In this document: one piece after another, positions 1-64,000 of the stretch
Position numbering within the stretch: the first letter of the stretch is position 1
Layout: each line of letters starts with the position of its first letter
DNA from: Acetobacter lovaniensis
Lineage (GTDB): Bacteria; Pseudomonadota; Alphaproteobacteria; Acetobacterales; Acetobacteraceae
Direction: 5' to 3'
Length of the DNA stretch: 64,000 bases
Assembly: GCF_014207635.1 (NCBI RefSeq)
Contig: NZ_JACHIE010000002.1
Coordinates: 1 to 64,000, forward strand
Notes under the pieces: model-generated
Database searches by the model: none
Seen by the model: only the letters and a program-made list of their open reading frames with translations
Told to the model about the DNA's origin: nothing
Program-made: the position numbers and the translations under genes

Positions 1-551
1 GTACGTAGTCGTGGCGCTCCCATGACGTATCTGTCCCATAAGGCTTCCTTCCACTCACGTGAAAATAATACCCCATCAAATCCCGGGACTAAACAGCTAG
101 GAACTTTTTATTCAAAAATCTGTTAGAAAAAATTTTATTGATATAAAAACAAAATTAATATGTATATGTTATTTTAGTATTGGGAAAATAATTTTAAAAA
201 TATCCATAAAATATAACAGTATTTCCTTATTCCAAAAAACCGGAAACAAAACAGTACACCTGACAAGCCTGACTACCGACCGGAACCTGCTCCCACGTCA
301 TCAACAATCAGGCATTTGACCCCAAGCCCCCTGAAGCAGGCAGACCGCCATATCGCCGGAATACGGTCATGGCCCATCAGGGTATCAGGCGTCCCTGCCT
401 AAAATCGGAGTGAGGGGAGTATCTGGCCATGGCTGTCCGGTACTCTTCACAAGCCTGATGCACACGGCCTCATAGATGAGCATGACAAACTGCGCCGTGC
501 AGATTGGCCACCTATGCCGCTACGGGACAGACCACTGGGGGTATAGGCCAC
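1..551. other. Non-coding left edge, no gene recognised
   Basis: No credible coding frame is visible on either strand. Positions of about 100-250 are very A+T-rich compared with the rest of the window; 300-550 returns to normal composition. The segment lies downstream of the minus-strand gene that ends at 552. It may hold that gene's terminator or decayed DNA, but I see no clear hairpin plus T-run and no recognisable insertion-sequence ends. Confidence 0.4.
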
Positions 552-1469
552 TCAGGCCCGTGGCGGTATCTTGTGGAACAGTTTTTTAACTTCGCGCCAT
601 GCCTGCAACCCCAGCCCGTGGGGTGACAGGTTGGTGTATTTAACATCAATCAGCGTCACGTTTCCTGCGGCGGCAAGTGTATGCATGCCCTCAGTATAGG
701 GGGCGTAACCTGCGGGCCTGCGAATGGCCGGACCGGCATGGGTTCTCACCTTTTGCGTGGTCAGTTCATCAAAAACAAGAGGGCGAATGGCCCCGCCATA
801 GGTATGGGTACAGTCCTGTACGGGCAGGATAACCTTGCCATCCAATACGCAAGGAGTGCCACCGGGGCGGGTACTGGCGTTGTCCAGCCTTACTGGGTTG
901 GAGGGGTGGCGCTGCCATGGACCAAGCAGGTCTGGAGCATAGGCAAGGTGGAGTTCGCCCACCGGGGCTGCCGGGCGGCGGGCGGGTGTGTAAAACAGCC
1001 ACCACAGCCCGTCATGGAAAAAGGGAGTTGCATCCACGGCAATATCCTCACCAAGAGGAATAACAGCCGCCTCCTCCCACTGGTCGGGAAAGCTGATGGC
1101 CCGATACAGCGTGAGCCTGCCCGAGTGGTGGGCCTCTGGCAGCATCCATGTCTGCCCGTCAGCTTCAAAAACATAGGGATAGGAGAGGTGCCACGGTGTC
1201 TGGAGCGCCTTGCGCTGCTCCTTGAGGTTAAAGGCCGCATCATAGATAAAGACATCTATGGAGCCTACGCGCACGCGGTGGTCGTAATCTTCTACAAACA
1301 CATACAGCCTGCCATCACGCCACAGGCCAAACGGATCTGCGCGAAAGCAGAAGCTGCGCATGGGAGGGGTCCAGACAACGGGCAGACCCTCAAGTGTGCC
1401 ACGTTCAAGAATGGCAGAGAGGGGGCTGTCTACAATACCAACGCGCCAGATGTCTTTTCGCAGTCCCAT
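552..1469 (-). CDS. Five-bladed beta-propeller protein, glucosamine inositolphosphorylceramide transferase N-domain-like
   Basis: A 305-residue protein whose blade-like repeats resemble the GINT1 N-terminal/GH43-like beta-propeller: RADPF near the N-terminus, then HLSYPYVFEADG, WMLPEA, DATPFFHDGLWWLFYT. Proteins of this type occur in polysaccharide clusters, some fused to glycosyl- or formyltransferases, so a role in transferring or modifying a surface glycan is inferred. The exact reaction is not known. I chose the ATG at 1469 because AAAGGA precedes it at good spacing; an in-frame ATG at 1511 (319 residues) is possible but has no clear ribosome binding site. It lies just downstream of the flippase gene on the same strand, so the two are probably co-transcribed. 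Confidence 0.65.
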   Translation of the reverse strand: MGLRKDIWRVGIVDSPLSAILERGTLEGLPVVWTPPMRSFCFRADPFGLWRDGRLYVFVEDYDHRVRVGSIDVFIYDAAFNLKEQRKALQTPWHLSYPYVFEADGQTWMLPEAHHSGRLTLYRAISFPDQWEEAAVIPLGEDIAVDATPFFHDGLWWLFYTPARRPAAPVGELHLAYAPDLLGPWQRHPSNPVRLDNASTRPGGTPCVLDGKVILPVQDCTHTYGGAIRPLVFDELTTQKVRTHAGPAIRRPAGYAPYTEGMHTLAAAGNVTLIDVKYTNLSPHGLGLQAWREVKKLFHKIPPRA

Positions 1470-1535
1470 GGTGACGTATTCCTTTCTTGTCGGGTCGGTT
1501 TCTGGAGCCATCCCGAAAAGGACAGCATGCTCTGC

Positions 1536-2879
1536 CTAGCTCGGCGGAAGCTGGCCTGCGGGCCGGGACCGGGCGACCTTGTCGTTGAGCTGGCGCAGGA
1601 CGGGAAGCGCACAGGCCACAAACATCATCAGTGAAGCCAGAAGGGTTTCCAGTGATGCGCCCTTGATGCCGCCAAACGCCATGAACACAAAAAGAAGCGG
1701 AAAATAAAGGCACATCACAATCATACGCCACCGCAGGAGAATGGAAACCCTGTCGATCATGACAAGGAACGGTTCCAGCGGGATCAGGCAGATGTCCAGC
1801 AGGGAGCCACCAACAAGCAGCAGGAGTATGGTTTGCTGGCCGGGCCAGACATCATGCAGCATATAAGAAAACAGACGGTTGCCGACCGTTGCCGTCAGCA
1901 CAAGCGAAAGTGCTGAAAATGCAATGATGAGACCAAATATCTTGAGGATAACAGTGCGTATGCCCTGCCAGTCCTGCGCATCCCGCAGGCGGATGAATTC
2001 CGGGTAGAGTGTTGGAATCATCAACTGCGCGGGTTTGGCCAGTCCGTTGCTGATCTGCCGCGCCACCTTGTACACTGCGGCCTCGCTCGCCCCCAGCCTG
2101 CCGCCAATCAGCAGCGTGGCGCCTTGTGAGAAAAAGGATTCCAGAACCTGATTCACACTTGTCCTGACCGTGTAAGACCATATGCCCGCAATGCCAGTTC
2201 TGCCCAGAATGATATGGGAGAAGGACGGAAAGCCACCGGTCTGTTTCTTGACCAGATACACCCCGGCACAGCTACAGGACACAAACATGGTCAACTGGGT
2301 CAGGGACCAGACAAGCAGGAAGTAGCCAATGCCAAAATGGAAGACAAAGCCGATACCCGTGCCACCTGTGCGCACACATGTTGTTAAAAATTCATAGACA
2401 GGAACAAGCTTAAAGCGGTTGCACAAACGCAGCATACCGGTTGACCAGCCTGTATTCATGAAAAAAATGGTCAGCATGCACAAGGCGGCGTCAATCTGGA
2501 CCTGCGGGCTCCACCCCATAAAGGAACCACCCAGCAGGGCTACACCGCCCAGCCCCACAACCATACCGACCAGCCCGCTGATAAAATCCGCACGGATGCA
2601 GAAGACGAGCACATCATAAAATCGGTCAAACCGCTTCTGTTCAAAATCGCTGGTGCCGTAATGCAGAAGAGACTGCCACGATTGCAGGTGCGTGATATCA
2701 CACACCATGGCGGCAAAAGTGATAACAAGCAGCATGACGCCAAAATCCTGCAAGCCCAGTGTCTGGGCTGCCCAAGCGACATAGACAAAACTGCATACGG
2801 CATTGATCACACGGCTGCCGATCAGGATTCCTGTGTTCCCCAGAATACGAACAAAAACAGAATGGTGGCTGTGGTCCAT
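1536..2879 (-). CDS. Wzx-like polysaccharide flippase / O-antigen transporter
   Basis: A 447-residue, strongly hydrophobic inner-membrane protein with roughly a dozen predicted membrane spans. It begins with the typical N-terminal pattern of the polysaccharide-transporter branch of the MOP superfamily (GSRVINAVCSFVYVAWAAQTLG), followed by LQDFG. A cytoplasmic stretch around residues 270-300 (VYKVARQISNGLAKP, LYPEFIRLRD) is typical of Wzx/RfbX proteins. The expected role is flipping an undecaprenyl-linked glycan to the periplasm. Its neighbours are GT4 glycosyltransferases and the beta-propeller protein, which fits. Substrate specificity cannot be read from the sequence. Confidence 0.8.
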   Translation of the reverse strand: MDHSHHSVFVRILGNTGILIGSRVINAVCSFVYVAWAAQTLGLQDFGVMLLVITFAAMVCDITHLQSWQSLLHYGTSDFEQKRFDRFYDVLVFCIRADFISGLVGMVVGLGGVALLGGSFMGWSPQVQIDAALCMLTIFFMNTGWSTGMLRLCNRFKLVPVYEFLTTCVRTGGTGIGFVFHFGIGYFLLVWSLTQLTMFVSCSCAGVYLVKKQTGGFPSFSHIILGRTGIAGIWSYTVRTSVNQVLESFFSQGATLLIGGRLGASEAAVYKVARQISNGLAKPAQLMIPTLYPEFIRLRDAQDWQGIRTVILKIFGLIIAFSALSLVLTATVGNRLFSYMLHDVWPGQQTILLLLVGGSLLDICLIPLEPFLVMIDRVSILLRWRMIVMCLYFPLLFVFMAFGGIKGASLETLLASLMMFVACALPVLRQLNDKVARSRPAGQLPPS

Positions 2880-3302
2880 GCGATCTCACATATCAAAGGC
2901 TCGAATTGCGGCTTTTACACCAATTGGCGGCATGGGGAAAACAAGGCTCAGACCTGAGTACCCCCTGCCCGCACAGAAAGCATTACGTTATAAAAATACC
3001 TGAAAAACATATGTTTTTATTTATAGTTTATTTGAAAAAAATTTAAACGAACAACAAACTTACCACACAAAGGTAACTTCCTTTTTATATATTAAGAATA
3101 TACCTTTATCCATCCAAGAAGATGCGTATTTTGCAGGAAATGTTAAAAATAAATTTAATTTAATCGGGCAATGTTGCGCTTGGCCTGTGTAGAATATAGA
3201 TGAAATTGAGTTCTCTTGTTTCTATACAAAACCTTCATAAATCCTATTTTTTGGAGACAAGGCGGGAATTTTAGGAACTCTCCCTCAATAAAGATATCGG
3301 TA
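2880..3302. promoter_or_regulatory. AT-rich divergent intergenic region between the flippase and first glycosyltransferase
   Basis: 423 bp with no coding frame, A+T-rich from about 2990 to 3240, lying between two divergently transcribed polysaccharide genes. It should contain both promoters. Several TATA-like hexamers are present (for example TATAGA near 3195), but none has a well-spaced -35 partner that I would defend. A TTG codon at 3216 extends the downstream gene by 29 codons, but those codons look non-coding. Confidence 0.45.
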
Positions 3303-4436
3303 ATGGAACGTTTTGCAAGCCGGAAGCTTTTTAAAATAGGTGTTGTTCTTAGGGACTTCAGGCTTGGCGGAAGCGAGCGTGTCGCCATTGGTCTTGCCAA
3401 CTACTGGTCAGGCCTTGGCTTTCCGGTAACCGTGTTTGCCGGGCGCAGTGAAGGCGAAATGCGCGATCTGCTTTGCCCGGAAATTATCGTGCATTCAGCA
3501 TCAATCCCGACAACTGTTCCTGATAAACATCTGGGCGAAAAAACAGCCCGTGCTGCAAAGCGGCATTTCCGGACCAACCCCGTGCAGGCGTGTTATGTGC
3601 CGGGCAATGGCCATTGGCCCATTACCCGGCGGCTGGCACAACTGCCTGAGCGGATCAGGCCGACGCTTGTCTCTCAGGTCAGTTCCCCCATTTTCCGGCA
3701 GATGCGTACCCCGCTATCGCAGTGGCTGTATAATTTGCGCATGCGGTTTTTGCTGCGTGCCAGCGATCATGTCGTAGCTGTCAGCCATGAACTGGCCAGA
3801 GACACCCGCACCGTCCTGAAAGGCAGGGAGGTCAAGGTCATTCCTCTGCCCGTTGTGTGGGAGGAGCATGATCTTGTGCCTGTACCAGACAATGCGGCAC
3901 TGAACATTCTGGCCGCAGGCAGGCTGGTGCCGGTCAAGGGATTTGATGTGCTGATCAAGGCCATTGCCCTTGTAAAAAAACAGTGCCCCACGGTACGCCT
4001 GACCATCTGTGGCGAAGGCCCCGAACGCCCAAGGCTGGAAAATCTGATCAGCACTCTGGATTTGCACGACAACGTGGTGCTGGCGGGTTATGTCTCATCC
4101 ATCCGACCGTGGCTGGATATGTGCCGCATGTTTGTCCTGTCCTCCTACGCCGAAAGCTATGGAGCGGTTCTGGTGGAAGCTCTGGCTGCGGGACGGCAGA
4201 TTGTCAGCACCCGCTGCACCCCTGCGTTACAGGACCTGATGCAGGTGCCATGGATCGGGGAGGCCGTATCCGTGGGGCAGCCCTATGCCTTGGCAAACGC
4301 CATTATACGCCTGCAGGCCCAGCCCCCCCCGCCATGTGAAAAACTGGCCGAAACCGTACGCACCTTCCATCTGGCCCATGGAGGGCAGCATTACCTTTCC
4401 CTGCTGTTATCCGGGTCTGAAGAACAGAACGGATAG
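3303..4436 (+). CDS. GT4 family glycosyltransferase (paralogue A)
   Basis: A retaining GT-B glycosyltransferase of 377 residues that transfers a sugar from a nucleotide donor to a growing glycan. The N-terminal Rossmann domain opens with IGVVLRDFRLGGSERVAIGL, the glycine-rich acceptor loop. The C-terminal donor domain has AAGRLVPVKGFDVLIKA, ICGEGPERPRL, and the EX7E signature in AESYGAVLVEALAAG. It shares end-to-end architecture and many identical blocks with the gene at 5715-6845 (for example the RVAIGLANYW versus RIAIRLANYW segment and VLVSQISS-like blocks), so the two are tandem paralogues flanking a different GT4 gene. I chose the ATG at 3303; a TTG 87 bases upstream is in frame but less likely. 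Confidence 0.82.
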   Translation: MERFASRKLFKIGVVLRDFRLGGSERVAIGLANYWSGLGFPVTVFAGRSEGEMRDLLCPEIIVHSASIPTTVPDKHLGEKTARAAKRHFRTNPVQACYVPGNGHWPITRRLAQLPERIRPTLVSQVSSPIFRQMRTPLSQWLYNLRMRFLLRASDHVVAVSHELARDTRTVLKGREVKVIPLPVVWEEHDLVPVPDNAALNILAAGRLVPVKGFDVLIKAIALVKKQCPTVRLTICGEGPERPRLENLISTLDLHDNVVLAGYVSSIRPWLDMCRMFVLSSYAESYGAVLVEALAAGRQIVSTRCTPALQDLMQVPWIGEAVSVGQPYALANAIIRLQAQPPPPCEKLAETVRTFHLAHGGQHYLSLLLSGSEEQNG

Positions 4437-4535
4437 GCCCTGCTGATGCAGCGCCACGCGTATGCGTATTCTCCCGGCGTGCCGGTTCTGACTATGTGAC
4501 CTTCTGGTGAACTTCTGCTCCGTGCAGAAAGGGGA

Positions 4536-4563
4536 TTGGTCTAAACTGCTCACCAATGATAAT
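4536..4563 (+). promoter_or_regulatory. Candidate sigma-70 promoter for the second glycosyltransferase
   Basis: TTGGTC (4536-4541) and GATAAT (4558-4563) are separated by 16 bp, about 80 bp before the ATG at 4644. A perfect TATAAT also occurs at 4574-4579 but lacks a good -35. The 207-bp gap 4437-4643 holds no other gene. The call rests on hexamer similarity alone. Confidence 0.35.
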
Positions 4564-4643
4564 AAAATGCAGCTATAATTATTGCATGCTCCCTTAACCC
4601 TGTGCCGGGTGCTTGCTGTTCGGGCGTATAAGGGCGGCATGAC

Positions 4644-5705
4644 ATGCGCGTAGGCTTTCTCATTCAGCACATCAATGGTCTGGGCGGTACGGAACGGACC
4701 GCCTGTGCTGTTATGAATGGTCTGGCCGAGCATGCAAGCGTATGCCTGATCGAACTCTGGTCACAAGGTCCTGCCGCGTATGGGCTGGACCCCAGAGTAC
4801 AAACCGTCTCTCTTTTTACCAGACATGTGCCCATGCTCAGCCACTGGGCAAGTCTGGTCTGGCAGTGTTACAGACAGATCGGTGCGTTGGGGCTGGATGT
4901 TCTGGTCGTGGTGGAAAGCACGCATGCCCTGTACGGTGTTGCCGCCTGCCGTCTGGCCGGTATTCGCTGCGTTGTCTGGGAGCATTTTAACTGCAACGTG
5001 GACATGGGCAAGCGCAAGCGCCGCTGGGGGCGCTGGATAGCATCGCGCTGGGCGGATGATATTGTAACCCTGACCAGCAGGGACATAGCCCTATGGCATC
5101 AAAAACTGGCTCCAAAAGCCAGACTGGTCTGTATTCCCAATATGGTGCCTGCCCTGCCGCCTGTGCATTATGACCCGGATTCACGCCTTGTTGTCGCCAT
5201 TGGTCGGCTGACGCACCAGAAGGGGTTTGACAGACTTCTGGCTGTCTGGGAAAAAATCATACAGGACAGGCGCGCCACAGGCTGGACCTTGCAGATCATA
5301 GGCTCTGGCCCGGAACAGGACCAGTTACGGCGCAGGGCTGAATCCCTTACGCGGGTGGACTTCATGCCTGCGCAGAATGATGTCAGCGCTGTTTATGCAC
5401 GCACTGGTATTCTGGTTTCCACGTCACGGTATGAAGGCCTGCCCATGGTCATGCTGGAAGCACAGGCGGCGGGCATACCGATTGTCGCCTTTGACTGCGA
5501 AACAGGACCTTCTGAAATTATTGTATCAGGAGAGACGGGTTTGCTTGTCACACAGGATGATACGCAGGGGTTTGCCAGCGCTGTTCTTGATCTGATGGAT
5601 GACCGGGCCATGCGTGTCAGTTTTTCCGAGGCAGCCAGAGTGCGCTCCAGCCAGTTCTCACCTGAGAAAATTATAGAAAAATGGAGAAATCTTCTAAAAG
5701 TTTGA
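4644..5705 (+). CDS. GT4 family glycosyltransferase
   Basis: A 353-residue GT-B enzyme. The N-terminal domain begins MRVGFLIQHINGLGGTERTA, with the glycine loop used for acceptor and donor binding. The C-terminal donor domain contains VAIGRLTHQKGFDRLL, IIGSGPEQDQL, and the EX7E motif in YEGLPMVMLEAQAAGIPIV, followed by GPSEII. This is the layout of GT4 galactosyl-, glucosyl- and mannosyltransferases of polysaccharide clusters. It is not a close copy of its two GT4 neighbours. It ends 9 bp before the next gene and is probably co-transcribed with it. Confidence 0.85.
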   Translation: MRVGFLIQHINGLGGTERTACAVMNGLAEHASVCLIELWSQGPAAYGLDPRVQTVSLFTRHVPMLSHWASLVWQCYRQIGALGLDVLVVVESTHALYGVAACRLAGIRCVVWEHFNCNVDMGKRKRRWGRWIASRWADDIVTLTSRDIALWHQKLAPKARLVCIPNMVPALPPVHYDPDSRLVVAIGRLTHQKGFDRLLAVWEKIIQDRRATGWTLQIIGSGPEQDQLRRRAESLTRVDFMPAQNDVSAVYARTGILVSTSRYEGLPMVMLEAQAAGIPIVAFDCETGPSEIIVSGETGLLVTQDDTQGFASAVLDLMDDRAMRVSFSEAARVRSSQFSPEKIIEKWRNLLKV

Positions 5706-5714
5706 AAATATATC

Positions 5715-6845
5715 ATGGATAAAGACATGGAGTGTGCGGAACTGTCAAGCATTGGTGTGATCATTCACGATTTCAAGTTCGGTGGTTCGGAAAGAATAGC
5801 CATCAGACTTGCAAATTACTGGGCCAGAAACGGGTTTTCGGTAACGGTGTTCTGCGCCTCCGTTCAGGGGGAAATGCACCATCTCCTTTCCGCTGACGTC
5901 AGGGTGGTCTGCACTTCCACTGCTCTGGCACGTCATTATGGCAGCATGTACCAGCTTGCACGCAAGGCACGGCAGTATTTTGCCGAACATCCCGTGGATT
6001 TTTGCTATATTCCGGGTAATTATCACTGGCCTGTCACGCATGAACTGGCCCGTCTGCCATTACCTTTACGGCCTGTTCTTGTCTCCCAGATCAGTTCCCT
6101 TATTTACAAACCTGGTCGTTCGCAGTTCAAGCAGATGCTGTTTAACATGCGTATGCGCTATCTGCTGAACAGGAGCGACCTTGTGGTAGCCATGGACAGC
6201 CTGAGCGCACGCCAGAGCAATGCCATTCTGCGCAGGACAGACACTCTGGTCATACCCCTGCCCGCATTGGGTGAAACAAGTGCTCCTCCCACGCCCCCGC
6301 CTGCAACACTGTCTGTTGTCGCCGCAGGCCGCCTGACTGAACAGAAGGGCTTTGATGATCTTGTCAGGGCTTTTGCACAGGTGCGGCACACGCTGCCACA
6401 GGCCAGACTGACCATTTGCGGGGAGGGCGAGGAAAGACCGGTTCTGGAACAGCTTATCCGCCGGTATGGACTGGAGGACTGTGTCAGGCTGGTCGGGTAT
6501 GTGCAGAACATACGCCCGTATCTGGATAAAAACGCCATTTTTGTCCTTTCTTCCCGCCGGGAAGGATATGGTGCGGTGCTGCTGGAAGCGCTGGAAGCCG
6601 GGCGTTATGTGGTGACAACGGATTGCACACCAGCCGTACATGATATTTTTGACGATGGCGTTTGTGGCAGGGTTGTGCCGCCCAACAACCCGAAGGCTCT
6701 GGCCAAAGGTCTGGTTGAGGCTTTGCGTAGCCGACAGGATATTACCCGCCTGACCGGGGAGCGTGTGGCCCGTTTTCGGATCAACGTTGGTGCGCAGAAA
6801 TATATTGCAGCCGTAGAAAACAAAATGCGCGCAGATCGGGTATAA
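5715..6845 (+). CDS. GT4 family glycosyltransferase (paralogue B)
   Basis: A 376-residue GT-B enzyme paralogous to the gene at 3303-4436. It shares the opening DFKFGGSERIAIRLANYW, the middle block containing PGNYHWPVTHELARLP, the donor-domain block AAGRLTEQKGFDDLV, ICGEGEERPVL, and the EX7E signature in RREGYGAVLLEALEAG. It probably adds a sugar to the same surface glycan as its neighbours. The nine-base gap from the upstream gene argues for one transcript. An in-frame ATG four codons in (5727) is an alternative start; neither has a strong ribosome binding site. Confidence 0.83.
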   Translation: MDKDMECAELSSIGVIIHDFKFGGSERIAIRLANYWARNGFSVTVFCASVQGEMHHLLSADVRVVCTSTALARHYGSMYQLARKARQYFAEHPVDFCYIPGNYHWPVTHELARLPLPLRPVLVSQISSLIYKPGRSQFKQMLFNMRMRYLLNRSDLVVAMDSLSARQSNAILRRTDTLVIPLPALGETSAPPTPPPATLSVVAAGRLTEQKGFDDLVRAFAQVRHTLPQARLTICGEGEERPVLEQLIRRYGLEDCVRLVGYVQNIRPYLDKNAIFVLSSRREGYGAVLLEALEAGRYVVTTDCTPAVHDIFDDGVCGRVVPPNNPKALAKGLVEALRSRQDITRLTGERVARFRINVGAQKYIAAVENKMRADRV

Positions 6846-7184
6846 ACAGCACAGCCATGAAGCCGGTTAGCCAGTCTTGGCCATGAGGTCCGCTCCACGT
6901 CTTTAGCGGCTGGAGGCGACACTGCTGTTGCCGCGAGCCAGTATGGCGCTCCCCGTCAGGTCAAACCCTGCTTTAAACCGCTCCTGGTTTAAGAAAGACA
7001 GAAAGCCCTGTGCGGTAAAAAATTGACCTCAGTAAACAACCGAAGTGTTTTCCGCCAGAATCTCGTGAACATGCGACCCTGATCCTTCCGCGAGAAAAAA
7101 AGACCCCGCTCGCCCGTCAGCCAGTGGTGATGATGGCGCCCTCAAGGCTGGGTAGCGCCCTGCCCGCCTTCAATAACAGGCATT
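6846..7184. other. Intergenic region with no recognised gene
   Basis: 339 bp between the end of a plus-strand glycosyltransferase gene and the 3' end of the minus-strand metR-like gene. No coding frame matches anything I know on either strand. I do not see a convincing terminator or tRNA. Confidence 0.4.
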
Positions 7185-8078
7185 TTATTCTCTGGGTTCA
7201 GAAGCAAATTTTATAAAATCTGCAAGATATTTAATATCGTCATCAGTTTCCCGATGACCAAGAAATATCTGTTTCGCAATCCCTTTTTTGCCCAGCTTCA
7301 CGGGATGAAGTTCAAAACGGGCGGCATACTCCTCCACAAGCCAGCGTGGAAGTGCCGCAACACCTCTTTCATGCGCCACCATCACCAGCATGATGTCCGT
7401 TGTCTCGATCTGCTTCTGTTGCCGGGGAGCAATCCCTGCTGGTTGCAGAAACTGCGTGTAAATATCAAGCCGTTCGGACGGAACGGGATAGGTAATCAAT
7501 GTTTCGTCTGCAAGCTGCTCCGGCAGGACAAATTTTGCATGCCGTAAAGGATGTTCCGGACCAACAGCCAGCACAAGTTCATAATCAAAGACCGGCGTGA
7601 ATATCAGGCCGGGTTTGTAAAGCGGATCAGGTGTCACCAGAATATCAATTTCATTACTGAACAGCGCACCAATCCCGCCGAACTGAAACTTCTGCCTCAC
7701 ATCCACATCGACCTTTGGCCATCTCTCCAGATAGGGTGAGACCACCTTCAGAAGCCACTGATAGCAGGGATGACACTCCATACCGATACGGAGTGTGCCC
7801 CGCCCACCATTTGCAAACTGCTCAATGCGGCCTTCCGCCAGCTCAAACTGCGGAAGCAGCCGGTTCGCCAGTGACAACAGCCATTCTCCTGCCTGCGTGA
7901 GCACAAGAGAACGCCCCTCCCGCCGCCATATCTTGACACCAAGCTGCTGTTCAATCTTGCGGATGGAATGGCTGAGAGCTGGCTGGGTCAGGTGCAGACG
8001 CATCCCTGCGGCCGTCAACGAGCCTTCCCGTGCGACTTCCCGAATAATTGTCAGATGACTACGTTCCAGAATATTCAT
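7185..8078 (-). CDS. metR: LysR-family transcriptional regulator, MetR-like
   Basis: A 297-residue LysR-type regulator. The N-terminal winged helix-turn-helix spans about residues 1-60 (VAREGSLTAAGMRLHLTQPALSHSIRKIE). The effector-binding domain contains FANGGRGTLRIGMECHPCYQWLLKV, which matches MetR proteins more than generic LysR members: MetR carries the same MECHPCYQWL-type block for homocysteine response. It is divergent from metF across 111 bp, the classical arrangement for a MetR target. It is expected to activate methionine genes when homocysteine accumulates and to control its own promoter. Confidence 0.85.
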   Translation of the reverse strand: MNILERSHLTIIREVAREGSLTAAGMRLHLTQPALSHSIRKIEQQLGVKIWRREGRSLVLTQAGEWLLSLANRLLPQFELAEGRIEQFANGGRGTLRIGMECHPCYQWLLKVVSPYLERWPKVDVDVRQKFQFGGIGALFSNEIDILVTPDPLYKPGLIFTPVFDYELVLAVGPEHPLRHAKFVLPEQLADETLITYPVPSERLDIYTQFLQPAGIAPRQQKQIETTDIMLVMVAHERGVAALPRWLVEEYAARFELHPVKLGKKGIAKQIFLGHRETDDDIKYLADFIKFASEPRE

Positions 8079-8100
8079 GCCTTGCCCAATAAATGCACAA

Positions 8101-8121
8101 ATTTCATATACTGATAGAAAT
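8101..8121. promoter_or_regulatory. Candidate MetR operator between metR and metF
   Basis: An inverted repeat ATTTC-N11-GAAAT lies in the metR-metF intergenic region. It has the T-N11-A geometry of LysR-type binding sites and sits 69 bp before the metF ATG and 23 bp before the metR start. The half-sites are related to, but not identical with, the enterobacterial MetR consensus. Binding is inferred. Confidence 0.45.
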
Positions 8122-8189
8122 ATATCATTTCAGTTCATTTTTACAAACCTTTATCCTAAGGACTTAACAATTCGTTCGGACAGTTTTCC

Positions 8190-9278
8190 ATGGTTTCAAC
8201 CGACAATTACGACCTTCGTCATATTGCATTCAAACACGGGCGAGAGTTTGAAAAATGCATCAATGGCCTGCCCTCGCGCAGGTTCGACACCCCGATGCCT
8301 GTCATGTCCTTTGAGTTTGTCCCACCCGGAACCCGCATGATGGCGCAGCGGTTATGGCGCTGCATCCGGTATCTGGCACCACTCTCACCCCGCTTTGTCT
8401 CGGTGACTTATGGAGCTGGCGGAACCACACGGACCGGCACTGTCTCCACCGTATTGCGTCTGAAGCGGGAGACTGACCTTGTCCCCGCCGCCCACCTGAC
8501 CTGTACCGGAGCAACCCGCAGGGATGTGGATGACCTCGCCCGTCGCTACTGGGCTGCTGGTGTCAGGCATATCGTGGCCCTGCGTGGTGATCCCCCCACA
8601 GGCTCTGCTGATGATCCCCCGCAGTCGGGCGGTTATGCCTATGCCAGCGATCTTGTCGCGGGCCTGCGCCGCATTGCGGATTTTGAAATCTCCGTCGCCG
8701 CCTACCCTGAAACACATCCTGCCGCCCTGAGTCCGCAAGCTGATCTGGATAATCTCAAACGCAAGCTCGATGCCGGAGCAACACGCGCCATAACCCAGTA
8801 TTTCTTTGATGCTGAGACCTACCTGCGTTTTTTTGACCGGTGTCTGGCGGCCGGAATAACAGCACCGATCATTCCCGGCATTATGCCAGTCTCGGACTAC
8901 GGGCAGATTGCCCGCTTCTCGGCATTATGTGGCGTAACGGTGCCAGACTGGCTGACCCATCTTTTTGAAGGCACCGTAGAGAACCCAGAGCTCCGTCGTA
9001 TCATCGCCAGCATTGTGGCGGTGGAGCAAATCCGCACTTTACAGGCTTATGGTATCAATGAATTTCATATCTCCACGTTGAATCGTTCTGACCTTACCTA
9101 CGCGATTGCCCATATTCTTGGGGCTCGCCCCACGGAGCAACACGCAGCGGATAACCGGTTACAATGTTCAGAAACGGCTGAAATCACCGATGGGCAAAAC
9201 GCCCCGACAGATTGTGACACCACCGGACAGACACAGGAAGATGCCCCTCCCTTCATGCTGCGCACCCAGTTCGGGTGA
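8190..9278 (+). CDS. metF: Methylenetetrahydrofolate reductase
   Basis: A 362-residue cytoplasmic flavoprotein of the MetF family, which reduces 5,10-methylene-THF to 5-methyl-THF for methionine synthesis. Visible landmarks are the catalytic glutamate in SFEFVPPG (about residue 42), SVTYGAGG, HLTCTG, HIVALRGDPP, YPETHP, ITQYFFDAE and GIMPVSDYGQIARFS, in family order. The conserved core ends near ILGARP. The last 45 or so residues are a low-complexity extension, which makes it longer than the roughly 300 residues usual for bacteria. It starts after a weak GGA motif and is divergent from metR. Confidence 0.93.
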   Translation: MVSTDNYDLRHIAFKHGREFEKCINGLPSRRFDTPMPVMSFEFVPPGTRMMAQRLWRCIRYLAPLSPRFVSVTYGAGGTTRTGTVSTVLRLKRETDLVPAAHLTCTGATRRDVDDLARRYWAAGVRHIVALRGDPPTGSADDPPQSGGYAYASDLVAGLRRIADFEISVAAYPETHPAALSPQADLDNLKRKLDAGATRAITQYFFDAETYLRFFDRCLAAGITAPIIPGIMPVSDYGQIARFSALCGVTVPDWLTHLFEGTVENPELRRIIASIVAVEQIRTLQAYGINEFHISTLNRSDLTYAIAHILGARPTEQHAADNRLQCSETAEITDGQNAPTDCDTTGQTQEDAPPFMLRTQFG

Positions 9279-9461
9279 GCGTCCCGCATGACCAGAGGGG
9301 AAGTCCTTCTTCTGGTTTGTGGATTTTCCCTCAGACAATCACAGGGTCAGGGTCGGCTGGAAGCCGGTGTGGCGGAACCGCGGACACCCACAAAAATTCT
9401 GGCGTCATGGAAGGCAGGAACAGTGCCATGCCCTCCTGATGATATCTCGCCCAGACGCCTG

Positions 9462-10490
9462 TCAGACCGCAAGTTCTTTTCGAACGATTTCCGCGCCTGC
9501 GGCCAGAGCATTCAACTTGCCACGCGCCACATCGCGCGGCAAAGGAGCCATACCGCAGTTCGTGCAAGGATAAAGCTTGTCGGCATCGACAAACTGAAGC
9601 GCTTTCCGCAGGGTATCCGCGACTTTCTCTGGTGTCTCAATGGTTCTGGTCGCCACATCAATGGCCCCCACCATCACTTTTTTTCCACGAATGAGTTCGA
9701 TCAGATCCATCGGAACGCGAGAGTTCTGACATTCCAGCGAGATCAGATCAATTTTGGATTTCTGTAATCTGGGGAATATCTCTTCGTACTGACGCCACTC
9801 TTCCCCAAGAGCATTTTTCCAGTCGATATTGGCTTTGATCCCGTAACCATAGCAGATATGAACTGCGGTTTCGCATTTCAGTCCCTCAATGGCTTTTTCT
9901 AGCGTGGCAATGCCCCAGTCATTCACCTCATCAAAAAAAACATTGAAGGCAGGCTCATCGAACTGGATGATGTCCACACCAGCCGCTTCCAGTTCTCTTG
10001 CTTCCTGATTGAGGATTCTGGCGAATTCCCATGCCAGTTTCTCGCGGCTTTTATAGTGAGCGTCATAGAGGGTATCGATCATGGTCATGGGGCCGGGGAG
10101 CGCCCACTTGATGGGCTTCTTTGTCAGCGTGCGTAAAAATTTCGCGTCTTCGACAAAAACCGGCTTTTCGCGTGCTACCGCCCCTATGACAGACGGAACA
10201 CTTGCATCGTAGCGGTTACGAATTTTTACCGTCTGACGGTTCTCGAAATCAACACCACTGAGATGTTCAATAAATGTCGTGACAAAATGCTGACGGGTCT
10301 GTTCTCCATCACTGACAATATCAATGCCAGCACGATCCTGATCATCCAGCGTCAGACGCAGCGCGTCCTGTTTGCCTTCGAGCAGTTCTTCGCCCTGCAA
10401 TTTCCAGGGCGACCAGAGTGTCTCGGGCTGTGCGAGCCATGAGGGTTTGGGCAGGCTGCCAGCCGTTGCGGTGGGGAGCAGTGTATTCAT
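9462..10490 (-). CDS. mesD: Core-MetE methionine synthase, MesD-type
   Basis: A 342-residue protein corresponding only to the C-terminal catalytic barrel of cobalamin-independent methionine synthase; full-length MetE is about 750 residues. The four zinc ligands of MetE are recognisable: His211 and Cys213 (HICYGYG), Glu253 (SLECQNS) and Cys312 (NCGMAP). Core-MetE proteins encoded beside a DUF1852 gene form the MesD family, described as folate-independent methionine synthases that need the partner MesX and oxygen. The product is methionine from homocysteine; the physiological methyl donor of MesD is, to my knowledge, unresolved. It follows mesX by 27 bp, with AAGG before its start, so it is the second gene of a mesX-mesD operon. 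Confidence 0.85.
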   Translation of the reverse strand: MNTLLPTATAGSLPKPSWLAQPETLWSPWKLQGEELLEGKQDALRLTLDDQDRAGIDIVSDGEQTRQHFVTTFIEHLSGVDFENRQTVKIRNRYDASVPSVIGAVAREKPVFVEDAKFLRTLTKKPIKWALPGPMTMIDTLYDAHYKSREKLAWEFARILNQEARELEAAGVDIIQFDEPAFNVFFDEVNDWGIATLEKAIEGLKCETAVHICYGYGIKANIDWKNALGEEWRQYEEIFPRLQKSKIDLISLECQNSRVPMDLIELIRGKKVMVGAIDVATRTIETPEKVADTLRKALQFVDADKLYPCTNCGMAPLPRDVARGKLNALAAGAEIVRKELAV

Positions 10491-10517
10491 GTAAGACGAC
10501 CTTGTAGTTCTGATGGA

Positions 10518-11501
10518 TCAGGAGACGTAACTGGCAGACCACTGCTCAAGAATATCGTGATATGGTCTGATAAAATTCTCTTCCGTATATTTTCCCTGCG
10601 CGGTGGCCAACTGGGTACGTTCCACCCGATCGTAGACAATCCGGGTGTTTGAATAGTCCTGATACTTCAGACTGGGCCGAAAACAGTCAGCCGCCGCAGC
10701 ATTGGCGTTGTAAATTTCGGGACGGTAGATCTTCTGAAATGACTCCATCACGCTGATGGTGCTGATAAGCTCAAGAGCGGAGTAATCAGACAGCAGATCG
10801 CCAAAAAAATAGAATGCCAGCGGTGCAACACTGTTGGCAGGCATGAAATAACGAACCTTCATGCCCATTTTTTCAAAATACTGATCGGTCAGGGAAAAGT
10901 CATGCTGCTGGTATTCAACGCCCAGAACAGGATGCTGATTTTCTGTCCGATGATAGGTCCGGTTGGTTGAAACACTGAGGCATATGACAGGCAGTTTTCT
11001 GAAACTCTTCCTGTAGGCCGGGGAGTACACCACGCTCTTGAAGAGATTCCCGTGTACATCACCGTAATTATGCGGAACGCAGAATTCGGACTTATCTTTA
11101 TTATAGTCTGGCAGTAACACGCTGAAGTCATAATCCCGCACGTAAGAGGAAAAACTGTTCCCTGCGAGACCTTCAATACGCTTGCTGTCGTTTTTATCGA
11201 CGATTGTAGAATACAGAACTTCGATCAGGGGAAAGCTGTCATTCTTGCCCGCAAAGGCGAGATCCATTTCCACTGAAACAATTTCAAGCTCGACAGAATA
11301 GCGATCCCCCATGGGATTGTCCCAACGCGCCAGATCATTGAAACGATTGTCAATCATACGCATGACATTCCGCAGGTTTTCCTGACGGCTGTCCCCTCTT
11401 GCCAGATTGGCAAAATTGGTCGTAAGGCGCGTCCTGTCAGATGGGTGATAATTTTCATCGAAGCGAAGCCGATGGATATTGAATGTAAAATCCTGAACCA
11501 T
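10518..11501 (-). CDS. mesX: DUF1852 protein, MesX partner of the core-MetE methionine synthase
   Basis: A 327-residue soluble protein matching the DUF1852/MesX family: N-terminal FTFNIHRLRFDENYHPSDRT, then TTNFANLARG, followed by a long middle rich in aromatic residues and histidines, for example NRTYHRTENQHPVLGVEYQQ. The family is reported to be required, with oxygen, for function of MesD methionine synthases, and an oxygenase-like role has been proposed. No signal peptide or membrane span is seen. It lies directly upstream of mesD on the same strand and starts after an AGGT ribosome binding site. Its promoter region is limited to the 237 bp between the gene and the IS3 element. Confidence 0.85.
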   Translation of the reverse strand: MVQDFTFNIHRLRFDENYHPSDRTRLTTNFANLARGDSRQENLRNVMRMIDNRFNDLARWDNPMGDRYSVELEIVSVEMDLAFAGKNDSFPLIEVLYSTIVDKNDSKRIEGLAGNSFSSYVRDYDFSVLLPDYNKDKSEFCVPHNYGDVHGNLFKSVVYSPAYRKSFRKLPVICLSVSTNRTYHRTENQHPVLGVEYQQHDFSLTDQYFEKMGMKVRYFMPANSVAPLAFYFFGDLLSDYSALELISTISVMESFQKIYRPEIYNANAAAADCFRPSLKYQDYSNTRIVYDRVERTQLATAQGKYTEENFIRPYHDILEQWSASYVS

Positions 11502-11589
11502 TGTGGACCTGCATTTCTATTCTTATGAAAACCAGAATTTTATTTATGGGATTCAGAAAATCCCCGGCTTTCATTTCTGATTTCCCGGT

Positions 11590-11604
11590 TGATGATACTC
11601 ATCA
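11590..11604. promoter_or_regulatory. Perfect palindrome upstream of mesX, candidate operator
   Basis: TGATGA and TCATCA flank a 3-bp spacer TAC, 86 bp before the mesX start. A second, imperfect TGAT...ATCA repeat lies near 11660-11676. Both fall in the short region that must carry the mesX-mesD promoter. The regulator is unknown; MetR is the obvious candidate, but the sequence is not like the site at 8101-8121. Confidence 0.3.
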
Positions 11605-11798
11605 TGTCCGCCGTCAAACACTGTGTCTGCTTTATGCCTGAGCCTAATGGTGAATAAAAATGATTTGATTTCATCAAAACATAAATCCCACTCATGGATC
11701 GAGATAAGCAGGACCACACCCGAACGGGATAAAGCGAGTGAGGCGGCCCCATTCGTTCGGACAGATTTGCGGGTTGAATAAGCTATTGCCCGGTGTTG

Positions 11799-12677
11799 CT
11801 ATGCCGCCAATTTCTCGTTGTTGCTGACCGACACCGTTGCCGGGGTTAACCCCGGCAACGGTGTCGGAGCAAACCCATGATACGCCTCATCGGGCGTGCG
11901 TCCAGCGAGAGCCGAATGCGGGCGCCGCGAATTATAATGACCAATCCATTTTGCAAGGCCGGCACGAAGTTCCGAGCCGGTCTCGAAAGCGTGGAGATAC
12001 ACGCATTCATATTTCAATGACCGCCAGAGCCGTTCGATGAAGACATTGTCCATCCAGCGGCCGCGCCCGTCCATGCTAATGCGGATCTGCCGCTCCTGCA
12101 GCACTTCGGTGAAGCGCGGCGTGGTGAATTGGCTGCCTTGATCCGTGTTGAAAATCTCCGGCGTCCCGTAGCGGGCCAACGCCTCCTTGAGGGCCTCGAC
12201 GCAAAAGTCCGCATCCATGGTATTGGACAGGCGCCAGGCCAGAACCTTGCGCGTCGTCCAGTCCATGATCGCCGTCAGATACAGAAAACCCCGGCGCATC
12301 GGAATGTAGGTGATATCCGAACACCAGACCTGGTTGGGCCGGTCGATCGTCAGGTCCCGCAGGAGATAGGGATATGTGCGATGCTCCGGGTGGGGCACCG
12401 TCGTCCTGGGCTTCTGATAAATCGCAACCAGCCCCATCCGGGCCATCAGCCGTCCGATCCGTTTGCGGCCTACCTCATGGCCCAGACGGCGAAGGTGCCG
12501 CGCCATCTGCCGGGAGCCATAATACGGCGTTTCCATGAACTGCTCGTCGATCAGCCGCATCAGCATCAGGTTGAACGCGTTTTCGGGTGCAGGCTGATAA
12601 TATACCCCCGATCGGTTGAGCCTCAGCAAGGTGCATTGCCTGACGATTGGCAGGCGGGGACGTTGCGGGTCGATCAT
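11799..12677 (-). CDS. IS3-family transposase OrfB (DDE catalytic subunit)
   Basis: A 292-residue frame starting at the ATG that overlaps the orfA stop (ATGA). It has the HTH_21 region (YGSRQMARHLRRLG, then GRKRIGRLMARMGLVAIYQK), then the retroviral-integrase-like rve core. The D-D-E triad is visible: Asp in VWCSDITYIPM, Asp in NTDQGSQFT, and Glu in DNVFIERLWRSLKYE. The C-terminus HYNSRRPHSALAGRTPDEAY is typical. The frame remains open upstream to 12854, allowing fusion to OrfA by a -1 frameshift, which normally makes the active OrfAB transposase. Confidence 0.93.
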   Translation of the reverse strand: MIDPQRPRLPIVRQCTLLRLNRSGVYYQPAPENAFNLMLMRLIDEQFMETPYYGSRQMARHLRRLGHEVGRKRIGRLMARMGLVAIYQKPRTTVPHPEHRTYPYLLRDLTIDRPNQVWCSDITYIPMRRGFLYLTAIMDWTTRKVLAWRLSNTMDADFCVEALKEALARYGTPEIFNTDQGSQFTTPRFTEVLQERQIRISMDGRGRWMDNVFIERLWRSLKYECVYLHAFETGSELRAGLAKWIGHYNSRRPHSALAGRTPDEAYHGFAPTPLPGLTPATVSVSNNEKLAA

Positions 12678-12985
12678 TTGCCGCCTCTGGTCACGCCCAA
12701 GCGAACAGAGGCATCCCGCAAAAAATCCCGTTCCACCAGAAGTTGGCCGATCTTCGCGTGAAGCTTCTCGACCTCGGCCGCGCTCGTCGCTGGCTCCGCA
12801 ACGGCCTTCCCCGAAAAGGTCGCCGCCATGCCCTCGATCGCCTGACGCTTCCACTGGGCAATCATCGTCTGATGCACACCGTGCTTCGACGCCAGTTCCG
12901 ATAATGTCTGCTCGCTGCGGATCGCCTCAAGAGCAACCCGCGACTTGAACTCACCCGAATATCGTTTCCTCGTAACCTTGCCCAT
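12674..12985 (-). CDS. IS3-family transposase OrfA (helix-turn-helix subunit)
   Basis: A 103-residue DNA-binding protein. It opens with KRYSGEFKSRVALEAIR and has the HTH block ASKHGVHQTMIAQWKRQAIEG, followed by a coiled-coil leucine zipper region ending KIGQLLVERDFLRDAS. This is the standard OrfA of IS3-family elements. Its stop codon overlaps the start of orfB, and the slippery heptamer lies near its 3' end. Confidence 0.92.
   Translation of the reverse strand: MGKVTRKRYSGEFKSRVALEAIRSEQTLSELASKHGVHQTMIAQWKRQAIEGMAATFSGKAVAEPATSAAEVEKLHAKIGQLLVERDFLRDASVRLGVTRGGK
12719..12725 (-). other. Programmed -1 frameshift heptamer in orfA
   Basis: On the coding strand the sequence is T TTT TTG, with TTT and TTG as zero-frame codons inside the orfA peptide ERDFLRD. 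That is the canonical X XXY YYZ slippery form. Slipping back one base enters the open frame of orfB, which continues without a stop into the OrfB catalytic domain. Programmed frameshifting here is known for IS3 elements; for this copy it is inferred. Confidence 0.65.
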
Positions 12986-13249
12986 CAGTCCCTGTCCCTA
13001 TCCAGCCCGGGGATAGCTTATCACCCTGTCCGATTTTCCGGGGCCAGCTCTGAGAGACCGATCCATGGGGTGCTTGTTTGTCAGTGCGCCAGTCAGGCGC
13101 AGATACACGGTCTGCGCGCGAAAAACCGGTCTTTGCGTTCTGCCGTCTCATGAGTCTCCAGCTTGCATGCTGGATACGTTCGACGGCATGACACTAGAAC
13201 TGGAACTGACAGGATTTTATCGCATCGAAATGCAGTCTTCAGGACAGGA

Positions 13250-14356
13250 TCAGACTGCTGCGGTTTTACCGTTCCGGGCCACAATCTGCTCAACACGGGC
13301 CAGAATGTCCCGGCCGATCCGGTCAAACTGCTGCGCGCCAAAACGGGCCAGTACTGTCGCGCGCGCATGTTGGCCCATATCCGCCAGATGCTGAGGCTGT
13401 TTGAGCAGGTCTTCCAGCGCACTGGCAAGGGCCGCACTATCCTGCGGTGGCACGATGCGGCCGATCTGCGGGGTAATGGAAGACGGGATTTCTCCCGCGT
13501 TGGAAGCAACAACCGGCAGGGATGCCAGCATGGCCTCATGCGCGGCCAGGCAGAACCCTTCCCACAGGGAAGGTTGGACATAAAGATGCAGTCGGGACAG
13601 AAAAACCGATGGGTCTTTAATATGGCCAAGGATCTGTATGGGCAGCCTGCCTTGAGCAATCAGTGCCTCAAGATGGGGGCGCTCTTCCCCCTCGCCGCCG
13701 ATCAGCACTTCAAAAGGGGGAAGACCAGAACGGGTTTGCAGCAGGGCAACGGCCGCGCACAGCGTGTCATACCCTTTGACCGGGTGCAGTCGGCCCAGCG
13801 TGCCAATGCGGACAGGTGTGCCGGGTTGCCAGGGTGCGGCGGTAGGAACATTGGGGTCCGCCCTGAAGATAGGCCATTCCACAAGCCTGTCCGGGGTAAC
13901 GCCCAGTGTGCGGCGTGTCTGCTCTGCCACGCAGGAGGAATCGGCGACCCACAGGGCGCTTCTGTTTTTAAAGCGGCGCAGCAGGGCAGCGTTCAGGGGT
14001 TTGAGACGTGCAGAATGCTGCCAGCTTACAACGGGAATGTGCTGCCATTGACCAACCAGTTGCCCCAGCAGCGTGGCCCGGCTGAGCGATGTCCAGATAA
14101 CATCGGGTTTATAGGCGCGCATCTGCCTGTGCAGCCAGAGCAGGGCTGCAAGGTGATCCTTGCGGGAGCCGGGGCGGATATGGAGTGTAAGCCCGGCGTT
14201 TTCCAGCGGTTCAATAGCCAGACCGTTGCGCCGAGTCAGGGCAAAAACCTCAACATGATGCCCGGCGTCCCGCATGACCTTTGTAATGGCCGGAACGGGA
14301 AGCGCCGCACCACCGCTTTCCACGGAGTTTATAATATACGCGATTTTCATCGGCAC
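13250..14356 (-). CDS. GT4 family glycosyltransferase
   Basis: A 368-residue GT-B glycosyltransferase. The N-terminal Rossmann domain starts KIAYIINSVESGGAALPVP. The donor domain has IGTLGRLHPVKGYDTLCAA, IGGEGEERPHLEALI, LGHIKDP, and the EX7E motif in LWEGFCLAAHEAMLASLPVV. It is a likely membrane-associated step in assembling a surface polysaccharide. It lies 72 bp downstream of the glycerophosphotransferase-like gene on the same strand, so the two probably form an operon. The IS3 element sits 198 bp beyond its 3' end. Confidence 0.83.
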   Translation of the reverse strand: MPMKIAYIINSVESGGAALPVPAITKVMRDAGHHVEVFALTRRNGLAIEPLENAGLTLHIRPGSRKDHLAALLWLHRQMRAYKPDVIWTSLSRATLLGQLVGQWQHIPVVSWQHSARLKPLNAALLRRFKNRSALWVADSSCVAEQTRRTLGVTPDRLVEWPIFRADPNVPTAAPWQPGTPVRIGTLGRLHPVKGYDTLCAAVALLQTRSGLPPFEVLIGGEGEERPHLEALIAQGRLPIQILGHIKDPSVFLSRLHLYVQPSLWEGFCLAAHEAMLASLPVVASNAGEIPSSITPQIGRIVPPQDSAALASALEDLLKQPQHLADMGQHARATVLARFGAQQFDRIGRDILARVEQIVARNGKTAAV

Positions 14357-14428
14357 GATTTTTGCACGGATCAGACCAATAAGCGAGGGAGAAGCACGCC
14401 AGACGCACTCGTGGAAGCGGGAAAAGGC

Positions 14429-15688
14429 TCAGACCTTTTTTTGCAGAAAACGCATAATGGCGTCCGCAGCCCCCGGAGATGTCGGGCTTTTGTCCTGATG
14501 TTCGAATGTTTCAGCAACATAGGCGCGCTGCCTGCCCTCAAACTCATCCTCACGGGTAAAGGCAAGAGAAAGTGCCTTGCCCAGTTCATCGGGGGAGTCG
14601 ATCACCTGCCCCAGTGTCCAGAACCGGTAGTCCTTGTTGTTCTGCCAGTGCGCGTGATGGGCATTGAGGAAAATGCACGGTCTGGGCCGGATCAGGAACT
14701 CGGCAACCTGACTGCTGACATCCCCCAGATAAAGGTCAGCCGCCATGGTGTAGGTCATGTCTATGCTGCGGGAGCTACCGGTATCGATCAGGATATTGGG
14801 ATATTGGGCAAAGCGCCTGACCAGCGCTTCGGCCTGTTTCTTGTGGCCATTGAACAGGCGGTAATGCGGTGCGCAGATCAGGTTGTAATGATCCTGATTG
14901 GCAAAGTAGTTCAGGATTGTCTCGCCAAACTGGTACCACGATGTCAGACCGCGTGAAAAATGCGGATTGTACAATACAATGGGTTTGTCGTTATCAAACA
15001 GACGAGCCTGCTGCTTGTGCAGACGCTCCACAATATCGAACTTGGCATAGGTGCCCATGTGGTATTCGCCGGGGGTGATAAGGCCCCGTTCAAGCAGCCT
15101 CTGTTCCACTTTTTTGCCTGAAAGAAGCACAAAGTCGAACTGCTTGATATCCTCGGCAAATCCAATGGCCCGGTCCCCCGCGCCATGGCGTGTCCAGATA
15201 TACAGAGGTTTGGTCACACCCATGCGCTTGAGGTAGAGCGATGTCCGCTCCGGCACCACAATGGCCTGAAACTGATTGAAGTAATGGCGGCTGAAAAACA
15301 GGGAGGCCAGCCGCTCAAGCGGGCCGGGGCCATTACGCTCGACCAGCCTGCTCAGCCATGCAGGAATGGGGAGCAGGTCGTAGGTGACTTTTGCCGCCGG
15401 GTAGAGTCGGCCTAGCGAGCGGGCATAATCAAGATGGCTCTGGGTAGGGCAAGCCACATGCACGTCCGCATTGGGGTGGCGGGTTGCCATTTCAAAGGCG
15501 ATGGGGAGCGAGTGGAGCGTCTGGTGCGGCTGGGCAATCAGCAGGAAAACCACTTTCAGCGTTTTAAGAGCGCTTTGTGGCGGTGTCTGTGGTGCCGACA
15601 CACCATGAGGACCACGCCCCAGACTCTGAAGGTGTTTCTGCTGGTCTGTCATATCGAAAAAAAATGGCTGCACAGGCACATAGGTCAA
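14429..15688 (-). CDS. CDP-glycerol glycerophosphotransferase-like protein
   Basis: A 419-residue protein with GT-B-like architecture resembling the teichoic-acid-type glycerophosphotransferase family. After a non-conserved 45-residue leader come VFLLIAQPHQTLHSLP and WTRHGAGDRAIGF. The donor half has PIVLYNPHFSRGLTSW, RSIDMTYTMAADLYLGDVSS and RPCIFLNAHHAHW. The family's paired histidines (TRHGAGD, NPHFSRG) and the YLGDVSS block are present. The inferred role is transfer of a glycerol-phosphate-like or similar group to a surface glycan, or glycan synthesis generally. The substrate is not determinable. The leader may be overcalled: an in-frame ATG twelve codons in (15652) is an alternative start. 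Confidence 0.7.
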   Translation of the reverse strand: MTYVPVQPFFFDMTDQQKHLQSLGRGPHGVSAPQTPPQSALKTLKVVFLLIAQPHQTLHSLPIAFEMATRHPNADVHVACPTQSHLDYARSLGRLYPAAKVTYDLLPIPAWLSRLVERNGPGPLERLASLFFSRHYFNQFQAIVVPERTSLYLKRMGVTKPLYIWTRHGAGDRAIGFAEDIKQFDFVLLSGKKVEQRLLERGLITPGEYHMGTYAKFDIVERLHKQQARLFDNDKPIVLYNPHFSRGLTSWYQFGETILNYFANQDHYNLICAPHYRLFNGHKKQAEALVRRFAQYPNILIDTGSSRSIDMTYTMAADLYLGDVSSQVAEFLIRPRPCIFLNAHHAHWQNNKDYRFWTLGQVIDSPDELGKALSLAFTREDEFEGRQRAYVAETFEHQDKSPTSPGAADAIMRFLQKKV

Positions 15689-16069
15689 GCTACGGCTCTT
15701 TCCTCTTGGGAAGCGGGCACCATAACCCGGCTACCACAAACACACCTCAATTCCATTCAGCGTTTGGCAAGGACATCTATAGTGCCCGCTGACTTGCACC
15801 AGATAGCGCACAGCGTCAAGACGCTAACACCCGCAGTAAGGGTCTGAACTAACACATAAACTCTCACTTAATATGGATGTTTGACACATATCTTGACCAC
15901 CATACCCGCAGGAGGCGGAAGAACAGTGACGACTGACCCAATGAGGTGGAGGTAACGCAACCAGAACAGACGCTGCCAGAGGCTGGTTATTCAGCACGGG
16001 GAACCCGTTCATGTTCGTGCGGATCAACGCTTGCGTATTCGCGCTAGCGCACCTATAACGCATCCCCAC
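15689..16069. other. Intergenic region upstream of the polysaccharide operon and tRNA-Ser
   Basis: 381 bp between the divergent 5' end of the minus-strand gene at 14429-15688 and the tRNA gene. No protein frame is recognisable. It must contain the promoter of the minus-strand operon and that of the tRNA, but no well-formed -10/-35 pair stands out to me. Confidence 0.4.
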
Positions 16070-16159
16070 GGAGAGGTGCCAGAGCGGTCGAATGGGGCGG
16101 TCTCGAAAACCGTTGAGCTAGCAATAGTTCCGAGGGTTCGAATCCCTCCCTCTCCGCCA
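16070..16159 (+). tRNA. tRNA-Ser (anticodon CGA)
   Basis: A 90-nt cloverleaf with acceptor arms GGAGAGG / CCTCTCC, a G discriminator and an encoded CCA. The anticodon loop reads CTCGAAA (anticodon CGA, decoding UCG), the long variable arm is typical of tRNA-Ser, and the T-loop is GGTTCGAATCC. Its 3' end abuts an integrase remnant, as expected for a tRNA used as a phage or island attachment site. Confidence 0.96.
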
Positions 16160-16257
16160 AAGATTCCAATAATTTGGTCGGATGCTCCTGATCCATCCAT
16201 GGTCATTAAATCCGCTTTTTTGCTACAATTTGCGACAAACGCTAAAATCCTACGCAG

Positions 16258-16922
16258 ATGGGAGCAGGGTCTGTTCGCCATGGATATCGCAAAAATGGCG
16301 AAGAATCCGAAGACGAAAGAGCCGGAATTTACTATCGCGGCCCGGCTCAATATGAAGTCAAAATCCAGCGTAAAGGCGTGGCTATAAACCACACATTCGA
16401 TACCTTTGCCGACGCTCTCCAGTTCAAACCGACGACTGTCAGTAAAATCGACGGTGACACATTCATCGACAAGACCCGGGAGAAGCAGACGACGCTACGC
16501 GCCTTGAAATGCAAGGACGTCCACGAGACTCATATCTACATCCCCCGATCCACAAACAGCTCTGCCCGCGATGTGCCTCGTGCCAGTGCCGCTTCGGCTT
16601 GCATCCACGCTACGCGAAGCACCACCTCACCGACTGGATGGCTGGGTTTTTGGCGATCCTGATGCAGATAGTGGCGGATTCACGACATGGTATGTCCAGT
16701 CTCATTATCATGCGCCAACAAAGCGTGTCGGCCTGACTGGAGAATTGACCTTCCATACTCTACGCCATGTCGGATGCACCAGCCTTACTCCGTTGCAACG
16801 CAATTGCTTCGAACTGGCAAAGACCACCAGACACAATGCATGTTGATGCGGCATAACAACCCCAGCACTGTTGAGCGTGTCGCACAGATCAGTGCGCAGA
16901 AAAGGGCATTGGCGGCGGGGTG
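16258..16922 (+). pseudogene. Degenerate tyrosine integrase
   Basis: Pieces of a phage-type tyrosine recombinase are spread over changing frames. An N-terminal arm-binding segment (YEVKIQRKGVAINHTFDTFADAL, quoted here only in part: INHTFDTFADAL) is followed by a DKTREKQTTL linker in one frame. The catalytic part GELTFHTLRHVGCTSL, with the HxxR box, lies in a second frame from about 16571. The expected tail (MLMRHNNPSTVERVAQI) returns to the first frame after about 16843. The active-site tyrosine is not evident. It lies about 100 bp from the tRNA-Ser 3' end, so it is probably the dead integrase of an element inserted there. Confidence 0.75.
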
Positions 16923-17119
16923 ATGGGAGCAACGCCATCGCGCATCCCGGCGGAACTGGGGCATACCCTCACCCTCTGCCAAGCCCCCTCCAATCTTTCG
17001 GAACCGTTAAAAGACGCTCATCAAACCCCTGTTTCGACTCAAAAAGGGTGGTTTTTGAACATCTGGCTGGCATATCCAGAAGCACCGAAAATTGCGGATC
17101 GAAAACGGGGTTTATGACG

Positions 17120-17704
17120 ATGCAGCGCTATGGCTACACACGAGTATCTACAAATGAGCAGACAAACGATCCGCAGGTCATCGCATTGAAGCGTGAAGGT
17201 CTCTCCGATGATATGATCGTCAGAGACATAATTTCAGGTGGGGTTCCCGCGCTATCTCGTCCAGGAATGTCCTCTTTACTTCAATTACTACAACCCGGAG
17301 ACAGCCTGATTGCCGCCAAACTGGATCGTCTGGGACGGGACACCCTGGATGTGATTGGTCTGATCCGGACACTCAATAAACGTAGTATCAATCTTAGGAT
17401 TCTGAATATTGGCGTCGAAACAAATACACCGAATGGCCAGCTATTCCTGACAATTCTGGCTGGTTTTGCCGAGTTTGAGAGGGAGATCATCAGGGAGAGA
17501 ACGGTCGCTGGTCTGGAGGCCGCGCGGGCAGCAGGGAAACGGCTTGGCAGGCGGCCGAAACTGACAGATCGTCAGAGAAATCATGTTTTGACAATGTCGG
17601 CGGCGGGGCAGAACAACGGTCAAATCGCTGATATCTTAGGCGTTTCCGTTTCGACAATCCAGCGCATAACGGCCCAAAACACTCTTCAAAAATCCGCTTT
17701 TTGA
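17120..17704 (+). CDS. Serine site-specific recombinase (resolvase/invertase family)
   Basis: A 194-residue Hin/Tn3-resolvase-type recombinase. The catalytic serine is Ser10 in YTRVSTNEQT. The catalytic domain continues with DSLIAAKLDRLGRDTLDVI, the conserved Asp/Arg pair, and LAGFAEFEREIIRERTVAGL (the E-helix). A C-terminal helix-turn-helix follows (GQNNGQIADILGVSVSTIQR). It probably acts on short inverted or direct sites to invert or resolve DNA. I chose ATG 17120 with GGGG upstream; ATG 17114 is two codons earlier. The reading frame looks complete, unlike the integrase beside it. No flanking invertible repeat was found by eye. Confidence 0.88.
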   Translation: MQRYGYTRVSTNEQTNDPQVIALKREGLSDDMIVRDIISGGVPALSRPGMSSLLQLLQPGDSLIAAKLDRLGRDTLDVIGLIRTLNKRSINLRILNIGVETNTPNGQLFLTILAGFAEFEREIIRERTVAGLEAARAAGKRLGRRPKLTDRQRNHVLTMSAAGQNNGQIADILGVSVSTIQRITAQNTLQKSAF

Positions 17705-17953
17705 ACACTTAATGTCGCGGAAACAAGATGAGAGCTTGACCGGAATCCGAAAACCACGGATTCTGCTCATTGCAATCAGTGTAGCGCGGCGTGAGAAGGA
17801 TTTCATATTTCCGGAACACGCTGCACTCTTTTAAGAGAGGCAGCAAATGAACGCATTTGATTTGAAGAAATGTCGCTTTATCGCGTTATCCATGATTACG
17901 CACAAAAGCTTACGCTTACCTGTTACGTAAGCATAAAAGTAAGATATATTACA

Positions 17954-18571
17954 ATGAACATTTTTTTTCCATTTACCACCATGGCTCGTAGATTCATAAA
18001 GCCGCTAGGAAGCCGTGGGGTAGCTGCGATTGAGTTTGCTATTGTTGGCCCTATCGCCCTATTTTTGCTTCTTAATGTATTTTTGTGCGCTGTCTTGTAT
18101 TTCTATCAAATGGGGTTGACGTCTGCAGCAAATTACACTGCGCGTCAGGTTATTACTGGGCAAGCAGCCTGCCTGCAAAGTCAAACCTCTTCTGGAGCCT
18201 CTCAGCCAGTATGTAATCAATCTTCATCTGGTCAGGGGAGTAGCCCCCTCAGCATCCGACAAGATATTTGTGCGAATGGGCTACCAATATTTATGTCATG
18301 CGCGAACCTGATTATAAAAATACAACACTCAGAAACTGCAAATTCTGCAAACTTCATTCAGAGTATAGGTCAACCGCAAGAATTAATGGATATTGGCGGT
18401 GCGGGAGATTTTATATTTGTAACACTGTATTATACTATTCAAATTCCGTTATTTTATCCTCTATTTAATCAAACCATGCAGTCTTATTTTATGCAAGGGC
18501 TTGGCTTTTCCAGAATGAGTAACGCTACAATGATCATCTCTGCTGTGGCCGCAAAATCGGAGTCATTTTAA
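17954..18571 (+). CDS. TadE-like pseudopilin
   Basis: About 205 residues with a short positively charged leader, then SRGVAAIEFAIVGPIALF. This is the glycine/glutamate prepilin-like motif followed by a hydrophobic helix that characterises TadE/TadF minor pseudopilins, and a periplasmic domain with several cysteines comes after it. Upstream in-frame codons to 17870 are open, and the ATG at 17981 is another start option; none has a strong ribosome binding site. The gene is markedly more A+T-rich than the core genes. Its stop overlaps the next start (TAATG). I see no Flp pilin, CpaB, secretin, CpaF ATPase or TadB/C gene nearby. Confidence 0.72.
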   Translation: MNIFFPFTTMARRFIKPLGSRGVAAIEFAIVGPIALFLLLNVFLCAVLYFYQMGLTSAANYTARQVITGQAACLQSQTSSGASQPVCNQSSSGQGSSPLSIRQDICANGLPIFMSCANLIIKIQHSETANSANFIQSIGQPQELMDIGGAGDFIFVTLYYTIQIPLFYPLFNQTMQSYFMQGLGFSRMSNATMIISAVAAKSESF

Positions 18572-19119
18572 TGCTTGCTTTAAAAGGCTTCCGTTCAAGG
18601 GAAAATAATAAAAAAGGTTCTATATCCATAGAGTTTGCATTGTTGCTGCCTCTCATGATTGCTTTTTTTATGGGAACGGCAAGTTTAATGAATATTATAT
18701 CTTGCTATCAAAAAGTGCATATAACTGCTCGTAGCATTGCCGATATGGTTGCCCAGAACAGTAATTCAACGATTAGCGCCAGTGATGTTGATAGTATCTT
18801 AAATACTGGAGTTTTAACGCTATGGCCATTCGATATGTCTCAGGCGCACATTACAGTGACGTCTTTTGTACAAGAAAATGAAGGTGTGCCAAAAGTTCTG
18901 TGGAGCCGCGGCTCTGAACCACGCAGTAAGAATTCAACATACCCAGTATTGGATGGATTTTCTACACAGAGAAATACATCTTTTATTTATTCAGAAGTGG
19001 AATTTAACGACCAAAATATCGTGTTTTCTATTCTTAATATGATAAATCCATCGCTATTGTCAGCAGATATAACCATGACTCCGAGAAATGTTGATGTTAT
19101 TGACTGTTCTGGTTGCTAA
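18571..19119 (+). CDS. TadE/TadG-like pseudopilin
   Basis: A 182-residue protein with a basic leader, then KKGSISIEFALLLPLMIAFF: the TadE-type Gly...Glu motif and single transmembrane helix. HITARSIADMVAQ follows, the typical amphipathic segment after the helix. The remainder is predicted extracytoplasmic and ends with a CSGC pair of cysteines. It is translationally coupled to the preceding gene by TAATG and lies 12 bp before the vWA gene. It is A+T-rich like both neighbours, suggesting the trio was acquired together. Confidence 0.72.
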   Translation: MLALKGFRSRENNKKGSISIEFALLLPLMIAFFMGTASLMNIISCYQKVHITARSIADMVAQNSNSTISASDVDSILNTGVLTLWPFDMSQAHITVTSFVQENEGVPKVLWSRGSEPRSKNSTYPVLDGFSTQRNTSFIYSEVEFNDQNIVFSILNMINPSLLSADITMTPRNVDVIDCSGC

Positions 19120-19131
19120 AAGTTTAAATAA

Positions 19132-20559
19132 ATGAAAAAAATCATTCAAGATAATCGCGGCGGTGTAGCTATTTTATTTGCATCGATAGGTTTTTTATTA
19201 TTGGTAGCAACAGGAATAGCTGTAGATTACGGTCGCGCAATGAGCAGCAAGACACGACTTGATGCTGCGGCTGACTCTGTTGCGTTGTTTGCCGTCTCTC
19301 GCAGCCAGATGAACGTTGACGGTTCTGGTGCTACAGTTGGTGCTCAAGCAGTACAAATTTTTCTCGATGAAACTAAAACTTTTGTAGAAAGAAATAGTGT
19401 TACGATCACAAGTGTAACACCTCAATTTACACAGAAAACGGATAGCGTATGGGAGTTTAGACTTTCATACACAGCATTATCAAAGAATTATTTTACTCAA
19501 ATATTCGGCCCAAACCTTGTAAGTTTTCCTATTCATGGGCAATCACAAACGCATAACGAGCGTGCGCCAAACACGGATTTTTATTTCTTGCTTGACACCT
19601 CAATGTCGATGGCCTTTCCAACCACGCAAGCTGGGTTGCAATATGTTGCGCAACAAAATGGTAATGGTTGCACTTTTGCTTGTCATTATGGCAGTTCGTC
19701 ATCAATCGATAGTTATGACTTGGCAAAGGCAAATAACTATCCTTTGCGTATTGATGAAGAAATTAAAGCACTTACTCAAGCCGCAGCAGCAGCTGAATCG
19801 GCTTCCGCTAAAAATAGAGCGACTTATCGTTTTGCAGTTTATCAGTTCAATGCACAAGAAACGTGGGACGATGCTTCCATGCAGAGCCTACTGCAAGCTT
19901 GGACCGTTGGTGTAAATATTGATGCGGTAACCATGCAAAAGCGAAAAGATTGGATTGCACAACAGCAACGTGCTCTTGTTAGTGACCTTGATACAAATTT
20001 AGATAATGTCATAGCAAAAGCAAATACTATACAGTTGGCACGTTATGCTTCGGACAATTGTCCTGTAGATAATACATGTAGCAGTCCATTTTCAGATTAC
20101 CATACGTCTAGCAATAATGCTTTTATTCAAATGAATAAGATTATACCAACGCCTGGGACAGGTTTTCCGGGAAGTCAACCTCAAAATATTTTATTTGTAG
20201 TGACTGACGGGATGAGGGATGAGCATCAGTCATACGATGATAGCGGGACGTTGGTAGCTGGTGCACGTGATGCGAATGGATACATGTCAGGCGGTTCTTT
20301 CAATCCAGTTTACTGTGACAATATCAAAAACAAGGGAACCAGAATTGCAATTTTGTATACAAAATATTTACCAGAAAGTGTTGGCACAGATTGGTGGTCA
20401 CTTACATACGCTGTGCCATTTATTCCTAATATCGAACCGGCATTGCAAGCATGTGCTTCTCCGGGTCTGCTCATTGAAGTCTCAACTGGTGATGACATTG
20501 GTCAGGCTTTAGCTGCGCTGTTTAACAAAGCTCTTGCAACGGCGGTGATACAAAAATAA
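19132..20559 (+). CDS. TadG-like protein with von Willebrand factor A domain
   Basis: A 475-residue protein. The N-terminus NRGGVAILFASIGFLLLVAT, with GIAVDYGRAMSSKTRLDAAAD, is the TadG N-terminal (putative Flp pilus-assembly TadE/G-like) domain with one membrane helix. From about residue 145 a vWA-type domain begins with a MIDAS motif, Asp155-Thr-Ser157-Met-Ser159 in FLLDTSMSM. It continues to NILFVVTDGMRDEH, the beta-strand carrying the second metal-site aspartate. Pairs of cysteines suggest disulphides outside the cytoplasm. The inferred role is a surface or periplasmic adhesin-like component; function without a Tad machine nearby is uncertain. Confidence 0.78.
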   Translation: MKKIIQDNRGGVAILFASIGFLLLVATGIAVDYGRAMSSKTRLDAAADSVALFAVSRSQMNVDGSGATVGAQAVQIFLDETKTFVERNSVTITSVTPQFTQKTDSVWEFRLSYTALSKNYFTQIFGPNLVSFPIHGQSQTHNERAPNTDFYFLLDTSMSMAFPTTQAGLQYVAQQNGNGCTFACHYGSSSSIDSYDLAKANNYPLRIDEEIKALTQAAAAAESASAKNRATYRFAVYQFNAQETWDDASMQSLLQAWTVGVNIDAVTMQKRKDWIAQQQRALVSDLDTNLDNVIAKANTIQLARYASDNCPVDNTCSSPFSDYHTSSNNAFIQMNKIIPTPGTGFPGSQPQNILFVVTDGMRDEHQSYDDSGTLVAGARDANGYMSGGSFNPVYCDNIKNKGTRIAILYTKYLPESVGTDWWSLTYAVPFIPNIEPALQACASPGLLIEVSTGDDIGQALAALFNKALATAVIQK

Positions 20560-20604
20560 ATTAATGAAAACAGTTTTTCACTTAACCTGATCATATAACG
20601 ATCA

Positions 20605-21180
20605 TGGAATGTAGTGAGTTATGCTTTAGTCGGTATCGTACGTTACAAATGAACGCAGACAAACCCTTTGTTGCGGTTTACCATGATGCCGAGTGGGGTG
20701 TTCCTGTAAAGGACATCCGGGCGTTGTGAGACGTGTTGGTGCTTGATGGGTTTCCGACTGGGCGCTCTTGATTGACAGTTTTGAAGCGTCGAGAAGGTTT
20801 TTTACACACGTTCGCAGGTTTGGTGCCCTAGCTGGTTGCCTGCTTTACGCAACAAAACGTTGAGCGTTTAATGCTTGGCTCTGGTATTATTCACTCTCAC
20901 ACTGAAATTGAGGCTACACTCGGTAACGCTCACGCTCATTTGGCAATGGAGCGGCAGGGAGAGGGCTTTACCGAGTTTGTATGGAGTATGGTGCCTAACC
21001 CGCCTATATCTTAACAGGGTAGGTGCTTACACAGTCGCCAGAATCGGTTGCATTATTTAAATTACTTAAAAAGCGGAGGCTTACATTTGTTGGCCCTGTG
21101 ATTGTTTATGCATGGATGCAGAGCATTGAATTGGTTGATGACCATGCCCCAAGCGGGCACGGGCCTGATTCTTCTGGTTT
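20605..21180 (+). pseudogene. tag: Decayed DNA-3-methyladenine glycosylase I
   Basis: Translation recovers Tag-family blocks in order: VAVYHDAEWGVPVKD, then LVLDGFPTGRS, LTVLKRREGF, NVERLMLGSGIIHSHTEIEA, EGFTEFVWSMV, and in a shifted frame LFKLLKKRRLTFVGP with VYAWMQSIELVDDH. The frame holds in-frame stops TGA 20727, TGA 20769 and TAG near 20834, plus a frameshift near 21000-21030. The catalytic-region tryptophan after GRS is one of the stops. The gene cannot make Tag and is a relic. Confidence 0.85.
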
Positions 21181-21769
21181 CTTTTTACTCGCCTGCAGTT
21201 GCTCTCCTTTCATTGCCCTGAGCCAGAATCATTCTCCCCTGAACCGTCTTTGGAGCTACTTTTGAAGCACCACCGACGGCCACCTCGGATTCCAGTTTCT
21301 GCACCATCTCCCGTTTTGCGTCAGGATTTGCCAGTCGTGCGGCATCGCGCTGACGGTCACGTTCACTTTGCAGCAGCATGTGCGCCGCTTCACGACCCAA
21401 GAATTTTGCGTCGTCGCGTTTTTCGTCGCGGTCCTATGCGCCCTGCCGCTCGACGCGTGATGCATAGCGCCATGGCTCTCTTCACCTGATCTGGCCTTGG
21501 CAGGCATGGCGTGAGGTCCTGCGGTTTGATGCCGGATTTATCCACTGGCAAAGAGCGTAATCGGGCTACCTTCCAGCCTCCCGCCAAAATTACGCCTGAG
21601 CGCAAGTTCTTTGTTGACGTGACGGCGAGTCTGCCAGTAAAAGCCCCGCTAATCCACGCAGATGGAAGCATGCCGTGCAAAGTTGCGGCCAAAGAATAAA
21701 AAGCGAGCTGATTTTTCGCCTGTGCCCAGGGTGCCGCGAGGGTCAAGAGATCGGAAAGAGAGACAGTTT
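21181..21769. other. Unrecognised degenerate stretch before rplU
   Basis: 589 bp without an intact gene. On the minus strand a fragment near 21185-21400 reads like a charged helical protein (SERDRQRDAARLANPDAKRE), and other minus-strand frames to about 21740 are open but shift relative to it. This suggests a broken gene, perhaps from a mobile element. I do not recognise the family. The last part should contain the rplU promoter. Confidence 0.4.
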
Positions 21770-22084
21770 ATGTTCGCAGTTATCCGCACTGGCGGCAAAC
21801 AGTACCGGGTTGAGCCCAACATGGTGCTGAAGGTTGAAAAGCTGGAAGTCGAAGCCGGCTCCACCATCACCTTTGATGACGTTCTGGCCGTTGGCGGCGA
21901 GAGCGGCACGACCATTGGCGCTCCCACAGTTGCTGGCGCAAAGGTAACGGCTACCGTTATCGCTCAGGACCGCCTCAAGAAGGTCATCATCTTCAAGAAG
22001 CGCCGTCGGCAGAACAGCCGCCGCAAAAACGGCCACCGTCAGCCGGTTACCGTTCTGCGCATTCAGGAAATTAACGCCGCCTGA
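21770..22084 (+). CDS. rplU: 50S ribosomal protein L21
   Basis: A 104-residue L21: [20 protein letters not shown], then the conserved [17 protein letters not shown] and [20 protein letters not shown] blocks, and the C-terminal VLRIQEI. It binds 23S rRNA in the large subunit. The start at 21770 follows GGAAAGAG. It is immediately upstream of rpmA in the usual rplU-rpmA-obgE order. Confidence 0.97.
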
Positions 22085-22134
22085 TTTCCCTTTGGGGAAA
22101 CAACAGGCCGGTTAGACCACGGAGGACTTAGGTC

Positions 22135-22404
22135 ATGGCACAAAAAAAAGCTGGCGGTTCATCCCGTAACGGGCGCGATAGCGCCGGACGCCGCCTTGGT
22201 GTAAAAAAGTTTGGTGGCGAGCAGGTTCTTGCTGGCAACATTATCATTCGCCAGCGTGGCACAAAGGTAAAGGCTGGCGTGAACGTTGGCGTTGGCCGCG
22301 ACCACACGCTGTTTGCTCTGGTTCCCGGCAGTGTGCGTTTTGAACGCCGTGCAGAAGGCCGCGTCCACGTTTCTGTTGATGCGCTGCCCCTCGCAGCCGA
22401 ATAA
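22135..22404 (+). CDS. rpmA: 50S ribosomal protein L27
   Basis: An 89-residue L27: [20 protein letters not shown], with the flexible N-terminal tail that reaches the peptidyl-transferase centre, then [19 protein letters not shown] and [12 protein letters not shown]. The length is normal. It follows rplU by 50 bp, with GGAGG before its start, and is closed off by the terminator at 22456-22484. Confidence 0.97.
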
Positions 22405-22440
22405 GCAGGCTGGGTTTTTCCAGCCTACGTTTTAGCGTAG

Positions 22441-23526
<1,086 letters not shown>

Positions 23527-23583
23527 CCCACCAACCCGCAATGCCATAGCTGGAGGGGGCCTTGTCCCCCAACGGATGAGCCC

Positions 23584-24714
23584 ATGACCACAGACAGCCC
23601 CCGCCCCTCACTCCTGCACGCAAAACGGCTGGTTATCAAAATCGGCAGTGCTCTGGTTGTGGACCCGCAAAAAGCCGCTCCACGGCAGGAGTGGCTGGCC
23701 AGCGTTGCCGCAGATATAGCGGTTTTACGCAAACAGGGGGTGGCGGTGAGCGTTGTGTCCTCCGGGGCCATAGCACTGGCACGGCATACGCTGGGGCTTG
23801 CAGGGGGGCCGCTGCGGCTGGCGGAAAAACAGGCCGCAGCAGCCGTGGGCCAGATCAGCCTTGCCCAGGCATGGAGCCACGCCCTTTCCGCCCACGGGCT
23901 GACAGCCGCCCAACTGCTGCTAACCCCCGAAGATACAGAAGACCGCAAGCGCTACCTGAACGCCCGCGCCACCTTGAATACCCTGCTGGAACTGGGGTGT
24001 GTGCCGGTGATTAACGAGAACGACACCATTGCCACAGCCGAGATCCGCTTTGGGGATAACGACCGGCTGGCTGCCCGCGTAGCGCAGATGACCGATGCGG
24101 ACCAGCTTGTGCTGCTCTCCGATATTGACGGGCTGTACACAGCCGACCCACGCACCAACCCCAATGCGCAGCACCTGCCGGTTATTGAAGCCCTGACGCC
24201 CGAGATCGAGGCTATGGGAGGGGAACCGCCACCGGGCTATTCCTCAGGCGGCATGCGCACCAAACTGCTGGCGGCCAATATTGCCACACGCTCGGGCTGC
24301 GCCATGGCCATTGCCATTGGCAAAACCATGCACCCGCTTCAGGCTCTTATGGATGGTGCGCGCTGCTCATGGTTCCTGCCCCAGAGCAACGGGCATACGG
24401 GCCGCAAGCAGTGGATTGCTGGCAGCCTGAACCCCACGGGGGAAATCAAGGTGGATGCGGGGGCCGCCGAAGCCCTGCGCAAAGGCGGGTCCCTGCTCCC
24501 TGCGGGCGTTCTGCACGTACAGGGCAACTTTACGCAGGGTGATCTGGTGGAGGTGGTGGATGCCAGCGGGCGCATACTGGCCCATGGCCTTGCCGCCTAT
24601 GATGCAGACGATGCACGCCGCATAGCTGGGCACCATTCAAGCGAGACCGCCAGCATTCTGGGCTGGCAGGGGCGTGATGAGATCATCCACCGTGATGACC
24701 TTGTGATGGTCTGA
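23584..24714 (+). CDS. proB: Glutamate 5-kinase
   Basis: A 376-residue cytosolic enzyme that phosphorylates glutamate in the first step of proline synthesis. The amino-acid-kinase domain shows [64 protein letters not shown] and the SSGGMRTKL block. A C-terminal PUA domain (about residues 285-365) contains [20 protein letters not shown]. It starts after GGATGAG, 57 bp beyond obgE, and is probably cotranscribed with it. proA is not in the window nearby. Confidence 0.95.
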
Positions 24715-24768
24715 CACAGCAGGCCCAAAGTCACCACGAGGCTACCCCCCCGCAGCACCCCAATGTTG

Positions 24769-25434
24769 TTATGGTTTGTTGCGGGAGGGAAAATGCAGCA
24801 CAGGCTCGGCCCGGCCTGTGTGGTCATCGTAACGCGTACTGGATGTGACAGAATGGGTCCGCCCCCCTTCCCGCGAGAAGTCGGGCCGATAGGCTTCCTG
24901 ATTAGCGTCCGGCGCTCTCTGGCGGCGCTGGGTTTCCACACTTTTTCCTGGCTGCCCGTCTTCCTCCTCATGCCAGGGCATGCGCCTGACCGGAGAAGAC
25001 TTGTAGGGGTCGGAGTCCATGGAAGGGGCCGGAGGGGCTTCCTGCCGGGCCTCGTAAGCATCCGACACCCTTGGAGCCCGCAGTTCCGCAAAAACGGGTA
25101 CGCTGCGTGGGGTGGCTGATTTTTCCACCACAGGGGAGCGTACTTCCTCCACTACGGGCCTGTCCTCGCTCTCCGCGCGGCGGGTAAAGGGGAGTGGAGG
25201 TTCCGCTCCATACCCTACATACCCGTCCGGCGCCCCGTTGCCCTGCATGGCGCGCGCGCGCAGTTCCGCCTGAAGCTCCTCCAGTTGGAGGGAAAGTTCA
25301 GCCAGCCTGCCTTTGACGCCAAAAACGGCAAAAGGCATCATCATGAACGCAAGCCCGAACACAATGCCCACCGCCAGAACCAGCAACTGGCCCCATAGCG
25401 GCACCCATTCGGGAAAAGACAATGTCATCATCAA
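24769..25434 (-). CDS. Membrane-anchored hypothetical protein
   Basis: A 221-residue protein with one N-terminal hydrophobic segment (about residues 9-38, LWGQLLVLAVGIVFGLAFMM), then a short predicted coiled coil (GRLAELSLQLEELQAELRAR). A long charged, proline- and arginine-rich disordered tail follows. No enzymatic motif is seen. The arrangement resembles small envelope-anchored proteins of alphaproteobacteria with unknown function. It is oriented with the GapR-like gene upstream (39 bp gap), possibly in one transcript. Confidence 0.6.
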   Translation of the reverse strand: MMMTLSFPEWVPLWGQLLVLAVGIVFGLAFMMMPFAVFGVKGRLAELSLQLEELQAELRARAMQGNGAPDGYVGYGAEPPLPFTRRAESEDRPVVEEVRSPVVEKSATPRSVPVFAELRAPRVSDAYEARQEAPPAPSMDSDPYKSSPVRRMPWHEEEDGQPGKSVETQRRQRAPDANQEAYRPDFSREGGRTHSVTSSTRYDDHTGRAEPVLHFPSRNKP

Positions 25435-25473
25435 AAGCCGTCCCGACCCTGTGTTGCGCCTGCGTGGATGATC

Positions 25474-25734
25474 TTACATGCCCAGCGCACGACGGTAGAT
25501 GTCCAGCAGGGTTTCCTGCTCTTCCACTTCCGAAGGCTCCTGTTTCCGCTGGCGGATAATCTGGCGAATGACCTTAACATCAAACCCGGCGGATTTAGCC
25601 TCGGTAAAAATGTCCTTTATGTCGCCTGCCAGCGCCTTACGCTCTTCTTCGAGCCGTTCAACCCGCTCGATAATGCTTCTCAGACGGTCTGCGGCAATGC
25701 CGCCTACTGCTGCGTCTTCTTGTTCGCCATCCAT
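25474..25734 (-). CDS. gapR: DUF2312 / GapR-family nucleoid-associated protein
   Basis: An 86-residue protein with RLRSIIERVERLEEERKAL, DIKDIFTEAKSAGFDVKVIR and IIRQRKQ. This is the highly conserved DUF2312 pattern of GapR, which clamps overtwisted DNA in Caulobacter as a coiled-coil dimer/tetramer. The length is typical. It is divergent from zwf across 261 bp, which must hold both promoters. Confidence 0.88.
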   Translation of the reverse strand: MDGEQEDAAVGGIAADRLRSIIERVERLEEERKALAGDIKDIFTEAKSAGFDVKVIRQIIRQRKQEPSEVEEQETLLDIYRRALGM

Positions 25735-25995
25735 GTTCGGCTCCCTTTGTTGCGCATCGTATCTCAGACGCAGAAATACGGAAGACCAAAAACCCGTATC
25801 CTGCTGCTTGCCAAAGGCGCGGGCTTATCGTGCCGTGTCCACGGGGTCAATGATCACACACCATTCTAACCCTTGCAAACGCGTCCCGAGCCTTCCATAA
25901 GCGGAGCAGCCTTTGTGCGCTGTGGCGTTACAGCGCCTGCAAACGCCTTTATTGACGGCGGCCCTGCCCACCACCCTTGCGGGAATGTTTTTTCC

Positions 25996-27468
25996 ATGGC
26001 TCTGGTCAATCACACGGGACCTTTTGACTTTGTTATTTTTGGCGCAACGGGCGACCTGTCGCGCCGCAAGCTGCTTCCTGCCTTTTTGCGCCGCTTCCAT
26101 GCGCAGGAATTCAGCGACGATGCGCAGATCATCTGCATCGCCCGCACGGAGCTGAACACGGAGCAGTTCCGTGAGCAGACCGAAGCCGCCCTGCGCGAAT
26201 TCGCCCCCGAAAGCGCACAGGACGAACAGACCCTGCGCCATTTTCTGAGCCTGCTGACCTATATTACGCTCGATGCGCTCAAACCCGGCGGGGACTGGCA
26301 GACGCTTGACACCCTGCTGAGCGACAACGATCGACCCCGCGTTTTTTATCTGGCCACCGCTCCAGCACTTTATTCCCCGCTCTGCGAGGCACTGGCCCGG
26401 CATAACCTGATTAACCAGCACTCCCGCGTGGTGCTGGAAAAACCCATTGGCGTTAATCTGGGCACCGCACGCGCCATCAATCAGGGTGTGGGGCAGTTCT
26501 TCCCCGAAGAGTCCATTTACCGGATTGACCATTATCTGGGTAAGGAAGGAGTGCAGAACATTCTGGCCCTGCGCTTTGCCAACCCCGCACTGGAAAAACT
26601 GTGGTCATCCGAGGCCATAGCCCATGTGCAGATCACCGCGGCAGAAACCGTGGGGGTGGGCAGCCGTGGCTCCTATTACGATGAATCGGGCGCTCTGCGC
26701 GACATGGTGCAAAACCACCTGTTGCAGGTCCTGTGCATGGTGGCCATGGACGCCCCGGCCTCCCTCGGCTCCGATGATCTGCGCAACGAAAAGCTGAAAG
26801 TGCTCAACGCCCTGCGTCCCATGACGCCGGACATGGTGCGCCGCAACGTTATTCGCGGGCAGTACGTGGCAGGCGAGATCAAACGTCAGGACGTACCCGG
26901 CTATAACGAGGATCTGGGCACCGGCCGCGCCAGCAACACGGAAACCTTTGTCGCCATCCGCACCAAAATCCGTACCGCGCGCTGGGGGCATACCCCTTTC
27001 TACCTGCGTACCGGCAAGCGGCTGGCGACCAAGACCACTGAAATTGTCATCCAGTTCCGCCCGCAGGTGTGGCCGATCTTTACCAACATGCCCTCTCCGG
27101 GGCGGCTGGTGATCCGCATAGCCCCGCGTGAGGAACTCTCATTTGTCATGGCGGTGCGCGACCCCGGCGCAGGCGGGTTCCGCGTGCGCAATGCCACACT
27201 TGGCATGTCTTACGAAAATGCCTTTTCGGTCACGTATCAGGACTCGTACGAGCGCCTTCTGCTTGATGCCGTACGCGGAGACCCCGCCCTGTTCATCCGC
27301 CGGGACGAGGTTGAAGCGTCATGGCAGTGGATTGAACCCATTCTCAACTCATGGCGGCATGCCATGACCCCGCTGGAACCCTACCCGGCGGGAAGCTGGG
27401 GCCCTGCCTCCACCCGCTCCCTGCTGGCCCGCGATGGCGCCCTGTGGCACGAAGATATGCTGACATGA
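25996..27468 (+). CDS. zwf: Glucose-6-phosphate 1-dehydrogenase
   Basis: A 490-residue enzyme oxidising glucose-6-phosphate to 6-phosphogluconolactone with NADP (or NAD), the entry to the pentose phosphate pathway that dominates sugar metabolism in acetic acid bacteria. Visible are the dinucleotide site GATGDLSRRK (residues 16-25), EKPIG, the active-site RIDHYLGKE with its catalytic histidine region, and RNELKVLNALRP-like blocks. I chose ATG 25996, which places the nucleotide site at the usual distance. The frame stays open to 25873 but that part does not look like protein of this family. Its stop overlaps the next start (ATGA). Confidence 0.95.
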   Translation: MALVNHTGPFDFVIFGATGDLSRRKLLPAFLRRFHAQEFSDDAQIICIARTELNTEQFREQTEAALREFAPESAQDEQTLRHFLSLLTYITLDALKPGGDWQTLDTLLSDNDRPRVFYLATAPALYSPLCEALARHNLINQHSRVVLEKPIGVNLGTARAINQGVGQFFPEESIYRIDHYLGKEGVQNILALRFANPALEKLWSSEAIAHVQITAAETVGVGSRGSYYDESGALRDMVQNHLLQVLCMVAMDAPASLGSDDLRNEKLKVLNALRPMTPDMVRRNVIRGQYVAGEIKRQDVPGYNEDLGTGRASNTETFVAIRTKIRTARWGHTPFYLRTGKRLATKTTEIVIQFRPQVWPIFTNMPSPGRLVIRIAPREELSFVMAVRDPGAGGFRVRNATLGMSYENAFSVTYQDSYERLLLDAVRGDPALFIRRDEVEASWQWIEPILNSWRHAMTPLEPYPAGSWGPASTRSLLARDGALWHEDMLT

Positions 27469-27917
27469 CAGACACCAACACACCCGCCCCCAAACCCAAA
27501 CGTGGCCCCTTTGCCCAGCGGACGTTGCGCCAGCATGTCCTGCGCAGGCTGGCACTGGTGCTGCCGCTTACGCTGCTCATGATCGTTCTGGCCAAAAGCG
27601 GCATACTGGAGCGTCTGGTGGACCGGTACACGTTTTCGGCCCAGAGCTGGTATGATGATACGGCTCTGGTCCAGCACCTGCGGCTCAAGGTCACCCAGAA
27701 CGGCATGACGCATGACAGGCCAGACTGCCTGCTGTTTGTTGTCAACGGGAATGACCAGCCCACCGCATCACGCATTGACGTGATGGAAAAAAGCACCGGC
27801 ACATGCCCAGCCCCCAAGGGTGAACTGCCCAAGCTGTTCACACTCAAGGTGGACCGCATGAACCGGATTGTCCTCTCCGACCAAGGCTCCCCCGGCCAGT
27901 TCCACCCTATTCCCTGA
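27465..27917 (+). CDS. Small membrane-anchored hypothetical protein coupled to zwf
   Basis: About 150 residues. A basic, proline-rich cytoplasmic start (TNTPAPKPKRGPFAQRTLRQ) is followed by a hydrophobic segment (about residues 27-45, LALVLPLTLLMIVLAK) and a soluble domain with two cysteines. The start codon overlaps the zwf stop as ATGA, indicating translational coupling. I recognise no family. The domain outside the membrane is predicted to be periplasmic by the positive-inside rule. Being tied to zwf, it may be expressed with the pentose phosphate enzyme without sharing its chemistry. Confidence 0.6.
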   Translation: MTDTNTPAPKPKRGPFAQRTLRQHVLRRLALVLPLTLLMIVLAKSGILERLVDRYTFSAQSWYDDTALVQHLRLKVTQNGMTHDRPDCLLFVVNGNDQPTASRIDVMEKSTGTCPAPKGELPKLFTLKVDRMNRIVLSDQGSPGQFHPIP

Positions 27918-27949
27918 GCGGAGCGCTCCCTGCGCCCCAGCACCGGGCC

Positions 27950-29014
27950 TTACGCGCTGGCTGCAAAAGCCTTGCGTAAGGCGCGCCCCCCAAGGCGGAG
28001 TGCTGCCTTGCCGTGGGGCATAAGCGCGTAAAAATTAAGAAACGCATGCAGGGTTCCCGGGTAGCAGCGGTACAGCACCGGCACCCCGGCCCGTTTGAGG
28101 GCTGAGGCATAGGCCTGCCCTTCGTCCCGCATGGGGTCACATGCCGCCGTAACAATAACGGCCGGGGCCAGCCCGCCCAGATCAGCCGTGTGGCCGGGCA
28201 CAAAGTGCGGGTGTGTCCAGTCCTCCTCCCGCTGGATGTATTGAGCAGCATACCACTCCATGGAGCGACGGGAGAGAAAATACCCGTCTTCGTATGTAGA
28301 CTGCGACGGCAGGTTATTACGCCCGTAAAGCGAGGGATAATACAGCAGTTGCAAGGCCGGGTTGGGGCACAGGCCTGCCCGGCCGTTCTGCGCCAGTACG
28401 GCGGCAAGGTTCCCTCCCGCGCTATCCCCCGCAACTGCCACCTGCCCGCCCCAGTGCCGGGCGGAGGCCCCCGCCAGCCAGACCAGTGCCGCACGGGAGT
28501 CTTCCACCGCTGCGGGAAAAGGGTTTTCGGGCGCCAATGCGTAATCGGGCAGCAGCACCGCCGCACCCGATGCCCGCGCAAGACGGCAGCATATGCCGTG
28601 GTGGGAGTTAAGGCCGCAATGCACAAACCCACCCCCATGCAGATACAGCACCGCCCCGCGTACCCGCCCATGCGGGATGTAAAGCCGTGCCGCCAATGGC
28701 CCCGTTGCCCCCGGCACCTGCACACGCACCACCCTGCGCAGCGGCAGGGCGGACAGACGCTGGGGAAAAGAGGGCGTGTCCATTGCCTTGCGCAGTATTT
28801 TTAGAAAATGCTGCTGCTCTGGCAGTGTCGCCACAGGCTGTGCCTGTGCTTGTGCCCCACCCTGCCCCTGAGCACTGCTGTTCTGCCCTGCTCCCTTCTT
28901 GGGTAAGCGTTTTTTACGGCGCTCCTGCCAGCGGATCAGCCCGAGCAGCACGCGCGAGGGCAGGTTGGGCCGGAGCGGGGTTGAAGCGGACGTGGGGACC
29001 ATAAAATCAGACAT
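27950..29014 (-). CDS. Alpha/beta-hydrolase, HSL-family esterase
   Basis: A 354-residue serine hydrolase. The oxyanion-hole motif HGGGF (LYLHGGGFVHCG), the nucleophile elbow GDSAGG (VAVAGDSAGGNLAAVLAQ), an acid in CDPMRDEG and the catalytic histidine in GTLHAF are all present and in order for the hormone-sensitive-lipase family. The N-terminal 80 residues are basic and low-complexity. I chose ATG 29014; the frame is open to 29095. The natural ester substrate is unknown. It is convergent with the small gene downstream of zwf. Confidence 0.85.
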   Translation of the reverse strand: MSDFMVPTSASTPLRPNLPSRVLLGLIRWQERRKKRLPKKGAGQNSSAQGQGGAQAQAQPVATLPEQQHFLKILRKAMDTPSFPQRLSALPLRRVVRVQVPGATGPLAARLYIPHGRVRGAVLYLHGGGFVHCGLNSHHGICCRLARASGAAVLLPDYALAPENPFPAAVEDSRAALVWLAGASARHWGGQVAVAGDSAGGNLAAVLAQNGRAGLCPNPALQLLYYPSLYGRNNLPSQSTYEDGYFLSRRSMEWYAAQYIQREEDWTHPHFVPGHTADLGGLAPAVIVTAACDPMRDEGQAYASALKRAGVPVLYRCYPGTLHAFLNFYALMPHGKAALRLGGRALRKAFAASA

Positions 29015-29109
29015 ATGTGCATGATGTGCGCTCTTGCCCGTTCCTGCCAAGAGCGCTTTTCCACCACAAAGCCCTTGACCTGCGCCAGCCGCCAACGCAG
29101 GGTGCGCGG

Positions 29110-29520
<411 letters not shown>

Positions 29521-29840
29521 ATTTTTCTCCCCTCTTTTCCCGCGCACAAAGCTGGGTACGCGTGGGCTTTTGCATGCCCTTTTTACTACAAAAGAACATA
29601 ACATGAACGAATAATGTCTTCTCCACGCCCGATTCTACGCAATCAATACATTCGCGCGACTCTCCAACAAAGTATGAATACTTTATAAACGGCGGTTTTC
29701 TGCTGTTTTTTCTTCGCTTTTAATTTGCGTCCCATGCTATCCCATGCTATCCCACGGCAGACCATAAAAGTGGTTGCGGTCCCATGTTCCCCGCCCTCCA
29801 AGGAACAGAAACCATTGGCTCAAAAGGACTTCTGAACTTC
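29521..29840 (+). promoter_or_regulatory. Promoter region of the division/cell-wall cluster
   Basis: 320 bp between rnpB and mraZ without another gene; it is A+T-richer around 29600-29730. It carries the regularly spaced repeats annotated separately and presumably the main promoter driving mraZ and the downstream cluster. I could not assign -10/-35 hexamers with confidence. Confidence 0.5.
29730..29784 (-). promoter_or_regulatory. MraZ-box direct repeats upstream of mraZ
   Basis: TCCCA (TGGGA on the minus strand) occurs at 29730, 29740 and 29750, each repeat separated by 5 bp, and again at 29780 in the same 10-bp register. MraZ of Escherichia coli binds direct TGGGN repeats separated by 5 nt upstream of its own gene, so this is a strong candidate autoregulatory operator. 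The first two copies are perfect 10-bp repeats. Confidence 0.8.
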
Positions 29841-30320
29841 GTGAGTGTGTTCCTCGGCACGCATGAAAATCGATTCGACGCAAAAGGACGCGTCTCGATT
29901 CCTGCTGGGTTCCGCTCCGTTCTCAAGTCACAGCAGAAGGAAGGCGATGCGCTGGTGATTCTCCGCCCGTCCCATACGCTGCCCTGCATTGAGGCATGGC
30001 CAGCCGTGGCCTTTGCCCGCCTGACCGAGCCACTGGACCGGCTGGACATGTTCTCCGACGAGCATGACGACCTTGCCGCCGCCATTTACGCCGATGCCTA
30101 CCCCATGGACCCTGACCGTGAAGGCCGCCTGATGCTGCCCGACTTTCTGCGCGAACATGCCGGGTTGCAGGACGTCTCCACCGCCGCATTCATGGGGGTT
30201 GGCCGCATCTTTCAGATCTGGGAACCCGAGGCTGCGCGCCTGCGCCGGACCGAAGCACGCCAGAAGTCCCGCCGTGTCACCATTCCCGCGGCATCGCAGA
30301 CCAGCCAGAGGGAAGACTAG
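29841..30320 (+). CDS. mraZ: MraZ transcriptional regulator of the division cluster
   Basis: 159 residues with two AbrB-like MraZ domains: SVFLGTHENRFDAKGRVSIP and later DPDREGRLMLPDFLREHAGL. It is a ring-forming DNA-binding protein that represses its own operon. I chose the GTG at 29841, which gives the canonical MSVFLGTHENR start and follows AAGGAC. An in-frame ATG at 29784 would add 19 unrelated residues and sits inside the fourth repeat. It ends 3 bp before rsmH. Confidence 0.92.
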   Translation: MSVFLGTHENRFDAKGRVSIPAGFRSVLKSQQKEGDALVILRPSHTLPCIEAWPAVAFARLTEPLDRLDMFSDEHDDLAAAIYADAYPMDPDREGRLMLPDFLREHAGLQDVSTAAFMGVGRIFQIWEPEAARLRRTEARQKSRRVTIPAASQTSQRED

Positions 30321-30323
30321 GCC

Positions 30324-31343
30324 ATGAACGCGCTCCCACTTCCCTCCGCCATCAAGCCCCCCAGCAGCGGGCATGTGCCCGTCATGCTTGATGAGGTGCT
30401 GCACTATCTGGCTCCCACCCGTGGTGAGGCCATTCTGGACTGCACCTTTGGCGGGGGCAGCTATAGCTGCGCCATTTTGAACACGGCGGAATGCACCGTC
30501 TGGGCCATAGACCGCGACCCGGACGCCATAGCCCGTGGGCAGGTCCTGTGCGCCGAAATGGAAAAAGTGGAAGGCCGCTCACGCCTGCATATGCTGGCAG
30601 GCAGTTTTGGCCACATGGCCGAACTGGCGGAGCAGGCCCATGCCCCCCGTTTTGATGGCATTGTCATGGACCTTGGCGTGTCCTCCTTCCAGATTGATGA
30701 GGCCGAACGTGGCTTCTCCTTCCGGTTTGACGGGCCGCTGGACATGCGCATGGCCAGACAGGGCCGCAGTGCAGCCGACATCATCAACACCGCCCCCGAG
30801 GCGGAACTGGCCGATATTTTCCATTTTTATGGGGAAGAACGCCACGCCCGCCGTGTGGCCCGCGCCGTTGTGGCCGCACGGGCGGAAGCCCTGCTCCACA
30901 CCACGCTGCAACTGGCCGAAGTCATCCGGAGTGTGGTGCCGCAGGACCGCTCGGGCATTGACTCCGCAACCCGCAGCTTTCAGGGCCTGCGGATTGCCGT
31001 GAATGATGAACTGGGCGAAATCGAACGTGGGCTGGAACAGGCCCTCACCCTGTTAAATGACGGTGGACGGCTTGTTGTTGTCTCCTTCCATTCGCTGGAA
31101 GACCGGCTGGTCAAGCGCGCCATGCAGCGCGCTCTGGGCAAGGATGTCAGCTTTTCCCGCCATGACCCGCGCGCATCGCTCGCTCCGGCGGCCCCGGCGG
31201 CCTTTATGGGCCTGACTAGCAAGGCCATTCGTCCAAGCGATGCCGAATGCCGGGCCAACCCCCGTGCCCGCAGCGCCCGCCTGCGCGCCATGATGAAACG
31301 TCCTTCTCCATCCGCTTCTTTGACTAAAGGATTGAGTGCATGA
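30324..31343 (+). CDS. rsmH: 16S rRNA m4C1402 N4-methyltransferase
   Basis: A 339-residue SAM-dependent methyltransferase that modifies C1402 of 16S rRNA. It shows [14 protein letters not shown], the SAM-binding [44 protein letters not shown], and the C-terminal [11 protein letters not shown]. The order and length are normal. The stop overlaps the ftsL start (ATGA). Confidence 0.96.
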
Positions 31344-32329
31344 TCCCCCGCCCATTTACATGCTGCTGCGCTGTTCTGGCGATTGCATCGGGGTTTTTCC
31401 TTTACGCAAAGAAGCACCAGACAACCCTGCTGGACCAGCAGATTTCCGCCATTGTCAGCGAAACCGAACACGTGCGCGGGCAGACCGCCATGCTGCGGAC
31501 GGAATGGGCGCTGGAAAACCAGCCAGAACGGCTCGCAGCCCTTGCCGTCAAACATGCGGCTTATCTTCAGTCCATGAACCCGACCCAGTTCGTGCGGATG
31601 GCAGACCTTGCGCAGCACCTGCCCGATGTGGTCCACGAACCCGTGCCCGTGGCGCAGGCCAGCACACCTGCCCAGACTGTACAGGCTGCTCAGGCTGCGC
31701 AGGGCAGCAAACCCGCAGCCCAGCCCTCCGCCGTTGCCAGCAGTAGTGCTCCGGCGCACCAGCCCCCATCACAGCCTGAGCGTGAACACACTCTGGCTGT
31801 AGCCGAGGCTGTTCCCACGCCTCCACACCCGCTGCCTGTGCGCGCCATACACCCGCGCCCGGTAACTGTTGCCATGGAAAGCCCGGCACAGGCCCCGCAT
31901 GTTCTGGTTGCACCCGCACCGCTGCCGCCCCCGGTTGCACTGCATGATGCCCCCATTACCCGCGTAGCAGTAGCGCCCCGCCGCCAGCCCGTGCAGGTGG
32001 CCGATGCCCCCCGCCCCGGCCTGCACCAGAACCCGGCAACAGCCAGCGCGGATGATGCGGACACCTCTGCCTCCCGGCGTGCAACGCTGGCTACTGCCAG
32101 CCGGGCGGAAGCCATGGCCCCACGCCGTCTGGCCCAGAACAGTGATGATGTAGCACCTGTGCGCCACCCCCTGCCGGTAGCCGCCGCAAGCTGGCACCCT
32201 GTACGCGCACATAGAACACCCATGACAGAGGGTTATATGGAAGCCCGGGCAACTTCCGGTTATACGAACGGGTCCCTGCTGAGTCGCGGTGGCGACGCCC
32301 TGCCTGCCCCTGTTCCTGTAACCAACTGA
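31340..32329 (+). CDS. ftsL: FtsL-like division protein with long Pro/Ala-rich tail
   Basis: A 329-residue bitopic membrane protein in the ftsL position. The N-terminal 100 residues fit alphaproteobacterial FtsL: a short cytoplasmic end, a membrane helix (about residues 7-22), a coiled coil ([20 protein letters not shown]) and [19 protein letters not shown]. From about residue 110 to the end it is a proline-, alanine- and histidine-rich extension with no recognisable domain. That makes it two to three times longer than usual. FtsL scaffolds FtsQ-FtsB and activates FtsWI. Confidence 0.78.
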
Positions 32330-32360
32330 TTGTTTTGGCTGAAAGTCCTTCTGATACGAT

Positions 32361-34415
32361 ATGGTCGGCTCCCCACGCCATGATTCCGAAACAACACGCA
32401 CAATCGGTGTAACGGGGGATGACCTGCGCGCCCGCGCGCACAGGGAAACAATGCATGTGCGGCTGCTGTGTGTGTCAGCCGGGTTTTGCGCGCTGTTTGC
32501 CTGCGTTGCCATCAAGCTGACAATAGCCACAGTACTGCACCCCATGGTGCCCGAGCAGCGCCAGATTGCACCACAGGTGCCCAAAATACCCAAAATCGAC
32601 CCCAAGGGCAGTCTGGTGGGGGATTATGCTCTGCCGCAGGTCCACCGGGCCTCCATTGTGGACCGCAACGGGCAGACACTCGCCCTTTCCCTGCCGGTGG
32701 CGCAGGTTTACGCCAACCCGCAGGAACTGATCGACCCGGTTGACGTCGCCCACAGGCTCAAATCCGTCCTGCATGACCTGAACGAACCGGAAACCGCCGA
32801 GCGTTTGGCCCGGCACAAGCAGTTTGTGTACATCGCGCGCAACATTACGCCCCAGCAGGAACTGGCCATTAACAATCTGGGTATTCCCGGCATTTATTTT
32901 GAGCCGGGAGAACAGCGGCACTACCCGCTTGGCCACATGGCCGCCCAGATTATGGGGGCTGTGGATATTGATGATAACGGCATTGCCGGTGTAGAGCGCT
33001 TTTTTAACAAACGCCTGCTGGTGGACCGCAAGCCCCTCCGGCTCTCGCTGGATATTCGCGTGCAGTCCGCCGTGCGTGAAGAGGTCGCCGCCGCCAAGGA
33101 TACATTTCAGGCCATTGGCGCATGCGGCATTGTCATGGATGTGCGCACGGGCGAAATTATCGCCATGGTCAGCCTGCCCGATTATGATGCCAACGAGTTT
33201 TCCCACGCCACAAACGACGAGCGGTTCAACCGCACCGTAACCGGGCTGTATGAGCCGGGCTCCACCTTCAAGCTGCAAACCACCGCCATGGGGCTGGAGA
33301 CTGGCACCATTCATATATGGGACAGTTTTTCCTCCATTCCGCTCAGGATCGGGCGCTTTACCATCCGGGACATGAAGAACGACCATTTTGCCCCGTGGTT
33401 GTCCCTGCCCGAGGTCATGGCCTATTCCTCCAACCCTGCGGCAGCACATATCGCGCTGGATGTGGGCGGCAAGCGGCAGGCGGAATGGCTGCGTAACATG
33501 GGCTTTTTTGCCCCTGTGCCAGTGGAACTACCCGAAGCCGCCCGCCCGCTGATACCCCGCCAATGGGGCCTTGCCACAACCATGACCGTAGGGTTTGGCC
33601 ACGGTGTGGCAGAACCTCCGCTGGCCATTGTGCGTGGCACGGCAGCCACGGTTAACGGTGGTATTCTGGTCACCCCCACCCTGCTGGCACAGGAAGACCC
33701 CACCCCTCCCGCGCCAGACGCCCTTGCCACCCCTGCGGAAGAACTCCAGCAGGGTGTGCAAAGTGCTGCCCTGCAGCAGACAGTACCCTCCCTGCCAATA
33801 GGTACCGGCGCCCCCATGCCCGAAGCCCCGGTTATTCCGCAGGGCGTGCGGGTTCTTTCCGAAAGCAATTCGGCCCTGCTGCGCAGGCTGCTCCGGCTGG
33901 ACGTGACGCAGGGCACGGGGCGGACGGCTGAATCCCCGGGGTATTTTGTAGGCGGAAAAACCGGTACGGCAGAAAAAATCGGCCCGCATGGCGGCTACCT
34001 CAAACACGTCAATATTTCCGCCTTTACCAGTATTTTCCCCATGAACGCGCCACGCTACGCCGTGTACGTCATGCTGGACAGCCCACAGCCCACCCCCCAG
34101 ACCCACGGCTGGACAACAGCAGGCTGGAACGCGGCCCCCACGGTCTCGCGCGTGATCTCACGCATTGGCCCCATGTTGCAGATTTTCCCCGATGTGGAGC
34201 ACGCGGCCCAGATTGATGCCCAGCTGGCCATATCCATGCACCCGGCGGTGCCAAAGGGCGTTCGCCCTCTCGGTCCGGGGAACGACCCCGGAGACCCGCG
34301 CAAACTTGAGGCCGAACACCGCGCCACCCAGCAGGCAGAAAAACTGGCACGCAGCACGGCTGCGCATACTCTGGCAATCCGCAAAAAAACAGCAGGGGAG
34401 AACATGGACGAATGA
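32361..34415 (+). CDS. ftsI: Division transpeptidase PBP3
   Basis: A 684-residue class B penicillin-binding protein that cross-links septal peptidoglycan. It has a short cytoplasmic N-terminus, one membrane helix (about residues 33-53) and the pedestal domain beginning HRASIVDRNGQTLALS. The transpeptidase core carries the SxxK motif in EPGSTFKLQT, SxN in YSSNPAA, and KTG in GGKTGTAEK. A proline-rich insert lies at about residues 445-485, before the KTG strand. It is about 100 residues longer than E. coli FtsI. Its stop overlaps murE by ATGA. Confidence 0.94.
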   Translation: MVGSPRHDSETTRTIGVTGDDLRARAHRETMHVRLLCVSAGFCALFACVAIKLTIATVLHPMVPEQRQIAPQVPKIPKIDPKGSLVGDYALPQVHRASIVDRNGQTLALSLPVAQVYANPQELIDPVDVAHRLKSVLHDLNEPETAERLARHKQFVYIARNITPQQELAINNLGIPGIYFEPGEQRHYPLGHMAAQIMGAVDIDDNGIAGVERFFNKRLLVDRKPLRLSLDIRVQSAVREEVAAAKDTFQAIGACGIVMDVRTGEIIAMVSLPDYDANEFSHATNDERFNRTVTGLYEPGSTFKLQTTAMGLETGTIHIWDSFSSIPLRIGRFTIRDMKNDHFAPWLSLPEVMAYSSNPAAAHIALDVGGKRQAEWLRNMGFFAPVPVELPEAARPLIPRQWGLATTMTVGFGHGVAEPPLAIVRGTAATVNGGILVTPTLLAQEDPTPPAPDALATPAEELQQGVQSAALQQTVPSLPIGTGAPMPEAPVIPQGVRVLSESNSALLRRLLRLDVTQGTGRTAESPGYFVGGKTGTAEKIGPHGGYLKHVNISAFTSIFPMNAPRYAVYVMLDSPQPTPQTHGWTTAGWNAAPTVSRVISRIGPMLQIFPDVEHAAQIDAQLAISMHPAVPKGVRPLGPGNDPGDPRKLEAEHRATQQAEKLARSTAAHTLAIRKKTAGENMDE

Positions 34416-35881
34416 GCACACGCCTCTCCACCCTGCTGCGCGCCCTTAACCTGAGCACCACCGCCACCGACCCGCATGTAAGCGCCATTACGGCCGATAG
34501 CAGGCAGGCAGGTCCGGGCGTTGTGTTTGCCGCACTCCCCGGTACGCGGGTGGATGGCCGCACCTATATTGCCGCAGCAGTGCAGCAGGGAGCAGCGGCT
34601 ATTCTGGCCCCAACCGGCACATCCTGGCCAGAGGGTGTGCCAGAGCGGCCATTTGTCACCTGCCCCGACCCGCGCCACGTGCTGGCCCTTTGGGCCGCCG
34701 TGCTGGCGGGCCCACAACCAGCACATCTGGTTGCCGTAACAGGCACAAACGGCAAAACCAGCACAACCGACTTCCTGCGCCAGATCTGGGCATTGCAGGG
34801 CCACAAGGCGGCAGGTATTGGCACATTGGGGCTAACCGGGGCCGAGGGTACGGGAGTTACCTTCCCCCCCCTGACAACACCGGACCCGGTCGCACTGGCC
34901 AACGGGCTGGCCGCGCTGGAACGCGCGGGGGTGCATTACGCGGCACTGGAAGCATCGTCCCACGGGCTGGAACAGGGGCGGCTGGATGGGCTGCACCTCC
35001 AGGCCGCCGGGTTTACCAACCTCACCCGTGACCACATGGACTACCACGGCACCATGGCCGCTTATCGCACGGCCAAGCTGCGCCTGTTTGATACCCTGCT
35101 CCCCCAAGGGAGCATTGCCGCCGCCAATGCGGACATGGATGCCACAACACTTGATGCGCTGCATAACATTGCCAAGACCCGTAACCTGCACCTGCGCCTG
35201 ACCGGCACCAACGGCACGACCCTGCGCCTGCTGGACTGCCAGGCCGTACCCGCCGGGCAGGAGCTACGCATAAGCTGCAACGGGCTGGTTAAAACCGTCA
35301 TGCTCCCTCTGCCCGGGCGTTTTCAGGTCGATAACGCCCTGCTGGCTCTGGCTCTGGCCGTGCAGGACGAGGCCGCCTTACCCGCAGCACTGGACCTGCT
35401 GCCCGCTCTGGTCGGGGTACGCGGACGCATGGAACGCGCCGCCGTATTACCCAATGGTGCCAGTGCGTATGTGGATTATGCCCACACGCCAGATGCACTG
35501 GCCCGCCTGCTCTCCTCCTTACGGCCACATGCGCAGGGGCGACTGGTGGTGGTTTTTGGCGCAGGCGGGGACCGCGACAGGGGCAAACGCCCCCTTATGG
35601 CGCAGGCTGCTGCACATGGCGCTGATATTGCCATAATCACAGATGATAACCCCCGCTCGGAAGACCCCGCGCAGATCCGTGCGGAGGTCCGCGCGGGCGC
35701 GCCCGATGCGCTGGAAATCGGGGATCGCAGGCAGGCCATAACAGAGGCCCTGTCCATGCTTGAAGCAAAGGATGTGCTGGTGGTGGCAGGTAAAGGCCAT
35801 GAACAGGGGCAGATTATAGGCACAACCGTGCTACCGTTTGATGATGCCGCGGTTATTCGCGCCGTCGTGGGGCAGTCATGA
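34412..35881 (+). CDS. murE: UDP-MurNAc-tripeptide synthetase (meso-DAP adding)
   Basis: A 489-residue Mur ligase adding meso-diaminopimelate to UDP-MurNAc-L-Ala-D-Glu. The P-loop is VTGTNGKTSTTDF (Gly111 to Thr118 region). EASSHGLEQGR and FTNLTRDHMDYH follow. The C-terminal DDNPRSEDP is the DNPR signature for meso-DAP rather than lysine specificity. It overlaps ftsI and murF by four bases on each side, so translation is likely coupled through the operon. Confidence 0.96.
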   Translation: MSTRLSTLLRALNLSTTATDPHVSAITADSRQAGPGVVFAALPGTRVDGRTYIAAAVQQGAAAILAPTGTSWPEGVPERPFVTCPDPRHVLALWAAVLAGPQPAHLVAVTGTNGKTSTTDFLRQIWALQGHKAAGIGTLGLTGAEGTGVTFPPLTTPDPVALANGLAALERAGVHYAALEASSHGLEQGRLDGLHLQAAGFTNLTRDHMDYHGTMAAYRTAKLRLFDTLLPQGSIAAANADMDATTLDALHNIAKTRNLHLRLTGTNGTTLRLLDCQAVPAGQELRISCNGLVKTVMLPLPGRFQVDNALLALALAVQDEAALPAALDLLPALVGVRGRMERAAVLPNGASAYVDYAHTPDALARLLSSLRPHAQGRLVVVFGAGGDRDRGKRPLMAQAAAHGADIAIITDDNPRSEDPAQIRAEVRAGAPDALEIGDRRQAITEALSMLEAKDVLVVAGKGHEQGQIIGTTVLPFDDAAVIRAVVGQS

Positions 35882-37317
35882 CCGCCTTGTGGACCCGCAC
35901 GGAACTGGAACAGGCAACGGGTGGGCATTTTCTGCCCGCAGCAGGCCCTTCTGCCCCCCTAGGCACACAGCCTGAAGCCCCTGCCAGAAGCCTGACTGAT
36001 CAGGCCATAACCGGCATTTCCATCGACACACGCACCCTTGCCCCCGGTGATCTGTTTATTGCCCTTAAGGGCGATGCCAGCGATGGCCACGCCCATGTGC
36101 AGGCAGCACTGGACAAGGGAGCGGCATGCGCCATGGTGCATGCCGCAGACGGGCTGGCCGACCCGCGTGTGCTGGTGGTGGCCGATACAATGGCGGGCCT
36201 GCAACAGCTTGCCCTAGCTGCGCGGGCGCGTTTTACCGGCAAGGTGGTAGCCGTAACCGGCAGCGTGGGCAAAACCACCACCAAGGACATGCTGCGCCTG
36301 TGCCTGAGCGCCAATGGCCCGACCCATGCGGCCGTGGCCTCCTATAACAACCACTGGGGCGTGCCCCTGACCCTTGCCCGCCTGCCACGAGATGCAGCCT
36401 TCTGCATTAGTGAAATCGGGATGAACCACCCCGGCGAGATCCTGCCCCTTGCCCGCATGGTTTGCCCCGATGTGGCGGTGATTACCACCATAGGCTCCGC
36501 CCATCTGGGTCATATGGGGAGCCTGGACGCCATTGCTGCGGAAAAAGCCTCCATTATCACCACCCTGCCAGCCCATGGCGTGGCAGTGGTGCCCGATGAT
36601 GCGCACGGTGCCTCTTTTTTTATTCAGGCCGCACAACAGGCCCACGCAATTCTGTGGCGCACGGGCTCCAGCCCAGACAGCACCGCGCATATGGGCTCTG
36701 TGCGCTCCGGGGCCGATGGCACGCAGTTTACGGCCAATATTGCAGGTGTAGAGGTGGCCGTGCATGTGCCAGCACCCGGCCTGCATCTGGCCCGCAACGC
36801 GCTGGCCGCACTGGCCGCCTGTGCAGCCCTTGGGGCCAACCTGCCCAAAGCGGCCACGGCGCTGCAAGGCTTTGCCCCCGGCAAGGGCCGGGGAGCGCTC
36901 AGCCACATTGCGGGGGGCGCCATAACCCTGCTGGACGAGAGCTATAACGCCTCTTCCGCCTCCATCCGCGCGGCATTGGACGTACTGCACCACCTGCCTG
37001 CCACCCGCCGCATTGCCATTCTGGGCGATATGCGCGAACTGGGAACATTCTCTACAACTGAACACGCAGCCCTTGCTCCAGTAGCGGCTGCTTCGGCCGA
37101 TCTTGTTTTCTGCTGCGGACCCTACATGAAAACCCTTTTCGACGCCCTGCCCACCGCCAGACAGGGCGCATGGGCGGACAACGCCGCCGCCCTTGCTCCT
37201 CTGGCCTGTGCGGCCCTGCGCGGGGGAGATGCCGTGCTGGTCAAAGGCAGTCTGGGGAGTCGCATGCGCGATGTCATTGCAGCCCTTGAAACCCTTAACA
37301 CCGTGGAGCCCATCTGA
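35878..37317 (+). CDS. murF: UDP-MurNAc-tripeptide D-Ala-D-Ala ligase
   Basis: A 479-residue Mur ligase that adds D-Ala-D-Ala to complete the pentapeptide. It has the N-terminal GISIDTRTLAPGDLFIALKG, the P-loop AVTGSVGKTTTKDM, YNNHWGVPLTLARLP, EIGMNHPGEI and the C-terminal LLDESYNASSASIRAALD and ILGDMRELG. It overlaps the murE stop and abuts mraY with no gap (TGA then ATG). Confidence 0.96.
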   Translation: MTALWTRTELEQATGGHFLPAAGPSAPLGTQPEAPARSLTDQAITGISIDTRTLAPGDLFIALKGDASDGHAHVQAALDKGAACAMVHAADGLADPRVLVVADTMAGLQQLALAARARFTGKVVAVTGSVGKTTTKDMLRLCLSANGPTHAAVASYNNHWGVPLTLARLPRDAAFCISEIGMNHPGEILPLARMVCPDVAVITTIGSAHLGHMGSLDAIAAEKASIITTLPAHGVAVVPDDAHGASFFIQAAQQAHAILWRTGSSPDSTAHMGSVRSGADGTQFTANIAGVEVAVHVPAPGLHLARNALAALAACAALGANLPKAATALQGFAPGKGRGALSHIAGGAITLLDESYNASSASIRAALDVLHHLPATRRIAILGDMRELGTFSTTEHAALAPVAAASADLVFCCGPYMKTLFDALPTARQGAWADNAAALAPLACAALRGGDAVLVKGSLGSRMRDVIAALETLNTVEPI

Positions 37318-38412
37318 ATGCTGTATCTACTGGTCTCTCACGCGGTGCATGACGGGCACATTACACTGCTCAACCTGCTGCGTTACATTTCCTTCCGGGC
37401 AGGTTGCGCCTTTATGACCGCACTGGGGATCAGCCTGCTTCTGGGCAGGCCGCTCATTACCATGCTGCGCCGCATCCAGCGTTACGGGCAGCCCATCCGC
37501 GCGGTTGGGCCTGAACGGCATCTGGTTGAAAAAGCCGGGACCCCCACAATGGGCGGCATGCTGATCCTGATCGCACTCACGGTAGCCACGCTGCTCTGGG
37601 GCAATCTGGAAAACGGGTTTGTATGGGCCGTGCTGCTGACAACACTGGGCTTTGGCCTGATTGGCTTTGCCGATGATTACCGCAAGCTGGCACGGCGCAA
37701 CACGGATGGGCTTTCCAAACGGGCGCGCCTTGGCTCGGAATTTGCCATATCGCTCATATGCGGGGGATGGTTGCAGTATCTGATGCCGCCTGATCTGGCT
37801 AACCATCTGGCCTTCCCCTTTGCCAAGGAACTGCTGCTCCCCCTCGGCCTGCTCTACCCCGTGTTCGCCATGATCGTGATTACCGGCTTTGGCAATGCGG
37901 TCAATTTTACAGACGGGCTGGACGGGCTGGCCATTGGTCCCGTGGTGGTGGCGGCTCTGGTCTTTGCCATTCTGTCCTACGTGGTGGGCAACCATGTTTT
38001 TGCAGACTACCTTCAGGTCCACGCCGTGCCCGGCACGGGGGAACTGGCAGTGTTCTGCGCAGCCCTTGTTGGGGCCGGGCTAGGATTTTTGTGGTTTAAC
38101 GCGCCACCTGCCGCCGTATTCATGGGGGATACGGGCTCGCTCTCTCTGGGTGGGGCGCTTGGCTCGCTGGCCGTTGCCATCAAGCACGAACTGGTGCTGT
38201 GCATTGTCGGCGGGCTGTTTGTGGTGGAAACACTCTCGGTCATTATTCAGGTGTTCTGGTACAAGCGCACGGGCCGCCGCGTGTTTCTTATGGCGCCCAT
38301 CCACCACCATTTTGAAAAAAAGGGCTGGGCTGAACCCAAGATTGTCATCCGGTTCTGGATTGTTTCCATCGTGCTGGGCATGTGTGGTCTGGCCACGCTG
38401 AAACTGCGATGA
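37318..38412 (+). CDS. mraY: Phospho-MurNAc-pentapeptide translocase
   Basis: A 364-residue polytopic membrane enzyme that makes lipid I from UDP-MurNAc-pentapeptide and undecaprenyl phosphate. It shows KAGTPTMGG near the N-terminus, FADDYRKL (the catalytic aspartate pair), [22 protein letters not shown] and [11 protein letters not shown], all in family order with about ten membrane spans. Its last bases overlap the murD start (ATGA). Confidence 0.97.
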
Positions 38413-39824
38413 GCACCTTCCCCCCCACTGTGTTTGCCGTGAAACGTTTTGCCGTGCTGGGCCTTGGCCGCAATGGCCTGCCCGCCGTGCAGACTCTGGC
38501 CGCATGTGGCGCGCATGTTCAGGCATGGGATGACGGAGAAGCCGGACGCCACGGCCTGACACAGGCTCTGGCCCACATGCCCCCCGAACAGGCTGCCCGC
38601 ATCACCTGCGCCCCACTGGAGAATCTGGCGGGGTTTGACGCACTTGTTCTCTCCCCCGGTATTCCGCACCATCTGCCGCGTGTGCACCCGGTCGCCGCGC
38701 TGGCTATTGCAGCGGGTGTGCCCATTCTGTCCGATGCGGAACTGCTTTATTGCGCAGTCCGCGCAGCAGGCAGCAAGGCGCGCTTTGCAGGCATTACCGG
38801 CACCAACGGCAAATCCACCACTACCACCCTGCTGGCCCATATTCTGGAACAGGCGGGTGTGCCGGTTGCAGCCGGTGGCAACCTTGGCCCCGCAGCGCTG
38901 GCCCTGCCCCTGCTACCCGATAACGGCGTGTATGTGCTGGAAATGTCGTCCTACATGCTGGAGCGGCTGGACACCCTGCATTTTGATGCCGCCTGCCTGC
39001 TCAACCTGACCCCGGACCATCTGGACCGCCACGCAGGCATGGCCGGGTATGCGCAGGCCAAGCAGCGTGTGTTCGCGGGCCAGACAGCGCACGATATTGC
39101 CGTGATTGGCATTGACGATGCTGAATGCACCCGCATTGCCGGGCATCTGGCCCAGTCGGCCACACCCTGCGTAACCGTGTCCGGCACCAACCCTGCCGCC
39201 AGCTATTACGGCCGGGATGGCGCGGTCTGGCACAACAGCGCGGCACTGGCCACGCTGCCCCCTGCCCTGCCGGGTGCGCATAATGCCCAGAATGCGGCTG
39301 CCGCACTGGCCATGGCCCGTTTTCTGGGTATTGCGGATACCGTGGCAGCACAGGCCATTGCCTCCTTCCCCGGTCTGCCGCACCGGCAGAAGCTGGTTGA
39401 GACCTGCAACAACATTGCCTTCATAGATGACAGCAAGGCCACCAATGCCGATGCCTCCTCCCGCGCATTAGGGTGCTATGACCGGCTGGTATGGATTGCA
39501 GGAGGGATGGCCAAGGAAGGCGGGATAGAAAGCCTGAGCCCGTATTTTGGCCGTATCGCACATGCCTTCCTTATCGGGCGGGATGCAGCGGAGCTGGCGG
39601 CAACCCTTGCGCGCCACAACGTGCCCCATACCGTGGTGGAGACACTGGAAAAAGCAGTCCCTCAGGCCTACAGTCTTGCACAGCAGACCCATACGCCCGT
39701 TATCCTGCTCTCACCCGCCTGTGCGAGCTTTGACCAGTATGCCGGGTTTGAGGCACGCGGGCAGCATTTTCAGGCGTTGGCCCATGCTGTGCGCACGCAG
39801 CAGATGAGCACGACAGGGCAGTAG
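38409..39824 (+). CDS. murD: UDP-MurNAc-L-alanine:D-glutamate ligase
   Basis: A 471-residue Mur ligase adding D-glutamate. It has the N-terminal Rossmann-like [26 protein letters not shown], the P-loop [35 protein letters not shown], and the C-terminal [18 protein letters not shown] and [12 protein letters not shown]. It starts at the ATGA overlap with mraY (38409). Seven bases separate it from ftsW. Confidence 0.96.
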
Positions 39825-39831
39825 GACAAGC

Positions 39832-40995
39832 ATGGCCGGTTATTCCCGCATTGATGATTCGCCCTTGGGCCGCTGGTGGCGGAATGTGGACCGGACAACG
39901 CTGGTCTGCACCTTCATTCTTATCGGCTTTGGCTACATTCTCATGCTTGCAGCCAGCCCGGCGGTTGCGGTGCGCATTGGTGCGTCGCGCAACATGTTCA
40001 TTTTCAAGCAGGTCATGTTCCTGAGCGTGGCGGGGGTTATTGTCACCGGAGTTTCCATCCTCTCGCGCCGGACGGTGCTGCGCCTCTCCCTGATCGGGGG
40101 GGTGCTCATGCTGGGTGCGACCATGCTTACGCTGGTCCACGGGATCGAGATCAAGGGCGCGCGGCGCTGGATTGCGCTGCCGTTCATGTCCCTCCAGCCA
40201 TCCGAGTTTCTCAAGCCCTGCTTTGCCGTGGTCACGGGGTGGCTGCTGACCCAGCGCCGTATTTCGCGCTATTTTCCGGGGATGCTCATCGCATTCGGGC
40301 TGTATGGGCTTATTCTGCTGCTGCTTAAATCCCAGCCCGACATTGGCATGCTTACGGTTATTACCGCCGTTTTTCTGGTCCAGTTGTTTGTGGACGGGCT
40401 GAACCTGATTTTTGTAGGTTTTGGTTTTGCCTGCATGATTGCCGCAGGCATTGCCGCGTTTTTTATCTTCCCGCATGTACGCTCGCGCGTGGAGCGGTTC
40501 ATGCACCCCAATGTGGGCGACCATTACCAGATTGATACGGCCCTGCGTGCTTTTGGCAATGGCGGGCTTATGGGCCGCGGGCCGGGTGAAGGCCGGGTCA
40601 AGGACCTGCTGCCCGACGCCCATGCAGACTTTGTGTTTGCCGTGGCGGGGGAAGAATACGGGCTTGTGATCTGCCTGCTGATCATTTGCGTTTTTGCCGC
40701 CATTGTGGTGCGGACCCTGCTGCGCCTGATCCGCGAGGATGACCCGTTTGTGGTGATCGCCACCACCGGGCTGCTGACGGGTTTTGGCCTTCAGGCGTTT
40801 GTTAACATGGCTTCCACCTTGCATCTTATCCCCACCAAGGGCATGACGCTGCCATTCATTTCCTATGGGGGGTCTTCGGCCATGTCTGTTGCTCTGGCTA
40901 TTGGCATGGTGCTGGCCCTGACCCGGCAGCAACCGGGGGGCCTGCGCTCGGGCAATGGCTTTATCTCCACTCTCAGACAATGGCGGTCAGCATGA
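39832..40995 (+). CDS. ftsW: Septal peptidoglycan glycosyltransferase FtsW
   Basis: A 387-residue SEDS-family protein with about ten membrane helices, polymerising lipid II at the septum with FtsI. It shows the RWIALPFMSLQPSEFLKP block, LLLLKSQPDIGM with the SEDS-conserved QPD, HADFVFAVAGEEYG, and the C-terminal STLHLIPTKGMTLPFISYGG. A soluble N-terminal part of about 25 residues precedes the first helix. Confidence 0.96.
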   Translation: MAGYSRIDDSPLGRWWRNVDRTTLVCTFILIGFGYILMLAASPAVAVRIGASRNMFIFKQVMFLSVAGVIVTGVSILSRRTVLRLSLIGGVLMLGATMLTLVHGIEIKGARRWIALPFMSLQPSEFLKPCFAVVTGWLLTQRRISRYFPGMLIAFGLYGLILLLLKSQPDIGMLTVITAVFLVQLFVDGLNLIFVGFGFACMIAAGIAAFFIFPHVRSRVERFMHPNVGDHYQIDTALRAFGNGGLMGRGPGEGRVKDLLPDAHADFVFAVAGEEYGLVICLLIICVFAAIVVRTLLRLIREDDPFVVIATTGLLTGFGLQAFVNMASTLHLIPTKGMTLPFISYGGSSAMSVALAIGMVLALTRQQPGGLRSGNGFISTLRQWRSA

Positions 40996-42137
40996 AGCCA
41001 CAGACTATCGTGATTGCGGCCGGGGGCACTGGCGGTCATTTTTTCCCCGCCGAGGCACTGGCCGACGCACTGGTTGCCCGTGGCCACCACATTGTGCTGA
41101 TGACCGATGCCCGCGCGGGCAAACGCACCAGCGGCGTTTTTGCCAATGCACCGCAGTTTGTTCTGCGTGGCGCGGGTGTGGCCGGGCGTGGCCCCATACG
41201 CGCCCTGCGCGCAGGGATTACGCTGCTGGCCAGCGCATGGAAGGCGCGGGGCATCCTGCACACCCTTCAGCCTGATGCGGTCATCGGTTTTGGCGGCTAC
41301 CCCTCCATTCCGCCCCTGCTGGGCGCGCGGCTGCTGGGCCGCAGGCACCCGGCGCTGATCATTCATGAAGGCAATGCCGTTCTGGGCAAGGCCAATGCCG
41401 TGCTCTCCCGCTTTGCTGACGTGATTGCCACCTCCTTCCCCACCGTGGCCAAGCTGCCCATGGGGGCCAGAACCGTGCTGACCGGCATGCCCGTACGCCC
41501 CGGCATTGCCGCGCTGGCGGGGGAAGCATGGCCCACCCCGAACGGGACGATCAACCTGCTGGTCTGGGGTGGTTCTCTGGGGGCGCGCATTTTTTCGCAG
41601 GTGGTGCCCGCAGCCATTAGCCGCCTGCCAGCCGCCCTGCGCGCACGCATCCACATTACCCAGCAGGCCCGCGCGGATGACGTGGACACCGTGCGCAAAG
41701 CCTATGCCGATATTGGCGTACAGGCCCGTGTGGAGCCGTTTTTGAACGATGTGCCCGACATCCTGCGCGCAGCCCATCTGGTTATCGGGCGGGCGGGGGG
41801 CTCTTCGGTGGCGGAAATCACCACCGCAGGCCGCCCCGCTCTCATGGTCCCCCTGCCTATTGCGGCCTCCGACGAGCAGACCGAAAACGCCCGCGCCATA
41901 ACGGACGCAGGCGCAGGCTGGATGATCCGCCAGCCCGACTTTACCGCACAAACACTGGCAACCCGCCTGCAAGACCTTTTCACCGCCCCGGACGACCTGG
42001 CCCGCGCAGCCGCTGCCGCCGCCACGCTGGCCCGCCCGGACGCCGCCCTCCGTCTGGCTGATATAGTAGAAGAATGCCTCCAACTTTCTCCTTCACCCGC
42101 CCATCCGCCCTCACACGAGACGGAGACACGCACATGA
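40992..42137 (+). CDS. murG: Lipid II synthase MurG
   Basis: A 381-residue GT28 glycosyltransferase adding GlcNAc to lipid I at the cytoplasmic membrane face. It shows [53 protein letters not shown], the donor-site [12 protein letters not shown] and [15 protein letters not shown] placed the start at 40992 (ATGA overlap with ftsW, as elsewhere in the operon); an in-frame ATG at 40980 is four codons earlier. The C-terminus overlaps murC. Confidence 0.95.
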
Positions 42138-43567
42138 GAGCCCTGCCCCTTTCCATCGGAACCATCCATTTTGTCGGCATTGGCGGCATTGGCATGTCCG
42201 GCATTGCAGAGGTTCTGTGCCTGCTGGGCTACTCCGTACAGGGCTCGGACATAGCGGAAAACGCCAATGTCAAACGCCTGCGGGCCGCGGGTATTCCGGT
42301 CACGATCGGGCATGACGCCGCCAATCTGGGCAATGCGCAGGTTGTGGTCATTTCCACCGCGGTCAAGCGTGACAACCCCGAAGTTGTCGCGGCCCGCGCC
42401 AAGCTGATCCCTGTTGTCCGCCGGGCGGAAATGCTGGCCGAACTCATGCGCCTGCGCTGGTCCGTGGCCATTGGCGGCACACATGGCAAAACCACCACCA
42501 CCAGCCTTGTGGCTGCCGTGCTGGAAGCCGCCAAGCTGGACCCCACCGTTATCAACGGCGGCATCATCGAGGCTTACGGCACCAATACCCGCATGGGTAA
42601 GGGCGACTGGATGGTGGTGGAAGCAGATGAGAGCGATGGCTCGTTCCTGCGCCTGCCTTCCGTGATTTCGGTCGTCACCAACATGGACCCCGAGCATCTG
42701 GACCACTGGGGTTCTGCCGAGGCCATGGAGGCAGCGTATGACCAGTTTGTCTCCAACGTGCCGTTCTATGGCTTTGCGGTCCTGTGCATAGACCACCCTG
42801 CCGTGCAGCAGATGATCCCGCGCCTGTCTGACCACCGGATTGTCACCTACGGCTTCTCCCCACAGGCGGATGTGCGGGCCGAAAAGGTGATTACCGACAA
42901 GCTGGGTGCTACGTTTGAAGTCACGCTGACAGACCGCGTTACCCGCCGCACCCGCAAGGCCGGGCCTTTCCGCCTGCCCATGCTGGGCGCGCATAATGTG
43001 CAGAACTCCCTTGCCGCCATTGCCGTCGCAACCGAAATGGACATCAGTGATGATGTGATCCGCTCCGGGCTGGCCAGCTTCCGCGGGGTCAAGCGTCGCT
43101 TTACCCGTACGGGGGAAGCCGGTGGCATTACCGTGATTGATGATTACGGGCACCACCCGGTGGAAATTGCCGCTGTGCTCAAGGCCGCCCGTCAGGCCGG
43201 AGCCAGCCGGGTTATTGCGGTCATGCAGCCGCACCGCTACTCCCGCCTGAAAACCCTGTTTGCCGATTTCTGCACCTGCATGAACGATGCCGACACGGTA
43301 ATTGTCTCCGACGTGTACGCCGCAGGCGAAGACCCCCTGCCCGATGCCAGCCGCGACAGGCTGATAGAAGGACTGCGCGAACGCGGGCACCGCTCCGTTG
43401 TCCCGCTTTCCAGCCCCGAACATCTGGCGGAAATGATCAACGCCATTGCCAGACCGGGGGACTATGTTGTGTGCCTGGGTGCGGGCACCATCACCAACTG
43501 GGCGCAGGCCCTGCCCGCCCAGCTTGCCGCCTTGCAGGCTGAACACAAAGGTGGAAGTGCGGCATGA
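42134..43567 (+). CDS. murC: UDP-MurNAc:L-alanine ligase
   Basis: A 477-residue Mur ligase adding the first residue, L-alanine. The N-terminus has [18 protein letters not shown], the P-loop [41 protein letters not shown] and the C-terminal [12 protein letters not shown]. It starts at the ATGA overlapping murG; the open frame upstream to 42074 is not MurC-like. It overlaps murB by four bases. Confidence 0.96.
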
Positions 43568-44514
43568 ACAGCACGCCCGCAACCACGCTGGACGATATGG
43601 TTCGCCACGCCTTTGCTGGTACGCGCGGACGTGTGACCGCGCAGGCCCCGCTGGGGGCACGTACGTGGTTCCGCGTTGGTGGTCCGGCGGAATGGCTGTT
43701 CCAGCCCAGGGATGCGGATGATCTGGCAGGCATGCTCCAGCGCCTTTCCCCCGAACTGCCCGTTATTGCCCTTGGAGCCTGCTCCAACGTGATTATCCGC
43801 GATGGCGGGCTGGACGGCATTGTGGTGCGCATGGCCCGTGGCTTTGCCGATATTGCCGTGGAAGCGGACGGGCTTGTGGTGGGCAGCGCCTGTCTGGATG
43901 CCACAGTCGCCGAACACGCGGCACAGGCCGGGCTTGCGGGGCTGGAGTTTCTGGCCGGTATTCCCGGCTCCATCGGGGGGGCCGTGCGTATGAATGCCGG
44001 GGCCTACGGCGCGGATATTGCCAGCGTGCTGGACTGGGCGGAAATCGTGACCCGTGATGGCAATATGGTCCGCCTTGGCAACGCCGCCCTGCGCTTTGGC
44101 TACCGCCGCTCCGGCCTGCCCGAAGGAGCCATGGTGGTGCGCGCGCGCCTGCGCGGCATGCCGGCCAGCCCGGCGGACATAGCCGTACGCATTGGCGATA
44201 TCCGCACAGCGCGCGAGCAGTCCCAGCCTGTGCGCGCACGCACGGGTGGCTCCACCTTCCGCAACCCTGAACCCGAGGTTTCCGCCCGCAAGGCGTGGGA
44301 ACTGATTGATCAGGCTGGCTGCCGTGGCCTGCGCCAGGGCGATGCCCAGGTCAGTGAAAAACACTGCAACTTCCTGATCAACCTCGGCAATGCCACCGCC
44401 CATGACCTCGAAACACTGGGGGATGCTGTGCGCCAGCGCGTTGCCCAGCATTCGGGCGTGCAACTGCACTGGGAAATCAAACGTCTTGGCCGCACACAGG
44501 GAGCCCGCGCATGA
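43564..44514 (+). CDS. murB: UDP-N-acetylenolpyruvoylglucosamine reductase
   Basis: A 316-residue flavoenzyme reducing UDP-GlcNAc-enolpyruvate with NADPH to UDP-MurNAc. It shows [17 protein letters not shown], the FAD-binding [49 protein letters not shown] and the C-terminal [10 protein letters not shown]. It is a type I/II MurB of normal length with ATGA overlaps on both sides. Confidence 0.96.
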
Positions 44515-45449
44515 GCACCTCCAAACGGATTACCGTACTTATGGGTGGCATTTCGTCCGAGCGGACGGTCAGCCTGTCTTCCGGGCAGGGCGTGGCCGAG
44601 GCCCTGCGCAGTCTGGGCCATACGGTCAGCACGCTTGATGCCGGGGCCGATCTGGGCGCACTGGTTGCCGAACTGGGCGCTCAAAAACCCGATGTCGTGT
44701 TTAACGCACTCCACGGCCGCTTTGGCGAGGATGGCTGTATTCAGGGTATTCTGGACTGGATGGGCCTTGCCTATACACATTCTGGCGTACGGGCATCCGC
44801 CACAGCCATGAACAAGGCGGCCGCCCGCGCCGCTTTTGTTTCCGCTGGCCTGCCCGTGGCCGAAGGCCGGGTCATTGACATTGCCGAACTTGCCGAGGGC
44901 GACCCCCTGGCCGCCCCCTACGTGGTTAAACCCGTTAGCGAAGGCTCGTCCGTTGGCGTCTCCATCGTACGGCCCGGCGCCAATGTGCGCGAACGCATTG
45001 TGCGGGACTGGACATTTGGCCCGCATGCGCTGGTAGAAGAGTTTATTCCCGGGCGCGAAATTACGGTGGGTGTAATGGGCGAACGCGCCCTGACCATAAC
45101 AGACATTACCCCCACGGGCAGCGGCCACGACTTTTACGATTACGACGCCAAATACAGTACCGGCGGCTCACGGCATGAACTACCCGCCCGCATTGCCCCC
45201 GATGTTGCCCAGCGCGCACTGGACGTGGCGGTAGCCGCCCACAAAACACTGGGATGCGCCGGAGCATCCCGCTCGGATTTCCGGCTGGATGATACAGACC
45301 CGGCCAACCCGCGCCTGATCCTGCTGGAAGTCAACACCCAGCCGGGCATGACTGCAACATCGCTCCTGCCCGAACAGGCCGCCTATTGCGGCATTAGCTT
45401 CCCCGCATTGTGCCATTGGCTTGTTGAGCAGGCCACCTGCCGCCAATGA
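44511..45449 (+). CDS. ddlB: D-alanine--D-alanine ligase
   Basis: A 312-residue ATP-grasp enzyme. It has VLMGGISSERTVSLSSGQGV, LHGRFGEDGCIQGILDWMG, YVVKPVSEGSSVGVSIV for nucleotide binding, and LLEVNTQPGMTATSLLPEQA with metal ligands. It supplies D-Ala-D-Ala to MurF. Its stop overlaps the ftsQ start (ATGA). Confidence 0.96.
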   Translation: MSTSKRITVLMGGISSERTVSLSSGQGVAEALRSLGHTVSTLDAGADLGALVAELGAQKPDVVFNALHGRFGEDGCIQGILDWMGLAYTHSGVRASATAMNKAAARAAFVSAGLPVAEGRVIDIAELAEGDPLAAPYVVKPVSEGSSVGVSIVRPGANVRERIVRDWTFGPHALVEEFIPGREITVGVMGERALTITDITPTGSGHDFYDYDAKYSTGGSRHELPARIAPDVAQRALDVAVAAHKTLGCAGASRSDFRLDDTDPANPRLILLEVNTQPGMTATSLLPEQAAYCGISFPALCHWLVEQATCRQ

Positions 45450-47785
45450 AGCGACCCGCCAGCCGCCCTTCCCGCACGGGATTATTCCTCAAGCGCCAAA
45501 AACGCCTGCTGCGGTCCGTTATCGGGCTTATGCTGCTGTCGGGGGCGGGGGCTGCGGTTTATCTGGCGGTGCCTCTTCCTGCCCTGCAAAACCAGATTGC
45601 CCCCTTGCGGGACAAACTACTGGGCACCTCCGCCCTGCGCGTAACCAGTATCCGGGTTGAAGGCGCCAGCCTGACCAGCGATGCGGCCATCCACGCGGCC
45701 CTGAACATTGCCGTGGGTGACCCGGTTCTCAACTTCAACGTCACCCGCGCGCGTGAGAACCTGACCGCCCTGCCGTTTATTGACCATGTAAGCGTTGAGC
45801 GCCACCTGTCTGGCGAGATTGACGTGCACATTACCGAGCGCCCGCCGTATGCGGTGTGGCAGCATCAGGGCCATTTTATCCTGATCGACCGGCAGGGGCA
45901 GAAAGTGCCGGATCAGGGCGCGAACGACAAGGACGCCACCGCCTTTGCCAAACTGCCACTGGTTGTCGGTGACGGCGCGAACGAGAACGCCGCCGCCCTG
46001 ATAGACGTACTGGCGCTGGAACCGGACGTAAAATCCCACGTAACGGCCGCTGTACGTGTAAGCGACCGCCGCTGGAACCTGAGCCTGAAAGATGGCGCAA
46101 CTGTACTCCTGCCCGAAGGGGAGGAAGCCCCGGCCATTCACCGGCTGGCCAGAATTAACGCCACAACACAGCTGCTTGACCGCCCCGTCGAGCTGATTGA
46201 CATGCGCCTGCCCGACCGGCTGACCATAAGGGAACGCCCCCCCGAACCGCCAGCGCCCCCCCTGCGCAGGCAGGGGATGGCACAAAAAGCAGCCCGCACA
46301 CCCCCCACCATACCCAGCCCCCCAAACCCGCCACGGAGGAAAGCCGAGATGAATGACACCGCGCACTCCCCTGCTTCCCCCGCACTTAATCTGTCGGACC
46401 GGCTGCACAAAAAACGGAGCCATTCCTCAGTCTCCCCCACACTGCGCATGAGCGGGGGGGAGACATCCCTTCCGCTCCCACCCAGTGAGCGCAACAAACG
46501 CCCACACACATGGCGCAACGGCTACAGTGCGGTGCTGGATATTGGCTCGACCAAAATTACCTGCCTTATCGGCAAGGGGGAGCCCAACGGCATGCTGCGC
46601 GTGGCGGGCTTTGGCTGGCGTCGCTCCGCCGGTGTGCGCAATGGCGCCATTACCGAGTTGCAGGAGGCCGAAGCCGCCATACGCGCAACCGTGGCGCAGG
46701 CCGAAAACATGGCCGAGCGCACCATAGACAAGGTGGTGGTCAACCTGTCCTGCGGGCATCCGGCCAGCCGTCTGTTCAATGTACGCTGGCCCATTGGCGG
46801 GCGGGTCGTAACCGAGGCGGACATCCGCCGCGTGGTGACCGAAGGGCGCGTACAGGCTACCGTGCAGGGGCGCGATGTCATTCACACCCTGCCCATAGAT
46901 TTTACGGTGGATGATACCGAGGGCGTGTCTGACCCACGGGGGCATCTGTGCGAAACGCTCAAGGCGCGCCTGCATATTATTGATGCCGCCACCACCGCCC
47001 TGCTGAACCTTGAAACCGTACTGAGCCGTGCCGAACTGCGCATGGAAGCACTTGTGTCCTCCCCGCTGGCATCCGGCCTGTCCGTGCTGGACAGGGATGA
47101 ACGCGACCTTGGCACAACAGTTGTGGACATGGGCGGGGGCACCACATCCTTTGCCGTCTTTGGCGAAGGCCAGATCCTGCACACTGCCCAGATCGGGGTT
47201 GGCGGGCTGCATGTGACGCGTGACATAGCCCGCGGTCTTGGCACATCGCTCGACAATGCCGAACGGCTGAAAACCGTGTATGGCAGCGCGGACCTCTCCT
47301 CCGACGTGGAGGACGAAATCCTGACCGTGGAACTGCTGGGCAATGATGTGCCCCATTTCGAGCAGATCTCCCGCGCCCAGCTTGGCCGCATCATTCGCCC
47401 CCGCATGGAGGAAACACTGGAACTGGTGCGCGAAAAACTGGACGGCGCGGGCCTTGGCATGGCCGCCAGTGGTCGCATCGTGCTGACCGGGGGCGGCTCC
47501 CTGCTGGATGGAATCCGCCCGCTGGCCGAACGTATTCTGGGGGTGCCTGTCAGTGTTGGCCGTCATTCCGGCCCCGGTTTTAACCGCTCGGTCCGTCTGG
47601 GCAGACCCAAGAATATTGCCGGTCTGCCAGAAGATACGGCAGCCGCGGCAGGCTTTGCCACGGCTGCTGGCCTGCTGTTCTGGGCAGCCAGCGCGGAGCG
47701 TCCGTTCAGCGATGTGGAATTCCGCGAAGCCGCGCCAACTGGTTTTTTACAAAAACTGGTTGCTTTTATTCGTGAGAGGGTTTGA
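45446..47785 (+). CDS. ftsQ: Continuous ftsQ-ftsA reading frame (FtsQ part, read-through into FtsA)
   Basis: One open frame of 779 codons begins as FtsQ and ends as FtsA. The FtsQ part has a basic N-terminus, a membrane helix (about residues 22-45), a POTRA domain (about 63-137; SALRVTSIRVEGASLTSDAA) and the conserved end ELIDMRLPDRLTIRERPP at about residue 265. A C-run- and proline-rich stretch of about 36 codons leads directly to FtsA sequence with no stop. FtsQ faces the periplasm after its single helix and FtsA is cytoplasmic, so a fused product could not place both domains correctly. The +1 frame is open from 46230 and ends at a TGA (46350-46352) overlapping the ftsA ATG, like the other ATGA junctions here. 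An indel or sequence error in the C-rich tail is therefore the likely cause. Confidence 0.85.
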   Translation: MKRPASRPSRTGLFLKRQKRLLRSVIGLMLLSGAGAAVYLAVPLPALQNQIAPLRDKLLGTSALRVTSIRVEGASLTSDAAIHAALNIAVGDPVLNFNVTRARENLTALPFIDHVSVERHLSGEIDVHITERPPYAVWQHQGHFILIDRQGQKVPDQGANDKDATAFAKLPLVVGDGANENAAALIDVLALEPDVKSHVTAAVRVSDRRWNLSLKDGATVLLPEGEEAPAIHRLARINATTQLLDRPVELIDMRLPDRLTIRERPPEPPAPPLRRQGMAQKAARTPPTIPSPPNPPRRKAEMNDTAHSPASPALNLSDRLHKKRSHSSVSPTLRMSGGETSLPLPPSERNKRPHTWRNGYSAVLDIGSTKITCLIGKGEPNGMLRVAGFGWRRSAGVRNGAITELQEAEAAIRATVAQAENMAERTIDKVVVNLSCGHPASRLFNVRWPIGGRVVTEADIRRVVTEGRVQATVQGRDVIHTLPIDFTVDDTEGVSDPRGHLCETLKARLHIIDAATTALLNLETVLSRAELRMEALVSSPLASGLSVLDRDERDLGTTVVDMGGGTTSFAVFGEGQILHTAQIGVGGLHVTRDIARGLGTSLDNAERLKTVYGSADLSSDVEDEILTVELLGNDVPHFEQISRAQLGRIIRPRMEETLELVREKLDGAGLGMAASGRIVLTGGGSLLDGIRPLAERILGVPVSVGRHSGPGFNRSVRLGRPKNIAGLPEDTAAAAGFATAAGLLFWAASAERPFSDVEFREAAPTGFLQKLVAFIRERV
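46349..47785 (+). CDS. ftsA: Cell division protein FtsA (own internal start)
   Basis: A 478-residue actin-like ATPase that tethers FtsZ to the membrane. After a roughly 58-residue low-complexity N-terminal extension come the nucleotide site AVLDIGSTKITCLIG, the 1C domain, TTVVDMGGGTTSFAVF (phosphate 2) and VLTGGGSLLDGI (adenosine site). The C-terminal PTGFLQKLVAFIRERV is a good amphipathic membrane-targeting helix. The ATG at 46349 is preceded by a strong GGAGGAAAG, so FtsA can be translated independently of the FtsQ read-through. The ATG at 46448 is a possible shorter start. ftsZ begins 82 bp after its stop. Confidence 0.93.
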   Translation: MNDTAHSPASPALNLSDRLHKKRSHSSVSPTLRMSGGETSLPLPPSERNKRPHTWRNGYSAVLDIGSTKITCLIGKGEPNGMLRVAGFGWRRSAGVRNGAITELQEAEAAIRATVAQAENMAERTIDKVVVNLSCGHPASRLFNVRWPIGGRVVTEADIRRVVTEGRVQATVQGRDVIHTLPIDFTVDDTEGVSDPRGHLCETLKARLHIIDAATTALLNLETVLSRAELRMEALVSSPLASGLSVLDRDERDLGTTVVDMGGGTTSFAVFGEGQILHTAQIGVGGLHVTRDIARGLGTSLDNAERLKTVYGSADLSSDVEDEILTVELLGNDVPHFEQISRAQLGRIIRPRMEETLELVREKLDGAGLGMAASGRIVLTGGGSLLDGIRPLAERILGVPVSVGRHSGPGFNRSVRLGRPKNIAGLPEDTAAAAGFATAAGLLFWAASAERPFSDVEFREAAPTGFLQKLVAFIRERV

Positions 47786-47867
47786 TTTGCCCTACGAAAA
47801 GTTGGTAAACTATTCGCAATCTTATCTGCAACGCCCCTGTTAACCCGCCGCAGTCCGGGAGAGACAC

Positions 47868-49361
47868 ATGACACTCAACCTAACCGTTCCACCCCAGACT
47901 CATGCCGATTTTTCGCCCAGGATAACCGTTATAGGCGTCGGCGGCGGGGGGACGAACGCGGTTGACAACATGATTGCCTCCAACCTGCAGGGTGTGGAGT
48001 TTGTTGTCGCCAACACCGATGCGCAGAGTCTGGCCAAAAGTCTGGCCGACAGCCGCATCCAGCTTGGCCCGCACCTGACCCACGGCCTTGGCGCAGGAGC
48101 CAAGCCCGAAGTGGGCCGTGCCGCGGCGGAAGAAGCGGCGGACGAAATTGCCCGCTATCTGGACGGCGCACATATGGTGTTCATCACCACCGGCATGGGT
48201 GGTGGCACGGGTACGGGTGCGGCGCCGGTTATTGCCCGCATGGCGCGTGAGCGGAACATTCTGACCATTGGCGTGGTCAGCAAGCCCTTCGCCTACGAAG
48301 GCAAGCGCCGCGCACGTGTGGCGGATGAAGGTATTCAGGAACTTCAGCAGTATGTTGATACGCTGATTGTCATTCCCAACCAGAATCTTTTCCGTATCGC
48401 CAACGAACGCACCACCCTGCGTGAAGCCTACAAGCTGGCTGACGAAGTTCTGAACATGGGTGTGCGCGGCGTGACCGACCTGATGATGGAACGCGGTTAC
48501 GTCAACCTCGACTTTGCCGACATCCGCAGTGTTATGGCGGAAATGGGCAAGGCCATGATGGGCACAGGCGAAGCCGAAGGTGAAAACCGTGCGGTGGAAG
48601 CCGCCGAAGCCGCCATTTCCAACCCGCTGCTGGAAGACACCTGCATGGCCACCGCCAAGGGCCTGCTGGTCAATGTTACCGGCGGTGAAGACATGACCTT
48701 CTTTGAAGCAGAAGAAGCCTTCAACCGCATCTGCCGCGAAGTGCCCGAAGACGCCAACATGATCTTTGGCACGGTCATTGAAGAAAAGATGAGTGGACGG
48801 ATACGCGTCTCCGTTGTTGCCACCGGCATTGATGTCCCGCCAGACGGGACCGAACGCGCGCATCTGATGGCCGTGGAAACCGCAGCCCAGCCAGAACAGG
48901 CCTACACGGCCCCTGCGGCACAACAGCCCAGCGCCCCCCCGCCCGTACAGCCGCAGGCACCCATGGCCGAACAGAGCGCTCCCTTACAGCAGCAGGCCTA
49001 TGCGCCTCAGCCCGGCCATGCCGCCCCCCCGGCGCACATGGTTCCCGGTCAGGTTGCCGCTGCTGCACAACAGCCCCGCCAGCCTGCACCGGCCCCAACA
49101 CCCGCGCCTGCGCCAGCGGCATCCAAACATGCCAATCTGTTCAGCGAACCGCCGCGTCCCTCGGCCTACCCTGTGCAGGACCCCAATGCGCGCAGCCTGT
49201 TCGGCCGCGTGACCGGCGCATTCCGCCGCGCCGCCACGCCTGAAACACGAGAAGAGCCTGTAGCGCAGTCTCACCCCACCATCAGTCAGGCCGAGCAGGG
49301 TGCGCCGCGCCATGGTGAAGGCGATAACGGGCTGGAAATCCCCACTTTTCTGCGCCGCTAA
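47868..49361 (+). CDS. ftsZ: Cell division protein FtsZ
   Basis: A 497-residue tubulin homologue forming the division ring. The GTPase domain shows [18 protein letters not shown], the tubulin signature [26 protein letters not shown] and the synergy-loop region [12 protein letters not shown] long Pro/Gln/Ala-rich linker (about residues 330-460) leads to the conserved C-terminal peptide LEIPTFLRR, which binds FtsA and other partners. The linker is long, as in many alphaproteobacteria. The start follows GGGAGAG. Confidence 0.97.
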
Positions 49362-49372
49362 CCCATACGCGC

Positions 49373-49413
49373 CATCCCCTGCCCGGCGCTGGCGCGCCAC
49401 ATGGCGGGGGATG
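49373..49413 (+). other. Stem-loop just after ftsZ
   Basis: CATCCCC (49373-49379) pairs with GGGGATG (49407-49413), with further GC-rich pairing inside. There is no T-run after it, so it is not a standard terminator. It may stabilise the ftsZ mRNA end or attenuate transcription toward lpxC. Confidence 0.35.
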
Positions 49414-49510
49414 AAACAGATGGCAATAATCATTGACTCGCATCTGCTCCAAACAGGCCCTAGCGTTGGTGTAACGTAACTTTCCACACCAGTATGGGGC
49501 GGTCGGGATC

Positions 49511-50491
49511 ATGGATAATCTGTCTGGGGAGCTTACCCCATGTTCCAAATCTGTGGAGTTCCTCCCCACCACCATGCGACAGATGCGCCAAAAAACCGCA
49601 CCGGCCCAGCATACGCTGCATCAGGCTATTTCTGCCGTGGGGATTGGCCTGCATACGGGGCGCTCCATTAACCTGACTCTTGCCCCCGCCCCCGCAGGGC
49701 ATGGCATTGTTTTCCAGCGGACCGATCTGCCACAGGCAGCCCCTCTACCTGCACGCTATGACTATGTGGTGGAAACACATCTGAGCACCGTTCTGGGTGA
49801 AAAAGCACGCCCCGAAAACCGGGTTGCAACCGTTGAACATCTGATGGCCGCCCTGTGCGGATGCGCCATAGACAACGCGCTTGTTCTGGTTGATGGACCG
49901 GAAACCCCGGTGTTCGATGGCTCCGCTGCGGATTTTGTCTTTCTGCTCGACTGCGCCGGACGCAAGACGCAGGACCTGCCACGCAAGGTGGTACAGGTGC
50001 TTGAGCCTGTTCGGGTGGAGCACCAGGATGCTTGGGTAGAACTGCTCCCCCACAGCAGCCCAAGCCCGCATCTGTCCATGAGCATAGATTTTCCCGCCCG
50101 CGCCATTGGCGCACAAAGCTATGCTCTGGACCTGACCCCGACCTCCTTCCGCAACGAGCTGGCCCGTAACCGCACCTTTGCCATGCGGCAGGAAATTGAA
50201 GCCCTGCATCAGGCCGGGCTGGCATTGGGTGGGTCTTTGGATAACGCCATTGTCGTGGATAACGACGTCGTGCTCAACCCGGCGGGCCTGCGCTGCCCGG
50301 ATGAGTTCATCCGCCACAAGATCATGGATGCGGTGGGGGATCTGTATCTGGCGGGCTGCGTGCTCAACGCCAGCTTCCGGGGCAACCGCTCGGGCCACAC
50401 GCTCAACAACATGCTGCTCAAAACCCTGTTCGCCCAGAGCACTGCATGGCAGGACACCACTGACCTACAGTCCACCTCCGCTGCGGCCTGA
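49511..50491 (+). CDS. lpxC: UDP-3-O-acyl-N-acetylglucosamine deacetylase
   Basis: A 326-residue zinc deacetylase, the committed step of lipid A synthesis. Family blocks are VGIGLHTGRSINLTL, TVEHLMAALCG (zinc-ligand histidine), DGPETPVFDGSAADFV, ARNRTFAMRQE, FIRHKIMDAVGDLYLAG (zinc His and Asp) and FRGNRSGHTLNN. About 20 N-terminal residues before the core look non-conserved; ATG 49574 is a possible later start. It is the usual neighbour of ftsZ in this cluster. Confidence 0.95.
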   Translation: MDNLSGELTPCSKSVEFLPTTMRQMRQKTAPAQHTLHQAISAVGIGLHTGRSINLTLAPAPAGHGIVFQRTDLPQAAPLPARYDYVVETHLSTVLGEKARPENRVATVEHLMAALCGCAIDNALVLVDGPETPVFDGSAADFVFLLDCAGRKTQDLPRKVVQVLEPVRVEHQDAWVELLPHSSPSPHLSMSIDFPARAIGAQSYALDLTPTSFRNELARNRTFAMRQEIEALHQAGLALGGSLDNAIVVDNDVVLNPAGLRCPDEFIRHKIMDAVGDLYLAGCVLNASFRGNRSGHTLNNMLLKTLFAQSTAWQDTTDLQSTSAAA

Positions 50492-50588
50492 CCAGCTTTT
50501 TACACGGCACTTTCAATAATCGGCGTTTCTTTGCTTTTCTTGACCCGCTGACATGCTATAAGATTTCGTCTCGATCTGAAGAGCCGGT

Positions 50589-51599
50589 ATGTTTGATATT
50601 TTTATAAAAACACAGTCAGTCCGTCGTCATCTGCCGTTCGTGCTCTCAGCTCTGATGCTGACCGGGCTTACGGGATGCAGTCTTTTGACCGGCAGCAAAA
50701 AAGGGCCGATCACGCCCAAAATTGCACCACCGGAGACGCTCTATAACAACGGTATTGATGCGCTGCGCACGCGCCGCTACGCTCTGGCTGCCGCTGAGTT
50801 TGAAACACTCCAGCAGAACTACCCCTATTCGGGTTACATCCCCAATTCGCAGCTGATGGAAGGGTATTCCTACTACCTTAAAGGGAAATACCCTGAAGCC
50901 GTGCAGCAGTTGAACCGCTTTATCAGCCTGCACCCCACCAGCACCGATTCCGCCTATGCCTATTACCTGCGCTCACTCTGCTTTTATGAGCAGATTGCAG
51001 ACGTACAGCGTGACCAGCAGGGCACGGCGGAAGCCATGGACGCGCTGGAAGAAGTGGTTACCCGCTTCCCCCAGAGCAAATACGCCCGCGACGCCCAGCT
51101 TAAAATCGACCTGTGCCGTGACCATCTGGCCGGTAAGGAAATGCTGGTTGGCCGTTATTACCAGCGCGAACGCAATTATGAAGGTGCGATCAACCGCTAT
51201 CAGCGCGTTGTGCAGGATTTCCAGACCACCAACCATGTGCCCGAAGCACTCGAACGCATGGTGGAAGTGTATCTGGACCTTGGGCTAACCGATCAGGCAC
51301 GCAAATCCGCCATTGTTCTGGGTTACAACTACCCCGGCAGCCAGTGGTACCACTACGCTTACAGCAAACTGAAGAGCTACCACCTGATCGACGGCAAACT
51401 GCCGCCTCCGGGCAAGGCAGTTACAACCCCAGCCAAGCCGGACCTGCTCAAAGCACAGGCATCGGATACGCGGGATGAGCGTATAGCCGCCCCGGCAGCC
51501 ATGCAGCAGCCTGCCGCAACCACTCCGGCTACGGGTTCCTCCACCCCTGCGGCCAACGCGCAACCGGCCCCAGCTCCTGCGGCGACCACTAAAAAGTAA
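50589..51599 (+). CDS. bamD: Outer membrane assembly lipoprotein BamD
   Basis: A 336-residue lipoprotein of the BAM complex that inserts beta-barrel proteins. It has a lipoprotein signal peptide with lipobox LTGC (Cys30 is the predicted lipidated residue), followed by TPR repeats: LYNNGIDALRTRRYALAAAE, YYLKGKYPEAVQQLNRFI, YQRERNYEGAINRYQRVV. The tail after about residue 275 is Pro/Ala/Thr-rich and not conserved. It lies between lpxC and recN, the common order. Confidence 0.93.
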   Translation: MFDIFIKTQSVRRHLPFVLSALMLTGLTGCSLLTGSKKGPITPKIAPPETLYNNGIDALRTRRYALAAAEFETLQQNYPYSGYIPNSQLMEGYSYYLKGKYPEAVQQLNRFISLHPTSTDSAYAYYLRSLCFYEQIADVQRDQQGTAEAMDALEEVVTRFPQSKYARDAQLKIDLCRDHLAGKEMLVGRYYQRERNYEGAINRYQRVVQDFQTTNHVPEALERMVEVYLDLGLTDQARKSAIVLGYNYPGSQWYHYAYSKLKSYHLIDGKLPPPGKAVTTPAKPDLLKAQASDTRDERIAAPAAMQQPAATTPATGSSTPAANAQPAPAPAATTKK

Positions 51600-51630
51600 T
51601 ACGGCTTTTTCACTTTCGCTCTTGAATTAA

Positions 51631-51645
51631 GAACACAACAGGAAC
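51631..51645. promoter_or_regulatory. LexA operator (SOS box) upstream of recN
   Basis: GAAC-ACAACAG-GAAC is an exact match to the alphaproteobacterial LexA motif GTTC-N7-GTTC read on the opposite strand. It lies 133 bp before recN, a classical SOS gene, in the 178-bp gap after bamD. A perfect hairpin AGTCTGC-TCC-GCAGACT follows at 51721-51737. Confidence 0.85.
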
Positions 51646-51720
51646 ATACAGGACTCGCCTTTCCTGTTCACAGCAAGGGTATGCCTGTTCAGGCTCAGGT
51701 GGGGGCAGGCGCATTTGTTT

Positions 51721-51737
51721 AGTCTGCTCCGCAGACT
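51721..51737. other. Perfect 7-bp inverted repeat in the recN leader
   Basis: AGTCTGC and GCAGACT flank a 3-base loop TCC, ending 40 bp before the recN start. There is no T-run, so it is not a simple terminator. It may be a leader RNA hairpin or a protein site; its function is unknown. Confidence 0.35.
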
Positions 51738-51777
51738 CCAGTCATTTCAGGTGTGAACCTAAAAGCCGGATGTCGCC

Positions 51778-55586
<3,809 letters not shown>

Positions 55587-55809
55587 AACCGCCACACCCG
55601 CAGTTTTTTACCATTTACGTGTAAAAGAGAGATTGCCCGGCGGCCAAATCTGCGCCATGTTGCGGGGTAACGAAGGGGTGGAGTTCGTCGTCCAAACTAA
55701 AAATAAAAATTCCTTGCCCAGTCCGGCTGCTGTTCCGGTATCCCCTGTTCCCATCCCCTCGGTCGGAACTTCAGCTCATCTGGCACAAAAGAATGAAGTG
55801 AACGGCAAA

Positions 55810-58485
<2,676 letters not shown>

Positions 58486-58490
58486 GGAAA

Positions 58491-58523
58491 AAATGGCCGC
58501 CTCCCTGTGAGGCGGCCATTTTT
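58491..58523 (+). terminator. Rho-independent terminator between ppdK and its regulator
   Basis: A near-perfect hairpin has arms AAATGGCCGCCT / AGGCGGCCATTT around CCCTGTG, followed by further T residues. It begins 6 bp after the ppdK stop and ends 13 bp before the regulator start, so the regulator may be expressed by read-through or from its own promoter. Confidence 0.88.
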
Positions 58524-58535
58524 CAATCTGATACC

Positions 58536-59363
58536 ATGCAAAAAATTCTTACTCTCCACCTCGTATCTGAGGCTACAGGACAAACGCTCGATTCCGTGGC
58601 GCGGGCCTGCATAGCGCAGTTCCCCAACACTGAAGTCCGCCTGCGCCACTGGAACCTGATCCGCACCCAGATCCAGCTCCGGCGGGTTTTGCGGCATATT
58701 GCCAATAACCGTGGGCCGGTCATGTCTACCCTGACAGATCCGATCCTTCAGGCGGATATGGAAGCTGGTTGCTCCAGCCTGCAGATCAGGCTTCTGGACG
58801 TGCTGGACAACGCCCTAAACTTTCTGGCCGAAGAAACCGGGGAAGAGGCAACCCGCCACCCCGGCGGCCAGTATATTATGGACGAAAACTACTACCAGCG
58901 CATCGAGGCCATGCATTACGTGCTGGCTCATGATGATGGGCAGGAAACGCGCGGCCTGAACAAGGCGGATGTTATTCTTGTTGGCGTCTCGCGCGTTTCC
59001 AAGACTCCGACCTGCTTCTATCTGGCGAACCGGGGCATAAAGGCGGCTAACGTGCCGCTGGTTATGGGCATAGAACCGCCAGAAGCCCTGTTTACCACCA
59101 CCAAGCCGGTCATTGGCCTGACCATAGACCCCGAGCGACTGATTGAAATCCGTCGCAACCGTCTGAACCAGATGATCCCGGGCAAATCCCGCCCCGAGGC
59201 CATAACCGATTACGCCTATATTGATCTGGAAAAAGTGCAGGAAGAACTGCACTGGGCAAGGCGGTTATGCCGCCGCCATAACTGGCCAGTCATAGATGTA
59301 ACGCGCCGCTCCATTGAGGAGTCGTCCGCTTCCATTCTGGAACTGATTGCCACCACAGCCTGA
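58536..59363 (+). CDS. PPDK regulatory protein (DUF299, kinase/pyrophosphorylase)
   Basis: A 275-residue bifunctional serine/threonine kinase-phosphorylase of the PDRP/PPSR family, which inactivates PPDK by phosphorylating the threonine by the catalytic histidine and reverses it using Pi. Recognisable are the start LHLVSEATGQTLDSVARA, the P-loop VGVSRVSKTPTCFYLANRG (about residues 149-167), GLTIDPERLIEIRRNR and DVTRRSIEESSASIL. Its position next to ppdK supports PPDK, rather than PEP synthase, as target. Confidence 0.92.
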   Translation: MQKILTLHLVSEATGQTLDSVARACIAQFPNTEVRLRHWNLIRTQIQLRRVLRHIANNRGPVMSTLTDPILQADMEAGCSSLQIRLLDVLDNALNFLAEETGEEATRHPGGQYIMDENYYQRIEAMHYVLAHDDGQETRGLNKADVILVGVSRVSKTPTCFYLANRGIKAANVPLVMGIEPPEALFTTTKPVIGLTIDPERLIEIRRNRLNQMIPGKSRPEAITDYAYIDLEKVQEELHWARRLCRRHNWPVIDVTRRSIEESSASILELIATTA

Positions 59364-59457
59364 GAACACGCCCCTGTTGCCCTTTTAAACGGGGCGCAGG
59401 GGCAGCCTTCCAACCTCCGGCTCTGGTTAAACAGAGCCATGAAGCTGTGGAAGATAT

Positions 59458-59850
59458 TTAGTCGTTCATTTCCTGTGCTGTCAGTCTTTGCACCCGCACG
59501 GCCTGCCCCTGAGCGTTGTAATAAATCACACTGCTCCCACTCCGCTGGGCATACCCATCGGGCTGCCCGTCTTTGGTCCAGAACAGCAGCCGGTTTGTAT
59601 CAGGCTGTTCCACCGCCCTGTCCCCCGGCGGCACAAAACGGTATTTGCTAAAGTCCTTATGCGCGCGTGGCAGGGGCAGCTTGCCCGCCAGATTGTGCAT
59701 GCTGGAGGCCTGATGGGCGTCCGTATCATCATCATCCCCGCCGTTCAGCGGATCACCGTCGGCATAGGCGGGCACACCGGCCATAAGGGGCAGTGCAAGC
59801 GCACACAAGCCAAACATGATTTTCCATTTTTTGCGGAATACCGGCATCAT
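59458..59850 (-). CDS. Small secreted hypothetical protein
   Basis: 130 residues with a signal peptide (MFGLCALALPLMAGVPAYA, cleavage likely after the Ala before DGD), then an acidic stretch DDDDTD and a mature domain of about 100 residues. The C-terminal half contains RLLFWTKDGQPDGYAQRSGS. It is predicted periplasmic or secreted. I recognise no family. Confidence 0.6.
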   Translation of the reverse strand: MMPVFRKKWKIMFGLCALALPLMAGVPAYADGDPLNGGDDDDTDAHQASSMHNLAGKLPLPRAHKDFSKYRFVPPGDRAVEQPDTNRLLFWTKDGQPDGYAQRSGSSVIYYNAQGQAVRVQRLTAQEMND

Positions 59851-60054
59851 GTCGGTGCTGTCTCCTTTACTCAGACCTCAGGTGGCAGGATTTGCCAGTT
59901 CCGGGTTAGCGTAACACAGGTTAACATCTGTTACCGCGTTACTCCTGTTATAAACGACTGTCAGCCCCCAGTTTGGGCATACGCCCCTCATTGAAACTGC
60001 GTATTGCCCCCGCCCGACTTGCCCGAACCGGAACGGAAAGGATAAGAAGAGCGC

Positions 60055-60666
60055 ATGACACAAACGCTGGTCGGCCCTTTTTTGTTGGAACGGGATATTA
60101 AAAAAAGCCGCTTTCTTGCGCGCGCAATTCCCATTGCCAGCATTGCAGAAGCCGATGCGTTTATTGCCAGCATTGCCGCTGCCGAGCCGGACGCCACCCA
60201 CCATTGCTGGGCATGGCAGTTTGGCCCCCACTGCCGCTGCCACGATGCGGGAGAACCCTCGGGCACGGCAGGCCGCCCGATTTTGCAGGTGGTTGTCGCC
60301 CAGAAGCTGGACCGCGTAGCTATTGTGGTGTCCCGCTGGTTTGGGGGGATCAAACTGGGTGCGGGCGGGCTGGTGCGGGCCTATGCTGGCACAGCAGCCG
60401 AATGCCTGCGTGAAGCTCCGAAGGAAGAACTGATCGAGCGGATCAGGCTTGGGTTCCACTGCCCGTTTTCATTACTGGGAATTATTCAGGCACGCCTGCC
60501 TGAATGGGGCGTAGAGGCCGAACCACCCGTTTTTGATGAAAACGGAGCGTGGTTCCAGCTTCTGCTCCCACAGGCTTTGCAACAGGACGTCTGTGCAAAG
60601 CTGACCGACCTGACCAGCGGTCAGGCCGATATTCGCCTCATAGAGGACCAGCCAGTACCAGCCTAG
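60055..60666 (+). CDS. IMPACT/YigZ family protein
   Basis: A 203-residue protein of the UPF0029/IMPACT family. It shows KKSRFLARAIPIAS, THHCWAWQFGPHCRCHDAGE, GTAGRPILQVVV, IVVSRWFGGIKLGAGGLVRA and YAGTAAECL, the signature blocks of YigZ/YvyE. A C-terminal ferredoxin-like domain is present from about residue 135. The family's role is not firmly known in bacteria. Its stop TAG shares a CTAG palindrome with the stop of the opposite-strand gene downstream, so the two genes converge with a 4-bp overlap. Confidence 0.9.
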   Translation: MTQTLVGPFLLERDIKKSRFLARAIPIASIAEADAFIASIAAAEPDATHHCWAWQFGPHCRCHDAGEPSGTAGRPILQVVVAQKLDRVAIVVSRWFGGIKLGAGGLVRAYAGTAAECLREAPKEELIERIRLGFHCPFSLLGIIQARLPEWGVEAEPPVFDENGAWFQLLLPQALQQDVCAKLTDLTSGQADIRLIEDQPVPA

Positions 60667-61067
60667 CGGGGAGTAACCCAGCCATTGCCTGTGGAATCCC
60701 CCACCTGCCCCGAACCAAACGGGCCGGAGTTCTGGTAAGCGGAACCATAGCGCGACAGGTCAGACCCCGTGACAGAATCCCTATGCACCTTGGCCAGATG
60801 GTCCGGGTCATCCCCATGCTGGAACTCCATGGACGGAGCATCCTGATAACCGGGAGGCAGGCTGCGGTGCCCATGCACGGTCTTAGCTTCGGTCGATTTA
60901 CCCGCGCCAGCTCCCGCATCCACGTTGCCATTCCCTTCGGAAAAGGAAACATCATCGCTCGGGGTCATCAGGGGGTCCGCGTGAGCAACACTTGCTGCCC
61001 CCCCAAGGCCTGCTACCAGCAGAAGGCCGGACATCACGTTTACAAACGGTCTACGCAGCTGCGCCAT
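60663..61067 (-). CDS. Small secreted hypothetical protein
   Basis: 134 residues with a signal peptide ([20 protein letters not shown]), then a low-complexity mature part rich in Gly, Asp and Ser ([20 protein letters not shown]). No domain is recognised, so it is a presumed periplasmic or secreted protein. It is divergent from aroG across 308 bp. Confidence 0.5.
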
Positions 61068-61375
61068 CGCGCGTTACCCCGCAAGAAAAAGGAAAAAACA
61101 CCCACACCAACCATAAAGCACATGGCCGTGCAGGTTCCATACTGGCCACCCTTATCACACCAAAAGTGCAAAAATCCAAATCCTCTGACCAGAAGTGGAG
61201 CAGATGCCACACCATTGACCAGAACATGGCTTGGACCAGCAAACGCTATTTGCCTAATTCGTGCATATTAGACATAAAGGCAGCCGCCTTTGGCAAATTC
61301 ATGCCCAAGAGAGATTGTTTTTATCCTTCTGCTTACCATTTGTGTGTAACCAGCCCAACTGAACAGGAACGCGTT
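61068..61375. promoter_or_regulatory. Divergent intergenic region upstream of aroG
   Basis: 308 bp between the minus-strand secreted-protein gene and aroG. It should hold both promoters; candidate hexamers such as TTGCCT near 61250 exist but pairing is ambiguous. I looked for an aromatic leader peptide or attenuator hairpin and found none I would defend. Confidence 0.4.
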
Positions 61376-62755
61376 ATGAGTGCTACGCTCACCCAGCCCA
61401 ACCCGACGTCTGCGACCTGGATGCCGGATAGCTGGCGTTCGTTTCCGTTCAAGCAGATTCCCACCTATCCGGATGCGGTAGCCCTTAAAAACGTTGAGGA
61501 CCGGCTGAGCGCCTACCCCCCACTGGTTTTTGCTGGTGAAGTGCGCCGCCTGCGCAACCATCTGGCCCAGGCCGCACAGGGCAAGGCCTTTGTGCTTCAG
61601 GGCGGCCCGTGCGCTGAAAGCTTTGGCGAGTTCAAGGCCGATATCGTGCGCGACACCTTCCGCGTGCTGCTGCAAATGGCCGTGGTGCTCACCTTTGGGG
61701 CCAAGGTGCCGGTCATCAAGCTCGGCCGTATGGCTGGCCAGTTCGCCAAACCCCGCTCTTCCGATATGGAAACGGTGGATGGCGTCAGCCTGCCCTCCTA
61801 CCGGGGGGACATCATCAACGGGCCGGAATTCACCCCTGATGCCCGTATTCCCGACCCGGCCCGGATGGAAACAGGGTACTTCCAGTCCACCGGAATCCAG
61901 AACCTGCTGCGCGCCTTCTCTCGCGGGGGGTATGCCAACCTGCACGAAGTGCACCGCTGGAACCTTGGCTTTGTGGAACGCTCTCCGCTGGCCAACCGCT
62001 ACCGCACCATGGCCGAACGGATTGGTGAGACCCTCGCCTTCATGCAGGCCTGCGGGATTGACGCAGCCTCCTCTGCCCAGGTGGACGAAACCGAGTTCTA
62101 CACCTCGCACGAAGCCCTGCTGCTGCCTTACGAGCAGGCCCTGACGCGCGTCGATTCCACATCGGGCGAATGGTATGACTGCTCGGCCCATTTTGTATGG
62201 ATCGGGGACCGCACCCGCCAGCCCGACGGCGCGCATGTGGAGTTCCTGCGTGGGGTGCGCAACCCCATTGGCATCAAGGTCGGCCCCACCACCAGCGTGG
62301 AAGACATCAAACGCCTGACCGCCATCCTCAACCCCCAGAACGAGGCCGGGCGTATCACCCTGATCTCACGCATGGGGGCGGAAAAGATCGAACAGTTCCT
62401 GCCTCCTCTCATGCGGGCGGTCAAGGAAACGGGGCAGCCTGTGACATGGATCAGCGACCCCATGCACGGCAACACCATCTCGACCGGGAACAAGATCAAG
62501 ACCCGCTCGTTCGATGCGGTGATGCAGGAAGTCAAAGGCTTCTTTGCCGTATGTGCGGCCGAGGGCGTACCTGCTGGCGGTGTCCATCTGGAAATGACCG
62601 GCCAGAACGTGACCGAATGCGTAGGCGGCGCCCAGCGCCTGACCGAAGCAGACCTTGGCGCACGGTATGAAACCTTCTGCGACCCGCGCCTGAATGCCGA
62701 ACAGTCTCTGGAACTGGCGTTCCTGATCGCGGAGGAGTTGACCGGCCGCAACTAG
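61376..62755 (+). CDS. aroG: Class II 3-deoxy-7-phosphoheptulonate synthase
   Basis: A 459-residue type II DAHP synthase that joins PEP and erythrose-4-phosphate at the entry to the shikimate pathway. It shows [16 protein letters not shown] (metal Cys), [68 protein letters not shown] and [15 protein letters not shown], all typical of the plant/actinobacterial-like class II. I chose ATG 61376; upstream in-frame sequence to 60992 does not look like this family. It ends at 62755, before a hairpin and the next gene. Confidence 0.96.
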
Positions 62756-62789
62756 GGTCGCGCTGCTCTTTGCCTGATCACAGAAGCGG

Positions 62790-62809
62790 GGGTGGCCTTT
62801 ACGCCACCC
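62790..62809 (+). other. Stem-loop between aroG and the phosphoribosyltransferase gene
   Basis: GGGTGGC and GCCACCC flank the 6-base loop CTTTAC, 34 bp after the aroG stop. No T-run follows, so it is at best a weak or factor-dependent terminator. Confidence 0.4.
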
Positions 62810-62861
62810 TCCATCACACCCATCATCTGTGCAGTGTTTGGCAGAAAAGAGCATTTCAGTA

Positions 62862-64000
62862 ATGACGCAGTCCCCCTCTGGCGTAACGGCTCCCGGTATT
62901 ACCACGGCACAGGCCACAACCGCCCTGACAGATGCAGAAATCCGGGCACGCACGGATTCCTACTTCAACCGCACCTGTCAGATTGTCAGCCACTTCGGGG
63001 ATTGTGAGGTCACTTACGCCTTTTTCCTGCGCTGCCCTGTTATTTCCGCCCCCGGCATTATGCTGGAATGGCTGAAGAACATCATGGCCGAGCGCGGTAG
63101 CCACTACACCGTGGACCTGCTCCACCCCGAGGGCGAATGGGTTGGGGCGGGGGAGCCGCTGGTCTATGTGACCGGCTCGTTCCTGCATCTGGCGGATTTG
63201 GAAACACTTCTGCTCCAGAAGCTGGGAAGTTCCTGCGTTGCCGCCCTGCGGGCTTACCAGATGGCGCTCTCTCTGCCACAAACCCGCTTTCTGGCCATGG
63301 ATGCCCGGCATTGCGCGGGGTATGAAATGCAGGAGCTTATGGCCTATGCCGCCTCCGTTGGCGGACGGGCGGCCCAGCAGGACGGAGCGGTAGGTTTTGT
63401 TGGCACAGCCAATGATGCCGTTTCCGCCTTTTTTGGCACCACACAGGGCGCAGGCACCATGCCCCACGCGCTTATTGGGTATGCGGGTTCCACCGTACGG
63501 GCGGCGGAAATGTTCCACGAGACATTCCCCGATTCCGACCTTGTGGTGCTGGTGGACTATTTTGGGCAGGAAATAACCGACGCATTGGCCGTATGCCGCC
63601 GGTTTGAGGAACTGGCCAAAGCAGGCCGCCTTGCCGTGCGGCTGGATACGCATGGCGGGCGGTTTATGGAAGGGCTGAACCCGCAGGAATCCTATACCGT
63701 GGTCAACCGCCACGCCCCCGAGGCCCTGCGCCGCTACCGCTCGGACCGTGAGCTGCGCTACCTGATTGGCACAGGCGTTTCCGCCGCATCCATCTGGAAA
63801 ATGCGTGAAGCACTGGACGAGGCGGGGTTCACACAGGTGCGGATTATTGCCTCATCGGGCTTTGGGGTCACCAAATGCGCCTGTATGGCCGATGCGCATG
63901 CCCCCATAGACGTTGTTGGCACAGGCTCGTTCATTCCCGAAATATGGAACGAAACGTACGCCACAGCCGATATTATTTCGTACAACGGTGTTGAGCGGGT
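62862..64000 (+). CDS. Nicotinate phosphoribosyltransferase family protein (cut by window end)
   Basis: A partial frame of at least 379 residues, still open at the window edge. After an N-terminal non-conserved 20 residues it shows TDSYFNRTCQIV, VTYAFFLRCPV, the QKLGSSCVAALRAY region, MDARHCAGYEMQELMAYAAS, GTANDAVSAFFG, GTMPHALIGYAGS, RLDTHGGRFMEGLN and IIASSGFGV, as in the NAPRTase fold. It probably makes nicotinate mononucleotide from nicotinate for NAD salvage. Related enzymes use nicotinamide, so the substrate is a family-level inference. It lies 106 bp after aroG. Confidence 0.82.
   Translation, partial: MTQSPSGVTAPGITTAQATTALTDAEIRARTDSYFNRTCQIVSHFGDCEVTYAFFLRCPVISAPGIMLEWLKNIMAERGSHYTVDLLHPEGEWVGAGEPLVYVTGSFLHLADLETLLLQKLGSSCVAALRAYQMALSLPQTRFLAMDARHCAGYEMQELMAYAASVGGRAAQQDGAVGFVGTANDAVSAFFGTTQGAGTMPHALIGYAGSTVRAAEMFHETFPDSDLVVLVDYFGQEITDALAVCRRFEELAKAGRLAVRLDTHGGRFMEGLNPQESYTVVNRHAPEALRRYRSDRELRYLIGTGVSAASIWKMREALDEAGFTQVRIIASSGFGVTKCACMADAHAPIDVVGTGSFIPEIWNETYATADIISYNGVER

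Follow-up and report, generated by a model that had tools for sequence, protein, structure and literature searches.

The ftsQ–ftsA junction of Acetobacter lovaniensis

The window analyzed comprises the first 64,000 nucleotides of contig NZ_JACHIE010000002.1 from the draft assembly of Acetobacter lovaniensis (57 contigs, 3.46 Mb). The usual murein and division gene cluster with ATGA overlaps was observed upstream of ftsQ and ftsA, with ftsZ located downstream, and ATGA was found at the start of every one of murE, murF, murD, murG, murC, murB, ddl and ftsQ, as the first-pass annotation of this DNA had described. Its central claim, that ftsQ and ftsA share one uninterrupted frame, was confirmed as well, as reading of the window gave a single frame of 779 aa on the plus strand (45446–47785) that holds FtsQ and then FtsA without an internal stop, and direct translation placed the first stop of the ftsQ frame at 47783–47785. 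The Pfam domains detected in this frame were POTRA_1 (residues 65–132), FtsQ_DivIB_C (136–254), SHS2_FTSA (437–512) and FtsA, with its best stretch at 559–742, and since all four were found, both FtsQ and FtsA look whole. Also recovered from the window were the TGA codons that end the two other frames (46350 and 46354), the stop codons at 46221 and 46227, and the four C runs of 7, 7, 6 and 6 bases in the ftsQ tail; no transmembrane stretch could be seen by eye in the translation of this tail. A genome search revealed that FtsA is single-copy, with a weaker family match on another contig (C4) that was read as an MreB-like protein seen in the relatives too, and the plasmid collection searched gave no match. 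The features of the junction are shown in Table 1.

Table 1. Features at the ftsQ–ftsA junction, in coordinates of the window.
Feature	Position	Strand	Basis
ftsQ core, residues 1–262	45446..46231	+	Pfam; 97% identity to A. fabarum FtsQ core
Hypervariable Pro-rich ftsQ tail, open into ftsA	46232..46348	+	46-locus tail comparison; stop-free
One-base length difference from A. fabarum	about 46247..46262 (aligners: 46254)	+	Includes C run 46256–46262
Remnant of the old tail, readable in the frame of A. fabarum up to TEESRDE and TGA 46354–46356	46255..46356	+	Direct translation
Three-base, frame-neutral length difference from A. fabarum	46295..46296	+	Alignment
GGAGG, Shine-Dalgarno-like site of ftsA, 9 bases 5′ of ATG	46335..46339	+	
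ATGAATGA, start of ftsA and, overlapping it, two potential ftsQ stops, TGA 46350–46352 and TGA 46354–46356	46349..46356	+	
ftsA, 478 aa from its own ATG	46349..47785	+	Pfam and reading of the window

The nearest relative among the genomes compared is A. fabarum (taken as LMG 24244), with rounded protein identities of 97% for the FtsQ core and 100% for FtsA, and 95% DNA identity across 42.5 kb around the locus. Collinearity with A. fabarum begins at position 21497 of the window; the part from 1 to 21496 is not collinear, with 589–1472 and 13204–16159 matching the opposite strand near 325–331 kb of the A. fabarum contig, which suggests an inversion or insertion boundary.

In the alignment of the ftsQ tails, A. 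lovaniensis lacks a single base around 46254 and three bases at 46295 that A. fabarum has. When translated in the frame of A. fabarum, the A. lovaniensis bases from 46255 onwards give APPAQAGDGTKSSPHTPHHTQPPKPATEESRDE, followed by a stop at TGA 46354–46356; the counterpart in A. fabarum is APSAPAGDGAKSSPQHTPHHTQPTRSPTEESRDE, so the old A. fabarum-like tail is still readable out of frame and the change in A. lovaniensis looks recent. The ftsQ stop of A. fabarum is the second TGA of ATGAATGA, giving an overlap of eight bases with ftsA, and as the remnant ends at TGA 46354–46356, it is this second TGA that is bypassed in A. lovaniensis. The first-pass annotation had taken the +1 frame as the original one, with a lost stop at ATGA 46349 (TGA 46350), and this does not hold for A. 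fabarum, which uses the +2 frame; the limit of 46230–46349 that it set for the frame switch was derived from the +1 frame and does not apply, the one-base difference lying at about 46247–46262. Substitutions relative to A. fabarum after the gap numbered 6, 2 and 4 by codon position, with no sign of a selected frame.

Phase drift of the ftsQ tail among relatives

The genus set consisted of 49 Acetobacter genomes, of which 45, including A. lovaniensis, were resolved, with four others (G027, G030, G039 and G043) showing broken genes, contig ends, separate contigs or no match. Outside the genus, 48 genomes were read of 151 listed, comprising the best-scoring ones and some with long-looking frames, and hence not a random sample. 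A. lovaniensis was the only one of the 93 resolved genomes with fused ftsQ and ftsA; the continuous frame was found in none of the other 92 (44 Acetobacter and 48 others). The 45 loci from the 44 other Acetobacter genomes, one of which has two copies, have ftsQ and ftsA in phase 2 (31 loci), phase 1 (12 loci) or phase 0 (two loci), and both phase-0 loci carry an intervening stop. Phase 0 was also observed in 20 of the 48 genomes outside the genus, each time with a stop, so that none of the 48 is fused. The continuous frame in close relatives was part of what the first-pass annotation had named as evidence against its indel-or-error reading, and the nearest relatives lack it, which leaves that reading standing. 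A second correction concerns how unusual the open frame is. The ftsA frame is stop-free back to the FtsQ core in 22 of the 45 relative loci, so a stop-free ftsA frame through a C-rich tail is not rare, and in these loci a phase shift by itself would suffice for a fusion. Only A. lovaniensis among the resolved genomes has ftsQ in phase with ftsA and no stop between them.

A fusion conserved across the family, prompted by open-frame lengths of 740–1100 in several genomes, was considered and rejected, as the DNA has in-frame stops between ftsQ and ftsA in all 22 phase-0 loci fetched, and the listed lengths seem to read through stops. No natural ftsQ–ftsA fusion was found among the matches listed in the literature search, which covered titles and the beginnings of abstracts.

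Some irregular loci were also encountered. L083 (A. papayae JCM 25143) and L032 (G027) show multiple breaks in ftsQ and ftsA, as in error-rich drafts, and both were kept outside the counts. One genome (G036) harbors two different ftsQ–ftsA pairs on two contigs (L097 and L098), the second of which resembles those of other genera and is possibly a contamination. In L031, from a 3-contig genome (G013), ftsA is split between two frames around query codons 646–665, with two overlapping matches.

Substantial variation was observed in the tail past the FtsQ core, which ranges from 19 to 127 residues over the 45 loci and is variable in sequence too. All three ftsQ–ftsA phases occur in Acetobacter, and at least seven phase changes, counted as the fewest required, were placed on an ftsA tree, which was a quick maximum-likelihood DNA tree of 46 rows with 13 of 43 inner branches weak and several long branches flagged. 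A 22-base junction around GGAGG is identical in seven of the 46 loci, which form the clade of A. lovaniensis. The ending EESRDE at the second TGA was found in five of the six other identical-junction loci (L006, L007, L008, L010 and L031), while the sixth, from A. lambici (L009), is itself shifted to the ATGA stop, that is, the first TGA. With five loci of the clade using the second TGA and A. lambici the first, the paired stops in ATGAATGA intercept a drifting tail in two of its three possible phases; ftsQ of A. lovaniensis uses neither TGA and, judged by its sequence, would represent the outcome in the third, uncaught phase.

Origin of the open frame and its probable products

The explanation that we favor, and regard as probable, is that a real and recent one-base indel in the tail put ftsQ into the phase of ftsA and that FtsA is started internally at ATG 46349. 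A length change of one base within the fast-evolving tail at the FtsQ C-terminus would have shifted ftsQ into the ftsA phase, and with the old stop bypassed and no other stop intervening, ribosomes translating ftsQ would run on through ftsA. FtsA, a 478-residue cytoplasmic protein, would most likely still be made separately by initiation behind the conserved GGAGG; since the ftsA start and GGAGG are the same in the six other loci of the clade, internal initiation would be an economical way to keep it. The ftsQ product would consist of the new tail followed by an FtsA moiety, which the membrane anchor of FtsQ would send to the periplasm, where it would probably be cut off or degraded. It is conceivable, somewhat short of probable, that the bases are right and that two products arise in the strain, FtsA by itself through internal initiation and a read-through FtsQ–FtsA. 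The open frame, the length difference, the remnant, the conserved start of ftsA and the phase drift within Acetobacter are demonstrated, whereas the correctness of the bases, the internal start of FtsA and the fate of the fusion are points that we infer. The strength of the hairpin predicted over the ftsA start does not exceed that in shuffled sequences (z −0.72), and so gives no pointer to how this start is reached. FtsA is described as essential in E. coli (PMC11323482), and is assumed to be so in Acetobacter. The first-pass annotation had proposed that the indel struck a tail the protein can spare and that ftsA was preserved through its GGAGGAAAG site; this is supported by the A. fabarum alignment, the out-of-frame remnant and the phase changes within the genus.

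The main competing explanation is a sequencing or assembly error in a C run, with the true ftsQ ending at TGA 46354–46356, and it draws on several observations: the difference adjoins the two 7-base C runs, where length errors are commonest, none of the 92 other resolved genomes has the continuous frame, the old frame is intact immediately after the gap, and the assembly is a draft. Moreover, re-sequencing of the finished Vibrio fischeri genome revealed frameshift errors in essential genes, ftsQ among them (PMC2330054). Frameshifts elsewhere in the assembly were screened by comparing 264 kb of A. lovaniensis (of 3.46 Mb) with 400 kb of A. fabarum, which yielded 209,488 aligned columns; ORFs of both genomes were included where their substitutions followed a coding pattern. 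A total of 196 gaps was obtained, 141 of them of non-triple length, and the ftsQ tail was the only clear uncompensated interior frameshift among the coding-pattern ORFs screened, with no second such case, and hence no raised frameshift rate, in the compared part. Coding sequence makes up 167,478 of the aligned bases, and outside the tail it contains 32 C/G runs at least 7 bases long, so that by the rule of three the frameshift error rate would be roughly below 2e-5 per base, or under one in ten runs of this length.

The other non-triple gaps lie at or near ORF ends, are balanced by a neighbor, or fall in ORFs judged to be non-coding or to have an extended start. The gap at 61100 is 5′ of a DAHP synthase domain, the one at 25748 is upstream of a small minus-strand ORF, which we take by eye to be GapR-like, and an RlmL-like gene flagged in the screen is whole from its likely start. 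Six putatively non-coding ORFs with gaps gave no Pfam match (L120:12890-13318, L119:12154-13263, L121:1729-3366, L123:616-1002, L130:745-1353 and L116:17012-17299). In the amidohydrolase gene at L135:5010-6458 on the minus strand, the C-terminal frame departs from that of A. fabarum through a single-base difference close to the 3′ end, at a distance from the stop of 9 bases in A. fabarum and 84 bases in A. lovaniensis; this real difference counts against a perfectly clean assembly record. With a single clear interior frameshift, the comparison makes an error-rich assembly unlikely and the real indel the better bet; a lone error in the C run would still be compatible with these rates, and we consider it less likely than the indel. 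Of the first-pass alternative of recent indel or sequencing error, it is the indel that is strengthened, while the part concerning the original frame does not hold for A. fabarum.

Two further models were considered. RNA polymerase or the ribosome could slip on the C runs and give some normally terminated FtsQ, so that both products are made, and the two 7-base C runs within the tail and the stops of the other frames close by would suit it, but these runs are not kept in the alignment with relatives, and we consider such slippage very improbable. A functional FtsQ–FtsA fusion, linking the division machinery on the periplasmic side with that on the cytoplasmic side, would account for a frame that is open from end to end with both domain sets whole, as a true fusion should be. 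In E. coli, however, the C-terminus of FtsQ is outside, whereas FtsA acts inside, and inspection of the translated tail by eye showed no transmembrane stretch. The ftsA start with its GGAGG is moreover unchanged, and the frame is kept in none of the 92 other resolved genomes, with A. fabarum having a stop, which leaves a functional fusion as the least credible of the models considered.

If the bases are right, the real indel that we prefer would make A. lovaniensis a natural experiment in which an essential gene pair has lost its intervening stop. It would show that the C-terminus of FtsQ either tolerates a very long extension or gets trimmed, and that production of FtsA does not require ribosomes to terminate at the end of ftsQ. 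If both products are made, the strain would be a natural test of the tolerance of the divisome to loss of the ftsQ stop, and of whether a supply of FtsA is possible in the absence of termination-reinitiation. If the frame is an error, the outcome is a small correction to one draft.

Comparison with known systems

In-frame internal translation starts allow a single frame to yield two products of different length. The junction of A. lovaniensis is alike in that the ftsA start, with its own Shine-Dalgarno-like site, lies inside a longer frame and would give the shorter protein; it differs in that the arrangement looks accidental and recent, was seen in a single genome and would leave the long product mislocalized. 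The known frameshift errors that join or split genes in deposited genomes (PMC2330054) share with it a single-base difference beside homopolymers in an essential division gene, whereas those cases mostly split genes and were confirmed by re-sequencing; the A. lovaniensis frame is known from the assembly, the compared remainder of which looks clean.

A further comparison is with ATGA-type overlapping gene pairs, many of which are coupled by termination-reinitiation, with coupling found in all tested pairs but one of the E. coli set (PMC6728339). In the relatives of A. lovaniensis, ftsQ and ftsA resemble such pairs: they share 4 or 8 bases at either ATGA or ATGAATGA, and the Shine-Dalgarno-like site lies inside the upstream gene. 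A. lovaniensis retains this site within ftsQ (GGAGG 46335–46339) but, unlike its clade relatives, has no upstream stop overlapping or near the ftsA start, so reinitiation after termination is impossible there. Whether the junction needs coupling or does without it, either outcome is conceivable by analogy. In PMC6728339, de novo initiation reaches nearly 40% for menDH and is fully efficient for bioBF, and since some E. coli pairs thus rely partly or wholly on de novo initiation, a supply of FtsA from its own start in A. lovaniensis is plausible.
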